NCBI GenBank assembly: GCA_021234155.1
Contig: JAJEKV010000034.1
Span: 7,484,028-7,548,027 of the forward strand
Direction: 5' to 3'
Length of the DNA: 64,000 nucleotides
Source of the DNA: Isoetes taiwanensis
Taxonomy: Eukaryota > Streptophyta > Lycopodiopsida > Isoetales > Isoetaceae
Part shown: piece after piece, positions 1 to 64,000 of the stretch
Layout: each line of letters opens with the position of its first letter
Numbering within the stretch: position 1 is the stretch's first letter
Position numbers and translations under genes: made by a program
Notes under the pieces: generated by a model
Database searches by the model: none
What the model was told of the DNA's origin: nothing
The model's input: the letters and a program-made list of their open reading frames with translations, nothing else

Positions 1-451
1 TATTACTGCGTAGCTAGATGTTGGCATCCCGTTGAATTTTTAGTCTAATCTATGAGTGATGTGTGATTTTTCTGATCCTTTGCATTTACAAAACCTAACT
101 GGGACTTTACATTCTGTAACATGGATAGCTTTGCATCTGCTTGTTCATGTTGCTTCAGAAAAGTTCTCAAGCCTGAACAAGGAAATAGAACCTTTTATTG
201 CGAAAGTACTGAATCCTCTGACTGGGACTGCCTTCTGCAAACCTTCAATTTCATTTTCAATGTATTTTCTTTGCATTAATGATTGGACAGGCAGATGGAA
301 TGTATATATTATTCAGGCACTAGGCTACTGTTAGAAAAGTCGCAACATATTTTTGCCAACACCCTCCATTGTATCCCTGTGTATTCCTGATCATTTATTA
401 CGCTATCTTTGGGATGCTATTGTAAAATTGATTCTAACCTTTTCTTGGCAG

Positions 452-3772
<3,321 letters not shown>

Positions 3773-3839
3773 AGTATTTTTATTCTCCGTAATGTATAGA
3801 ATAGAACCCTTTTTCTAACCATTCTTTTGTTTACCAAAG

Positions 3840-3845
3840 AATAAA
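3840..3845 (+). promoter_or_regulatory. Candidate polyadenylation signal of the first receptor kinase gene
   Basis: An AATAAA hexamer lies 68 bases after the stop codon, in an AT-rich 3' region. Confidence 0.5.
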
Positions 3846-6060
3846 GTATGTTAATCGTCTACATATGTTTGCCCATTTCTCACAATTTTCTTTATCTAAT
3901 GACTTCAAATGCGTTCTACTAACATTGCATGGTTAAAGTTGATGGCTACAAAAATTCTTTGGGCCAAAAAGAAAATTTCAAATCATATGGACAATGCTAT
4001 GAAATATAAGTTGGCAGGAGAGATGTTAGGGCAGGAATTCCCAAGTTTAAATACTGCGGGGTGTCAATGTTGATTGATGAGACCTGTTTGTTGAAAGATT
4101 GGTACCATAATCATCTATAAGATTTGGAGAGCCAATTATCAAAGTTTGTTGAGCTCTTTGTTACTAACAAAGCATTTATGTCCATTAGAAGAAAGCTTTA
4201 GCGGTTATATACTTGGCCAACTCATTTTGCCACCAAGTACACTTGTTTAGAAAGGCTGATCAAATGTCATGATTGGATCATTATCATCTTCAATCACATT
4301 GTGCCCTTTGACTATAGAAGAAAACATACCCAAAAAATCATCAAGATGCTCACGAACTTAGAGATTTGATTGTCGGTTAATACTGTTGGAAGGATTAGAG
4401 AATCTATGGGAGTGCATGAGGTCTGTTTATTGTGCCATAAGGACTCTAGATCCTAGTATGGCAAGCCTAGTAAGGTAGGTGTTGGCATTGCTAGAAGTAC
4501 TGACTCTCAATCCAACACGAAGATCAAGGGAGGGAAGCAAGGGGAAAAGGAGATTGGACCTGGACGTCACCTCATGTGAGGGGGGATGCTTGATCCCACT
4601 AGTTTAATATTGTTTAGCATGAAAAGCTATATAAATTCCAACATCTTGCATCCGCCTCATCTGTTGTTCAGGGAATAAACTACTATTCGCATATTTCTAT
4701 TTAGTCATAATGGCTTTAGTCAAATTGCTCGAAACTAATCCCAAAGCTTTCTGTGATTTAGCTGAACTCTTTAAAATTTTCCTCTCATACTTTCTAGCAT
4801 TTAGCTAAACTAACCCGAAATTCATCCCAAAAATGTTTGAGATGTGGGTACAAAAAGCTTCAAGATAAAATTATTATATTTTTTCCAAATAGTTTTCATT
4901 TACTTGTGTCATTTTTTGTGTTGAATATGCTAAAAAAATGCCAACTAGCTAAGTCTAGACGACATAAATATTAATCACATGTTTTATTATCACCTAGAAT
5001 TATTAATTAGCCTAAAACTCATTCCAAAAATCTCTATGGCTTAGCTAAACGTTACAAATTTTCACTCTCTTACTTTCTAGCATTTGAGTAAAGAGCTTGA
5101 AGGTTGGTGCAAGCACGAAAAAAGTTAAGATAAAATTATAAATTTTTCCTCCATTTTTTCCATTTACCTTTGCCAATATTTTTTGAAAATGTGCTAAAAA
5201 TTGCCAGATTGCTAAATTTATCCCTTAAATTATTCCATGATGTTGTTTACAATGTATATTTATTATTTTGTATGTTGCGATAGTAAAGTTAAATTGTAAA
5301 GTGTGTTTTAAATACAGTACAAGTTCTCATTGTCCAAAATTATATAATGATGTCTTGTCATCATTATATGTCAAGACATTTTTATACTCGACATATCTAA
5401 ATGTTTAATATTCATATGACCAAATCTACATGTTTAAAACGTACAAGATATTATACAATATTGTCATATTATATGCACCCTGGATTACCACAATCGTTGG
5501 ATCTGTCGATCTTACGGCCTAGGCCATATGTTGGGGCCTTTGGGCACCTCTCATTTCGCTTATGGTCATTTATGAATTGAAGGCGTCTAAGATTTTAAAA
5601 TATGAAATACGAGTTTGTCTAAGGTGCTGATGGAATATGGAACCTCTATACGGCTTCGTCTAAGGTTTTAGAATATGAATAGAATAGAAGATTGTTAAGT
5701 TCCAAATAAAATCTGATAAATTCTGATATGCCCTAAAAATCTGTCATAACAACTTCATTTGCCCCAAGAATTTGATATTCTGATGTGCACAAATTCTGAT
5801 ATGCTCTAAAATCTTATATAACATCTTCATTTGATTGATGTTTAGCATATATTACAAATTTGATACAACTGCCATTGCTCTAAAGTTTGGAATCCTAACT
5901 AAGTTCAGGGATTTCAACTTTCATAAAAATCAGATAAGAACATATTGGATATATTAACACAAATATAACATATTGCATACATTACAAATCTGAACATTGA
6001 ATGATTCCAGAGCAATTCATGATAGTGATGCACAACATGTATTACAACAAAAGGGAATAT
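3846..6060. other. AT-rich intergenic sequence, possible decayed retroelement
   Basis: No gene is supported here. A G-run followed by TG at about 4578-4590 (GAGGGGGGATGCTTGATCCC) looks like a polypurine tract next to an LTR start, with a TATA-like stretch at about 4630. This may be an old LTR remnant. No partner LTR was found. The rest is AT-rich with no recognisable coding frame. Confidence 0.3.
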
Positions 6061-8581
6061 CTACTTCCAATTCTTTCTCTTGCTTCTCCACTCATTTAGT
6101 TTATTCCTGCCATTCGATTCTGACCAAGCCCGTTGTCGACGTTTCTTCATAGCAGCTGCCATTCCATCATGCAAAATTGGCGAGGCACGTCTTGCCACAT
6201 TCTCTTCTTGTCTTGCTAGCACTTCTCTATAGAACCATTGTCCCATTTGGACCAATGGATTGGATTGATGAGAAGTTAGATTAATGCCGCCACATTGAGT
6301 CTTCCTATTGAAGGCCATCTTGGCTTGCTTATGTGATTTTTCCATGCCTTGTGTGTTCCATATGGCCAAGCTACCATACTAAGGCCCATGTGCAAATATT
6401 ATTGCACATAATGTGTAACTTCGCTCTCCCCACATGCATCTATGTATGCCTTTGTAAATGCATTAACAACAGCTCGGAATTCTAGCTTCTCTTCAGTAGT
6501 AAAGTACTGTTTTTGCGACAGCAAGTTTAAGCTGGACAAGGCATTCCATGCATGCCTTTCTTTGGTTCTTCCATTAGTGGTTTTGTCCATCTCTGCATCT
6601 ACTAGTTTTTTCCCAAAGTCCCATACACCTATCTTGGTACTATCATTGCATAGAAAATGTTTTGCCCTCTCACCTCCAATAGACACCTTGGCTGGAACCG
6701 AGCTTCTTCCATTGGAGGACTGTCTAGTATCCTTCTCCAGCTTCACACATCCACCATGCAATCCTATAGTTGATAAGACTGTTTCCACTCGCTCAATAGC
6801 TTCTTTCCGTTGCTTCTCATTCTTAATGTTCCAGACAAAGCACTCTGAAAGCCAAATCATCTTTTCTACTATTCTAACAAGAGCATGCAGCGTACAAATG
6901 TGAACTCTTTCCAAGGGAATAGGCAAAATTGGGATCAGATCTTTATCCTTCATGGGTCTATCAGGTGCTAAACTCTAGTTACATTTGAGAGTACTCTTCG
7001 AGGGGCCATTTTTTGTTTCTTTCAAAGTCTCACAGCAATATATACAAGCACATTCTAGAAGTTTTTGCACTAGACGAACTAATATTATGCATGGCTTTCT
7101 CAGTTTCAAATCTGATGCCAAGTGAAAATTCATAAAAAAGGAACCAAACCCTTCAACACTAAGCTTCTTATCTTTATTATAGCTGTCCACAAGCATAGGT
7201 ATACATGTCTGGTCAAAAACTTATTTCAGCACCTCATTGTTCTCCTTTTGAACTTGGAAAAGCCCCAACCACCATGTATGATCCTCGGATTGGATTGAGA
7301 ACCACTCGGGGTCTCTATCCTTTCTCTTTAACATTCTTTGATGTTCATAATCTGCAGCAAATGCCAGACTCATAAGTGTCAAAGACACCCTTTCATACTT
7401 GACTTTATGGGTGAGTTCCATTTCATCAAGCTTCAAACATACCTCTAACTGGCTATTGTGAATGCTATCTTCATGTATATTATACAACTATGAATTTCAA
7501 AATGCTCTCGAGGTCAAACCACAAATTGTTTCTCTCATTGCGACTTATAATTTTGTTGTCATTGGACTTCTTAGGCACTGATTTAGTAAATGGTGCTTCA
7601 CACTTAATGGAGTGCATTCCTCCAAGGATCTCTTCAACCATGGTGTTTCTCCTTGCCCTAACATGATTCACATGGTGTGGCCTTGGAACCATAACTTTAT
7701 TTGTCCCAACCATGTTCAATGCATCCGAGAATTGCTTGAAGAGCAACCTATAAGCTGTTGTACTAATTCCAGCAGAACACATATGCTTTGAATTTTGTTT
7801 ACGTCTATTTTAGAACTCACTTCATTAAGAAGCATGTCCATAACAAATTTCTTCAAATCAAAATTCTCGGGTGAATTTAACATTGAAATGATTTCATCTT
7901 TTGTGGCAATACTTCTCATAATGTTACCAACACTCTTCCTCACGCCTTCTTTGCCTTACTTGACTGTAGTACTTGTTTCATAGCATAAATTCTCTTTCGA
8001 GCAGCCCCACATTAAATATTAAGTGTTTCAATTGGCTTGAATTCCTTTATTCTTTCTCGTGCACCAAGAACAGTCCTCTTTGATCTCTCCAATCTCTTTT
8101 GCAGGACACAACACTGTTTCATATTCTTTCTAGCATCATTTACTGCTGAAATACTTGCAACCTCTGCTTTCTTGACACATTGCTCAAACATCATAATATC
8201 TTCTTCCAATTGAGAATTCCTTTTTGTTACCCGACTGATTTTCTTATCCTTTTCCCTTCTTTGCTGCTCTAACTGATTTCTCAATTTGCACAACTATGTC
8301 TCTCTCAAATGCAAGCAATATGATAAATTATTATTGTGAGGTACTAATTGCAAACTGTATTGTGCCAGGCTCTCGCAGTAGCCTAGCAGCCCTGACTTTC
8401 CCTCACAAACAAACCTTACAATGCTTGTTACACAATTGAAGTTTGGATATCTACCTGTGAATAGATTTCGTGGGTAAATTTTCCCTACTGTCCAGATATC
8501 AGCATGCTTGGCTCCACTTAATCTCAAAGCATTGTGTTCTTCTTTGCTAACAGTAGATTTTTCAAACTCTGATGAAGGCAA
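6061..8581 (-). pseudogene. Unrecognised broken protein-coding region, transposon-like
   Basis: On the minus strand, adjacent open segments at 8581-8294, 8293-8012, 7943-7716, 7782-7480, 7487-6399 and 6369-6061 read as pieces of one long protein. The stretch 7487-6399 is a single frame broken only by two stops (near 7218 and 6975). A frameshift near 6390 leads into the C-terminal piece. The 8293-8012 piece is a charged coiled coil (QLEQQRREKDKKISRVTKR). Later landmarks are TLHALVRIVEKM, TIGLHGGCVKLEKD, and near the end EKSHKQAKMAFN followed by a Cys-Gly-Gly and a Lys/Arg-rich tail. I do not recognise the family. The layout and decay suggest a mobile-element protein, possibly a domesticated or dead transposase, but no catalytic triad could be assigned. 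Introns rather than frameshifts could explain some joins. Confidence 0.5.
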
Positions 8582-8681
8582 GTAATTCTAAATTGAACCA
8601 TGGCAATGACAGCAGCTAGCAGAAACCATCTTAGAAGATTCGTTGTTCTTATGTATACTGAATTCAAAAGTTTTAGGTGCG

Positions 8682-8860
8682 GGAAATTCAAATTTGAACT
8701 ACATCTCAAAATTTCTGAGCACTTGCAATGAGGGAAATTCAAATTTGAATTACAATTCAAATTTTTCCGACCAAATGCAATGAGGGAAATTCAAATTTGA
8801 ACTACAATTCATAATTTTTGAGCACTTACAATGAGGGAAATTTGAATTCAAACTCGCACT
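8682..8860. repeat. Short tandem repeat upstream of the unrecognised coding region
   Basis: Four imperfect units of roughly 55-65 bases are built around GGGAAATTCAAATTTGAA and separated by GAGCACTTGCAATGA-like spacers. Each unit contains the small palindrome TTCAAATTTGAA. The array abuts the 5' side of the minus-strand coding relic and may be its promoter or a subterminal repeat of a mobile element. Confidence 0.7.
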
Positions 8861-9952
8861 TCCACATGAACCCTAAACCTTGGATCTCGAGCTCAAATCG
8901 TGCAGCTCCTGTTTATAAAACCCCCAGGCATCCAAACTGATTAGGGAGATCTCAGGACGATCTGAGAGACATGCCCGAGATCTCACGAAGTGATTCCCTA
9001 AATCCTAATCGAGATTTGCTCTTCCTACATTTTGCAAGTCTCTACCGTCAGAGAATCCCTTACAGGACAAGGGATCTGAGAGCCTACTACCAGGGTTTTT
9101 CCTCCCATGTGGGGGTTTTTTCATCCCAGTAGTAGGGACACATTGTATAGTAGCATTTGTCTTTTTGGTGTGGTTTTATCTGCTTTGTGTACTGCATGTA
9201 CCGTCTCATAGGTCAAGTTTGGCCTCCGCGGACGTTAAAATATACTTCCTTCCTTCCTTCCTTCCTTCCTTCCTTCTCTCTCTAGAAATGACGTGGCCAA
9301 AAGGGATAGGTCTACGTGGGCTACATGGATACACTTGGATTCTACATTTATTAAGACTAAATACTCTCTAATATATTTAGGAAAATAGAAAAATTAAACC
9401 ATAATTTTTCTTAGGGGGACATCTTGAGATCCCATATTTTCTCGAATGAAGACATGTTGCCATATGGCAATGGTACATTATAGGAATCATGTTGCATGTA
9501 TTTATTTTTCCATCATTATATTATCTCGTATAACATCCACTCAAATACATGTTCCATATTTTTTACAGATTTGACGCTCCATCGTGCAAACTGTTTGATT
9601 TCATGCATAGCCAAATTTTGAAATAAGAGCATGATGGTAGGTTTCTCAAAAAGCCCATTTCTAATATTACTTTCACCATCTTAGATCGCACTTGGTCTTC
9701 CTCATCAAAATGAATCTTTGAGTAGTCACATCTGTTTTTATCTACAACTAATGCTTTTTTGCATGCTGCATGCTGGCTTCCAAACACCTTTGTGGAGATC
9801 CATTCTCACTTACATGTCTGCCCTTTTGCTCATAGCCCTTTTGCTCATTAATTTGCACATTGCATTATGCTAATTGTATTAGAATTGTAATGACTCTAGA
9901 ACACAATGACGATCACCATAACACAATGATGCCTCTTTGCATTTGAATCATG
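8861..9952. other. Intergenic sequence with possible LTR remnant and microsatellite
   Basis: A TATA-like GTTTATAAAA near 8910 is followed by G- and T-rich hairpin-like text at about 9080-9140 (CCTCCCATGTGGGGG), resembling the 3' part of a plant LTR. No second LTR was found. A (TTCC)n and (TC)n microsatellite occupies 9245-9283. No coding region is supported. Confidence 0.35.
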
Positions 9953-12745
9953 TTTTTTTTTTGAAGGATAAAGAATTCTTATTTATAAGTGAAGCTTTAC
10001 AAAGCTATATAGCAGATAGACACCCTCTGAACATGTTTGAAGAGGGGTAGCTAAAAAGCCCTTGTGTAGTCAGATATATAGGTTTGATGAATGTTTCCCA
10101 GACTAACATTTGAAGGGAAGCATCACCCTCAAATACACATTTAAACTTTCTTGGCTTATCAATAAGTATGTTCAGTGCTTGTGAACCTGTAACATATGCA
10201 CCTTTTCCTAGAGTAAAAGAGTTCCGTCTCTTCCAAATAACCCATAATGCCCATGATCTGACAATATGAGAAGCGGTGCATTTTGGGACTGAACACTTTG
10301 CTGGATACATACTTAGGAGAAGGTTGGTAGTCCCCAATGCACTGTGAAACATATCCATACATCATACCCACACAACTTGCAGGTCCGTGCACCCTATTAG
10401 GCAATGTTCCAAAGATTCTTCTTCAATCTTTCATAGTGGGTAGAGTGGGCTTACATCGTGCTTGAATTTGGACACCCTACTATTTATCATAGGGGCCCTA
10501 TAGACCACTTGCCATAATAATGAATTCACTCGGGGAGGTAGAAGTTTCATCCACGTACCTCTCCAGATTCCTTTCAGTTGTATCAATGACTTGCATATTC
10601 CATTGTGCTGGTAACAATATAGTGCCTTTAATTTTAAGCACTTGTAAGTTGATCTTACAAATGACCCCACATGTAGAGACTAGTCATGGCTCTAAGGTTT
10701 CTTGCTCGTACAATTAATGTGGTCTAGTAGACTCGCAGCAATGCATTCCCATATTGCCTTGTCCCTGCTCTGAAGGACAAAATTCTACTTGAAGGCTATC
10801 CATTCTATTAATTGGCCACCGTCATATCATGCTGCACATGAATCTATGCCACAATTGATCCACATTCTTACCACTCTAATGTGAATTGATATAGCCAGCA
10901 GACCGTTCTTGTTGTGATAATTGACTGCAATCCACCATGGCGGAGTGCTACTCACGTCGCAATTATTGAAATCTAACTTGAACAGCTTTTTCACCACATT
11001 CCATGCGGAGATGAGTTCTCTCAGGAATGGGGAAGCCTCGGTACTCGGTTTAAGGCCATAAAAGAGAGACCATGAAGACATAACTGTGCTGGTACCTTGG
11101 AGTGCTTGCAGGAAAACAATATGGCCTGTACTACGAGTTGAAGGCTTGGTGACTTTGTTTTCTCCTCTAGAATATTCCACATGAATTTAGCTACTAGTAT
11201 TTTGCTTTATAAGGCTAAATCAATCACGTCTATTCATCATTCTTCCTTACCTCTTTTACATTTCCACCATGCTACTTTCATTAGCGCTCCTTCTTCGTTC
11301 CCTCCCCATACGAAGTTCTTGATTGTCCCTTCCATTTCTTTTACTTTCTCTGATGGAGCTATAAGGAGGGACGAAACGTAGATGTGAGTGCCGCACAATA
11401 CGTGTTTCGCAACTATGATCCTTCTAGCCGTTGATAATTTTGCCACTCTCCACCAATTGAGATGCTTTTGTAATCCTAAAATCATCTTATCCCACACTTT
11501 TGTTGTGGGTACATTAATTCTCACTGGGATTCCCAGAAGATTAGAATACTCTCCTTCTTGTATGATTTTCCACGGGAGGCACTGTAAACAATTAGGATGT
11601 GGCCCTTCCCCGGCCCATTGTGCAGAACATTTTTTCCAGTTAATGAGGAATCCTAACGCTATAGAAAAAGTATCTAACAATTGACTAGCAGTTTTTAAAT
11701 TGCTCTCCTCAACTAGCTTTTGTAAAGTCCAGTTTAATGTATGCCACTTTTTGACTTTTTTTCTTAGCCCAGTACATACCTTCAAAAGCAACTGCTATAT
11801 TATGTATGATGTTTCTTCTCAGGAGGAATCCTGACTGAACGGACGAAATAATTTCCATTAGTATATTTTCTCTGGCATTCCCTTTTCTATTATCTTGTAA
11901 AATGCTGATAGCAATGTGATGGATCTCCAGTCATTGATAGTAGGTGGATCTTTACACTTTGGAATTAAAGTGATAAATCCTGTATTTAGTTTGGGATCCA
12001 AATATTCTGCTTGTAGAAAATCTGTATAGGCTGAGAGTACATCTATTTTAATCCATTCCCAATAAGTTTGAAAAAATTCTATTAGAATCCCATCCATCCC
12101 TGGACACTTCTTCTTATCAAGAGCGATAATTGCCTCATGCAAATCTTCTAAAGATAGTGGCCAATTTAACGCCTGATGTTGCTCATTTGTTATGAATGGA
12201 GACACCTTAGAAACCACTAACTGTTCAACTCATTTTGGAATGACATTTTTCTCTCTCCAGAGAAGCTTTAAAAATGATTATGAAGGAACTTATGTAGACC
12301 ATCACAGCTTCTTAATGTTGATCCATCATCAAATGTGATACTAGATAATGCCATCGACCATCTCTTTTGCTTGGCTGCCTTAAAAAAGAACTTAGAGCAC
12401 TTATCAGCTTGCATGAGCCATGTTAATCCTGTTTTGTTTCCGTTCTCGATTCTCCTCTACGTTTTTAATGTCCTCTAGTATTTTTTTCTCTTCTCTACTA
12501 TCATTAAGGGCCGATGCTTGGAGAATAGTCAGCTGACTATATAATTTATCTAGAACTGCCCGATCCTCTTGTATCTTTGATCTACCCCACAATTTGGCAA
12601 ATTGCTTAATGCTTATAAGTGCAGTCGTCAAGGCCTTCATGCCTGAATTTTGTACGAATGCCTCTTGCCAAATTTCTCTGCATTTGGCAGTAAAAGCAGG
12701 CTCTTTCAAATACCTCGTATTCAGTTTAAAAACTATCCTGAATAC
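9953..12745 (-). mobile_element. L1-like LINE, 5'-truncated and internally deleted
   Basis: Minus-strand non-LTR retrotransposon. Its poly(A) tail appears as a T-run at about 9953-9962. From 5' to 3': a pre-RT segment (12709-12404, EIWQEAFVQNSGMKA); RT fingers (12217-11858) with KKCPGMDGI, GFITLIPK and DWRSITLLSAFYKI; then a jump near 11770-11860 from QSGFLLRRN straight to the thumb region (11740-11237, with GLQKHLNWWRVAKLSTARR). The catalytic FDxxxA and YADD palm motifs are therefore missing, removed by an internal deletion. The C-terminal zf-RVT-like part lies at 10670-10005 (LLPPRVNSLLWQVVYRAP). Frameshifts separate the blocks and the endonuclease is absent. It is a dead copy. Confidence 0.85.
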
Positions 12746-12805
12746 ATTGTTCCTACCTTCTTAGCATGAGATTACCTGAGGATTTGATCAGATATAGCAT
12801 TATCG

Positions 12806-13242
12806 GTGCAATTTACTCTGCGAGAGTCTTGTAATCCACATAGCATCTGTCATGTATTGAAAAGGTTTTGTGAGCTTACAGAGATGACTGTAAATCTAGG
12901 AAAGACAAAAGTCATGTGTTTGGTACTAGAAAAGTATGTAATTTATACTATGATGGACAGGTGGTGGAACAGGTACATAATTACAGATATTTGGGCCTAG
13001 AGGTAACAGATACTTATACGTGGAATGTTGCAGTGGACAAAAGTGTAAATGCAGGCAGAAGAGCACTATTTGGAATGCAGGCAAAATGTCGCACAATTCA
13101 ATTGTGGGACTGGACTATGCGCCACCATTTGTATAGAGCACTCGTGCAACCAGTGGTTCTGTATGGTTGCCAAGTATGGGGACCAGGGCTATCTCGCAAG
13201 AAATGGAAAAGCATTGAATCTATACAGAAACGCTTTCTGATG
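12806..13242 (+). pseudogene. Fragment of a non-LTR reverse transcriptase (thumb and C-terminal part)
   Basis: Two overlapping frames join with one frameshift near 12900. Readable motifs are LTEMTVNLGKTKVM, then NYRYLGLEV, SVNAGRRALFGMQAKC, LYRALVQPVVLYGCQVWG and IESIQKRFLM. This is the typical post-YADD region of jockey/CR1-like RTs. It differs from the neighbouring L1-like copies and is nearer to the RT in the GC-rich element at 30-34 kb. It is cut on the right by the start of a copia LTR at 13245 and has no visible 5' part. It is a relic without function. Confidence 0.8.
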
Positions 13243-13244
13243 GA

Positions 13245-13796
13245 TGTAGAAAAACATCATGCTAAAGTTGAAGATTCGAAGTGGAGTTGAAGTATAAACA
13301 CTACAAAAAAAAGGGGGCAAGCTAAATCTAAAGGTCAAGTGCATGAAAGTTTATGGTAAGCTTATCATTTGGGACCTTAGACCATTGAATATTTAAATTA
13401 CTTATCTTGGAGGAAATATGGAATCAAAGGTCGTTTTTGGAGGCAAACGAGATTATGAATATGGCAAGTCCGGAGATCTGTGAAGTGGCCGAGGTAAGTT
13501 CCTAATCGGCCGAATCCATACCAGGCGGTTGGATTGGCCCTATAAATACAGAAGCAGAATGATGATTAGGGTAGAGTGATCGGATCTAGCTCATCTAAGA
13601 TGAGGCTTGGGCTCTCGAGATATTTCTGTATTAATGTCAATGGTTTATACCATTGAAGTTGTTTGTTTGCTATAATCATATTGTCATATGATTATCTATT
13701 TCATGATATGATTTTGCAGTCACATATTTATATTGTCTAGTTAGTCTTTGATTTATCAACTGAAGATCTAAGTACTTAAGTTATCATTATTCTTCA
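13245..13796 (+). repeat. Copia LTR, copy A (552 bp)
   Basis: It begins TGTAGAAAAACATC and ends ATTATTCTTCA, that is TG...CA. It closely matches the LTRs at 34700-35251 and 40235-40608. A TATA box (TATAAATA) lies at 13541-13548. It is followed two bases later by a primer binding site, so it is a 5' LTR. No matching 3' LTR was found downstream. Confidence 0.92.
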
Positions 13797-13798
13797 TT

Positions 13799-13810
13799 TG
13801 GTATCAGAGC
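13799..13810 (+). other. Primer binding site (initiator Met-tRNA)
   Basis: TGGTATCAGAGC sits directly after the LTR with a two-base spacer. This is the usual priming site of plant Ty1/copia elements. Confidence 0.9.
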
Positions 13811-13823
13811 TGGTTTTCTAATC

Positions 13824-14288
13824 ATGACTACTAGACTGGGTGCTTCATTATTGAGTGCAGTTGAGGTGTTCAAGGGAACAGGAGGATTCCAAGTGTGGAA
13901 AGAAAAAATTAAAGAGGTGCTTGAAGTAGAAGGCTTATGGACATATGTTGGTGAGGATGCAGAGATCTTAGGAGTTGGGGAGGAGATCTTAGAAAATAAA
14001 ATTAAATCAATTGAGGAGATTGAAGCTAAGAGTTATGCCATCAAATGCAAGATCAAGTACAATAAGGAGATGGACTGTGGTAGTTCTAAATTCTTCTACA
14101 GAACTGCTAGAAATAGATTGCTCAATAATTCCATTATTCAAGGCCAATCTGAGAATGGTACTAATATTGAAACCCCTTCTGAGATCAAGAAATTCTTTCA
14201 TGATCAATATGCTGCCTTATTCAAAGAGAGTGACACTAATGCTCAAATTCTTTCCAAAAGGAATGCTTTTCTCTCTCAAATTTCTTAG
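13824..14288 (+). pseudogene. Chimeric reading frame: copia Gag N-terminus fused to LINE pre-RT region
   Basis: The first 46 or so codons (start MTTRLGASLLSAVEVFKG, up to YVGEDAE) match the Gag start of the copia copies at 35279 and 40636. Near 13963 the sequence leaves Gag and continues in the same frame as an L1-type pre-RT segment with SKFFYRTARNRLLNNSI and FFHDQYAALFKE. A ten-base GAGATCTTAG motif occurs at the join and again 25 bases on, which suggests microhomology or template switching. The frame stops at a TAG at 14286, while the LINE homology continues in the next open segment. It is unlikely to be expressed as a functional protein. Confidence 0.85.
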
Positions 14289-17200
14289 ATTATTCCTAAT
14301 AATGACAGTTTAATGGAAGATTCCATTGCTGCCATTCCAACTGAGCAAGAAATCTACAGTGTTCTCATGAGTTTTAGTAAGGGCAAATCTCCTGGTCCAG
14401 ATGGCATTCCTCCAGAGTTTTACATTCATTTCTGGGAGGTTCTAAAGCATGATATTGTCAAATTGGTTCATGGTTTCTGGAAGGCTGACCATTTGCACTC
14501 TTCCATCTCAGCTGGCTTTATCACTCTCATTCCTAAGGTTGACAAGCCTACTTCTTTCTCTGATTGGAGGCCTATCTCATTAACCAATTCCTCTTATAAA
14601 TTGTGTGCCAAGATTATTGCTAACAGAGTGAAGCCTTTCCTTCAAAAATGCATTGATATCAAGCAATCTGCTTTCTTACCCAATAGATTCATCCTCGACA
14701 ACTACATTGTGGCCATGGAGGGTTTGCACTGGAATAGAATATCTTCTCAGAATTGTGTTCTCCTAAAGTTAGATTTTAAGAGAGCCTTCGACTCTGTTAA
14801 CTGGGACTTCTTAGAATTTGCTTTGAAAAGGATTGGTTTCCATCATAAAATCATCTCCTTGATATTTGGTCTTAACTCCATGGCAAATTCTGCAGTATTG
14901 ATCAATGGCTCCCCTTCCACTTTCTTCAAATTAGCTTGAGGTGTTAGGCAAGGTTGCCCTCTATCTCCCTATTTATTCCTTGTTGTGGCTGAAATGCTAA
15001 CTAAGGCAATTGTCTTTTATCAAAACAATGGATTTATTAAGGGCCTTGATCTTCCAGAAAATAATGGCAGTCTCATTATCTCTCAGTATGCAGATGATAC
15101 TTTTGCTTTCCTAGACTCTAATTCTGAGAACATTGCAAAATTCCTGAATATTATTGATTCTTTCTCTTCTGCTTCTGGAATTTATTTGAACATTGGAAAA
15201 AGTATTATTATTGGTGACTCTCCCCATGATAATCTATGTGGCATTAAAATTCTAGATGCTATGCAAGCAACCAAGCTTTTAGGTATGCCTTTATCTCTCA
15301 ATTCTAGTATTAAATGTCTCTGAGACCCTATCATTCAGAGAATTAGGAAAAAACTGAATTTTTTCAGAAACACTCTCTCTCTGGCTGGAAGAACCTTAAT
15401 TGCAAACTCTGTTTTGTCAGCTTCCCATATTTACTTCTCCTCTGCTTTGGTGGCACCTAAATGTATTTACAATGAGCTGGAGAAAACCATTAGAAATTTC
15501 ATTTGGAAAGGCTCACATTCAGTCAATTGGGACACTGTCACTCGAGCCAAAAAATATGGTGGCCTTGGTTGTAAAGACTTATATCTTCAAGCATGTGCAT
15601 TGGCTGGAAAATGGTGGCCTTGGTTGTAAAGACTTATATCTTCAAGCATGTGCATTGGCTGGAAAATTTATTTGGAGAACTCTAGATGGAAACAATTCTG
15701 TAGCTTCAATTTTCATCAGATACTGGCTGAATTGCTCTTATGATTGATGAACATCCCTCAATAAAGCATTCCCTGCCTGAGTCTGCTTTCTGCATTTTAC
15801 ATCCAGGTACCAACACATCTCCTCTTATGCAAAACATGATTAGAGCTTGGAATGTTGTTCAAAATTGTTTTGATGAGCCTAGTGTGGAAGATCACCATAT
15901 GAACTCTTCTCTGTTTTTTGGTCTGCTGGTTTCAAAGACAACAATGGGAATACTCTGGCTTTGAGACATCCCAAAATCTATAAAAAATGGCTTCATCATA
16001 GCATCACACATGTCAAGAATTTATATTCTAATGGGCATCTCATTTCATGGACCAATTTGAGGAGACTAATTCATGGCACTTCCAGTGATAAATCTGTCTA
16101 CTTTCATTTCAGGAACATCCTTAACAATAATCTTAGTTTAACTGAAAGTGGCACTGGTCTGCTGTGGAAAATAAATGGGATCAACAAGTATAAAGTTAGC
16201 AAAGTCTATGCTCGACTGAATCACAAGATAACTCATGTAAAAGCCAGGACAAAGTGGTCTTTAACAGAAAATGAATGCCATAGTTTATTTAATAACACGT
16301 GGAATTCCTATTGTCCTCCTAAAGTAAATTACTTTGTCTAGTTGATTGCTCAAAAAAGTCTCCCAAATCTTGTGTCCTTGTCTAAGAGAAATTCTGCTAT
16401 TAGGCCTACATGTCTCTCCAATTGCTCCAGTGATGAAACCATGCAACATATTTTTGAATGTCCTAAGCTTCTTCATTTTTGGACTTGGTTCTACAGTAAA
16501 TTTGGTCACCATTTCTGTGTGCATAACCAACTTAACTTGTTAAAATGCATTCAGAATAATGATGCCTTCAAGAACACTATCATGTTTACTGCTCTATGGA
16601 ACATTTGGAAAGTAAGGAATAGGAATGGCCATAAAAATTTCTCTACATTCTGGATTAAAATGCATTTTCAACTGGATCTAGAAGCTTTCGGTACTGCTCA
16701 CAAAAGTAAATTTGCAGATTCTTATGACAGGAAATGGGATGCAATTGGTAAATTTATAGGTGGCTTTAACATTTTTGTTTCAGACCTTCATGTTATTAAT
16801 TCTAATGCCCCTTTTTCTGATGTCATTGATAGAGTATCTGGAATTTCTCAAGGGTGAAGGCAGGAGCAAATTTGACACAATGTTAAGCTATCATGAAGCT
16901 ACCTTGTATTGCAATAACACAGGTGTCACAGATTTTGAGCCTCCAGGGCCTAATGCATCAGCAGATGAAGTGAAACTCTACCAGGTCAGAATTAACAGTA
17001 ATGAAAGCACATGGGCAAAGATATATTGTAGAGAGGTCGTACAGATGTATTGTATCTTCAACTTCCTGTTCATGTACCACTACTCTTTGACTGATAGGCA
17101 GCTCAACAGATACATGGAATTATACTATTCTCATAAGATGTTGGCTGACTTGTATGGTACACTGTTACTGCTGATGGGAAAAGAAGATATTCATTCCCTG

Positions 17201-17720
17201 CTGATGGAGAATGGATCAGAATTCAACAGTTATAAGTTTGGCACAGATAAAGGCTTCTACTGGGTCTACAACTCCATATTTGACCAGATAATGCAGAAAT
17301 GAGCTACCATAGCCAAAACAAACATCACATTTTCACTTTCTCCTTTACATCCAAAATCCTGTCACACAGTCATCTGCTAATGCTCAATAATTTATCTAGT
17401 GCTTGTTTAACTTCATGCTCTAGCATTTTGCTTGGCTTTTTGTTCATGCAGGTTTATGGACTTTGCTTACAGCAGGGATTTGTGATTTTTGCTCCACCTT
17501 ATAGGGCAAGATACTTCATATATTTACCTTGTTACTCAAACTTGGTGTAGCTGGTGCTAATTTCTTTCACAAACTTGAAGATACATATTATTATTTTTCT
17601 TCACAAACTTGTTTAACTTTGTTTAACTTTGGTGGCTGATAATGTGGATTTTTCCCACATGCCTTTAATTACTTAATGGAAAAAACACCTCTTACTCTCT
17701 CAAAAGAAAAAAAAAAAAAA
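13964..17720 (+). mobile_element. L1-like LINE, 5'-truncated, with poly(A) tail
   Basis: The RT domain runs from 14313 to about 15323 with SPGPDGIPPEFY, GFITLIPK, DWRPISLTNSSYKL, LKLDFKRAFDSVNW, GVRQGCPLSPYLF and the catalytic SQYADDTFAF near 15085. The thumb follows at about 15340-15620 and the zf-RVT-like region at 16141-16857 (SSDETMQHIFECPKLLHFW). Stops interrupt otherwise continuous homology: TGA at about 14937 where Arg is expected, and TAG at about 16340 where Trp is expected. A 53-bp direct duplication at about 15560-15665 shifts the frame. A further open segment at 16760-17302, of unknown identity, precedes the 3' UTR and the A-run at 17707-17720. The endonuclease is missing and the 5' end is joined to copia gag. 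It is inactive. Confidence 0.88.
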
Positions 17721-18989
17721 CTAGCAAAAAGGCGCAACAGTAGGCTTGGGCAGTATTAGGCTTGAATTCAGTTTCTCATTAGGAAAGCATGTAGAAGACA
17801 AATTATTTAGCTAAAAGAATTAGGAAAGCATATAGAAGACAAACAATTTAGCTAAAATGATATTAAAAATAGGCATTTATATATATTAAAACAAGTTCTT
17901 ATAGACAAGGCTAGCAATCAAATTGAAAGGCTAGATTAAAGCAATAATTAAATAGATTAAATAGAATATGCATTTGTAGTAGGCAAATAAAATGTGTTTT
18001 TTTTTCTATTTTTTAACTTAGGACAAAGAAATTAATAATAAAGCTATTGTATGGGTGAATGAGATGTATCGTGTATAAATACTTCAGTTTTTCTTTATGT
18101 TGTTAGATTTTGCTGCTTCTTTTAAGATATCAATAGTTTCTTGTTTTGGATGGGTTGTCTATTGGATTCTTATAGCTGATACTGGTGGCTTGTCATTGTT
18201 GGATAAGTTTTTTATCTAATTGGTTTGCTTTTTTATTGGTTGGCTTTTTTATTATCGTTACCCTAAATAAAGCCTCGTATATTAAGGCAACATGCATAAC
18301 AATTTAACAGAGTAATTGATTGTGCGGCATAATCCAATTGAGATAAAGCACTCAATGATGCTCCATGGGTTGCAGCTTGAGCAATTATGGTGCAATGGGA
18401 TTCATGTAGAGGATATAAAATATATCTTATTTGAGTCTCTTATATATACATGTAAATGTGAAGATTTTGACATTCCTGACACAGATATCTGAGATAAATA
18501 AGTCGGATTGGAGTAGGATATTAGTTACAAATTTCAAGCAAGCACATGTTATGTTAATATGCCGTATCAAACATGAAGGTCGAGATTAATAGTGCTCAAA
18601 ACCAGATGAGTACTCCGACACACTGGGGGCATTAGGAAAGGAGATTATTATTAGGGTTTCTAAAAAATTTCTTTGAAGGCATTTGGAACTTAGGGTTTTT
18701 TGTCTCCAGATTTTTAAGTTTCCAGGTATGTTTTCGTCTTCTAATGTCAGGGTCTGAACATCATCAAAAATCATAAAATACGAAGGAATGATTGAAAATC
18801 GCACTTTCACTACAAAAATTTAATGATTGTTGTAACAAATAGGCATGTCATCTACAATTAAATGAATACGCTCAATTATGCTTTTCTGAAAAATAAGAAT
18901 CTCTCTGAGAGTGGCTGATTTAGAAATGAATGTAGCAGTCTTTCTGAGATCTTTAGACTTGTCATCTGCCCCCAATGAAGAAAGGGAGC
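17721..18989. other. AT-rich intergenic sequence
   Basis: A direct repeat of about 40 bases (ATTAGGAAAGCATGTAGAAG and a variant) lies at about 17779-17860. No gene, LTR or RNA is recognised. In particular, the rest of the copia gag does not resume after the LINE poly(A). Confidence 0.5.
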
Positions 18990-19410
18990 CCTCGAATTTG
19001 TTTGTTCAGACTTTGCTCCTGTTGGGTTCAAACACGAACTTAATCAAGGAATCCCTTATAGACAGCATGTGGGGGAATCCCTTCTTAAACTTTGTGGCAT
19101 CCATTTCATTGTTGCTGCGGGGTGCAACTAGCACTTTTGCCTGTTCTTCAAGTGTGAAATTGCTCCAGCTAAAATTAAGATCAATGTAAGTTCCAGATTC
19201 CTGTGCAGTTGCGCTTCACCATTTTAACAGCAATGGGAAGCAGCTCATCCAGAACTGTCATGCTGTTTGGAATGTTGACAACCTTGGAATATTGGGATAT
19301 CTTAGTAATGAAATTGTGTGGAATTTTGCAGGTCTGCGGATATTGGCATGTGTACTCAAAGAGTGCAAACATATTCATAGTGTTTGAGAAGCTCCTCCAC
19401 CTTTGCAACA
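18990..19410 (-). pseudogene. RHM/NRS-ER rhamnose synthase C-terminal domain, pseudogene
   Basis: Minus-strand pieces match the C-terminal epimerase/reductase half of plant UDP-rhamnose synthases (RHM). That half converts UDP-4-keto-6-deoxyglucose to UDP-rhamnose in the cytosol for pectin. Readable blocks are VEELLKHYEYVCTL, then a stop, VHMPISADLQN, NFITKISQYSKVVNIPNS, TVLDELLPIAVKMVKRN with GIWN, and after a deletion of some 15-20 residues YIDLNFSWSNFTLEEQAKV, RSNNEMDATKFKKGFP and SLIKFVFEPN. Only about a quarter of the protein remains, with stops, frameshifts and the deletion, and no upstream half was found. The family identification is from conserved blocks and is firm. Loss of function is evident. 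Confidence 0.85.
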
Positions 19411-20499
19411 TCAACAGTATTGTGATCAATATCCAAACACAGGACGATATCAAAAGCATTAGTCATTCCAAACATAAGAAATAGCATTGGCTTTTAGAGA
19501 TTAATATCAATTTTAGCAATTATTATAATGTGTACTTTTAACCCATCAGTATTATAGAAAGATCAGACTGGCAAATTTGCAGGCAGTCAGATCAAAATAT
19601 GTCCAGCTTCTGGGATGTTTGCAAAATTCATCAAAGACACCATTCTGTTTGCCAATTAAACATCGGTAGCAACCAAAAGAAGGCAGCCCAAAACCATATG
19701 ATATACAAAGGTGATGAGAAGCTTGTAGCACGAAGCGTTAAGTTACAAAGATGAAGGAAATATATGCCTTCTAGCAATTTTATGATTAAACATGGTCTCA
19801 ACGAAAAGGGAATATATGCTAAGATCAAAGAAAAGGTGGAGTTAATTTGGTATTAATGGCAAGATGTCTCAGTTTTGCCAGCAAGCCCTAGTTCAGGAAA
19901 GACAGGTCTCAGGGAAAACTACGACGTTTATGTATTCTAAAATTAAGAAGTCTAAAGTATAGTACGAAGAAAGATCAAAGCACAACACGTAAAGTTTTGA
20001 AGCCCTGCCACAAATATAGATGCTAATGCCAACTATATGATAGATCAAGTTTCCTACCTATTCCTCTTTAGCTTCGGTTTTGCAGGTTTTCCAACAAGAA
20101 AATAGAAATAGAATCAAAGAAATAGAAGGCCAGAACATACCAGTCAATTCATTGATGACCAGTGTTTACATGGGAAACAATGGTGCATGTTATCCTGTAG
20201 CATTATGTCCTAACACTAGGTAAACAAACTAGTTTTCCTGCTGTAGATAAATTGGCATATTGTTTTATGCACGCAGAATTCCCCTAAATATTTTCTAAAT
20301 TTGTAGATTAACAAAATAACTATGATGACCAAAATTAACATACCTGTAAAAGCCTCTGATGCCCTCTGTTCAAAATATAGAAATGAAGGAATGACTTATC
20401 CCTAAAGTTTGAAAATTGCCAGCTCGTGTCTGAAAATAATATCCATCAAAATTATCTCTTACCAATGGAATTGTTTGCAAGACCAAAAATTTGTAAACT
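19411..20499. other. Intergenic sequence, no gene recognised
   Basis: AT-rich with no sustained coding frame on either strand and no repeat structure detected by eye. Confidence 0.4.
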
Positions 20500-20865
20500 G
20501 CAACAACTATTCTAAGCACCAAACAAAAATCTTAAATGCGTTCGGAGGAGCTATTGTTGCTCTTAGCAAATTCCCCAAAGAACACCCCCTAAGAATAAGT
20601 TCTTTGGCATAAACCGGCAAGCTATCCGTTAATGACAGAGCACTATTGGCTTTTTCCATTTCATGAGACATTGCGAGATGCAAAACGTCAAAATAGTAGC
20701 TTGGGATTCCATCTTTCTAATTTCCAAAAGCATAACACCAATCTTGAAACTTACGATGGTTCCAGCTTTTCGACCAAAAACCCACAAGCATCAAACCTTC
20801 ATCCCATGGATAACCAAAGCTAGACCTGGCCTGCTTTTGTGTTGGAATCAAATAAAAACAATCAA
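20500..20865 (-). pseudogene. Coding-like remnant of unknown identity
   Basis: On the minus strand a frame of about 65 residues reads smoothly through SYYFDVLHLAMSHEMEKAN, SALSLTDSLPVYAKELIL and RGCSLGNLLRATIAPPNAFK. The composition is like a real protein and unlike the flanking AT-rich text. It is preceded by stops and has no start, so it may be an exon or a pseudogene piece. I do not recognise the family. Confidence 0.35.
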
Positions 20866-21865
20866 TACCCTTTGCATCCAAGCACCGGATATGAAAAATA
20901 AGAGCAGATAACTCATGAAACTAAGGATCAAGATAAGGGGCAATGAAGAAATGGAATAAATCGGCAAACAAAAAAACCACGCTCCTAGGTTAGGTCCGAG
21001 CACGTAATCGAAGAAGATAGAAGACTAGTTCTTGATGGCGGCCAGACATTTATTAATAAATACAAGGAAGGAAGACGAGGTCAAATTGTGGGCGCATTAC
21101 GGCGAAGGCCATGGTACTCTGTCGTCATGGCTTGCTTGCGGAAACCTACGCTATGGTTCGATCATTCTGTAAAAAAAGATATCTTAAAGAGGTTCAAAGA
21201 TCTCTGCCTGATGAAGGCTTGAGCACGACTGCAAGCATCTATCTGAGGGCGGGACGGGACGTTTCCAACCGGCATCGACTTTTTTATTTTTCTCCAACCC
21301 TACATTTTTTTAGATCAAAATCCAACGGCGTGTTCCGTGTCCATGTCAAATTTGTAGACAGGTGGATAGGCTAGGCTTCGAGATAATGCGCCACTCGAGG
21401 TTAGGCTGTTGCGCTAAAAAAACAAGGTGCTGCGCACGAGGGGTTGCCCTCTAGTGGCCCGAGAGTGTGTTTTCTTGTTTTCTATTTGGTTGTTCGTTCC
21501 TTAAGATTGAATTTGATTCTAATTTTTTTGTTTTTTCCATCTGATTTGTCTCTTTCAACCGCTTACCTTGATAAGGCATTGTAGCAGCCGCGACTCCTGG
21601 AAAGAACTTATTTTTAATCTGAATACTTTTCCTTGTTAATAGTCATGAATTCAAAAGCAAAGAACAGCTAAAGCATCAGCCTAAAGCATCAGCCTAGAAG
21701 TAGAGGGGTTTCTGTCAAATAAATATGCCTTTAAATGTTTTATTAATGACATATAAAGAAAAATTGAAATCTATCACATTAAAAAGAAATAAAAATCTAA
21801 CATTGGCAGGCTATTGTACAGAATTTAAACGTATTCTATGCAGTAAACAATACTAAAGATATGCC

Positions 21866-22050
21866 CCAGTACAAATAGTAGAAACAGATAGTGTACGTCT
21901 TATTATAGAAAATGTTTGACCAAAGCCCTCCAATATGTGATATGCTGAAAGGACTTTTATTATTAGAAACAGACGGTCTAGGCCTTCTTATAGAAAATGT
22001 TACGATCAAAGCCCTCCAATGCATGACCTGCAGAAAGGACTTTTCTTATA
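21866..22050. repeat. Tandem duplication of about 85-90 bp
   Basis: Two adjacent diverged units share TAGAAACAGA, TTATAGAAAATGTT, CAAAGCCCTCCAAT and GAAAGGACTTTT. This is a simple local duplication in non-coding sequence. Confidence 0.7.
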
Positions 22051-22444
22051 AGGTCTCAAAAGGATGCATCTTCACGTGAAACTTTTCATTTCATGACATT
22101 TTTTTCCTACTGTCCATAGATCCATATAATAGTGTTTTCTGTTTTATTGCCTCAAAATATTCCAGGAATAATGGTGTGCAACAAAATCGAATAAAAATAG
22201 TTGATGCTCCTTAATTGTTATAGGATTCCAAAAATTCCCTTGAAGTTGAATTGACATAGAACCCTTGTGCATGAGCAGAGCAGAGCTTTTATTTTCCAGC
22301 AAAACAATATCTATGTAGATCAAATCCCAAGAATCCTCCAATGTGGGCCTAGATTAGTCATTGTATTAAAACAATTCCTTCCCAGGTCAATATTATAATG
22401 CATTTTGCAAGTATTCAGCAAAGTTGTCCATCTCATAATATTTG

Positions 22445-23000
22445 TTTCACCAATGGCCCAAAGCAAGCACTTTGCCAATGTTAGCCATCCTGCACGACCT
22501 ACAGGTCAACCACACAAGTAGCATGAGTAATGGCTGGTGTCACACCATGATAACTTCCCATATATGTGAAATGCCAAATACCTTCATCAAGTAGCCCTGA
22601 AGGGCTGTATGAAATAAGAATGTTTACAAAAGATGCATCATTTGGCATATGTTCCAATTGCATCTCATCAAAACATTCTAAAGCAAGAAGACCACCTCCA
22701 TGTTGGGCATATCCTGCTACCATTGCATCCCATGTTACCACATTCCTATTAAGCAGTTCTCAAAACACTTGATATTCCTATTAAGTAGTTCTCTAAACAC
22801 GTGACGGGACTTCTCCATATTTTCACATTTGGCCTATATAGCAACCAAGGCGTTCCCCACAACAACATGTGAATAAAGACTAGTCTATGCCATACGAAGT
22901 GAAGCTTCCATGTCCTACTGCTCCTACAATGGCACGTGCCTTTATAACACTTAAAAAGGTAGCATCATCGGGCTCTAAGCCTTGTTTTGCATCTTCTCAA
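22445..23000 (-). pseudogene. PPR (plant E/DYW-type array) pseudogene fragment
   Basis: The minus strand reads as consecutive pentatricopeptide repeats in several frames: LEPDDATFLSVIKARA; a frame-shifted VVVGNALV-like repeat; NRNVVTWDAMVAGYAQHGGG; LALECFDEMQLEHMPNDASF; LLDEGIWHF; and ITHATCVVDLVGRAG. These follow the standard order of organellar RNA-editing or RNA-processing PPR proteins. Stops and frameshifts break it, and no intact N-terminus or DYW end is present. It is a decayed copy. PPR identity is clear; the subclass is less so. Confidence 0.8.
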
Positions 23001-23328
23001 AATATTGCAGGGCCAACAAACCTTGTGGTTTTGGTAAATTGTTAAAAGCATCGCATGCCTCCTCAAGACTGCTAGCATCATGGCAAGACTAATATCTAAA
23101 AAGCATGTAAAAGAAGATGCAAGATTTTCAAGCTTGTTGTCGGCAAGGAAACATTGCTATTTACATTGTTTATACCCCTCTCCCCCTTTTCCAAATTTTA
23201 GGTGTGGAGGCCCCCACTTTAATGCGGAGGTGAGTTTTGGGTACCCCTTCTTTTGGCATCCCTTCTCAACAATTTCGTTAGAGGGCGAGCCTGGTCCGCA
23301 CCCCGCTTAAGGGCTGCGGGCGCTCATT

Positions 23329-23599
23329 AGGGGTGGCCACATGATCATTTTTCTGCCTTCAACGGCAGATTTTGAGGCAAAAACGGAAGTGGAGGCCTCC
23401 ATCTTGAAGTCGGAGGCCAGTTTTCAATCTTCCATTCTTGCAGGGGAGCATCCACAAAAATTAGTGCAATCTGCTGGTTCCCCTCTCTTCTGAAGCTCTT
23501 CCCCCTTTATTCTGCCACTCTTCACCTCTCTGGTATCCGCTCTCGTATGAAATTGAGATACGGAGGTGGAGGCAGCAAATATTGCATGTGGCCACCCCT
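23329..23599. mobile_element. MITE with 15-bp terminal inverted repeats
   Basis: AGGGGTGGCCACATG at the left end is mirrored exactly by CATGTGGCCACCCCT at the right end, 271 bp overall. Both ends are flanked by ATT (23326-23328 and 23600-23602), consistent with a 3-bp target duplication. It has no coding capacity. The terminal sequence and 3-bp duplication are compatible with a PIF/Harbinger-type MITE, but the superfamily is inferred only. Confidence 0.7.
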
Positions 23600-23789
23600 A
23601 TTGTCCCACGTAAAGTTAGGGGGAGAACATTTCGCTACCACATGGCGCCTTCATCAGCCAAAGAGAGGAAGCATGGGAGGAGAGGAAGCCAGCCGCAGGG
23701 GCTTACTTGTTTTAATATGGCCCTAAAATATGGTGATACTATCTTTCTGGCTATGTTGTGTATTGGCCAGCATCTACAACTATGTTGTG

Positions 23790-23990
23790 TAATGATTTTA
23801 AGAATCTGCCATGTAGGAATCTGGTCTCACGGGGAGCAATGATTGCTGAATGGATATATCCAAGTTTGAGCTTGTTATGGCATCCTTTGAAGACATGCAA
23901 GCAAAAGATATGACTTTCAGCACTATCCTTTGAAGCTGGATGATGTGACTTTCACCACTATCCTTTCTGCCTGCAGCCATGTAACTGTCA
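23790..23990 (+). pseudogene. Small PPR repeat fragment
   Basis: On the plus strand, CRNLVSRGAMIAEW followed by EDMQAKDMTF and LDDVTFTTILSACSHV resembles one to two PPR repeats, with stops between the blocks. It lies on the opposite strand from the PPR relic at 22445-23000, so it is a separate fragment or the result of an inversion. Confidence 0.55.
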
Positions 23991-25984
23991 TAATATTGTT
24001 CTACTATCTTAGCAACTTGAACATTTGTGCATTAAAAAAAGAAAAGAAAAAATGAGAGGAAATCCTTTTCTTGAATCGTTATTGACTATAGTAATAAAGA
24101 CAAGTTTAAATCTTTGAACAAAGAGATGCAGGCAAAAGAATCAAATCACTGTAGAAATGCACAGAATTTTAAAGCTTTGTCTGAGGTGCTAAACTCCATG
24201 CTTCAAGTTATAGTATGAAAAAGAATTCTAATTGCTCAAGTCATCAATATAAAATTAATCAACCATCTCAAAGACCCTTGAAAAATGCCGGGGGCTCTGT
24301 AAGGTTATAATGAGATTAGCCAAGCCTCCATAAAAATGCATTCACTTAGTCATAAAATGCTCCCTACCCATGGAAGCCTTTCATGGAGTCTGCTCCTCGA
24401 ATTGTTGAAGACATCAGAACCTCCGTGGTACTCTTCAATAAGAAGTAACATCATAGACCTACGCAAGCATCACGAAGTTTAATAAGAAACACAAAGGCCG
24501 CTGCCTCCCTAGAACCTTTCACAAATTCTAATCAAGTTGCGGGAAAAGTTTATGTCTAGTGCATCTCAGTACATAAGTTGCAACATTCACAAGTCGTAGA
24601 TGGTGGAATGGTATTGGTTGGTCTCAAAATCGCCACTATCCGACATCAACAAATCAACCGAGACGGCAAATAATCGAAAAGTGACAAGGTAACCCATGAG
24701 CTGAAAACGAATTAAGGAGTCTGCCTGTTTGAACTTTTCCTCATTGATTGACATTGTTGTTTACCAGTTATAAAGACCAATAATTCATTGCTCTACAAGA
24801 GCTCCACGCTTAATCGGAAACAAAGACGCAAGAAAACACGCTTACCTTATTGTTCACTATAATCCAACAGTCAAACTGTATTATGACTCTTTACTTCAGC
24901 TTCTGTGTAGACCTTCGATGCCTGCAAGTTGGAGTTAAAACTTGGTTCTATGCCAATCCATACACAGCCAGAAGAGCTTATGCAAACTACAAAGACTGAG
25001 ATGCCATGTAGAACTGTGCAAAGAGAAATATAACAGCTGAATGTATCAGAAAGTCTAGTGGCTAAACTTAACATACAAACATACAATTGATGCATCTGGT
25101 CACAGAAAACAAGACAAGCATAAAGTTATTACAAGAAGTTTTGCTCTACATAGGGGTCCTTCGACCTTGTCCGCACAATGCAACAAATGCAAAGCTTATT
25201 AGTATGCTCTCACAGCGAACTAGCAAGATTACACCAAAAGACTACTGGAAGGATATGCTTGTTGAATGTAGATGGTTTCTTCGGCATAGTAGTAGTAAAA
25301 AACGCATTATTATCTCTTCAAAACGGATACATGAGCAAATGTCAGAGGATGTCTACAATGTGAACCATACATATCTGTTAGTAAAGCTTCTAGGCCAGTG
25401 CAGTTTCTATAGGCTTGAAAACAGTTCAATCTCTTTAAAGGACTACATATCATTGGCGTGCAATATAAAAAAGATTTAAGCAACACGGAAAATACACCTT
25501 TTGCTATCATCACTAACAATATAACTTTTACGGGTTCAACCTCTTCAACCTTTCAAAACCAAAGGCTGGAAGTCCCTCTTAGGATAAATTAACACAACCT
25601 AAATTGCATCCAATGTTCAGAAGTTCTTGGATAAGATAAAGTACGTCCACATCCACGCCTTTGCACATTGTTTTGACCCCGTTGATTTCTTCGATCCTAT
25701 AAACATGTTAGAAGAGTGAATTAAAGTGCATGTATAACTTTCAAACGTCAATAAAGACACATTATTTGCTTAAACAGAGCATTCTCGCTCTTACTGCAGC
25801 AGTTTAACAGTAAGAGCAGTTTAACGATTATGGCTTTTATTCCTTTCCTTGTTCTATGTCCTTTGCTTTGCCTCCTATGAATGATGGAGCAAAGGAAGAC
25901 TGAGTGGTATTGCCACCTCTAGCACGCTCCCAAGGCTTGGGAAGTACAGAACAACTATGGCGGCATTGTTTTGCTATTTCTACT
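23991..25984. other. Intergenic sequence, no gene recognised
   Basis: Several short open frames exist on both strands, the longest about 130 codons at 25087-25479 on the plus strand. None has a recognisable motif or protein-like block structure. I see no RNA gene or element ends. Confidence 0.35.
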
Positions 25985-26302
25985 GAATTTTCTTCTTAGA
26001 TATCATTGGGGGACATTGCTTTAGACTGTCAACAGAAGTATCCATGGAAATATTTAAACTAATCGTTGACGCCTTGTCTTGCTCATATATTTGACAACTG
26101 CCAAGATCCATACAAGCCTGCCTTTGATCATCGTAATGGCTCTCCTGAGAAGCCACATTGTTCTTGCTAGAGACAGAGCAACTACTTTCACCTAATAACT
26201 TTATGGAAGCAAGGTTGTGCAGATCCCCATCGTGATCAGTATATGAATCTGTACTTCTTATAGATGCCTGTGGGGAATTGGCACTAATCTGTTCTCTCTC
26301 CT
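25985..26302 (-). pseudogene. Coding-like Ser/Asp-rich remnant
   Basis: About 100 codons are open on the minus strand, with protein-like composition: SANSPQASIRSTDSYTDHDG, LASIKLLGESSCSVSSKNN, SCQIYEQDKASTISLN and MDTSVDSLKQCPPMISKK. It reads like a disordered regulatory region of a plant protein. No start, domain or family is recognised. It could be an isolated exon or a relic. Confidence 0.35.
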
Positions 26303-27049
26303 AAACAATTCCCTCGATTCCCTTTGGTTGTTCACCAGCACTCGGACAAATTCTACTTCCAATCAAGACAAATTCAAATGAACAGGAAACAGCTGATGCT
26401 ACTCTTTATAGCTTGGTTCTCTGAGTGACTTGTGGCCTGATATGCTATTGAAGTATTCATGCAACATGCAAATCAAATGCAAGGAACAAGCTTGAAAGGA
26501 AATCTATAACGATATATTTATCTGAGTTAGGCTGGCAACAGTTCGTCAGAGGCTGAGCTCAATTCGGTGGTTTGACCAGCTGAAACTAAGTAGCTCTATG
26601 ATAATTAGGCAGAATTAAGAAAACAAAAGATAAGGAAATGGCATCCTGCCCCTGAATATCTTTCTTTCATTCCTCAGCCAATACAATCATATCTTCAGAT
26701 TAGCAGGTAATAAATGGCTTTATAAACCATGATCATTTAATTGTCACAATGATTTGGCAATTATGCCAAACGAATCTTGTAAACAATGTGTTGATGTATT
26801 ATATCACCTTCATCAAATAATTCTACGTAGGAAATAAAGTTTAAAACTACTGTCCAAAGGAACAAAGTTGGGCCATGGTATTGTCTGCTCTCTGGGGATT
26901 AAATCTAGAAATCTAAAAACCATCACATGTTACAGTTCTTTGGCCAGAATTTATAATTACTGGTACCTTTTAAGTGTATATTGGTGCACAACAACACACT
27001 CAATTGTTCAAAGAGCATAAATATTTAGCTCGCAATCAAGTGGGCATTT

Positions 27050-27290
27050 TTAAGCAGTTGCATAAGACAATCAATATACAAAGCAAACTGAGAATAAAAC
27101 CTGCTGAAGATAATTGGGATCTGGAGGGCGCAAAAAATCCCTAGCAAACCATTGCTCCATCCTCGCCACCGCTCCAGATTGAAAGTGGATGTTGTTGAGC
27201 AAGGAGAGCAGTGACTTTGTGAGATGCTGGATCCAAAGTCCACAATGCTTGCATTGATATGCATCTCATCCTTGCTTTGTTGCCTGATTT
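27050..27290 (-). pseudogene. Coding-like remnant of unknown identity
   Basis: A minus-strand frame reads DAYQCKHCGLWIQHLTKSLL, then MEQWFARDFLRPPDPNYLQQ, with GT-AG-like edges. It contains a CxxC pair. I do not recognise it. It lies just downstream of the NOG2 relic but does not match NOG2 as I know it. Confidence 0.3.
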
Positions 27291-27490
27291 GACTGTTGGC
27301 AGCTAAGGGAGCCACCAATGCTTACTTAGTAGCGCCCATCGAAAGACAGAGTGCGACATATGGCCATGGCAAAATCCGGAGTAAGCAAATTTGATAAGCA
27401 ACCTTGCAGACCTAAATGCCCAAAAATATTCATATGTTTATAACTAAACATCGTCACAATGAAGAAGTTGCATATGTGCATCATGGCATA

Positions 27491-28256
27491 GATTTTTTGT
27501 CTGCAAGGTATTTATAACCGATGATTTACTAACATTTGGGTAGCCAATGAATCCAACCTGTTTATCGCTTTTCAGCCTTGCAAACTGCCTTAAAAATCAG
27601 AGAAAAGAACCCTGGAGAAGATAAGAAGATAAGATGAGACCAAATGATGCAACCCAAAGAGGCATTGCTAGTAGTGACAATATTACCTTGCCAAAACGGA
27701 TCATAACACTAGTATGAAATGCAAGTGTCGGATATTCCCATGAAAGAACATGGAGCCAGCCGTTAGTCGCCCATGATGGCACCAGGTCACACTACACAAA
27801 TGAACGTAAACAAAATGAGGGTTTCATTTTAAGACAGAACTATTTGAGATCAACCTTACCTTGTACGATAAGAATATAAGATGCTTGTGTTTGCAATTTT
27901 CGTGTAAATGCTTTTCAAAGCGGAAGCATCGAGTACCTTGAGGGTCGCGCGCATCTAACACCTACATAGTTCCAACTTGCATTACGCCATGCATAACCAA
28001 AACATAGCATGCCAGGATTAAATTTAGATGAAAGTGAAAGTTCTAGATTGTTTGCATAGTAAAGCTAAGAGAACAACTTCAAACGAACCTGATTATAAAG
28101 CTCTCCCCATACTCTCTTTCTTTGGCCTTTGTCAAACATGGTATGCCTCACTGAGTCTTGTAAACCTTCATCATTTCCTAGTTGCTCTCCCCGTTGATTA
28201 AAGCTTCCTGAATGCACATCATCAAACTGATCAGGGAACCATGGAATATGCTAATT
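27491..28256 (-). pseudogene. Nucleolar GTPase NOG2/NUG2, unprocessed pseudogene fragment
   Basis: NOG2/NUG2 is a circularly permuted GTPase acting in 60S ribosome assembly in the nucleolus. Minus-strand exons keep splice borders. They are 28256-about 28090 (VRHTMFDKGQRKRVWGELYN), 27962-27860 (VLDARDPQGTRC, the G5 motif), about 27791-27687 ([33 protein letters not shown]) and about 27600-27491 ([28 protein letters not shown]). The G4 motif NKCD is changed to YKCD across the exon 2/3 join, and the P-loop GYPNVGKS reads GYPNVSKS. Both changes should abolish GTP binding. The first and last parts of the protein are missing. Retained introns show it is not a processed copy. Confidence 0.88.
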
Positions 28257-28499
28257 TTCAAAATCAAAGTTCACCGTAGCTTACAAATTCTCACAATAAC
28301 AATAAGAAACCTCCATGCTTTTTGCCGCCCTGATCTTAAGAAGACAAAAACGTAATATAGAGAAAAAAAAGATCGAATGAACATTAAGAATTGTACCATT
28401 GATTGCATTCATAGCATCTATGTTACATATCTAAGCAAAGATGTCGAATGCATGTACTATGAACATTTTTAAATTCAAGTAATATTCATATCACAGGTA

Positions 28500-28889
28500 G
28501 GTTGGACGGTACCTATCACCGTCGGCATGGCCACGAACTCAAATACTATTGAAAAGAGTTTTCATAAAATACTCTATCAAATGATAAGGAGAGTTGGCCC
28601 TCTTTCTCATCCTGAGATGCACACGAGACAAAAATTAGAGAACCCTATGACTGGAAGGGCCCTTCCCGCTATTCTCTGCAGTATCACTTCTATAACCTCG
28701 GGAACCATGGCCGGTTAGGCGGTTTGAACAGCATCGACCAGAAACAGGGGTGACCGCCAATTTACTTGTGACAGCCAGTTTTTAGCAGTTTTCGGCATAT
28801 TCTGGGCATATCCTAGCATATACTCAGAATATACCAAAACCCCACATGAACAAGGGTTTGCCCCCCTAGGGGCAACCCAAAAAAAAAAA
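28500..28889 (+). other. Non-coding block ending in a 12-base A-run
   Basis: A stretch ending GGGGCAACCC and then about 12 A residues (28878-28889) abuts the truncated copia pol copy directly. It looks like the 3' end of a reverse-transcribed RNA or SINE-like sequence joined to copia. No coding region is seen. Confidence 0.4.
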
Positions 28890-29908
28890 ATACTGAGGTA
28901 ATTCAAAACTCTGCTTTGCTTCAGACTTTAAATATCAGTGAAACTAAAGACAAAAATGATCTTTTTATTGTAGATTCGGGAGCTGAAAGATGCGTGATTA
29001 AAGATGGCAATGACCTAAAGGAGAAAACAAGAAGCATTTCTAGTTATATTCAGCTTGGAGATGGAAATCTGCAGCAAGTAGAGGAGTCAGGACTGTTAGA
29101 AATTTATGATCTGAATGGTCAACCAGTTGAACTCAAAAATATACTTTGTGTACCCTCAATGGTGAGGAATTTGGTTTCTGTTAGCCAACTTGTAGACTTA
29201 GGCTACAAAATCTGTGATGAAAAACAGCATTGTAATATTTTCCTTAAAGATGAATTGAAATTTATAGCCAAAAGATTTGGAAATTTATTTGCATTTGATA
29301 AAGCAAGAAGAAGGGTCAATAAATTTTACAGCCTTGTTATCAATCAAAAAATGGCATGAGAGGTTAGAACACACCCATATTAATAACATCAACTACATGA
29401 TTAAGAAAGGGATGATTGTTGCAGAAATGGAAAAACATGAGAACTTCATTTGTGAGGGATGCATGTTAGGGAAACATACCAGGCTTAGCTTCAAGAAATC
29501 TACTAAAAGGGCACGAGGGGCTCTGGATCTTATCCATACTGATTTATGTGGGCCTATTAACATTACAATAGAACAGTTACAGGAGAAAAGAGTGAAGGTT
29601 GACTAAGGGATTTTATCTTCCCTGTTGCAAAATAGCAGGAAAGAGTGAAGGTTGAATGGGGATTTTATCTTCCCTGATGCAAAATAGCAAGGCTCTATAA
29701 AGGGGTAAATTTAAGGCCTTGATAATCTTGTTACAGAATAAGCTTGGAGGAAGTTGAGTTAAAGGTTTTTTTATATTCCTTAACCAAATTGACTGATATC
29801 TTTTAACAAAATGAGCTGAGAGAAAGTTGAGTTAAAGGATTTTATCTTTCTTAACTTTAGAACCAGCTTTAACAACATAAATGAGCTTTAGCATGAAAGG
29901 AAGGAAGG
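28890..29908 (+). mobile_element. Copia internal domain #1, 5'-truncated (protease, GAG-pre-integrase, 3' end)
   Basis: Starts inside pol, equivalent to about 39220 in copy #2. The open frame 28916-29359 has the protease motif IVDSGAERC. The next frame, 29277-29606, has the zinc-finger integrase N-terminus (EHTHINNINYMI with CEGCMLGKHTRLSF). A frameshift at 29310 (ARRRVNKF against AREGSINF in #2) separates them. Sequence then jumps from GPINIT to a short tail ending in VKVD, exactly as in copy #2, so integrase core, RT and RNase H are deleted. About 300 bp of 3' sequence follows to the polypurine end GCATGAAAGG, where the GC-rich element begins. It cannot move on its own. Confidence 0.88.
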
Positions 29909-30879
29909 TACTTTTATCGTCCACGGAGACCAATCGGCCTATGGGACCCAATACAAAAACGCAGAAAGCGGATTATCGCCCGGATTAAAACCCCCACCCG
30001 AAGGGGTTTTCGAGGGAAAACCGGGCAAACAATCACCTGTGACAAACTAACGCACGAAATGCGAAAACACCCAAATATATCTGTCATGCACCGCACCCAG
30101 CAGATGCCTAATCAGCGGCGACAGCCAGGCGGGGCAAAGGTGACCTCGCAGTCCAAGACCTCACAGATATAAATGACCCCGGGGCACGCATCGGCGGTGT
30201 GTTCATCAGCAAATGTAAGGGCAAGTCCGGCCGCACTAAGGGGCATATCCGGTTCGATCGGATCAACTGGGCAACTCGGAAAGTGTGAGACTCATCCTCA
30301 ATGGCACCCGCTTTGGCAAAGATCGACAGAGCTTTGTCTGGCGGGGCTCCCCAATCCACCCGCCTCTCCTCGGGACGAAGATGGTGGGCACCTGTCTGCG
30401 AATGGAGGCAATGAGTCTGGCTTTTTCGAGGGGCAAATGGGAATGCGGTAGAGCTGTGGGCCCCGGGCTAACACCGTGGTTGATGTGCTCCTTGTAATGG
30501 GCCGTTTTGACACCTCTCTAGAGCCGGGTCCCCGAGCTTGCCAAGGAAACAAGCGTCCTAGGTACTCCCACACAGTCACCACGATGATGCGCCGCGGTCC
30601 ACACTGCGACGATCAGGCTCCCCGCGACGTTTAGTCTTGCGAACCACTGATCTCTCTTACCCCTCCAACAGGCCCTAAGCGGCTGCGGACTCATTGTCAC
30701 AAGTAAACCAGGTGGGGAGCCGAGGCATCACCCATAGTAACCACCTTCTGAAAATAGACGAGCGTGTCTATCAAGGGCCTGCCAGGCGGCAAGTATCCGA
30801 TTTCGCAGCGAGAATGATAGGGAACCCGAAGGTTTCACCCCAAGTGCCCGTGCCAAAATGCCTTCCGCGCACCGCTCCA

Positions 30880-32040
30880 AGTCATTCCATGTCGCCAAAG
30901 AGATCGACCGGGCCCCAAACCTCGACCCGTCTGGAAGGGCGGGCTCGACCCGGGAACAGATGTGACCGATGGCCCCAATCATAGAGCTCTGCTGGTGACT
31001 GTTGTTCTCGCATGGCATAAAGCGCTTTCCCACTTGTCACCCGGGTAGCGGATAGACGCCTCCCAGAGGCGGGGAGGGGAACTCCACCCCTAGATACTTG
31101 TAGGTGGGCGTGACGTCCACGAGGGCTGGCCCCGATATGTGAGTGCGCAGGAGGCATGGGGTGACGGAAGAGGATATGAGAACCACCACGGTCTTGGCGA
31201 TTCACGCCGCATGTCGGTAGCGACAAAATGTGTCTAGGGCATCTAGGTGAGACTGCATAGCTGCTGGGGTGTGGGCCAGCCGAGGCCAACATCGTCCGCA
31301 TAGATGAGCTGGCGGATGACCTAGTGCAAAAGTCGTATGCCATCCCCCCATGCTCGGAAGCTGGGGCTCTAACCGACAATGTAGAGGCCAAAAAGTGTTG
31401 GCGAGGGGGGGCAACCCCGCCGGACCCCGATACTACTGGGTGAATGCTTGGCCCGGCTACCGCATCCCGCCAAAACAACTCTCATACAACCTGTATATGG
31501 CATTCCCGCACGGGAGCTGGAGCCCCAGTTGACGCAGCTAGCCCACGCCTTTTCCCGGAACCAGTATCAAAAGCCTTCGCTAAGTCCACAAAGCGACAAT
31601 ACAAGTCCTGTCGATGATTCCTACTGTCTTCAATCGATTACCCTTGATGTAAAGATATGGTCAATCGTTGAGTGGCGGGGTCTAAAGCCCGCCTGTGTGG
31701 GGGCTCGCACATCCGCCGCCTCTTCCCGGGCCGGTCACCGCCGCTTCGAGAATGCCGATAACGGTTTGGCAAATCTTGAAATGACCATGATCGTCCGATA
31801 ATTGGTAGGACAAAGGTGGGTCGCCCGCCTTGTGAATGGGAACAACCCCGCTTGTGGTCCATTGTCGGGAGACCTTCCCGCAATGCTCAAGGAAGCAGTA
31901 GTGAGGACCCGGCACAAGCGGCTGCCTGCCCATTTGAGTAACTTCGGCCTGATACCATCAAGGTCACCGCCTTCCCATTGGCCCGAGCCATTGCAGGCCC
32001 TCCTCAACATCCTCCTCCACGAGAACCAATGGGGGGCCAT
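30880..32040 (-). pseudogene. Reverse transcriptase domain of the GC-rich element
   Basis: Core RT motifs are found in order but in different frames: DGIRPKLLKWAG (about 31955), VVPIHKAGDPP (about 31830), QAGFRPRHSTIDHIF (about 31690), RFVDLAKAFDT (about 31575), GVRRGCPPSPTLFGLYI (about 31390-31430) and RQLIYADDVG with the catalytic YADD at about 31291-31306. At least four frameshifts and a stop separate them. The pattern QAGFR...STxDHI...TLFGLYI resembles jockey/CR1-like elements also known from green algae, and the RT relics at 12806 and 63200 appear to be of related type. Confidence 0.82.
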
Positions 32041-32523
32041 CCCGTGGGGGGGTATGGGCGTCTGGCGTCCCCTGGCGGGTCATAGAGCTGCTTTGCAAAT
32101 CCGCTCCCACCGCCTCGGTGTGATGTCCCCCAGCCAAGGGCCGGCTGGCCTTGAAGCACTCTGCGCCAAAAGGTTCGAGGATGAGTGTCCAAAGAGTCGA
32201 ACATCTCCCCTCGATGCTTGGCAAGGTGCCGCGCCTTTGTCTCCCTCAGATGGGCGCGGTACTGGTGTGGTGGCCTGCAAGCGGGTACCTGGATCCAGAA
32301 TGTGACGGAGCTGCCACTTGCGTTCTTTACACTCCGCATCAAACCATCGGTTATGCGGGAATGTTGCCGGTGACCGAGCGGACGGCGGGGGAGGGGTCTC
32401 CAAAGCACCCCGTTGCATCCCGTAATAGCGAAGTCACCGGTTCCGCTACGCACGCTGCTCTAGTGTGGAGGTCCGCAGAATTACTGGGAGGGCGTCCATG
32501 AGCATCTCGGCGTAGTCCTTTGC

Positions 32524-33395
32524 CTACTCATAATCTAGTCTCAACTGAGGACGACGAGGGGCTGGCATAGTGGGGGTTCTGGCGGCTTGCCAAACCAAGT
32601 CCAAATAAAGTGGGAGGTGATCTGAGTCGACCTCCTCATCCCGACTGTCTGTGCCCACCCGGAAACGACTGACGAGATGCATATCTTGCGCAACTACGAG
32701 CACATAGTCTACCACACTAGACCCTCCCCCCTGATTGTCATGTCTGCATGTGCACTTGCGAGAATCGGGCCACTGTGACAGGCCATTGCAAATTACCAAG
32801 TCAAAAATAGCACATAGCAGGAGCAACTGTCTGCCAAAGCGAGTGACCTGGCTGTCATCCGATCCTCGCGGCCAGGTTGCTTCTGAAGCGTAAATTTGCT
32901 GGACATCGTCGGCCGAGGGGTCAAGTCGCATGGGCTGCTCTACTCCTGTCCGTGCATTGATGTCTCCAAGAAGGACGACCCTACCCAACTGCTGGTGCTG
33001 CTGTATGTCATCATATAGATCGACATAAGGGTCCATCCTATCCGCATCGGGGTGGCTGCGATAGAAGGTACTCTCTGCGTGAGGGAAATAACAAGCAGCT
33101 AGAAAAAGAGGGTTGCCACTGGCATTATGCACACGAACCCACAAGTACCGGTTGTGTCCTGCGGTTCCTCGAGGGTAACCCGGAATGTGCCAAGGCTGTC
33201 CGGTAGTAGCAAGCCACTCCACCATGACCCTCCGCCCCTGCATGTGCATTGAAGACCGAAAATGTTGGTAACCCTACAGATCGTAGCATGTGCCCAAAGA
33301 TGCTCCCGCCTCCATGAGAAAGATGAGATCCATATCGGTTGCCACGGTGTTCAGGCTGTCCCCCTTCTGCCAAGGGAAGCCTCGACAATTCTATG
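32524..33395 (-). pseudogene. EEP endonuclease domain of the GC-rich element
   Basis: The frame begins near NCRGFPWQKGDSLNTVATD and continues through DMDLIFLMEAG, one stop (TAG at about 33270), and then the open stretch 33249-32524. It contains LAACYFPH, VVLLGDINARTG (the GDxN motif), SSVVDYVLVV and DSDHLPLYLDL (the SDH motif). These are the conserved blocks of the APE-like endonuclease that nicks target DNA. Only one stop breaks the domain, so this part is the best preserved of the element. Confidence 0.85.
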
Positions 33396-33980
33396 AGACC
33401 ACCCGAGGCACAATTCCTATTTGTCACCGGATGGTATCTGCAGACTGAGTCGCTGGGGAGGACGGGAAAGCGGAGGGCCGAGGAGAAGTAGATGGAGCCG
33501 GAGGCGCATGTGGTCGAGAGGGCATGGGTCATGAGGGAGCAGGAGTAGGAGCAGGAGAAGGGGGCTGTGGTAGGAGAAGCGGTAAGCGTGGCCACGTGTA
33601 GTCGCGGTTGGGGCCGTGGGGTCAAGCGATGAGCGTGTGCCGGAAAATGTGCATCCCGCCGAGCCAATCCCCGCGGCACCCCGGGGGCGAATGCCTCTGA
33701 CCCTCGACAAGCTCCCGCCTCGCTGCGTGCTCCCTGCTGCATGGGTGTGAGGTCCCGGTCCCACGCCGTGGATGTCCCTTCAAAGATCCGCCCCGGGCGC
33801 AATATGGCATCACGCACTGTGCATCCGCAACCGTGAATATGACAATGCGGTCACGGCGGGGCGCCGAGCCCCATGACGGGCTACTCGAGAAATGTGAACT
33901 CGCCCTCGGAATGTCATCCGGACGAGAATGTATGTTCGATGTTGTGGGCTAGACTCTCCCCTGGCTTCCGCATGCCTCAA

Positions 33981-34690
33981 CTACCAGACAGGGCCTCTCG
34001 CCAAGGCCCTCGAGTTCTCATGCGGCGGGTCAAAGGTGGGCGAAAATGGGTCCCCCGTGGCCGGGGTGGTGGTGGTGGCCGGGATGGCGTGGGGAGTGGC
34101 CGGGAGGCGGGGCAGCAAGGCGGGGCCCGGCCGGGCCGCGGGAGGCCGTGGCGGGGTAGCGGTGCGAGCGCATTCCATTTCAATGAAGTGAGCCACAGCT
34201 CTTGCGGGGCTTTGCTGCTGTATCCATCTCCTGCCTACTGCTTCTTTGCAGTGACTATGAACCTCGGCCGAGACCCTGGCTCTGTCTATGGATGGTTGCT
34301 TGCAACCCCCGAGCTCAAGCTCGGTAGCGGCGTGCTCGAGCCCCAACACTACCCTGCCGTCGAGGGGCGGGTTTGCTGCTCCAATCTTACTCTGAAGATT
34401 TCGAAGCTGTGTCTGGTTGTCTGCAAGAGCAGCCTGCGCTTCCTGTGCCATGGTGGTGGCTGCCTCCACCTCTGACTGAAGCCGAGACACCGTGACCATT
34501 GTCTCCTGCATTGCGCGCTCCTTCTCCTGTGTCATGGTGTCGGTGATGAACCACGAGTCTAGGCGGAGTCCGCATGTCGCAAACCTCTGCCTGGCTTTGT
34601 TGCGCTCGGCGTGCGGACCAAGGCCATCTTCCACATGCAGCGTGCGGGTCTCCAGATCTGTGATGCGGTTCTTCTCGACCACCATTTGCC
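33981..34690 (-). pseudogene. ORF1-like coiled-coil and Pro/Ala-rich region of the GC-rich element
   Basis: A long minus-strand open frame reads a coiled coil (MVVEKNRITDLETRTLHVED, then AQEAQAALADNQTQLRNLQS) followed by a Pro/Ala/Thr-rich stretch. LINE ORF1 proteins often have such a layout for RNA binding and multimerisation. The apparent frame runs on into the copia LTR beyond 34700, which is an artefact. No zinc knuckle was seen. Role inferred from position only. Confidence 0.5.
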
Positions 34691-34699
34691 TTTGGGGAA

Positions 34700-35251
34700 T
34701 GTAGAAAAATATCATGCTAAAGTTGAAGATTCGAAGTGCAGTTGAAGTATAAACACTACAAAAGAAAAGGGGCAAGCTAAATCTAAAGGTGAAGTGCATG
34801 AAAGTTTATGGTAAGCTTATCATTTGGGACCTTAGACCATTGAATATTTGAATTACTTATATTGGAGGAAATATGGAATCAAAGGTCGTCTTTGGAGGCA
34901 AACGAGATTATGAATATGGCAAGTCCGGAGATCTGTGAAGCGGCCGAGGTAAGCTCCTAATCGGCCGAATCCATACCAGGTGGTTGGATTGGCCCTATAA
35001 ATAAACAAGCAGGATGATGATTAGGGTAGAGTGATTGGATCTAGCTCATCAAAGATGAGGCTTGGGCTCTGGAGATATTTCTGTATTAATGTCAATGGTT
35101 TATACCATTGAACTTGTTTGTTTGCTATAATCATATTGTCATATGATTATCTATTTCATGATATGATTTTGAAGTCACATATTTATATTGTCTAGTTAGT
35201 CTTTGATTTATCAACTGAAGATCTAAGCACTTAAGTTATCATTATTCTTCA
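34700..35251 (+). repeat. Copia LTR, copy B (552 bp)
   Basis: TGTAGAAAAATATC...ATTATTCTTCA, full length, with TATAAATA at 34996-35003 and the primer binding site TGGTATCAGAGC at 35254-35265. It serves as 5' LTR of internal domain #2 and, by order, as the 3' LTR of the truncated domain #1. Confidence 0.93.
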
Positions 35252-35278
35252 TTTGGTATCAGAGCTGGTTTTCTAATC

Positions 35279-35536
35279 ATGACTATTAGACTGGGTGCTT
35301 CATTATTGACTGCAGTTGAGGTGTTCAAGGGAACAGGAGGATTCCAAGTGTGGAAAGAAAAAATTAAAGAGGTGCTTGAAGTAGAAGGCTTATGGACATA
35401 TGTTGGTGAGGATGCAGAGATAAATGAAGAAGTCAGTGATTCAAACAAAGGCACAGCAAAGGAGAAAACAAGTGATAGCACAAGCTCTGAAGTGACCAGC
35501 AAGGAGGTATATATCTGCAAAATTAATAGCGGCTAA
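35279..35536 (+). pseudogene. Copia Gag N-terminal part, domain #2
   Basis: Open for 85 codons, starting MTIRLGASLLTAVEVFKG with FQVWKEKIKEVLEVEGLW, the typical N-terminal helix of plant copia Gag. It continues into an acidic Ser/Thr linker and is closed by a stop where the third copy also stops. The rest of Gag is displaced beyond the nested element. Confidence 0.8.
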
Positions 35537-35595
35537 AAGTATAATTACTGTGAAATTGGGATCTAGTATTCTGTTGAAGGTTAGAGGGATGATCC

Positions 35596-36158
35596 TGTTG
35601 ACCGGGTTTTTGGCACCCGGTCAACATGAAAAGATTTGGGAAACAAAACCATTGGGGGGAGGGGTTGTTAAGAAATTGTGATATTGTAAAAGAGCTCAAT
35701 ATAAAGGCTCTTAAAAAATTATTAATGGTTGAAGAAGGGTGCATGTTCTATGGCCAGGATAAAGAGGCAAAAAAATGGAAGGCTATGATGAAGAGGCACA
35801 AATGGAGTGGCAAGATTAAGTGGTGCATATTGAAGGGTGGAGATGAAGAGGCAAGAATTATATAACTGTTTTGAGGAGCACGAGCTCCTCCTCTCTCCCT
35901 GCTCCACGATTTTGTGGAGGGTGGCGCCCTCCACATGATCTGGTGTAGAAGCCTCCCATGGTTCGAGACATGGGAGGATGATTTCCATTGTATTTCCATG
36001 CCAGTTCTTGATTATAAAAGAAGATTTTTGGGCCCATATTATTTTCTTATTCTTATTCCAATTCTGGTCAAGTATTTTGTTTTAATCTAGCAGCACCGGA
36101 TGATCTTGATTTCTGCCTTTGAGGTCGAATGATGGGGGTGTGGGAAAATCCGCCATCA
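35596..36158 (+). repeat. 5' LTR of the nested element
   Basis: 563 bp, TGTTGACCGGG...CCGCCATCA. A 5' inverted motif GACCGGGTTTTTGGCACCCGGTC can form a hairpin at the terminus. TATAAAAG at 36013-36020 is a likely promoter. Confidence 0.92.
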
Positions 36159-36289
36159 TTACGGAGGTCCTACCGAGATCATGTTCTTCCCCGGGATCTG
36201 TTTTGGTGCTGCAGATTTATTTGGGACAGGAGATATATGCAACAATCTAATATTCAAAAGGATCTGCAGGGCTATGAAGCTAAAGCTAG

Positions 36290-36755
36290 CCTTATTTGCA
36301 TCACTGGTCTCATATTGTTCTGTTCATTTCGGGCATCAGTTCTGTTGTACTCAGTTGTTTGTTCTTGTGCATATTTGGCTTGTCAGTTGTTGGCGTATTT
36401 TATAATCCAGGAGTACTCAATACTGCATATCTTGTTATCTATCTCTCACAGCTGGAATATCTGGATATGGATATGTTTCTGCAGATTTGTATGAGCAAAT
36501 GGATGGTGAAGGCTGGGGCCGAAATCTCTTGACTGCATCCCTTCTTTGTGGCCAGTTGTTTCTTGTTTTCTGCTTCAACAACAGCGTTGCTATTGGTTCT
36601 GGTTCACAGCTGCATTGCCATTTGGATGCAATAATATGGGCCCGTCACTTTATTCTCACAGTCCTCGGTGGAAACAAGAAGACAGAAATTTATGCTCCTT
36701 AACTAAGTATTATGAGCAAAAATCCATACAACATATGATGTACCTTCTCTGAATC
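36290..36755 (+). pseudogene. Captured TM9SF/nonaspanin (EMP70) gene fragment
   Basis: Shifting plus-strand frames match the C-terminal membrane part of plant TM9SF proteins, Golgi/endosomal nine-span proteins. Readable blocks are LCIFGLSVVGVFYNPGVLNT, AYLVIYLS, then GYVSADLYEQMDGEGWGRNL, LTASLLCGQLFLVFCFNNSV, TAALPFG and a KTEIYAP-like end with LTKYYEQ. No intron was noticed between these blocks, but I cannot tell whether the source was cDNA or genomic. At least two frameshifts are present. It lies wholly between the two LTRs, so it is transduced cargo rather than a host gene. Confidence 0.82.
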
Positions 36756-37042
36756 CTCGCTTCTGCTCTACTTTTCCCTTACCATTGTTTCTATCCAGAG
36801 ATCAACAATGTTGTAGGCCTATCAAAACTCAGAATCGGCTGTGCTCAGAACCTATTTTTCCAATCTCCACAAACCTGGACAAATGCCTGCCGGATCCTGC
36901 GCTACTTGGATATTTTCTGCCGATTCTGCCTATACATATGCTAAAATCTATGAAAAGCCAGCGCTAATCTCTCGACCTTCATAGCTGCTGCCGAAATCTC
37001 TGCTGTGTTGCCCTATTATTCGTGTCCTGCCCTATTTATTCT

Positions 37043-37225
37043 AGGGAAAACTACCAAAATACCCCTATGAGTTTGTATAATTACCAAAATGCCCTTATGA
37101 GTTTCAAAATTACCAAAATGCCCTTGTGTATAGAAGGTGTGTAGGGGCATTTTGGTAATTTTGAAACTCATAAGGGCATTTTGGTAATTACACAAACTCA
37201 TAGGGGTAGTTTGGTAGTTTTCCCT
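37043..37225. repeat. Near-perfect foldback hairpin inside the nested element
   Basis: The left arm starts AGGGAAAACTACCAAAATAC and is mirrored by the right arm ending GTAGTTTGGTAGTTTTCCCT. The arms are some 85 bp and the loop is about 10 bp (TAGAAGGTG region). The arms contain sub-repeats of CCAAAATGCCCTTATGAG type. Looks like a foldback MITE. Confidence 0.85.
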
Positions 37226-37658
37226 ATCCGCCATTCTGCTTCTGCCATTACCGTCCACCATATCCGCCATTCTGTCCGCCTCAATCTGCAGCCAAAATCT
37301 CTGTTGTGTTGCCCTATACGTGCCCTAATATTTTCTGTACTGTAAATGACGACCATTGCCTCCTTATTTTTTATTTTTTATTTTCATGTCTCCTTTCTCG
37401 ACCATTGCTTTTTCCTTGCTTAGCCCATTAAATCATGATACACAAATTTTTGTTTGGGCGTCCCTCTCCTAAAATTTGACCCCCTTCTCCTTACCTTGCC
37501 AAAAAGAATATATTTTCTTGACATTTGTCTCTACATTCATTTGAGCCTTTACCCAAAGCCCGAAATTACCATTGATTTTTTATTATCTTGGCATACAAAT
37601 TACATGGTGTGAAGTTCACGAAAAAAAAGCTTTAAATATATTTTCGAATCATTTTGAA

Positions 37659-37890
37659 AGGTTTGGAGGGATCCGTTAAAACCCCCATCTTTAAAAAAGG
37701 TTTGGAGGGATCCGTTAAAACCCCCATCTTCAGAAAGGTTTGGAGAGATCCGTTAAAACCCCCATCTTTAAAAAAGGTTTGGAGGGATCCGTTAAAACCC
37801 CCATCTTCAGAAAGGTTTGGAGGGATCCGTTAAAACCCCCATCTTTGAATTATTTAGAAAGGTTTGGAGGGATCCGTTAAAACCCCCAGT
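37659..37890 (+). repeat. Six-copy tandem repeat next to the 3' LTR of the nested element
   Basis: Units of 37-46 bp share AAAGGTTTGGAGGGATCCG and TTAAAACCCCCATCTT. Copies start at about 37659, 37698, 37735, 37775, 37812 and 37858. Several alternate spacers (TTTAAAAA and TTCAGA) recur in order, which indicates duplication of two-unit blocks. Confidence 0.85.
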
Positions 37891-37995
37891 TAGATCTTTT
37901 TTGTGCCAAAAAAGACTAACTTATTGTATTAAACATATGAAAATCTTTGAAGTAAGAGCGCCGAGGGGACCGGCTCATTTTTTGTTTGGGCGAGA

Positions 37996-38553
37996 TGTTG
38001 AGCGGGTTTTTGGCACCCGGTCAACATGAAAAGATTTGGGAAACAAAACCATTGGGGGTTGTGAAGAAATTGTGATATTGTAAAAGAGCTCAATATAAAG
38101 GCTCTTAAAAAATTATTAATGGTTGAAGAAGGGTGCATGTTCTATGGCCAGGATAAAGAGGCAAAAAAATGGAAGGCTATGATGAAGAGGCATAAATGGA
38201 GTGGCAAGATTAAGTGGTGCATATTGAAGGGTGGAGATGAAGAGGCAAGAATTATATAACTGTTTTGAGGAGCACGAGCTCCTCCTCTCTCCCTGCTCCA
38301 CGATTTTGTGGAGGGTGGCAGCCTCCACATGATCTGGTGTAGAAGCCTCCCATGGTTCAGAGACATGGGAGGATGATTTCCATTGTATTTCCATGCCAGT
38401 TCTTGATTATAAAAGAAGATTTTTGGGCCCATATTATTTTCTTATTCTTATTCCAATTCTGGTCAAGTATTTTGTTTTAATCTAGCAGCACCGGATGATC
38501 TTGATTTCTGCCTTTGAGGTCGAATGATGGGGGTGTGGGAAAACCCGCCATCA
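37996..38553 (+). repeat. 3' LTR of the nested element
   Basis: 558 bp, TGTTGAGCGGG...CCGCCATCA, matching the 5' LTR apart from a 7-bp indel and a few base changes. It is followed by the GATCC duplication and resumption of copia gag. Confidence 0.92.
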
Positions 38554-38578
38554 GATCCCTAGGGCTATTTGGAAATTC

Positions 38579-39223
38579 TTGATTAAAACATACGAAACAA
38601 AAACCTCATCTCAGCTCGATGTTCTGGATAGAAAACTCATATCACTAAGGTACAGTGAAAAGGATGATGGGACAGAATTTTTCCAGAGATTTGATAATCT
38701 CATAGCAGACTTGGAGGCAGCTGGGGTAACTATCACAAATGACCATCAGGTGATGACAATAGCAAGGGCCTTTCCAAACTATGAACAACTGTCTACATTA
38801 GTCAGGAATGTTGCAAAAAACACGGAGAAGGCAGAATTAATGGTTAGGACTGAGTTAGAACATAAATTCATAATTAAAGAACATGAAGAACATTCTGAAA
38901 TATTATATGCTGGGAAAGGAAAAGCTAATGATAAGAAAATAGGGCCTTGTTACCATTGCAATAATTATGGCCATCTCAAACATAACTGCCCTAAGCTGGC
39001 AAGGGAAAACATATGTTACAATTGTGAAGGTTTAGGACATCAAGCAGCAAATTGCTCAAGTCCAAGAAATTTTGCAAAAGGAAGAGGAAGAGGAGAATTC
39101 AGAGATGAATCTAAAGGAAGATTTAACAATAGAGGAAGAGGAAGAGGAAGGAGTATTGCCAAAATTAATTTAACCAAGGAAGTTAACAATGAAGATGTGG
39201 AAGAGGTGGACAAAAACTACTGA
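38579..39223 (+). pseudogene. Copia Gag C-terminal part with two zinc knuckles, domain #2
   Basis: Open for about 214 codons from the Gag core (LDVLDRKLISLRYSE, FFQRFDNLIADLEAAGV) through CYHCNNYGHLKHNC and CYNCEGLGHQAANC (both Cx2Cx4Hx4C), into an Arg/Gly-rich basic tail. Gag packages the element RNA. The frame ends early at DKNY by a one-base change compared with domain #3, where the equivalent residues read into pol. Confidence 0.85.
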
Positions 39224-39227
39224 GGTA

Positions 39228-39935
39228 ATTCAAAACTCTGATTTGCTTCAGACTTTAAATATCAGTGAAACTAAAGACAAAAATGACCTTTTTATTGTAG
39301 ATTCGGGAGCTGAAAGATGCGTGATTAAAGATGGCAATGACCTAAAGGAGAAAACAAGAAGCATTTCTAGTTATATTCAGCTTGGAGATGGAAATCTGCA
39401 GCAAGTAGAGGAGTCAGAACTGTTAGAAATTTATGATCTGAATGGTCAACCAGTTGAACTCAAAAATGTACTTTGTGTACCCTCAATGGTGAGGAATTTG
39501 GTTTCTGTTAGCCAACTTGTAGACTTAGGCTACAAAATCTGTTTTGAAAAACAGCATTGTAATATTTTCCTTAAAGATGAATTGAAATTTATAGCCAAAA
39601 GATTTGGAAATTTATTTGCATTTGATAAAGCAAGAAGAGAAGGGTCAATAAATTTTACAGCCTTGTTATCAATCAAAAAATGGCATGAGAGGTTAGGACA
39701 CACCCATATTAATAACATCAACTACATGATTAAGAAAGGGATGATTGTTGCAGAAATGGAAAAACATGAGAACTTCATTTGTGAGGGATGCATGTTAGGG
39801 AAACATACCAGGCTTAGCTTCAGGAAATCTACTAAAAGGGCACGAGGGGCTCTGGATCTTATCCATACTGATTTATGTGGGCCTATTAACATTACAATAG
39901 AACAGTTACAGGAGAAAAGAGTGAAGGTTGACTAA
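39228..39935 (+). pseudogene. Copia protease and GAG-pre-integrase region, domain #2 (truncated Pol)
   Basis: From LLQTLNISETKDK the frame holds the aspartic protease motif FIVDSGAERC and the Leu/Val-rich protease core (LCVPSMVRNLVSVSQLVDL). The integrase zinc-binding domain has His-His (WHERLGHTHINN) and Cys-Cys (CEGCMLGKH). It breaks at LIHTDLCGPINIT into a short foreign tail ending VKVD, removing the DDE core, RT and RNase H. Confidence 0.87.
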
Positions 39936-40234
39936 GGGATTTTATCTTCCCTGTTGCAAAATAGCAGGAAAGAGTGAAGGTTGAATGGGGATTTTATCTT
40001 CCCTGATGCAAAATAGTAAGGCTCTATAAAGGGGTAAATTTAAGGCCTTGATAATCTTGTTACAGAATAAGCTTGGAGGAAGTTGAGTTAAAGGTTTTTT
40101 TATATTCCTTAACCAGTCTGGACTGATATCTTTTAACAAAATGAGCTGAGAGAAAGTTGAGCTAAAGGATTTTATCTTTCTTAACTTTAGAACCAGCTTT
40201 AACAACAGAAATGAGCTTTAGCATGAAAGGGGAA

Positions 40235-40608
40235 TGTAGAAAAATATCATGCTAAAGTTGAAGATTCGAAGTGCAGTTGAAGTATAAACACTACAAAAGA
40301 AAAGGGGCAAGCTAAATCTAAAGATTAAGTGCATGAAAGTTTATGGTAAGCTTATCATTTGGGACCTTAGACCATTGAATATTTGAATTACTTATATTGG
40401 AGTAAATATGGAATCAAAGGTCGTTTTTGGAGACAAACGAGATTAATGTCAATGGTTTATACCATTGAACTTGTTTGTTTGCTATAATCATATTGTCATA
40501 TGATTATCTATTTCATGATATGATTTTGAAGTCACATATTTATATTGTCTAGTTAGTCTTTGATTTATCAACTGAAGATCTAAGCACTTAAGTTATCATT
40601 ATTCTTCA
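40235..40608 (+). repeat. Copia LTR, copy C, with internal deletion (374 bp)
   Basis: Same TG...CA ends as copies A and B but lacks about 178 bp. The join is at ATTA, present on both sides of the deleted part (microhomology). The deletion removes the TATAAATA promoter region. The PBS TGGTATCAGAGC follows at 40611-40622. It serves as 3' LTR of domain #2 and 5' LTR of domain #3. Confidence 0.92.
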
Positions 40609-40635
40609 TTTGGTATCAGAGCTGGTTTTCTAATC

Positions 40636-41569
40636 ATGACTATTAGACTGGGTGCTTCATTATTGACTGCAGTTGAGGTGTTCAAGGGAACAGGAGGATT
40701 CCAAGTGTGGAAAGAAAAAATTAAAGAGGTGCTTGAAGTAGAAGGCTTATGGACATATGTTGGTGAGGATGCAGAGATAAATGAAGAAGTCAGTGATTCA
40801 AACAAAGGCACAGCAAAGGAGAAAACAAGTGACAGCACAAGCTCTGAAGTGACCAGCAAGGAGGTCTGCAAAATTAATAGCGGCTAAAAGTATAATTACT
40901 GTAAAATTGGGATCTAGTATTCTGTTGAAGGTTAGAGGGATGATCCCTAGGGCTATTTGGAAATTCTTGATTAAAACATATGAAACAAAAACCTCATCTC
41001 AGCTCGATGTGCTAGATAGAAAACTCAGATAACTAAGGTACAGTGAAAAGGATGATGGGACAGAATTTTTCTAGAGATTTGATAATCTCATAGCAGACTT
41101 GGAGGCAGCTGGGGTAACTATCACAAATGACCATCAGGTGATGACAATAGCAAGGGCCTTTTCAAACTATGAACAGCTGTCTACATTAGTCAGGAATGTT
41201 GCAAAAAACAGGGAGAAGGCAGAATTAATGGTTAGGACTGAGTTAGAACATAAATTCATAATTAAAGAACATGAAGAACATTCTGAAATATTATATGCTG
41301 GGAAAGGAAAAGCTAATGATAAGAAAATAGGGCCTTGTTACCATTGCAATAATTATGGCCATCTCAAACATAACTGCCCTAAGTTGGCAAGGGAAAACAG
41401 ATGTTACAATTGTGAAGGTTTAGAACATCAAGCAGCAAATTGCTCAAGTCCAAGGAATTTTACAAAAGGAAGAGGAAAAGGAGAATTCAGAGATGAATCT
41501 AAAGGAAGATTTAACAATAGAGGAAGAGGAAGAGGAAGAGGAAGAGGAAGGAGTGTTGCCAAAAATTAA
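40636..41569 (+). pseudogene. Copia Gag, domain #3
   Basis: N-terminus 40636-40887 (MTIRLGASLLTAVEVFKG) is nearly identical to domain #2. The core follows without the nested element, then a stop near 41070, and the 41099-41569 frame with CYHCNNYGHLKHNC and CYNCEGLEHQAANC. In the second knuckle Gly is changed to Glu. The intact junction AGGGATGATCCCTAGGGC at about 40936 proves where the nested element inserted in copy #2. Confidence 0.85.
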
Positions 41570-41619
41570 TTTAACCAAGGAAGTTAACAATGAAGATGTG
41601 GAAGAGGTGGATGAAAATA

Positions 41620-42003
41620 CTGAGGTAATTCAAAACTCTGATTTGCTTCAGACTTTAAATATCAGTGAAATTAAAGACAAAAATGATCTTTTTATTCTAG
41701 ATTCGAGAGCTGAAAGATGCGTGATTAAAGATGGCAATGACCTAAAGGAGAAAACAAGAAGCATTTCTAGTTATATTCAGCTTGGAGATGGAAATTTGCA
41801 GCAAGTAGAGGAGTCAGGAATGTTAGAAATTTATGATCTGAATGGTCAACCAGTTGAACTCAAAAATGTACTTTGTGTACCCTCAATAGTGAGGAATTTG
41901 ATTTCTGTTAGCCAACTTGTAGACTTAGCTACAAAATCTATTTTGAAAAACAACATTGTAATATTTTCCTTGAAGATGAATTGAAATTAGTTGGAAATTT
42001 ATT
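41620..42003 (+). pseudogene. Copia protease, domain #3, active-site glycine lost
   Basis: Frame DLLQTLNISEIKDK...FILDSRAERC. The universal D-S/T-G aspartic protease triad reads D-S-R, caused by GGG to AGA-type change, while domains #1 and #2 keep DSG. The frame ends where the inserted block begins. Confidence 0.82.
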
Positions 42004-42620
42004 AATCTATACCGTACATAAAGTTCCTCGTTTGTGGGGTATGCAAGTACAAAATTTGCTATACTGTATAACAAGATTCGCAAAATACTATAAGATTTCA
42101 AGCAGAATACTATATGGTGTTGATTTCGTACGTGCAAAATACAATTATGAAGGCTCTCGCTGCCCTACGTCACCCCCCGTGTGAATATGCACCTAAACCA
42201 AAGGGGGTTTAAGGGGGATTTTAATTTAAATGTGTTGGACCCAATGGTTGTGTTAATTAATGTCAATAGTAGTTATGTGTTGATTGTTAATGTCAATGGT
42301 TGTTATGTGTTGGTTGTTATGTGTTGGGGAATTTAATTTTTATATGTTGGATGTTAATGGTTTGTGTTGCAAAAAATTTTTTTTGGCCCCTTCAGGGCCT
42401 TAGGGACGTCCCCCCCCGGTGTGACAAAAACTTTAGAATTCAAACCAGAACAAAACTAGAATTCATTTGAGGCTTTCATCACCTGTAGCTTTTGAATTTG
42501 ATCACAATAAAACAAATAGAACATAAGTAAAATTTACCATAAAGATAGAGCAGATTGATCCCTTATTCTGGAAGTCATAAAGTTTGCAACACAAAGAAAA
42601 CCCCCTGTTATTATGCTACA

Positions 42621-43079
42621 TATAACAATCAACATACAACTACCATTAACAATGTTAATAGAAACCATTGCATTTAACACATTTAAATTAAAACCCCCCT
42701 TAAACCCCCTTTCGTTTGGGTGCATATTCACACGGGGGGTTACTCCGGGCAACGAGAGCTGTCGGATGGGCATATTTGCCCTTTATTCCAAGATCTGGAC
42801 CGCACATAGCGATCCTCGTTTGTGGGGTATGCATGTACAAGTTTTTGTATACTGTATATTAAAATTTGCAAAATACTATAAGGTTTGAGAGAATGTACTT
42901 AATGGTGTTAATTTTCTACGTGTATTGTAAATATATTTTTGGAGCTCTACGCCCCCGTAACCCCCTCGTGAATATGCACCCAAACGAAAGGGGGTTTAAG
43001 GGGGGTTTTAATTTAAATGTGTTAAATGCAATGGTTTCTATTAATATTGTTAATGGTAGTTGTATGTTGATTGTTATAT
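42621..43079. repeat. Large inverted repeat, arms about 120 bp
   Basis: Left arm 42621-42741 and right arm 42961-43079 are near-exact reverse complements. They contain AATATGCACCCAAACGAAAG, GTTTAAGGGGGGTTTTAATT and TATTGTTAATGGTAGTTG. A diverged copy in the right-arm orientation starts at about 42180. Each copy in that orientation is preceded by CCTCGTTTGTGGGGTATGCA about 150 bp upstream (42024 and 42815). Confidence 0.85.
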
Positions 43080-44832
43080 TAAAAAAATTTTTGGGCCCTT
43101 CGGGCCCTATAGGTAAACTTTATGGGCCTAAATATTAATTACTAAAAAGCACAATAACATCAAGACAAACAAATTATTTCCGCAAAGCATTCATGAGCAT
43201 AGCATCAATACAAAAGAAATGGCAATCATAACCGGCATTGGCATCCAATATCTAGCATTAAAACAAGATTAGCTTTCTATGTTGGAATTACGGCAGCTTT
43301 ATGGTGCAAATGCTATCTTATAAATGTCCCCGAAATGGCAGTTTCAAGTTCTGGCTCTGTTCAAGCATCATAGAACCATATGCCCTCTCCACGGTACAGA
43401 GAACAAAAAACTCCAATACTTGATTGCTCCATGAAACATTTCTCTTTAATGTTAAGAATACATGGGGCGGTTTTCAAAAACAGAAAGATGCATCTATTTA
43501 GAACAACAATACCACTATCAAAAGATTTAAGTATGATAGTACCACAATTGAATGAGTTATCAGATTGAGCATCCACAATAAACTTCATTTCTTCTATAGC
43601 TAATAAATTCAAGTGTAGGTAGATCATTTTGATGATTGCATACCATTTACCTCATCTGTCGGGCACCGCATAAGCAATTCTTTGTATATGGGCGTTAGAA
43701 GGACCTAGTCTCAGAGGTTTTCACCCAAAGACCGAGATCAAGCTTTTGGTCCGGATCTGTCACACGGCTCAAACAAATGCAGATTGCACCCTCTCAAACG
43801 AATGCGAAAATGGTCCCTAAACAGGTTCCTCGGCTTCATCCCGAAAACCCATAATTTATCCAGTACAAATCTGAGCCTTCAAATATGATGAGCCTTCAAA
43901 TATGATGGAGCATTGTTAAGAAACTTAGGAGACGCCTTTTACATCTGAAAATTTGGCGGTATGGCTAACAGAAAAGGGGTGAGGCCAGGCAAAGCTAACG
44001 AAAAGGGGGTTTGAGGCCGTGCAAAGAAACGAGGAAACGAATCGGTCTATTTATCAAAGACGATCAAAGCGTAGGGCTACTGACGCAAAACACGAGAGCC
44101 AAGATTCGGGAAAAATGTGGGCTGCCCGGAACCTGGCGGATTCGGATTTGCCACTATTTTTTAGCCTCCGCCATCTCCATGGCCGCCGGACTTCCTGATC
44201 AGAAAAAATCCCAAGCTTTTTGCTGTTAAAACGATGAGCTTCCAAACGCTCATAATATTTAAGAGCAGGCCCATCCCCGCCTTCTTGGCATGTTCACACG
44301 CACTGTGCTCTTCGCGAGACACCCTTTATTCTTTTGCGCTTAGGCACCGCTTCGAATTGAATTACGCTTCCCTTAAAGTCGCCCGAATTGTTATATCTCC
44401 CGTCTTTATGCCAATGAAATGAAGATTTTGATATAAGAACGAAATGTGAAAAGTGAAAAGTTAATGTCAGATCTGTTTAAAAACCTGTTGCGGCCATAGA
44501 AGCACGTTTGCCAGATCCCACATAAACAAGCAGCAGCCCAGCAGGTTCCCAGCAGGTTTTGTTCTTCCCAGCAAGTTTTGATCGCCCGAAGCCTTGAGAT
44601 CCGCCATAGCCACATCTTAGAGATTTGCCGACTTTGGGTACCAAAATAATAAGCCATAGCCATGGAAGCCCAAAGCTCAAAAAATAGCTCCAGATTTGAA
44701 TCCAGCAATCCCCAAGCACGAGTTGCAATCCCAAGCACTAGTTGCTCCTTTCCTACACAAACCCTAAAGCCCTAAAGTTTTTGTAGCCCTAAAGTTAAAC
44801 CACAGCCTCGCAAATCAACGGTTAAAAATTGA

Positions 44833-45803
44833 TGCACTCTAGAAATACTATTTAGTATGCGCACCCGAATACAGCCACAAAATCATAGAAAAACCATATA
44901 GAAAAGCGTATAAAATATCAAAAGTTAACCCCCTGTTATAATGCTACATATTGTTACTTCCGCTACAACTATTTCTCTTTCACAATGACACCATTGTTTA
45001 TCAATCCATATGATTTTGGATGCTCCGTCTCTAGCTTAAAGGTAATGCATGATTCACCTTACGGTTTGATTAAAGTTCCAAACCTACAATATAAATGCAT
45101 TGTTGTGGCCACTGCTTGACTGATCTACGTGACATGGAAAAGGGTGTGGAATAATCCGCATGTTGTGTGCATAAGAATCCATTTGTTGATTGAAGCTAAA
45201 GGCTGGCTACTATGAACAATCCAGCAGCCAGGAATATCCAAGAGTTGGAAGCAAACAGAGGGCCTAAACTTGAATCTGCAGCAAATCTTAGGAAGGAAAC
45301 AAAAGGGGGTTTTGCAGCACTACATTGTAGAATCAGGAAACCAATACCTTGTAAAAAAAAAACATTATGCTAACTGAAGAAACATTAAAAAACAAATACT
45401 TTGTAAGTGTGAGCAAAAAATCCATCTCGTGGTAGTAAAATTCACTCCAGCAATAAGAATCCAAGAGGGCAAGTACACGTGCATATGCACACATGCACAT
45501 ACATGCACACATGCACATGCACTTGCACTTGCACTTGCACTTGCACATGCACATGCACAATACACATGCACATGCACATGCACACACATGCACATGCATG
45601 TGCACATGCACGCACAAACATATGCAGAGAAAGACAACAACCCTCGGATTGTTCCCATCAACGAAAATCAACGGCCCATAAATGGTGCACTCTAGAAATA
45701 CTATTTAGTACACCTCAACGAATACAACAACGAAATCATAGAAAAACCATGTGAAAAAACGTATAAAAATCTAAAAGTAACCCCCTGTTATTGTGCTACA
45801 TAT
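44833..45803. repeat. Direct repeats of about 119 bp bounding about 735 bp
   Basis: 44833-44951 and 45686-45803 share TGCACTCTAGAAATACTATT, TCATAGAAAAACCAT and the CCCCCTGTTAT...GCTACATAT end. The second copy forms the right edge of the insertion in copia. They resemble terminal direct repeats of a small element. Confidence 0.8.
45476..45625. repeat. ACATGC/ACTTGC-type hexamer microsatellite
   Basis: About 150 bp of CACATG and CACTTG hexamers. They make Cys/Thr/His-rich spurious reading frames on both strands, which are not genes. Confidence 0.92.
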
Positions 45804-46657
45804 GGGTCAATAAATTTTACAGCCTTGTTATCAATCAAAAAATGGCATGAGAGGTTAGGACACACCCATATTAATAACATCAACTACATGATTAAGAAAG
45901 GGATGATTGTTGCAGAAATGGAAAAACATGAGAACTTCATTTGTGAGGGATGCATGTTAGGGAAACATACCAGGCTTAGCTTCAAGAAATCTACTAAAAG
46001 GGCACGAGGGGCTCTGGATCTTATCCATACTGATTTACATGGGCCTATTAACATTACAAGTCTGACGAGAAAAAGGTTCTTTATTACTTTCATTGATGAC
46101 TTCTCAAGGAAGACAAAATACTACATTCTCAGACACAAAGACCAAGCATTTGATGCATACAAAATATTTGAGCAAGAAGTTGAACGAGAAATAGGGAGGA
46201 AGAATCAAATGCATTAGATCAAACAGGGGTGGAGAATTCTTGTCAGGAGAGTTTAACAAATACTGCAAAAGCAAAGGGATAAGAAGGCAATTAACGTGTA
46301 GATACACCCCTCAACAAAATGGAATTGCTGAGAGGAAGAATTGGACAATTCTAGACGTTTGTCAGGTCCATGCTCAAGCAATCAGGGATGCCAAATTATT
46401 TATGGGATAAAGCAGTAAAAACAGCAGTACTGATCCAAAATAAACTCCCTTCAGCCTCCATAAAAGGTATGACACCAGAAGAAATGTGGGATGGGCATAA
46501 ACCTACCTATGATATGTTCAAGATCTATGAATGTGTTGCTTATGTGCATGTTCCAAAGAAAATGAGGAAGAAACTCGATGACAGGTCAATCAAATGCTAT
46601 CTTATAGGGTATGACGAGCCCTCTAAAGGATATATGCAAATAAAAAACAAATTTTGA
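45804..46657 (+). pseudogene. Copia integrase, domain #3
   Basis: HHCC finger (KKWHERLGHTHINN, CEGCMLGKH), then the DDE core: LDLIHTDLHGPINI, FFITFIDDFSRKTKYY, SNRGGEFLSGEF and QQNGIAERKNWT. A one-base frameshift near 46200 and another near 46350 split it into 45825-46217, an out-of-frame middle and 46370-46657 (GMTPEEMWDGHKPTYDMF). All three acidic residues remain identifiable, but the protein cannot be made in one piece. Confidence 0.87.
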
Positions 46658-46831
46658 TAAGTAGAGATGTGATCTTTGATGAGACATGTGTCTACAAAGA
46701 CAGGAATATTAGCTCAAAGATAAATGAGTCAAAAGAAGAAAAGGGTAAACTACAAAAGGAGGTACATTTTCAGAACACAGAGGCATATGAATTGGATGGT
46801 GAATTAAACGAATAACACACAGGGTGAAACA

Positions 46832-48097
46832 ATGCAAGGGGAAATAGAACAGGAAGAACAATTGCTGCAAGGGAAAGTTGAAGACAATAATATTGAGGGA
46901 ATTCAGAAGGAAGGTCAGATTTTAGCTAAAGATAAAGGAAGAAGAAAAACAGAGTTAGAAAAACTCAGGAAACAACTGGATATAGACTCATCAGAATATG
47001 GGAGAACAGAAAATGGCAAAAGTAGAAGAATAAACAAAGAGGCAGTAGACATCAATTATGTACTTGCTTTACTAGAACCCACCATTCCTCTAAGTTATGA
47101 AGAAGCAATTAAATCAGATTATTCTGAAGAATGGAAGCAGGCCATGTGGGAAGAAATGCAAGCATTTGCAAGAACAAACACCTATGAGGTAGTCGAGAAG
47201 CCAAAGGACAAGAATGTTATTGGAAGCAAATGGATTTACAAACTAAAAACATGTTTAAATGGTGAATTGAAGTTCAAGGCTCGACTTGTAGCACAGGGAT
47301 TCACACAAAAGAAAGGATTGGATTATGAAGAGACATTATCTCCAATAGTCAAACTAACGAGCATAAGAATTCTGTTAGCATTTGCAAATGCAAACTGCCT
47401 GAAAGTACATCACATGGATGTAAGTACTGCATTCCTAAATGCTGAGCTTGATGAGGAAGTTTACATGAGACAAGCATGTGGTTTTGAAGTAAAACAAGAA
47501 GGCATGGTGTGGAGACTTAAACGAGCAGTCTATGGGTTAAAACAATCCCCAAGGATGTGGTATAACTGTATTGATCAGTATCTGCAAGAACAAGGATTTA
47601 AGAAATTTCTAAATGATGGAAATATTTATATTTTGAAATTCTCAGACAAAAAGACCAAGCATTTAATGCATACAAAATATTTGAGCAAGAAGTTGAACGA
47701 GAAACATGGAGGAAAAATCAAATGCATTAGATCAGACAGGGGTGGAGAATTCTTGTCAGGAGAGTTTAACAAATGCTGCAAAAGCAATTTGAACTGGAAA
47801 AATCAATTTTGCATTATTGCGTTATATGTGGACGACAATATTATGATTCCAAGTGATCCAGAGATATTGGAACATTGCAAGAAAATTCTTAAGAACAAGT
47901 TTCAAATGACAGATCTAGGGCAGTTGAAAAAATTCTTAGGAATGGATGTAAGCATAGATATGCATGACAAAAGGTTAACTATTACACAAAAAGGGAATAT
48001 TGAAGGTATGCTCAAGAGGTGCAAGGTGTCAAAAACACCAATAGTGCAAGGTCATAGACTGTCCTCAGACATGAGTCCAAAGACAATGGCAGAATAG
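46832..48097 (+). CDS. Copia RT reading frame with an internal copied integrase segment
   Basis: 421 open codons: an acidic linker, then RT from DINYVLALLEPTIP with WKQAMWEEMQAF, VIGSKWIYKLK, ARLVAQGFTQKKGLDYEETL, HHMDVSTAFLNAELDEEVYM, VYGLKQSPRMWY, the catalytic LYVDDNIMI and FLGMDVSI. Between GNIYILKF and FCIIALYVDD about 160 bp (47636-47795) match integrase at 46126-46275, including SDRGGEFLSGEFNKC. The piece replaces or enlarges the loop before the YVDD strand and keeps the frame open, with part of it read in a shifted frame. RT activity is doubtful because the insertion lies next to the active site. Confidence 0.88.
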   Translation: MQGEIEQEEQLLQGKVEDNNIEGIQKEGQILAKDKGRRKTELEKLRKQLDIDSSEYGRTENGKSRRINKEAVDINYVLALLEPTIPLSYEEAIKSDYSEEWKQAMWEEMQAFARTNTYEVVEKPKDKNVIGSKWIYKLKTCLNGELKFKARLVAQGFTQKKGLDYEETLSPIVKLTSIRILLAFANANCLKVHHMDVSTAFLNAELDEEVYMRQACGFEVKQEGMVWRLKRAVYGLKQSPRMWYNCIDQYLQEQGFKKFLNDGNIYILKFSDKKTKHLMHTKYLSKKLNEKHGGKIKCIRSDRGGEFLSGEFNKCCKSNLNWKNQFCIIALYVDDNIMIPSDPEILEHCKKILKNKFQMTDLGQLKKFLGMDVSIDMHDKRLTITQKGNIEGMLKRCKVSKTPIVQGHRLSSDMSPKTMAE

Positions 48098-48119
48098 GAA
48101 CAAATGGAAAGGGTGCCAT

Positions 48120-48430
48120 ACAGAGAATTGATAGGTTGTTTACTGCCAATAGTACCAGGCCAGATATTTCCTTCACTGTGAGTCTTCTTAAGCAGATTTA
48201 CAAACAATCCAGGATACCAGCATTGGGCAGCTGCAAAAAGGATACTCAGATATCTAAAATATACTCAAACACATGGCTTAACTTTTAGCAATAGCAATCT
48301 AACTCTCACAGGGTATGCTGATGTAGATTGGGGAAGTGAAATTGACTCTAGAAAGTCAACTTCTGGATATTGTCTCATGATAGGTGGAGCCTCAGTTGCT
48401 TGGAAAAGCAAAAATCATGTGTGGCAATGT
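48120..48430 (+). pseudogene. Copia RNase H, truncated, domain #3
   Basis: Frames with PYRELIG, AAAKRILRYLKYTQTHGLTF, GYADVDWGSEIDSRKSTSGY and ASVAWKSKNH. This is the copia RNase H start, but it carries a frameshift near 48190 and breaks off after WKSKNH, where unrelated AT-rich sequence begins. Confidence 0.82.
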
Positions 48431-48440
48431 CTACAACATG

Positions 48441-48834
48441 ATCCTCCAAACCTCTCTTTATTGAATAAAGTGCATGTTTCCTTATAACTGTTAAATTATT
48501 GAAAATCAAGCTAGATTTGCATACTATGTATCTAGTTAACAGAAGAACTAACGAGTCCTATTTTTTGTGCTGAAGCTAACCTAATCTTAGGGTTGCTAAA
48601 TTCGATTTCTATACATTTTAAGGGGTGCAAGGTTTTGCAGTCATAGATATCCTCCAAACCTCTCTTTATTGAATAAAGTGCATGTTTCCTTATAACTGTT
48701 AAATTATTGAAAATCAAGCTAGATTTGCATACTATGTATCTAGTTAATAGAAGAACTAATGAGTCCTTAATCTTAGGGTTGCTAAATTCGATTTCTATAC
48801 ATTTTAAGGGGTGCAAGGTTTTGCAGTCATAGAT
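48441..48834. repeat. Tandem duplication of about 190-208 bp
   Basis: Copy 1 (48441-48648) and copy 2 (48649-48834) start ATCCTCCAAACCTCTC and end TTTTGCAGTCATAGAT. Copy 2 lacks some 22 bp (the region reading ATTTTTTGTGCTGAAGC in copy 1). It directly follows the broken end of copia domain #3. Confidence 0.9.
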
Positions 48835-49194
48835 GAAGAAATTGTGTTAGAATATATACTACATAATTTATATAAACTTGCAATATTGAATTTCGCATTG
48901 CGGAGGGGGGGGAGGGGGTTTCTGGGCTCTAAGATTTCGTTTCTTGTTTGGGCATGGATTGTGTGACTTTTTGTGAGTCGTTTGCATGGTATGGTGTAGA
49001 TAACGTCCTGGCCTGAGGACGTTGATAAATATACCAGAAATAGAAGATATATTGATAGATACGGTGAGAAATCTCTGCTCACCACAGGTTACATATACTA
49101 AGAGGAGACACCGTTTCATGGTGTCGATCCACTCCAAAGGTCATCGTGACCTTTTGGATGTAAAATCACCAAGAAGATATTCCATAATTTAACA

Positions 49195-49324
49195 GACGTT
49201 ACCCGAAAATTTTTTTTTGGGCCAATGAAAATGTCGAGGGTGTGCACGTAGTGCACGTCCGAGACATCTGCGTGCACACCCTCGACATTTTCATTGGCCC
49301 GAATTTTTTTTTTACGGTAACGTC
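49195..49324. mobile_element. Foldback MITE, 130 bp
   Basis: Arms of about 54 bp: GACGTTACCCGAAAATTTTT at the left and TTTTTTTTTACGGTAACGTC at the right, with GGGCCAATGAAAATGTCGAG as the inner arm and a short loop. Almost perfect complementarity, no coding capacity. Confidence 0.82.
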
Positions 49325-49361
49325 CGAGGGCCAGTATATTATCGCCCTTAATGCCCTGGTT

Positions 49362-49700
49362 CGAGGGTCTTCACTGCGTAATCTGGTAGAAAAAGCTTCT
49401 GATTCTCCGGATTTCAAGTCTTTGAGCTCTGTTTTGCTCTATTTTGAGGTTTATTTTGCTCTGTTTTTTAGCTCTATTTTGTTGTATCTATTTCTGCCCT
49501 TCATCTCTTAGAATGGTTGGTCCTGTTAATGGGCACTTGCGCAACTCTGTTATCGGGTCGACTCAAGTTTTTATAGCCTGTTTGATCTCTGTTTAAATTT
49601 AAAAGCTTGTTTTTGTTGGCAGGGAAAGAGGCTTGCAAGGGAAGCTCTGCCCTATTTCGACAAAGCTCCAGAAATCCAAATTCTCAAACTCTCGAAGGCG
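49362..49700 (+). other. Possible two-exon coding remnant, unrecognised
   Basis: SSLRNLVEKASDSPDFKSL (about 49365-49430) and, after a TTGTTGGCAG acceptor, GKRLAREALPYFDKAPEIQI with LKLSKALR (about 49622-49705) read like two exons of a plant protein. No start or continuation is seen, and the right end runs into a GAATA repeat. Family not recognised. Confidence 0.3.
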
Positions 49701-49704
49701 TTAA

Positions 49705-49775
49705 GAATAGAATAGAATAGAATAGAATAGGTTTTTAGCGTCCACGGAGACCAATTGGCCTATGGGACCCAAACA
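49705..49775 (-). mobile_element. 3' terminus of the GC-rich LINE family (5'-truncated copy)
   Basis: A (GAATA)n stretch is followed by GCGTCCACGGAGACCAATTG and GCCTATGGGACCCA, the same text as the 3' end of the GC-rich element at about 29920-29950. On the minus strand this is a 3' tail with a CTATT-type terminal repeat, as in LINEs that end in short repeats. It is a very short copy. Confidence 0.65.
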
Positions 49776-50034
49776 AAGGAACCATGGTGTTGTGAAAATA
49801 TTCTGTACATTATGGCAATATAATTTCAATACCATATGTTCGATCCACATAGACCATGTTTTTTTATTTTTAGTCAAAATGTTATTGGCCATTGATCTCG
49901 CACAATACCAGGAATATCCGACAGATCAATGACTGTGAAAGAAACCAAGAATAAAGCCCATAAAAAGAGTAATAAACAATACTTAGATAAAGGAATGGCA
50001 GCTTTCAGTTTGTACATTACAAAGAATAAATAGG

Positions 50035-56008
<5,974 letters not shown>

Positions 56009-57429
56009 CTGAAGACAAATACAGTATTCATGCATTGCCAATGTCAAGTAAAGTTATTTGAAACACAGAGATAACAAAAAAGATCCCACCGTAAATTGAT
56101 CTTGTGCCATTTAGTAAGTCTACCAATGTCTCAAGTGATATGGATGTGATAAACTTCTTCATGAGATTAAGTATGGCAAGGCTATAGCAAGCAACAAATT
56201 CATCATGCAAAGTTAATAGATGCTATTGTGATCCCATCTATGTCTCCTTTTGTATTTCAGTCATCACAACATCTGGGCATCTCCATTAAACACGAAAACC
56301 ACAATACAACTTGACATCTCCACTAAGCACAAAAACCACAATACAATGCTGCCACAATACAATGATCAGTGAAACCGATTAAAAAAATCTGGCCCTTTCG
56401 AGTTTTCGAGGAAAAACCCTGACCATAATAGTGACACTAACCAATAGGGATCTAAACTGTACAAGTACAACAAACAGCTGAACAAATTGATCATGATGAA
56501 ACAAGCAAAGTACATGCTCCTCTCCACAATGAGCCGGGTCGCAAGTCTTCAACCATACTCCAAACCATCATACTGGACTGCATCTCTGCATAGATTGATA
56601 ATGCCCACAACCCCCATCTTCCTTTCTTGATATTTTGTTGCATCATGAAATGCGTTCGTGTTGTGCGGAAGATTTTGTTCACTACCATGTTTGGGAGAAG
56701 CAGCCTATGCCTTTGGCTTTTGGTTCGCGCTTTGAGGAATTTCCTTCCCTTCAGTTTCTCATCTCAATCCTGAAATTTTCTTTTACCTTCGTTTGTCCTT
56801 TCCTTCTTGCCTTTTCTTTTTATTTTTTCAACTTTTCTCTTACTTTTAAAAAATGTTGAATAAATAAATGCAATAATAATCATAGGAACACATCTTATAA
56901 ATGCACCTGATTGGCCCAAACTTTCTGTGTGCATATGATAATTTGATATTAGTTCAAATGGATTATAGATTCTAACTTAGGATTGTCATAGTGCAAATAT
57001 TATATTGCCATGTTGGATATAAGTTTGTGCCTTCTATTTCCATAGCTTTTTATGGTTGCCCTTATTTCTCAATATCCATATGTATATCTCGTCCTCGCCT
57101 CTTGTTATCAAAACATATATAATTGAGTTTGTAATTTTTCTTTTTTGTGGCGTTTAGAATTTTTCTGCGCCGCAATCTTTTATCATATTTCCCTGCCACG
57201 TTTTTTCTTGGAGTCGATCTGGGGCGTCCAACCTTACCCTTGCTTAAGATTTTTTTTAAGCTTTTGGTTCTGTTCCGGCAGTGAATGAAGCTTGGCTTAT
57301 GGAGTTTGAGCTCATTTTTGCTGAACTCGACGTAAAAATTGACAAGATATTACGAAGACCTAGGGATTCGTGAGCTCCGGAAGTTGAAAACCAGATTTAT
57401 GAAGCAGAGGGCAGATATTTGGGCGAAAA
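56009..57429. other. Intergenic sequence with dispersed repeats
   Basis: Short tandem text ACCACAATACAA at about 56305-56360. The segment about 56676-56760 (CACCATGTTTG-like, then GAAGCAGCCTA) recurs at about 62917-63005. No missing LRR exon of the kinase could be recognised. The last 200 bp presumably include the 5' UTR and promoter of the membrane-protein gene. Confidence 0.45.
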
Positions 57430-58021
57430 ATGGGCTCGTTGGGTACTCTGGGAGTGGCGCTGACAGTAATATTTTTTATTCTGGCAGTTCTTCTTACAGC
57501 GGAGCTCTATTATCTTCTAGTTTGGAAAAGAAGGGGGCTTGATAATCGGGTTACAAATATAAGCCAAGATTCGGGTGCCAGATCTGTAGATCAAGCAGAA
57601 ATTTCTCCTCCGGAAGACGTCCTCGATGCCGAAGCTTGCTGCAAAAATGGTTCCGATCGATTGGGAAGGTGATATCGATCTCTGTCAGATGCATTATCTG
57701 TTGGGTCCTCCTAGATTGCTTTTCACCATTAAGGAAGAAACAAAAGAAGATTTGGATTTTGAAGAGCTTAAATCTATTGTTGCCAAGAGCCAGAAAGCAT
57801 CTGCCGATTCTACAGAGCCTGTAGACGGGCTTTATTCTGGCTTGTATTATGAAAAAGGGCTCTGCAAGGATCGGAAGGAAGGGATTAAATAGCCCAGCAG
57901 GATCGGATTGATGGGTTTGATGCAAAATGTGGCATAAACAAAGTGACTGATCAGAAAAATCAGAAAGGGATTGATCAGGAAGGGATTGATAGAAAACAGA
58001 GCCAAAACAGAGGAATATATC

Positions 58022-58216
58022 TGAAACAATTTGAGCGCCAACACAGAAGCAAGAATTTGCAAAGAACCAGATACCCATCTCGTGGGATTCTCTTCTATTT
58101 ATAGAGATCCTAGAATACAACAAGCCTAATTAAGGCTCCACTAATTCTGTTACAACGTTCATATCCTAACTCTAAAAGTTCTCATTATAACCAGACATTC
58201 AGTTTCTATTTTAACA
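58022..58216 (-). repeat. 3' LTR of the copia element at 58 kb
   Basis: 195 bp. Read on the minus strand it begins TGTTAAAATAG and ends TTGTTTCA, and it is preceded by the polypurine AGGGGGAG at about 58217-58224. Two substitutions separate it from the 5' LTR (in the ACGTTCATATCC region). Confidence 0.93.
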
Positions 58217-58400
58217 CTCCCCCTGTCTGATTATAATGACGAAGCCACGCCAAGAGTGCTGCAATGTAGCTTGATGCAAAAAAACATGTTGTTGACCTCC
58301 TGTTATCTTGATCTCCAGCCCAATCCGCATCAACAAATGACACTAGTTTTACCATGGGATCATTTGAATCAGGTCCAGACAAAGCTTCTGCTACAGACAC
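58206..58400 (-). pseudogene. Copia RNase H remnant
   Basis: SFVDADWAGDQDNRRSTTCF is the copia RNase H motif. It runs directly into the polypurine tract. The stretch 58401-58732 between it and integrase is too short for RT and reads as a deletion scar. Confidence 0.75.
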
Positions 58401-58732
58401 TGGTTCCAGAAACTCTGCCTGGAAGCATTCGAATATACATTTCTTTTCTATGTCTGTATCCCACCAGTTTCCATGAGATTTCTCAAATAGTAATTCCTGT
58501 TGAAGAGTCTCTGCCAGGGTTGCAGAGTACTTCTTGTTCTTCCATTCTAACCATCGTTGTGTAGGGTGATGCCCCCTAGCACTTCTTCTTACTTCATCAT
58601 GAGCTGGCTTGTGGATCAGAACATGGACACTTCTAGCGTCATGTTCCTGTTCACTTGGAGCACTTGGTGCTGATTGCTATTGCCCTTTTGCCTTTTCCCC
58701 ACTATGAATGTTCTGTGTTTCATCATGAATTT

Positions 58733-60058
58733 CTAACCACAGATTGGTATGTTCTTAATGCAAATTACTGTTCTCAATTTCCTGTGACAATCTTTGAGCT
58801 GCCCAAACTCATCAAACCTTACATTACTGCTCCGGATGATCTTTCTTGTCTCTAGATCCATCAACCTATATCCCTTACCCTCCCCGCAGTATCCAACAAA
58901 GATACACTTCCTAGATTTATCTGCCACCTTATCCCTTCTCTTTTCTTTTGGAACAAAAGTAAAAACTGGAGACCCAAATACCTTCAAATGTGCTAGATCC
59001 GGTTTAAACACCGCTCCAGACGTCCTCAGTGTTTTTCCCGGAACTGCTACAGTGGGTGCTCGGTTTTGAAGATAGCATGCAGTAAGTATGGCTTCAGCCC
59101 AAAAACGGTCTGACACCTTAGCCCATTTCATCATACTTAGTGCGCATTCCTTCAACGTTCTGATCTTTTGCTCTGCCACCCCATTCTCATAAGGATTAGA
59201 CCGCTGCCTTCTAATTCCGTCCTGCTGTAAGCATTTAGTGAACTCTCCAGACACAAATTCTGTCCCATTGTCACTGCGGATGGCTTCAATCAGATGTCCA
59301 GTCTCCCTTTCAACTTGTTTCATCCAAATCTTGAATGTGGCTAGCACGTCACTTTTCTTGTGAATAAATACAAAGCTTTTCCTTGAGAAATCATCCACAA
59401 TCACAAGGAAGTATTGACCATTCCCAAACGAACTGATTGAAATTTTTCCACTCAAATCTGTGTGCACCAACTGCATTAATTTTGTGGCTCTCGTACCTTT
59501 CCTCTTAGTCTTCTTTTGAGTATGTTTACTCATAATGCAACCTTCACACATATCAAGATTGCCAGCACAATCACACTCCATACCTGTGACCATGTTTCCA
59601 TGTTGCAGCTTCTGCATTCTGCTCTGATTGATGTGGCCAAGTCTGCAATGCCAAAGATGCAAGTCTCTATCGGGTCCTCCAGCTGAAAAAGCGTACGATC
59701 CCTTGCATGATCCCTGTTGCTGGAATTCAACTAGTTTGTATAAGAGGCCCACTCTCACACCTTTCCCCACAACTCGCTTAGAATCATTCATCAAGAGCAT
59801 CTCATTTTTCTGGAGACATGCTGTAATTTCCACATCCGCCAATTGGGCTAGGGAAATCAGATTTCGTGTAAGCCCCAGTACATACAGTACCTGTGTTATG
59901 TTTCTTAACCTATCGGCGAACCAAAAATTTACAGTGCCTGTTCCTGCAATCTTCAGACCTGAGGCTATCCCACTCACACTGCACTCCTGATCTTCTGCCT
60001 TAAAATTATGTAGCCTCTCCCTATTGTTTGTCATTACATGGGTAGCAGCTGAATCCAA
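58733..60058 (-). CDS. Copia protease-integrase polyprotein part
   Basis: 441 open codons on the minus strand. After the protease start (DSAATHVMTNN, with Ala where Gly is usual) come RNLISLAQLADVEI, the integrase finger HLWHCRLGHINQSRM and CEGCIMSKH, and the DDE core LVHTDLSGKISI, FLVIVDDFSRKSFVF, RSDNGTEFVSGEF and NPYENGVAEQKIRTLKE. It then shows the copia C-terminal CIFVGYCGEGKGYRL. A TAG just upstream of LDSAATH (about 60061) cuts it from Gag. Integrase motifs are intact, unlike in the other copies. Confidence 0.9.
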   Translation of the reverse strand: MDSAATHVMTNNRERLHNFKAEDQECSVSGIASGLKIAGTGTVNFWFADRLRNITQVLYVLGLTRNLISLAQLADVEITACLQKNEMLLMNDSKRVVGKGVRVGLLYKLVEFQQQGSCKGSYAFSAGGPDRDLHLWHCRLGHINQSRMQKLQHGNMVTGMECDCAGNLDMCEGCIMSKHTQKKTKRKGTRATKLMQLVHTDLSGKISISSFGNGQYFLVIVDDFSRKSFVFIHKKSDVLATFKIWMKQVERETGHLIEAIRSDNGTEFVSGEFTKCLQQDGIRRQRSNPYENGVAEQKIRTLKECALSMMKWAKVSDRFWAEAILTACYLQNRAPTVAVPGKTLRTSGAVFKPDLAHLKVFGSPVFTFVPKEKRRDKVADKSRKCIFVGYCGEGKGYRLMDLETRKIIRSSNVRFDEFGQLKDCHRKLRTVICIKNIPICG

Positions 60059-60061
60059 GAT

Positions 60062-61191
60062 CTAGACCTTTTCTTCAATTCCTGATACTGCCAAAGCTTC
60101 TGCTCCAGATGCTTCAACTTCAGCCACCAACCCTTGTGGCATATTGCATGTTTCACCATCATCCATGCTTGTTTCCTCATCACTATCTGATGTACTGTCT
60201 TCCCATCTTGTTTCAAGAAACCTCCTGTATTCTTGGGCAGAATTTCCCATTCCTTTGGGTTCAAGAAAGGCTAGGTTTGCCTCAGCTTCACTGTCTGCCT
60301 CCTTTTCAGATGGGCTGTCACTTTCTTTCGTGATATGAGCACTTGACGCACTTGAAGCACTCCCATTGCTCCACTTCTTCTTGGAAGAGTACGGTCTTGT
60401 TTTCACCTCTTTCTCCTTTTTCTGTTTCTTTTCCCCATCTTTCTTGGAATTGCAGTTCCTTGAAATGTGACTTTTTTCCCACACGTCTAGCACTCAAAAT
60501 CTTTCTTTGTAGACCTGACATTGGCTACAAATGCCGTCTCCTCCTCTTCTTTCTTCAGCAGTTGTGAGGCCTGCAACACTGCACTAGTCACATCTTCACT
60601 TCTCAATGTACCACTTTGGCATCCCATGGCTTGTTTAAATGAAACATAAGAATTTGGCAGACTGGCTAAAATGGCCATAGCCAGATCTTCATCACTGATG
60701 TTATGCTTCAAGGCTCCTAACTGATCCGCCAAGCTCTCCATGTTACTGATGTGATCCGCCGGATCATCTCCATCTGCCATTTTTGCACTGAAAAACTTCT
60801 GCCATAAGAACAATTTTTGAGAGGTATTGTGAGTCTCAAACGTCTTCTTGAGACATTCCCAGCCCTCCTTAGCAGTTTCTTTGAGCCTCACCAGCGGAAT
60901 CTGCCCATCCCGCAATCCAAACATCATGGACGTTTTTGCACGATTATCTTTCTTCTTTCATGCAGATAAAAGTGCCATGTCTTCAACAACTTCTCCATTT
61001 TCGTCATTCACCTCTGGTGCTTGGGGTCTTGGTTCATCCCCACTCACCACATCCCAAACGTCTCTTTCTTCCAAGACTGCTTGCATCTTCCAAAACCATA
61101 CAGAGGCATTGGATCGATCCAGTTTCTCAAGATTCTTGAGATCCATTTGAAGCTTGTCCATCTCTAGAACTTTTCTCTTTCTACTTTGCAC
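60062..61191 (-). pseudogene. Copia Gag and linker
   Basis: The start NLEKLDRSNASVWFWKMQ, LEERDVWDVV and later GWECLKKTFETHNTSQK, FFSAKMADGDD and LAMAILASLPNSYVSFKQAM are typical copia Gag (UBN2-like) blocks. Stops: TGA after LLSA near 60955 (Trp expected) and TAG in the zinc knuckle near 60485, where TCGKK and SHISRNCNSKK lie in different frames. It is disrupted. Confidence 0.85.
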
Positions 61192-61208
61192 AACCTTCTC
61201 GTATCAAG

Positions 61209-61220
61209 GCTCTGATACCA
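61209..61220 (-). other. Primer binding site of the copia element at 58 kb
   Basis: TGGTATCAGAGC on the minus strand, immediately inside the 5' LTR. Confidence 0.92.
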
Positions 61221-61415
61221 TGAAACAATTTGAGCGCCAACACAGAAGCAAGAATTTGCAAAGAACCAGATACCCATCTCGTGGGATTCTCTTCTATTTA
61301 TAGAGATCCTAGAATACAACAAGCCTAATTAAGGCTCCACTAATTCTGTTACAACATTCATACCCTAACTCTAAAAGTTCTCATTATAACCAGACATTCA
61401 GTTTCTATTTTAACA
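61221..61415 (-). repeat. 5' LTR of the copia element at 58 kb
   Basis: 195 bp, same ends as the 3' LTR. It contains TATTTATAGAG on the plus strand, with a TATAAATA-type promoter read on the minus strand at about 61297-61304. Confidence 0.92.
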
Positions 61416-61954
61416 ATATCAAAATAATTGCGGTGCTGATCTGATAATGGCTCTGAACGGATTGATCGATCATCAAAATGGGTTTCCGAATGCATTCAAG
61501 AATGAAAACAGATGGATTGATCAAAAACAGGGGCAAAACAGAGCGATTGTTGTTGATCGAACAGGGGATGGTTTTGAAATTGGATCGAATGAACAGAGGA
61601 ACGGAAGCAGAAAGATTGGAAGAAACAAGGATGGATTTAGCAGATCAGATAGAAATAATTTGCATGCCTTCGCCGGATTCAAGGTGCATTTCTGCAGCAG
61701 AGACCCTATTTGTGACACATCCGACATCCCCCGGTTCGTCTTTTGCTTCAGTATCTCCTCCGATGACTCCATTTCGAGAAACTGCGGCGGTTTTTCAAAG
61801 AAAATTTAGAGATTCGCCTCCATCTCCGCCATTAAATCCCATGCCGGTGATGCATAAGTCTATACTAAAGGCAATGCAACATAGCAACATAGATTTCATT
61901 AGTCATTGCAATATCACAACGGAATTTCTAACTCAATACATTGTTAGATGTTAA

Positions 61955-63199
61955 TGCCCCCTTGCTCTGCAGCATTCGCATGTTGTGGATTCTGTTCGCT
62001 TCGATAGTGATCCATAGAAACATCAACTTAGTGCCTTGGACATTACCTCCATGAATGGCTCTATTTCTCAATAGATCAATAATTAGATTATCATTGAAGA
62101 AGTTGATTCCCCTCTTTATTGAATGAGTAGTAGCAGCTTTGATAACTTCGATTTAGGACCAAGCCACTCCGATAAGTTCTAAGAAAAGTTTTAATCTGAT
62201 AACTTCGATTGAGGAACAAGCCACTCCGATAAATTCTAAGAAAAGTTCTAAGAGCATATTAGGTGCTAATATATTGAACTTATAAATTTGATATACAACT
62301 TTTTGATGGCATTACATTTTGACCTATGTCTGGGTGAGTCAACTTATGGTCTTGCACAACATACTCCTAAACTCGTGCCCCTAACAACTAGCATATAAAG
62401 CATTAGCTAACATAGGGAACGAGTAATTTAAAATAGTTAATGTTTGGAATCGCTCAAACTGGAATGGATTTCGAACGGCCATACTTATGTTAGGCCTAAC
62501 TACTACAATTCAAACCAATAGTGAGTCAGTGGGGAAGAGAAATGTTCGCGGCGGCCTTGGCCGCCGCGATAAATTTCTTGTAGGCCTAAGTTTTGTGGAC
62601 ATTATTGAATGGGTTTATTTTTTTCCATTTTGGCTCTATCACAATGGGTACATTTTATGCTATCTTGACGTTGAGATGATGTTATGTTGAGGAGGTTTCA
62701 AGTTTTGGTGCCTACTATATATCTTCACACCTACTATCTTGCCTTCTCTAAGACTAGTAGCTTCTTCATCCATCGCCATTGTCATCACACCATTGTTTTC
62801 TTGCCTTTATCAACCCATTCTTGCATTTAGTCCACAATCTCTAGATTCCTTTTGAGACAGATTCCAAAATCTGTAAGCCATCCTGGTTGACTTTTATCAA
62901 GATGTGGCTTGTAGATGTTCAGCACCATGTTTGCAAGAAGCAGCCTACGCTTTTTGCTTTTAGTCCACGAACTCTCTGAGGATTTTCTTTCCCTTCTGCT
63001 TCTTTAAGGATATCATGCGAAAATCCTCGTGTTTTCTTGTGAAAAATTGTTGTAGTCCCAAGATTTGTTTACGAACACCTGTCATATACTATTTATCCAA
63101 ATTAGTATTTCTCCTCCCTTCTTTAGTCCTCTCTTTTGTATCCTCGCTGTTGCAACTTTTTTGTCCGTCTCATTTTTTAGCTTGAAGTATTCTTGAATA
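61955..63199. other. Intergenic sequence with small repeats
   Basis: A tandem duplication of about 55-58 bp lies at about 62136-62250 (TGATAACTTCGATT, CAAGCCACTCCGATAA). A GC palindrome CGCGGCGGCC...GGCCGCCGCG sits at about 62547-62568, inside longer arms AGAAATGTT / ATAAATTTCT. The segment at about 62917-63005 repeats the one at about 56676-56760. No gene is supported. Confidence 0.5.
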
Positions 63200-63690
63200 A
63201 AAGGTCTCTTGAAGTGAGAGCAAAGAGACAAGCTGGCTTCAAAAAGAAGAAATCAATGACAGATGATTTGATTACTTTTAGGGCGACTACAGATGCTATT
63301 AAGAAAATGAAGAAGCCTCTTTTTGCATTATTTGTGGCCTTGACCAAGGCCTTCAACATGGTAAGGAGGAAAACCCATGGATCATACTAGAGGATATTGG
63401 AATGCCATGAGAAACTAACGGTGCAATTGTTTCCCCCCTAGTAAAGATTGCCAAGACACATTGTTGGTTAGTAATATTGGGATGAAACATTGCCAGCACA
63501 TTTGTTAGTAATATTAGCGTGAAACAAGTGTAGAGCAATTTAAATTTTGGATAGCCAATATGGGGAACATTGGCACGCAAGTTGGAGGATACGGTTTGCT
63601 CATGCTATATGTAGATGGTGACGTAGTGTTTATCTCAACAAGCATGGCGAGGATGCAAAACATTTAGCTGTCTTATCTTCTTTGTACTTA
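63200..63690 (+). pseudogene. Degenerate non-LTR reverse transcriptase fragment
   Basis: RAKRQAGFKKKKSMTDDLIT, FRATTDAIKKMKKPLFALFV and ALTKAFNMVRR match the QAGFR...STxDHI and FVDxxKAFD motifs of jockey/CR1-like RTs. Further on, YGLLMLYVDGDVVFISTSM corresponds to the catalytic YADD strand, degraded to YVDG. Frameshifts and deletions separate the two. Same general type as the relic at 12806 and the GC-rich element. Confidence 0.72.
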
Positions 63691-64000
63691 TGAAAGCAAA
63701 TATGAGCAAAGCTAAGGTAGCATGGTGGGATGCAAAATATTTTTATCTTCTTTCTGCAACATCACAACTATGAAAGTAAATCTGGGCAAAATTGGAGACT
63801 AGAGATAAGGATATTAATTGGCACTACAAAAATGGAAAAAGTTGGCAAAAACATTATAGACATGTTGAGTCGAATGCAAAACAATGAGCCACTTGACTAT
63901 AGTCAGAGATATGCAATTAATCAGTTGCCTGAGTCATAATGCAGAGTCTGGAAAAGGGTTGATACGCTGCCTAAGAAGAATGATTAGGCTGCCATTGATG
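63691..64000. other. End of window, nothing recognised
   Basis: AT-rich. A 69-codon open frame at 63730-63939 has no recognised motif. It may be downstream sequence of the RT relic. Confidence 0.4.

What the first reader, a model, noticed from the sequence alone, without database searches (positions are those of the whole stretch)
47636..47800. Piece of integrase copied in frame into the RT next to the YVDD active site
Seen: about 150 bp at 47636-47795 match 46126-46275 closely (both contain GGTGGAGAATTCTTGTCAGG), yet the 421-codon RT frame stays open across it. Equivalent copia RTs have only a few residues between YILKF and the ALYVDD strand. The two copies share the frame relation of the damaged integrase. 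Inference: intra-element gene conversion or template jumping during reverse transcription created a new RT-integrase-RT arrangement.
Basis: partly seen in the sequence, partly recalled or inferred. Interest (0 to 1): 0.75.

Follow-up and report, generated by a model that had tools for sequence, protein, structure and literature searches.

The report
Repair scar inside a dead retrotransposon
A 150-letter piece of the integrase gene of a decayed plant-type retrotransposon was copied into its own reverse-transcriptase gene, most likely while the cell mended a local DNA break; no other copy checked carries it and the element is dead, so this is ordinary genome wear and not a new enzyme.

Summary
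Window 47638-47787 is a gap-free copy (143 of 150 bases identical) of the element's own integrase at 46125-46274, flanked by a 6-base direct repeat, TTTGAA. In 32 of 32 other copies that could be paired across the site, the flanks abut and nothing is inserted. The net addition is 156 nt, so the RT frame stays in phase; one of the insert's three sense frames is free of stops. Donor and insert share a 1-nt insertion absent from 12 of 12 other aligned copies, and a pattern search found it only at these two places. The piece was therefore copied from this very element, after its integrase was frameshifted. Both exact junctions occur once, so there is no sign that the chimera amplified. The RT frame ends at a stop (48095-48097), the integrase is broken and no 3' LTR was found. 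Best explanation: a repair-mediated duplication; a staggered break was filled in, giving the 6-nt duplication, and patched with sequence from 1.36 kb away. This class is described in vertebrates and, as filler DNA, in plants. A double template jump during reverse transcription is the main rival and is not excluded.

The parts
46125..46274 (+). donor: part of the integrase region of the same element, already frameshifted by one extra nucleotide
47632..47637 (+). left copy of 6-nt target duplication TTTGAA
47638..47787 (+). inserted copy of the integrase piece, 143/150 identical to the donor
47788..47793 (+). right copy of 6-nt target duplication TTTGAA
46808..48094 (+). 429-codon stop-to-stop frame with copia-type RT (RVT_2), interrupted in phase by the 156-nt addition; ends at a stop at 48095-48097
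45805..48438 (+). remaining pre-integrase/integrase/RT/part of RNase H region of the decayed copia-type element; similarity to the relative in contig C1045 ends here and no 3' LTR was found (a 77-nt match to another relative at 49704-49779 may be a further remnant)
40229..41988 (+). 5' LTR (internally deleted; apparently shared with the preceding unit) and gag region of the same element, cut from the pol part by a 3.8-kb interruption (41989-45803)

Best explanation
A repair-mediated (templated or filler) duplication in an already integrated, decaying Ty1/copia-type element. A staggered double-strand break, or two offset nicks, opened the RT region at TTTGAA. Fill-in of the overhangs duplicated those 6 nt. 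The gap was patched with a 150-nt copy of nearby DNA, the element's own frameshifted integrase 1.36 kb upstream on the same chromosome. The phase-preserving length (156 nt) and the open frame are luck: about one in three for the length, and one of three sense frames free of stops. Shown: copy, donor identity, empty sites, 6-nt duplication, single occurrence of the junctions, broken element. Inferred: the break, the fill-in and the repair pathway.
For: Empty site in 32 of 32 other paired copies, against one filled locus, this one. The target stands once in each of 15 aligned relatives (as TTTGAA in 4, as a variant such as CTTGAA or TTTGAC in the other 11) and twice here. A 1-nt insertion shared by donor and insert is absent from 12 of 12 other aligned copies and found at no third place at up to 3 mismatches. 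The seven differences split 3 private to the donor and 4 private to the insert, as expected for free decay of both. Both junction patterns occur once at zero mismatch in the 1.66-Gb assembly. The locus was rearranged in place: its three LTR copies are 95-100% alike over aligned parts while the next best of 40 scored of 51 candidates is 81%; the pol-deletion joint of two units was found only at two places in this window (40 of 44 candidates scored); and there is a further local tandem duplication at 48441-48834. Size and distance match proximal repair-mediated duplications in PMC2671141 (passages: median 147 bp; apparent peak about 1.2 kb apart, which its authors say may be an artefact; target-site duplications in 6 of 39 inspected, class range 4-21 nt).
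Against: No microhomology at either junction (by eye), although all 39 proximal cases tabulated in PMC2671141 have microhomology, filler or a deletion as I read the table ('TSD only' 0 of 39; column heads were not in the passage). The insert is longer than the fillers in the plant passages I saw (up to 60 bp; 1-123 bp). Insert and donor have the same orientation, as template jumping would require. Timing does not separate the models: all 3 private substitutions of the donor stretch came after the copying (one of them rests on only four relatives), so the copying happened early in this copy's separate history. Donor-insert divergence (7/150) is nominally higher than that between local units (30/1034, 3/256, 2/338). 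The right-junction pattern had 15 matches at up to 3 mismatches against 2 for its reversed control, and 11 of those sites were not opened.
Confidence: 0.7

Rival explanations
1. Double template jump during the reverse transcription that made this copy: minus-strand synthesis left the RT region, copied 150 nt of integrase from the same or a co-packaged RNA, and returned 6 nt behind the point of departure.
For: Sense orientation; donor in the same element; the copying dates to early in this copy's separate history (0 of 3 private substitutions of the donor stretch precede it). Abnormal template switching in plant LTR elements is published (PMC1950507, abstract and part 1 of 2 of the text).
Against: Needs two jumps without homology at the landing sites, and a template already carrying the frameshift, yet no other copy with that frameshift was found. 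The 6-nt re-copying has no special reason.
Confidence: 0.22
2. Gene conversion between the two parts of the element.
For: Donor and acceptor lie in one element.
Against: Nothing homologous was replaced: 156 nt were added at a site empty in 32 of 32 other paired copies; no homology flanking the joints is seen by eye.
Confidence: 0.03
3. A selected or amplified chimeric RT with a working integrase-derived loop.
For: The frame is open across the insert and the insert sits in a short variable turn just before the YVDD strand.
Against: Junctions found once; four changes private to the insert; RT frame stops at 48095-48097 before the rest of the RT/RNase H region, and integrase is broken.
Confidence: 0.01
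4. Assembly artefact.
For: Single assembly, no reads available.
Against: Insert and donor differ at 7 of 150 bases with changes private to each, and there is a clean 6-nt target duplication; a misassembly would be expected to give identical copies.
Confidence: 0.02

Closest known systems
Repair-mediated duplication by capture of proximal chromosomal DNA (PMC2671141, vertebrates; passages)
   Same: Insert of about 150 bp interrupting a transposable element, donor 1-2 kb away in cis, empty site in relatives, short target-site duplication
   Different: Plant-type genome (inferred); donor is itself part of the interrupted element (that study's pipeline excluded repeat-derived inserts); no microhomology, filler or deletion seen
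Filler DNA / templated insertion and patch-type repair in plants (PMC7156093, PMC7971508, PMC5217109, PMC4423477; passages)
   Same: DNA copied into a break from a template, often in cis; repair of adjacent nicks gives direct duplications
   Different: 150 nt is longer than the 60-bp maximum in the Arabidopsis nuclease assay and the 1-123 bp fillers at rice transposon excisions; the donor lies 1.36 kb away, whereas many templates in the assay lay within 100 bp
Template-switch complexes of LTR retrotransposons (PMC1950507; part 1 of 2 of the text)
   Same: LTR element with rearranged structure; units sharing an LTR occur in this window
   Different: Those are whole-element fusions joined through LTRs; this is a 150-nt internal insert

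Membership tests
Repair-mediated (templated) duplication | donor in cis within about 5 kb | tested here: met
   1363 nt between donor end and insert start
Repair-mediated (templated) duplication | empty site in relatives, single filled locus | tested here: met
   32 of 32 other paired copies empty; copies beyond the scored candidates not seen
Repair-mediated (templated) duplication | short target-site duplication (in some cases) | tested here: met
   TTTGAA twice here; once in each of 15 aligned relatives, exact in 4 and as a variant in 11; 31 of 32 other pairs give the same 5-nt overlap of the two flank queries, the 32nd gives 13
Repair-mediated (templated) duplication | microhomology, filler or deletion at the breakpoints | tested here: not met
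   0 nt of microhomology by eye, no extra bases, no loss; present in all 39 proximal cases tabulated in PMC2671141 as I read it, so this lowers the fit to that exact class
Repair-mediated (templated) duplication | formed from a double-strand break in the chromosome | not testable with these tools
   inferred from the scar only
Ty1/copia-type LTR retrotransposon (carrier element) | RVT_2 reverse transcriptase downstream of integrase | tested here: met
   PF07727 E 5.2e-66; PF13976 and PF25597 upstream
Ty1/copia-type LTR retrotransposon (carrier element) | two LTRs | tested here: not met
   a related element in contig C1045 has two LTRs (98.6%); this copy has one damaged, apparently shared 5' LTR and no 3' LTR found, so it is a remnant
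Reverse-transcription template-switch product | homology at the jump sites | tested here: not met
   none seen by eye; not strictly required
Reverse-transcription template-switch product | sense orientation of the copied piece | tested here: met
Reverse-transcription template-switch product | parent or sibling copies sharing the frameshift or the junctions | tested here: not met
   none found

The most novel reading that the evidence does not exclude
Two template jumps in one reverse-transcription cycle produced a copia-type RT with a 52-residue, in-phase integrase-derived loop beside its YVDD site, which then integrated once and never moved again.
Probability: 0.2. Interest if true: 0.3.

Novelty: new member of a known kind. 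Interest (0 to 1): 0.12.

Why it matters
It shows how an in-frame domain insertion that looks like a new protein arrangement can be a break-repair scar in dead DNA. The empty sites in many sister copies, a donor-specific indel and the target duplication make the history unusually readable, but the process is already described.

Tried and rejected
AlphaFold model of the interrupted RT piece with six relatives: mean pLDDT 34.6, pTM 0.26; useless, so nothing is said about whether the loop is tolerated. PDB sequence search with the RT piece: no hit up to E 1. LTR dating of this copy: not possible, because its 5' LTR is apparently shared with the preceding unit and no 3' LTR was found. Comparing donor-insert divergence (7/150) with private changes of this copy (41/2275) and with local unit pairs: too few changes to order the events; only 'early in this copy's history' can be said.

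Junction patterns gave 28 (left) and 15 (right) matches including this locus, against reversed controls of 16 and 2; all but the window's own have 2-3 mismatches. Six of them became loci (L033-L035, L037-L039) and do not align to the RT region; the other 24 left and 11 right sites were not opened, so the excess over the right-hand control stays unexplained. Counts of copies are lower bounds: 40 of 648, 40 of 1962 and 40 of 819 candidates were scored. For one search I took 40 of the 41 rows (leaving out the row for query 1-174 of a copy in C907 whose other row, 218-258, was kept), one C962 row, and all 40 rows; 33 paired, 8 left and 7 right rows found no partner and were left out of the count.

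Full report
What is there. Window 46125-46274 and 47638-47787 are 150-nt direct repeats, 143 of 150 identical without a gap. The first lies in the integrase region of a Ty1/copia-type element, the second inside its RT: Pfam gives gag_pre-integrs, SH3_retrovirus and RVT_2 in that order along the strand. The RT frame is open from 46808 to 48094 and ends at a stop, 48095-48097. In six of six aligned relatives five residues separate N(I/V)YI from QFCIIALYVDD; here 57 do.

Exact anatomy. Aligned with 15 relatives, the RT flanks abut in every one. A wider count paired left- and right-flank matches: 33 loci paired, one of them this locus with 151 nt between the two queries; 31 of the other 32 show the same 5-nt overlap of the flanks and one shows 13. 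Because the right query began one base late (47789), this means that six bases stand once in the empty sites and twice here, at 47632-47637 and 47788-47793. Those bases are TTTGAA in 4 of the 15 aligned relatives (C1080, C1045, C512, C445) and a variant such as CTTGAA, TTTGAC or CTTGAC in the other 11. Net gain: 150 + 6 = 156 nt, 52 codons. Of the insert's three sense frames one has no stop, the others two and three, so an in-phase open frame is roughly a one-in-nine accident (inference), not a sign of selection.

Who was the donor. The window's integrase and the insert share a one-nucleotide insertion. All 12 other copies aligned lack it, and a 30-nt pattern with up to 3 mismatches finds it nowhere else in 1.66 Gb; a copy that has it but differs at more than three other positions would have been missed. 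Apart from itself, the insert's best match is this element's own integrase (95%), then a copy in contig C962 (94%, lacking the extra base). So the donor was this very element, after its integrase had been frameshifted. The seven differences are three private to the donor and four private to the insert.

Not amplified, not functional. Both junction patterns exist once at zero mismatch, and only this locus joins insert and RT flanks in a 321-nt search (40 of 648 candidates scored). The right-junction pattern had more 3-mismatch matches than its reversed control (15 against 2 in all); the three opened (L037-L039) do not align to the RT region, the rest were not opened. Integrase is interrupted by a stop and a change of frame, the RT frame stops early and lacks five residues that relatives have, the similarity to the C1045 relative ends at 48438, and no 3' LTR was found; a 77-nt match to the C907 relative at 49704-49779 may be a remnant beyond another interruption.

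How it arose. The scar (copy from 1.36 kb away in cis, 6-nt direct duplication, no homology at the joints by eye) fits repair of a staggered break with a patch of nearby DNA. PMC2671141 (passages) describes such repair-mediated duplications inside transposable elements: proximal ones have median length 147 bp, distances seem to peak near 1.2 kb (which its authors say may be an artefact), and target-site duplications occur in 6 of 39 inspected (class range 4-21 nt). Against the match, a duplication without microhomology, filler or deletion was 0 of those 39 as I read the table, whose column heads were not in the passage. In plants, filler DNA from templates more often in cis (PMC7156093), templated insertions up to 60 bp (PMC5217109), fillers of 1-123 bp at transposon excisions (PMC4423477) and duplications from repair of adjacent nicks (PMC7971508; PMC8355091) are described; passages only were seen.

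The neighbourhood speaks for rearrangement in place. Three LTR copies in the window are 95-100% alike over aligned parts, while the next in the genome is 81% (40 of 51 candidates scored). Two pol-deleted units share a deletion joint found at these two places only (40 of 44 candidates scored). Unit 2 and this element appear to share an LTR. A further tandem duplication sits at 48441-48834.

Timing. In 2275 comparable sites this copy has 41 private substitutions (1.8%). In the donor stretch all three private ones came after the copying (one of them is judged against four relatives only). Donor-insert divergence, 7/150, is nominally larger than that between local units (30/1034, 3/256, 2/338) and LTR pairs (20/553; 5/217 plus 0/167). 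So the copying is early in this copy's separate history, and an origin in the reverse-transcription cycle that made the copy is not excluded. I give it 0.22.

Verdict. The 'new RT-integrase-RT arrangement' is, as far as these searches reach, a single scar in a dead element. A new instance of a known process; low interest.

Noticed in passing
13244-13796, 34694-35251, 40229-40608: Three LTR copies of one local family, 95-100% alike over aligned parts, while the next best LTR in the genome is 81% (40 of 51 candidates scored); looks like a locally expanded array, the third LTR internally deleted and apparently shared by two units.
   Followed up: partly
28885-29910 and 39212-40238: Two units with the same large pol deletion (integrase start joined to the 3' end region); the joint was found only at these two places (40 of 44 candidates scored).
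   Followed up: partly
48441-48648 and 48649-48834: Tandem duplication of about 208 nt directly beside the point where the element's similarity ends; 2 substitutions in 186 sites and 22 gap columns.
   Followed up: no
35596-38553: Nested insertion in unit 2 with terminal direct repeats 35596-36158 / 37996-38553 (97.7%), probably another LTR element.
   Followed up: no
41989-45803: 3.8-kb interruption of the element, with inverted repeats within 42153-43079 and a CACATG-type microsatellite near 45476-45617.
   Followed up: no
50035-52116 (minus strand): Exon-like frames, two of three tested (50716-51060, 51766-52116) with protein kinase domain matches and one (50035-50424) with none; probably a plant receptor-like kinase gene (the plant reading is inference).
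   Followed up: partly
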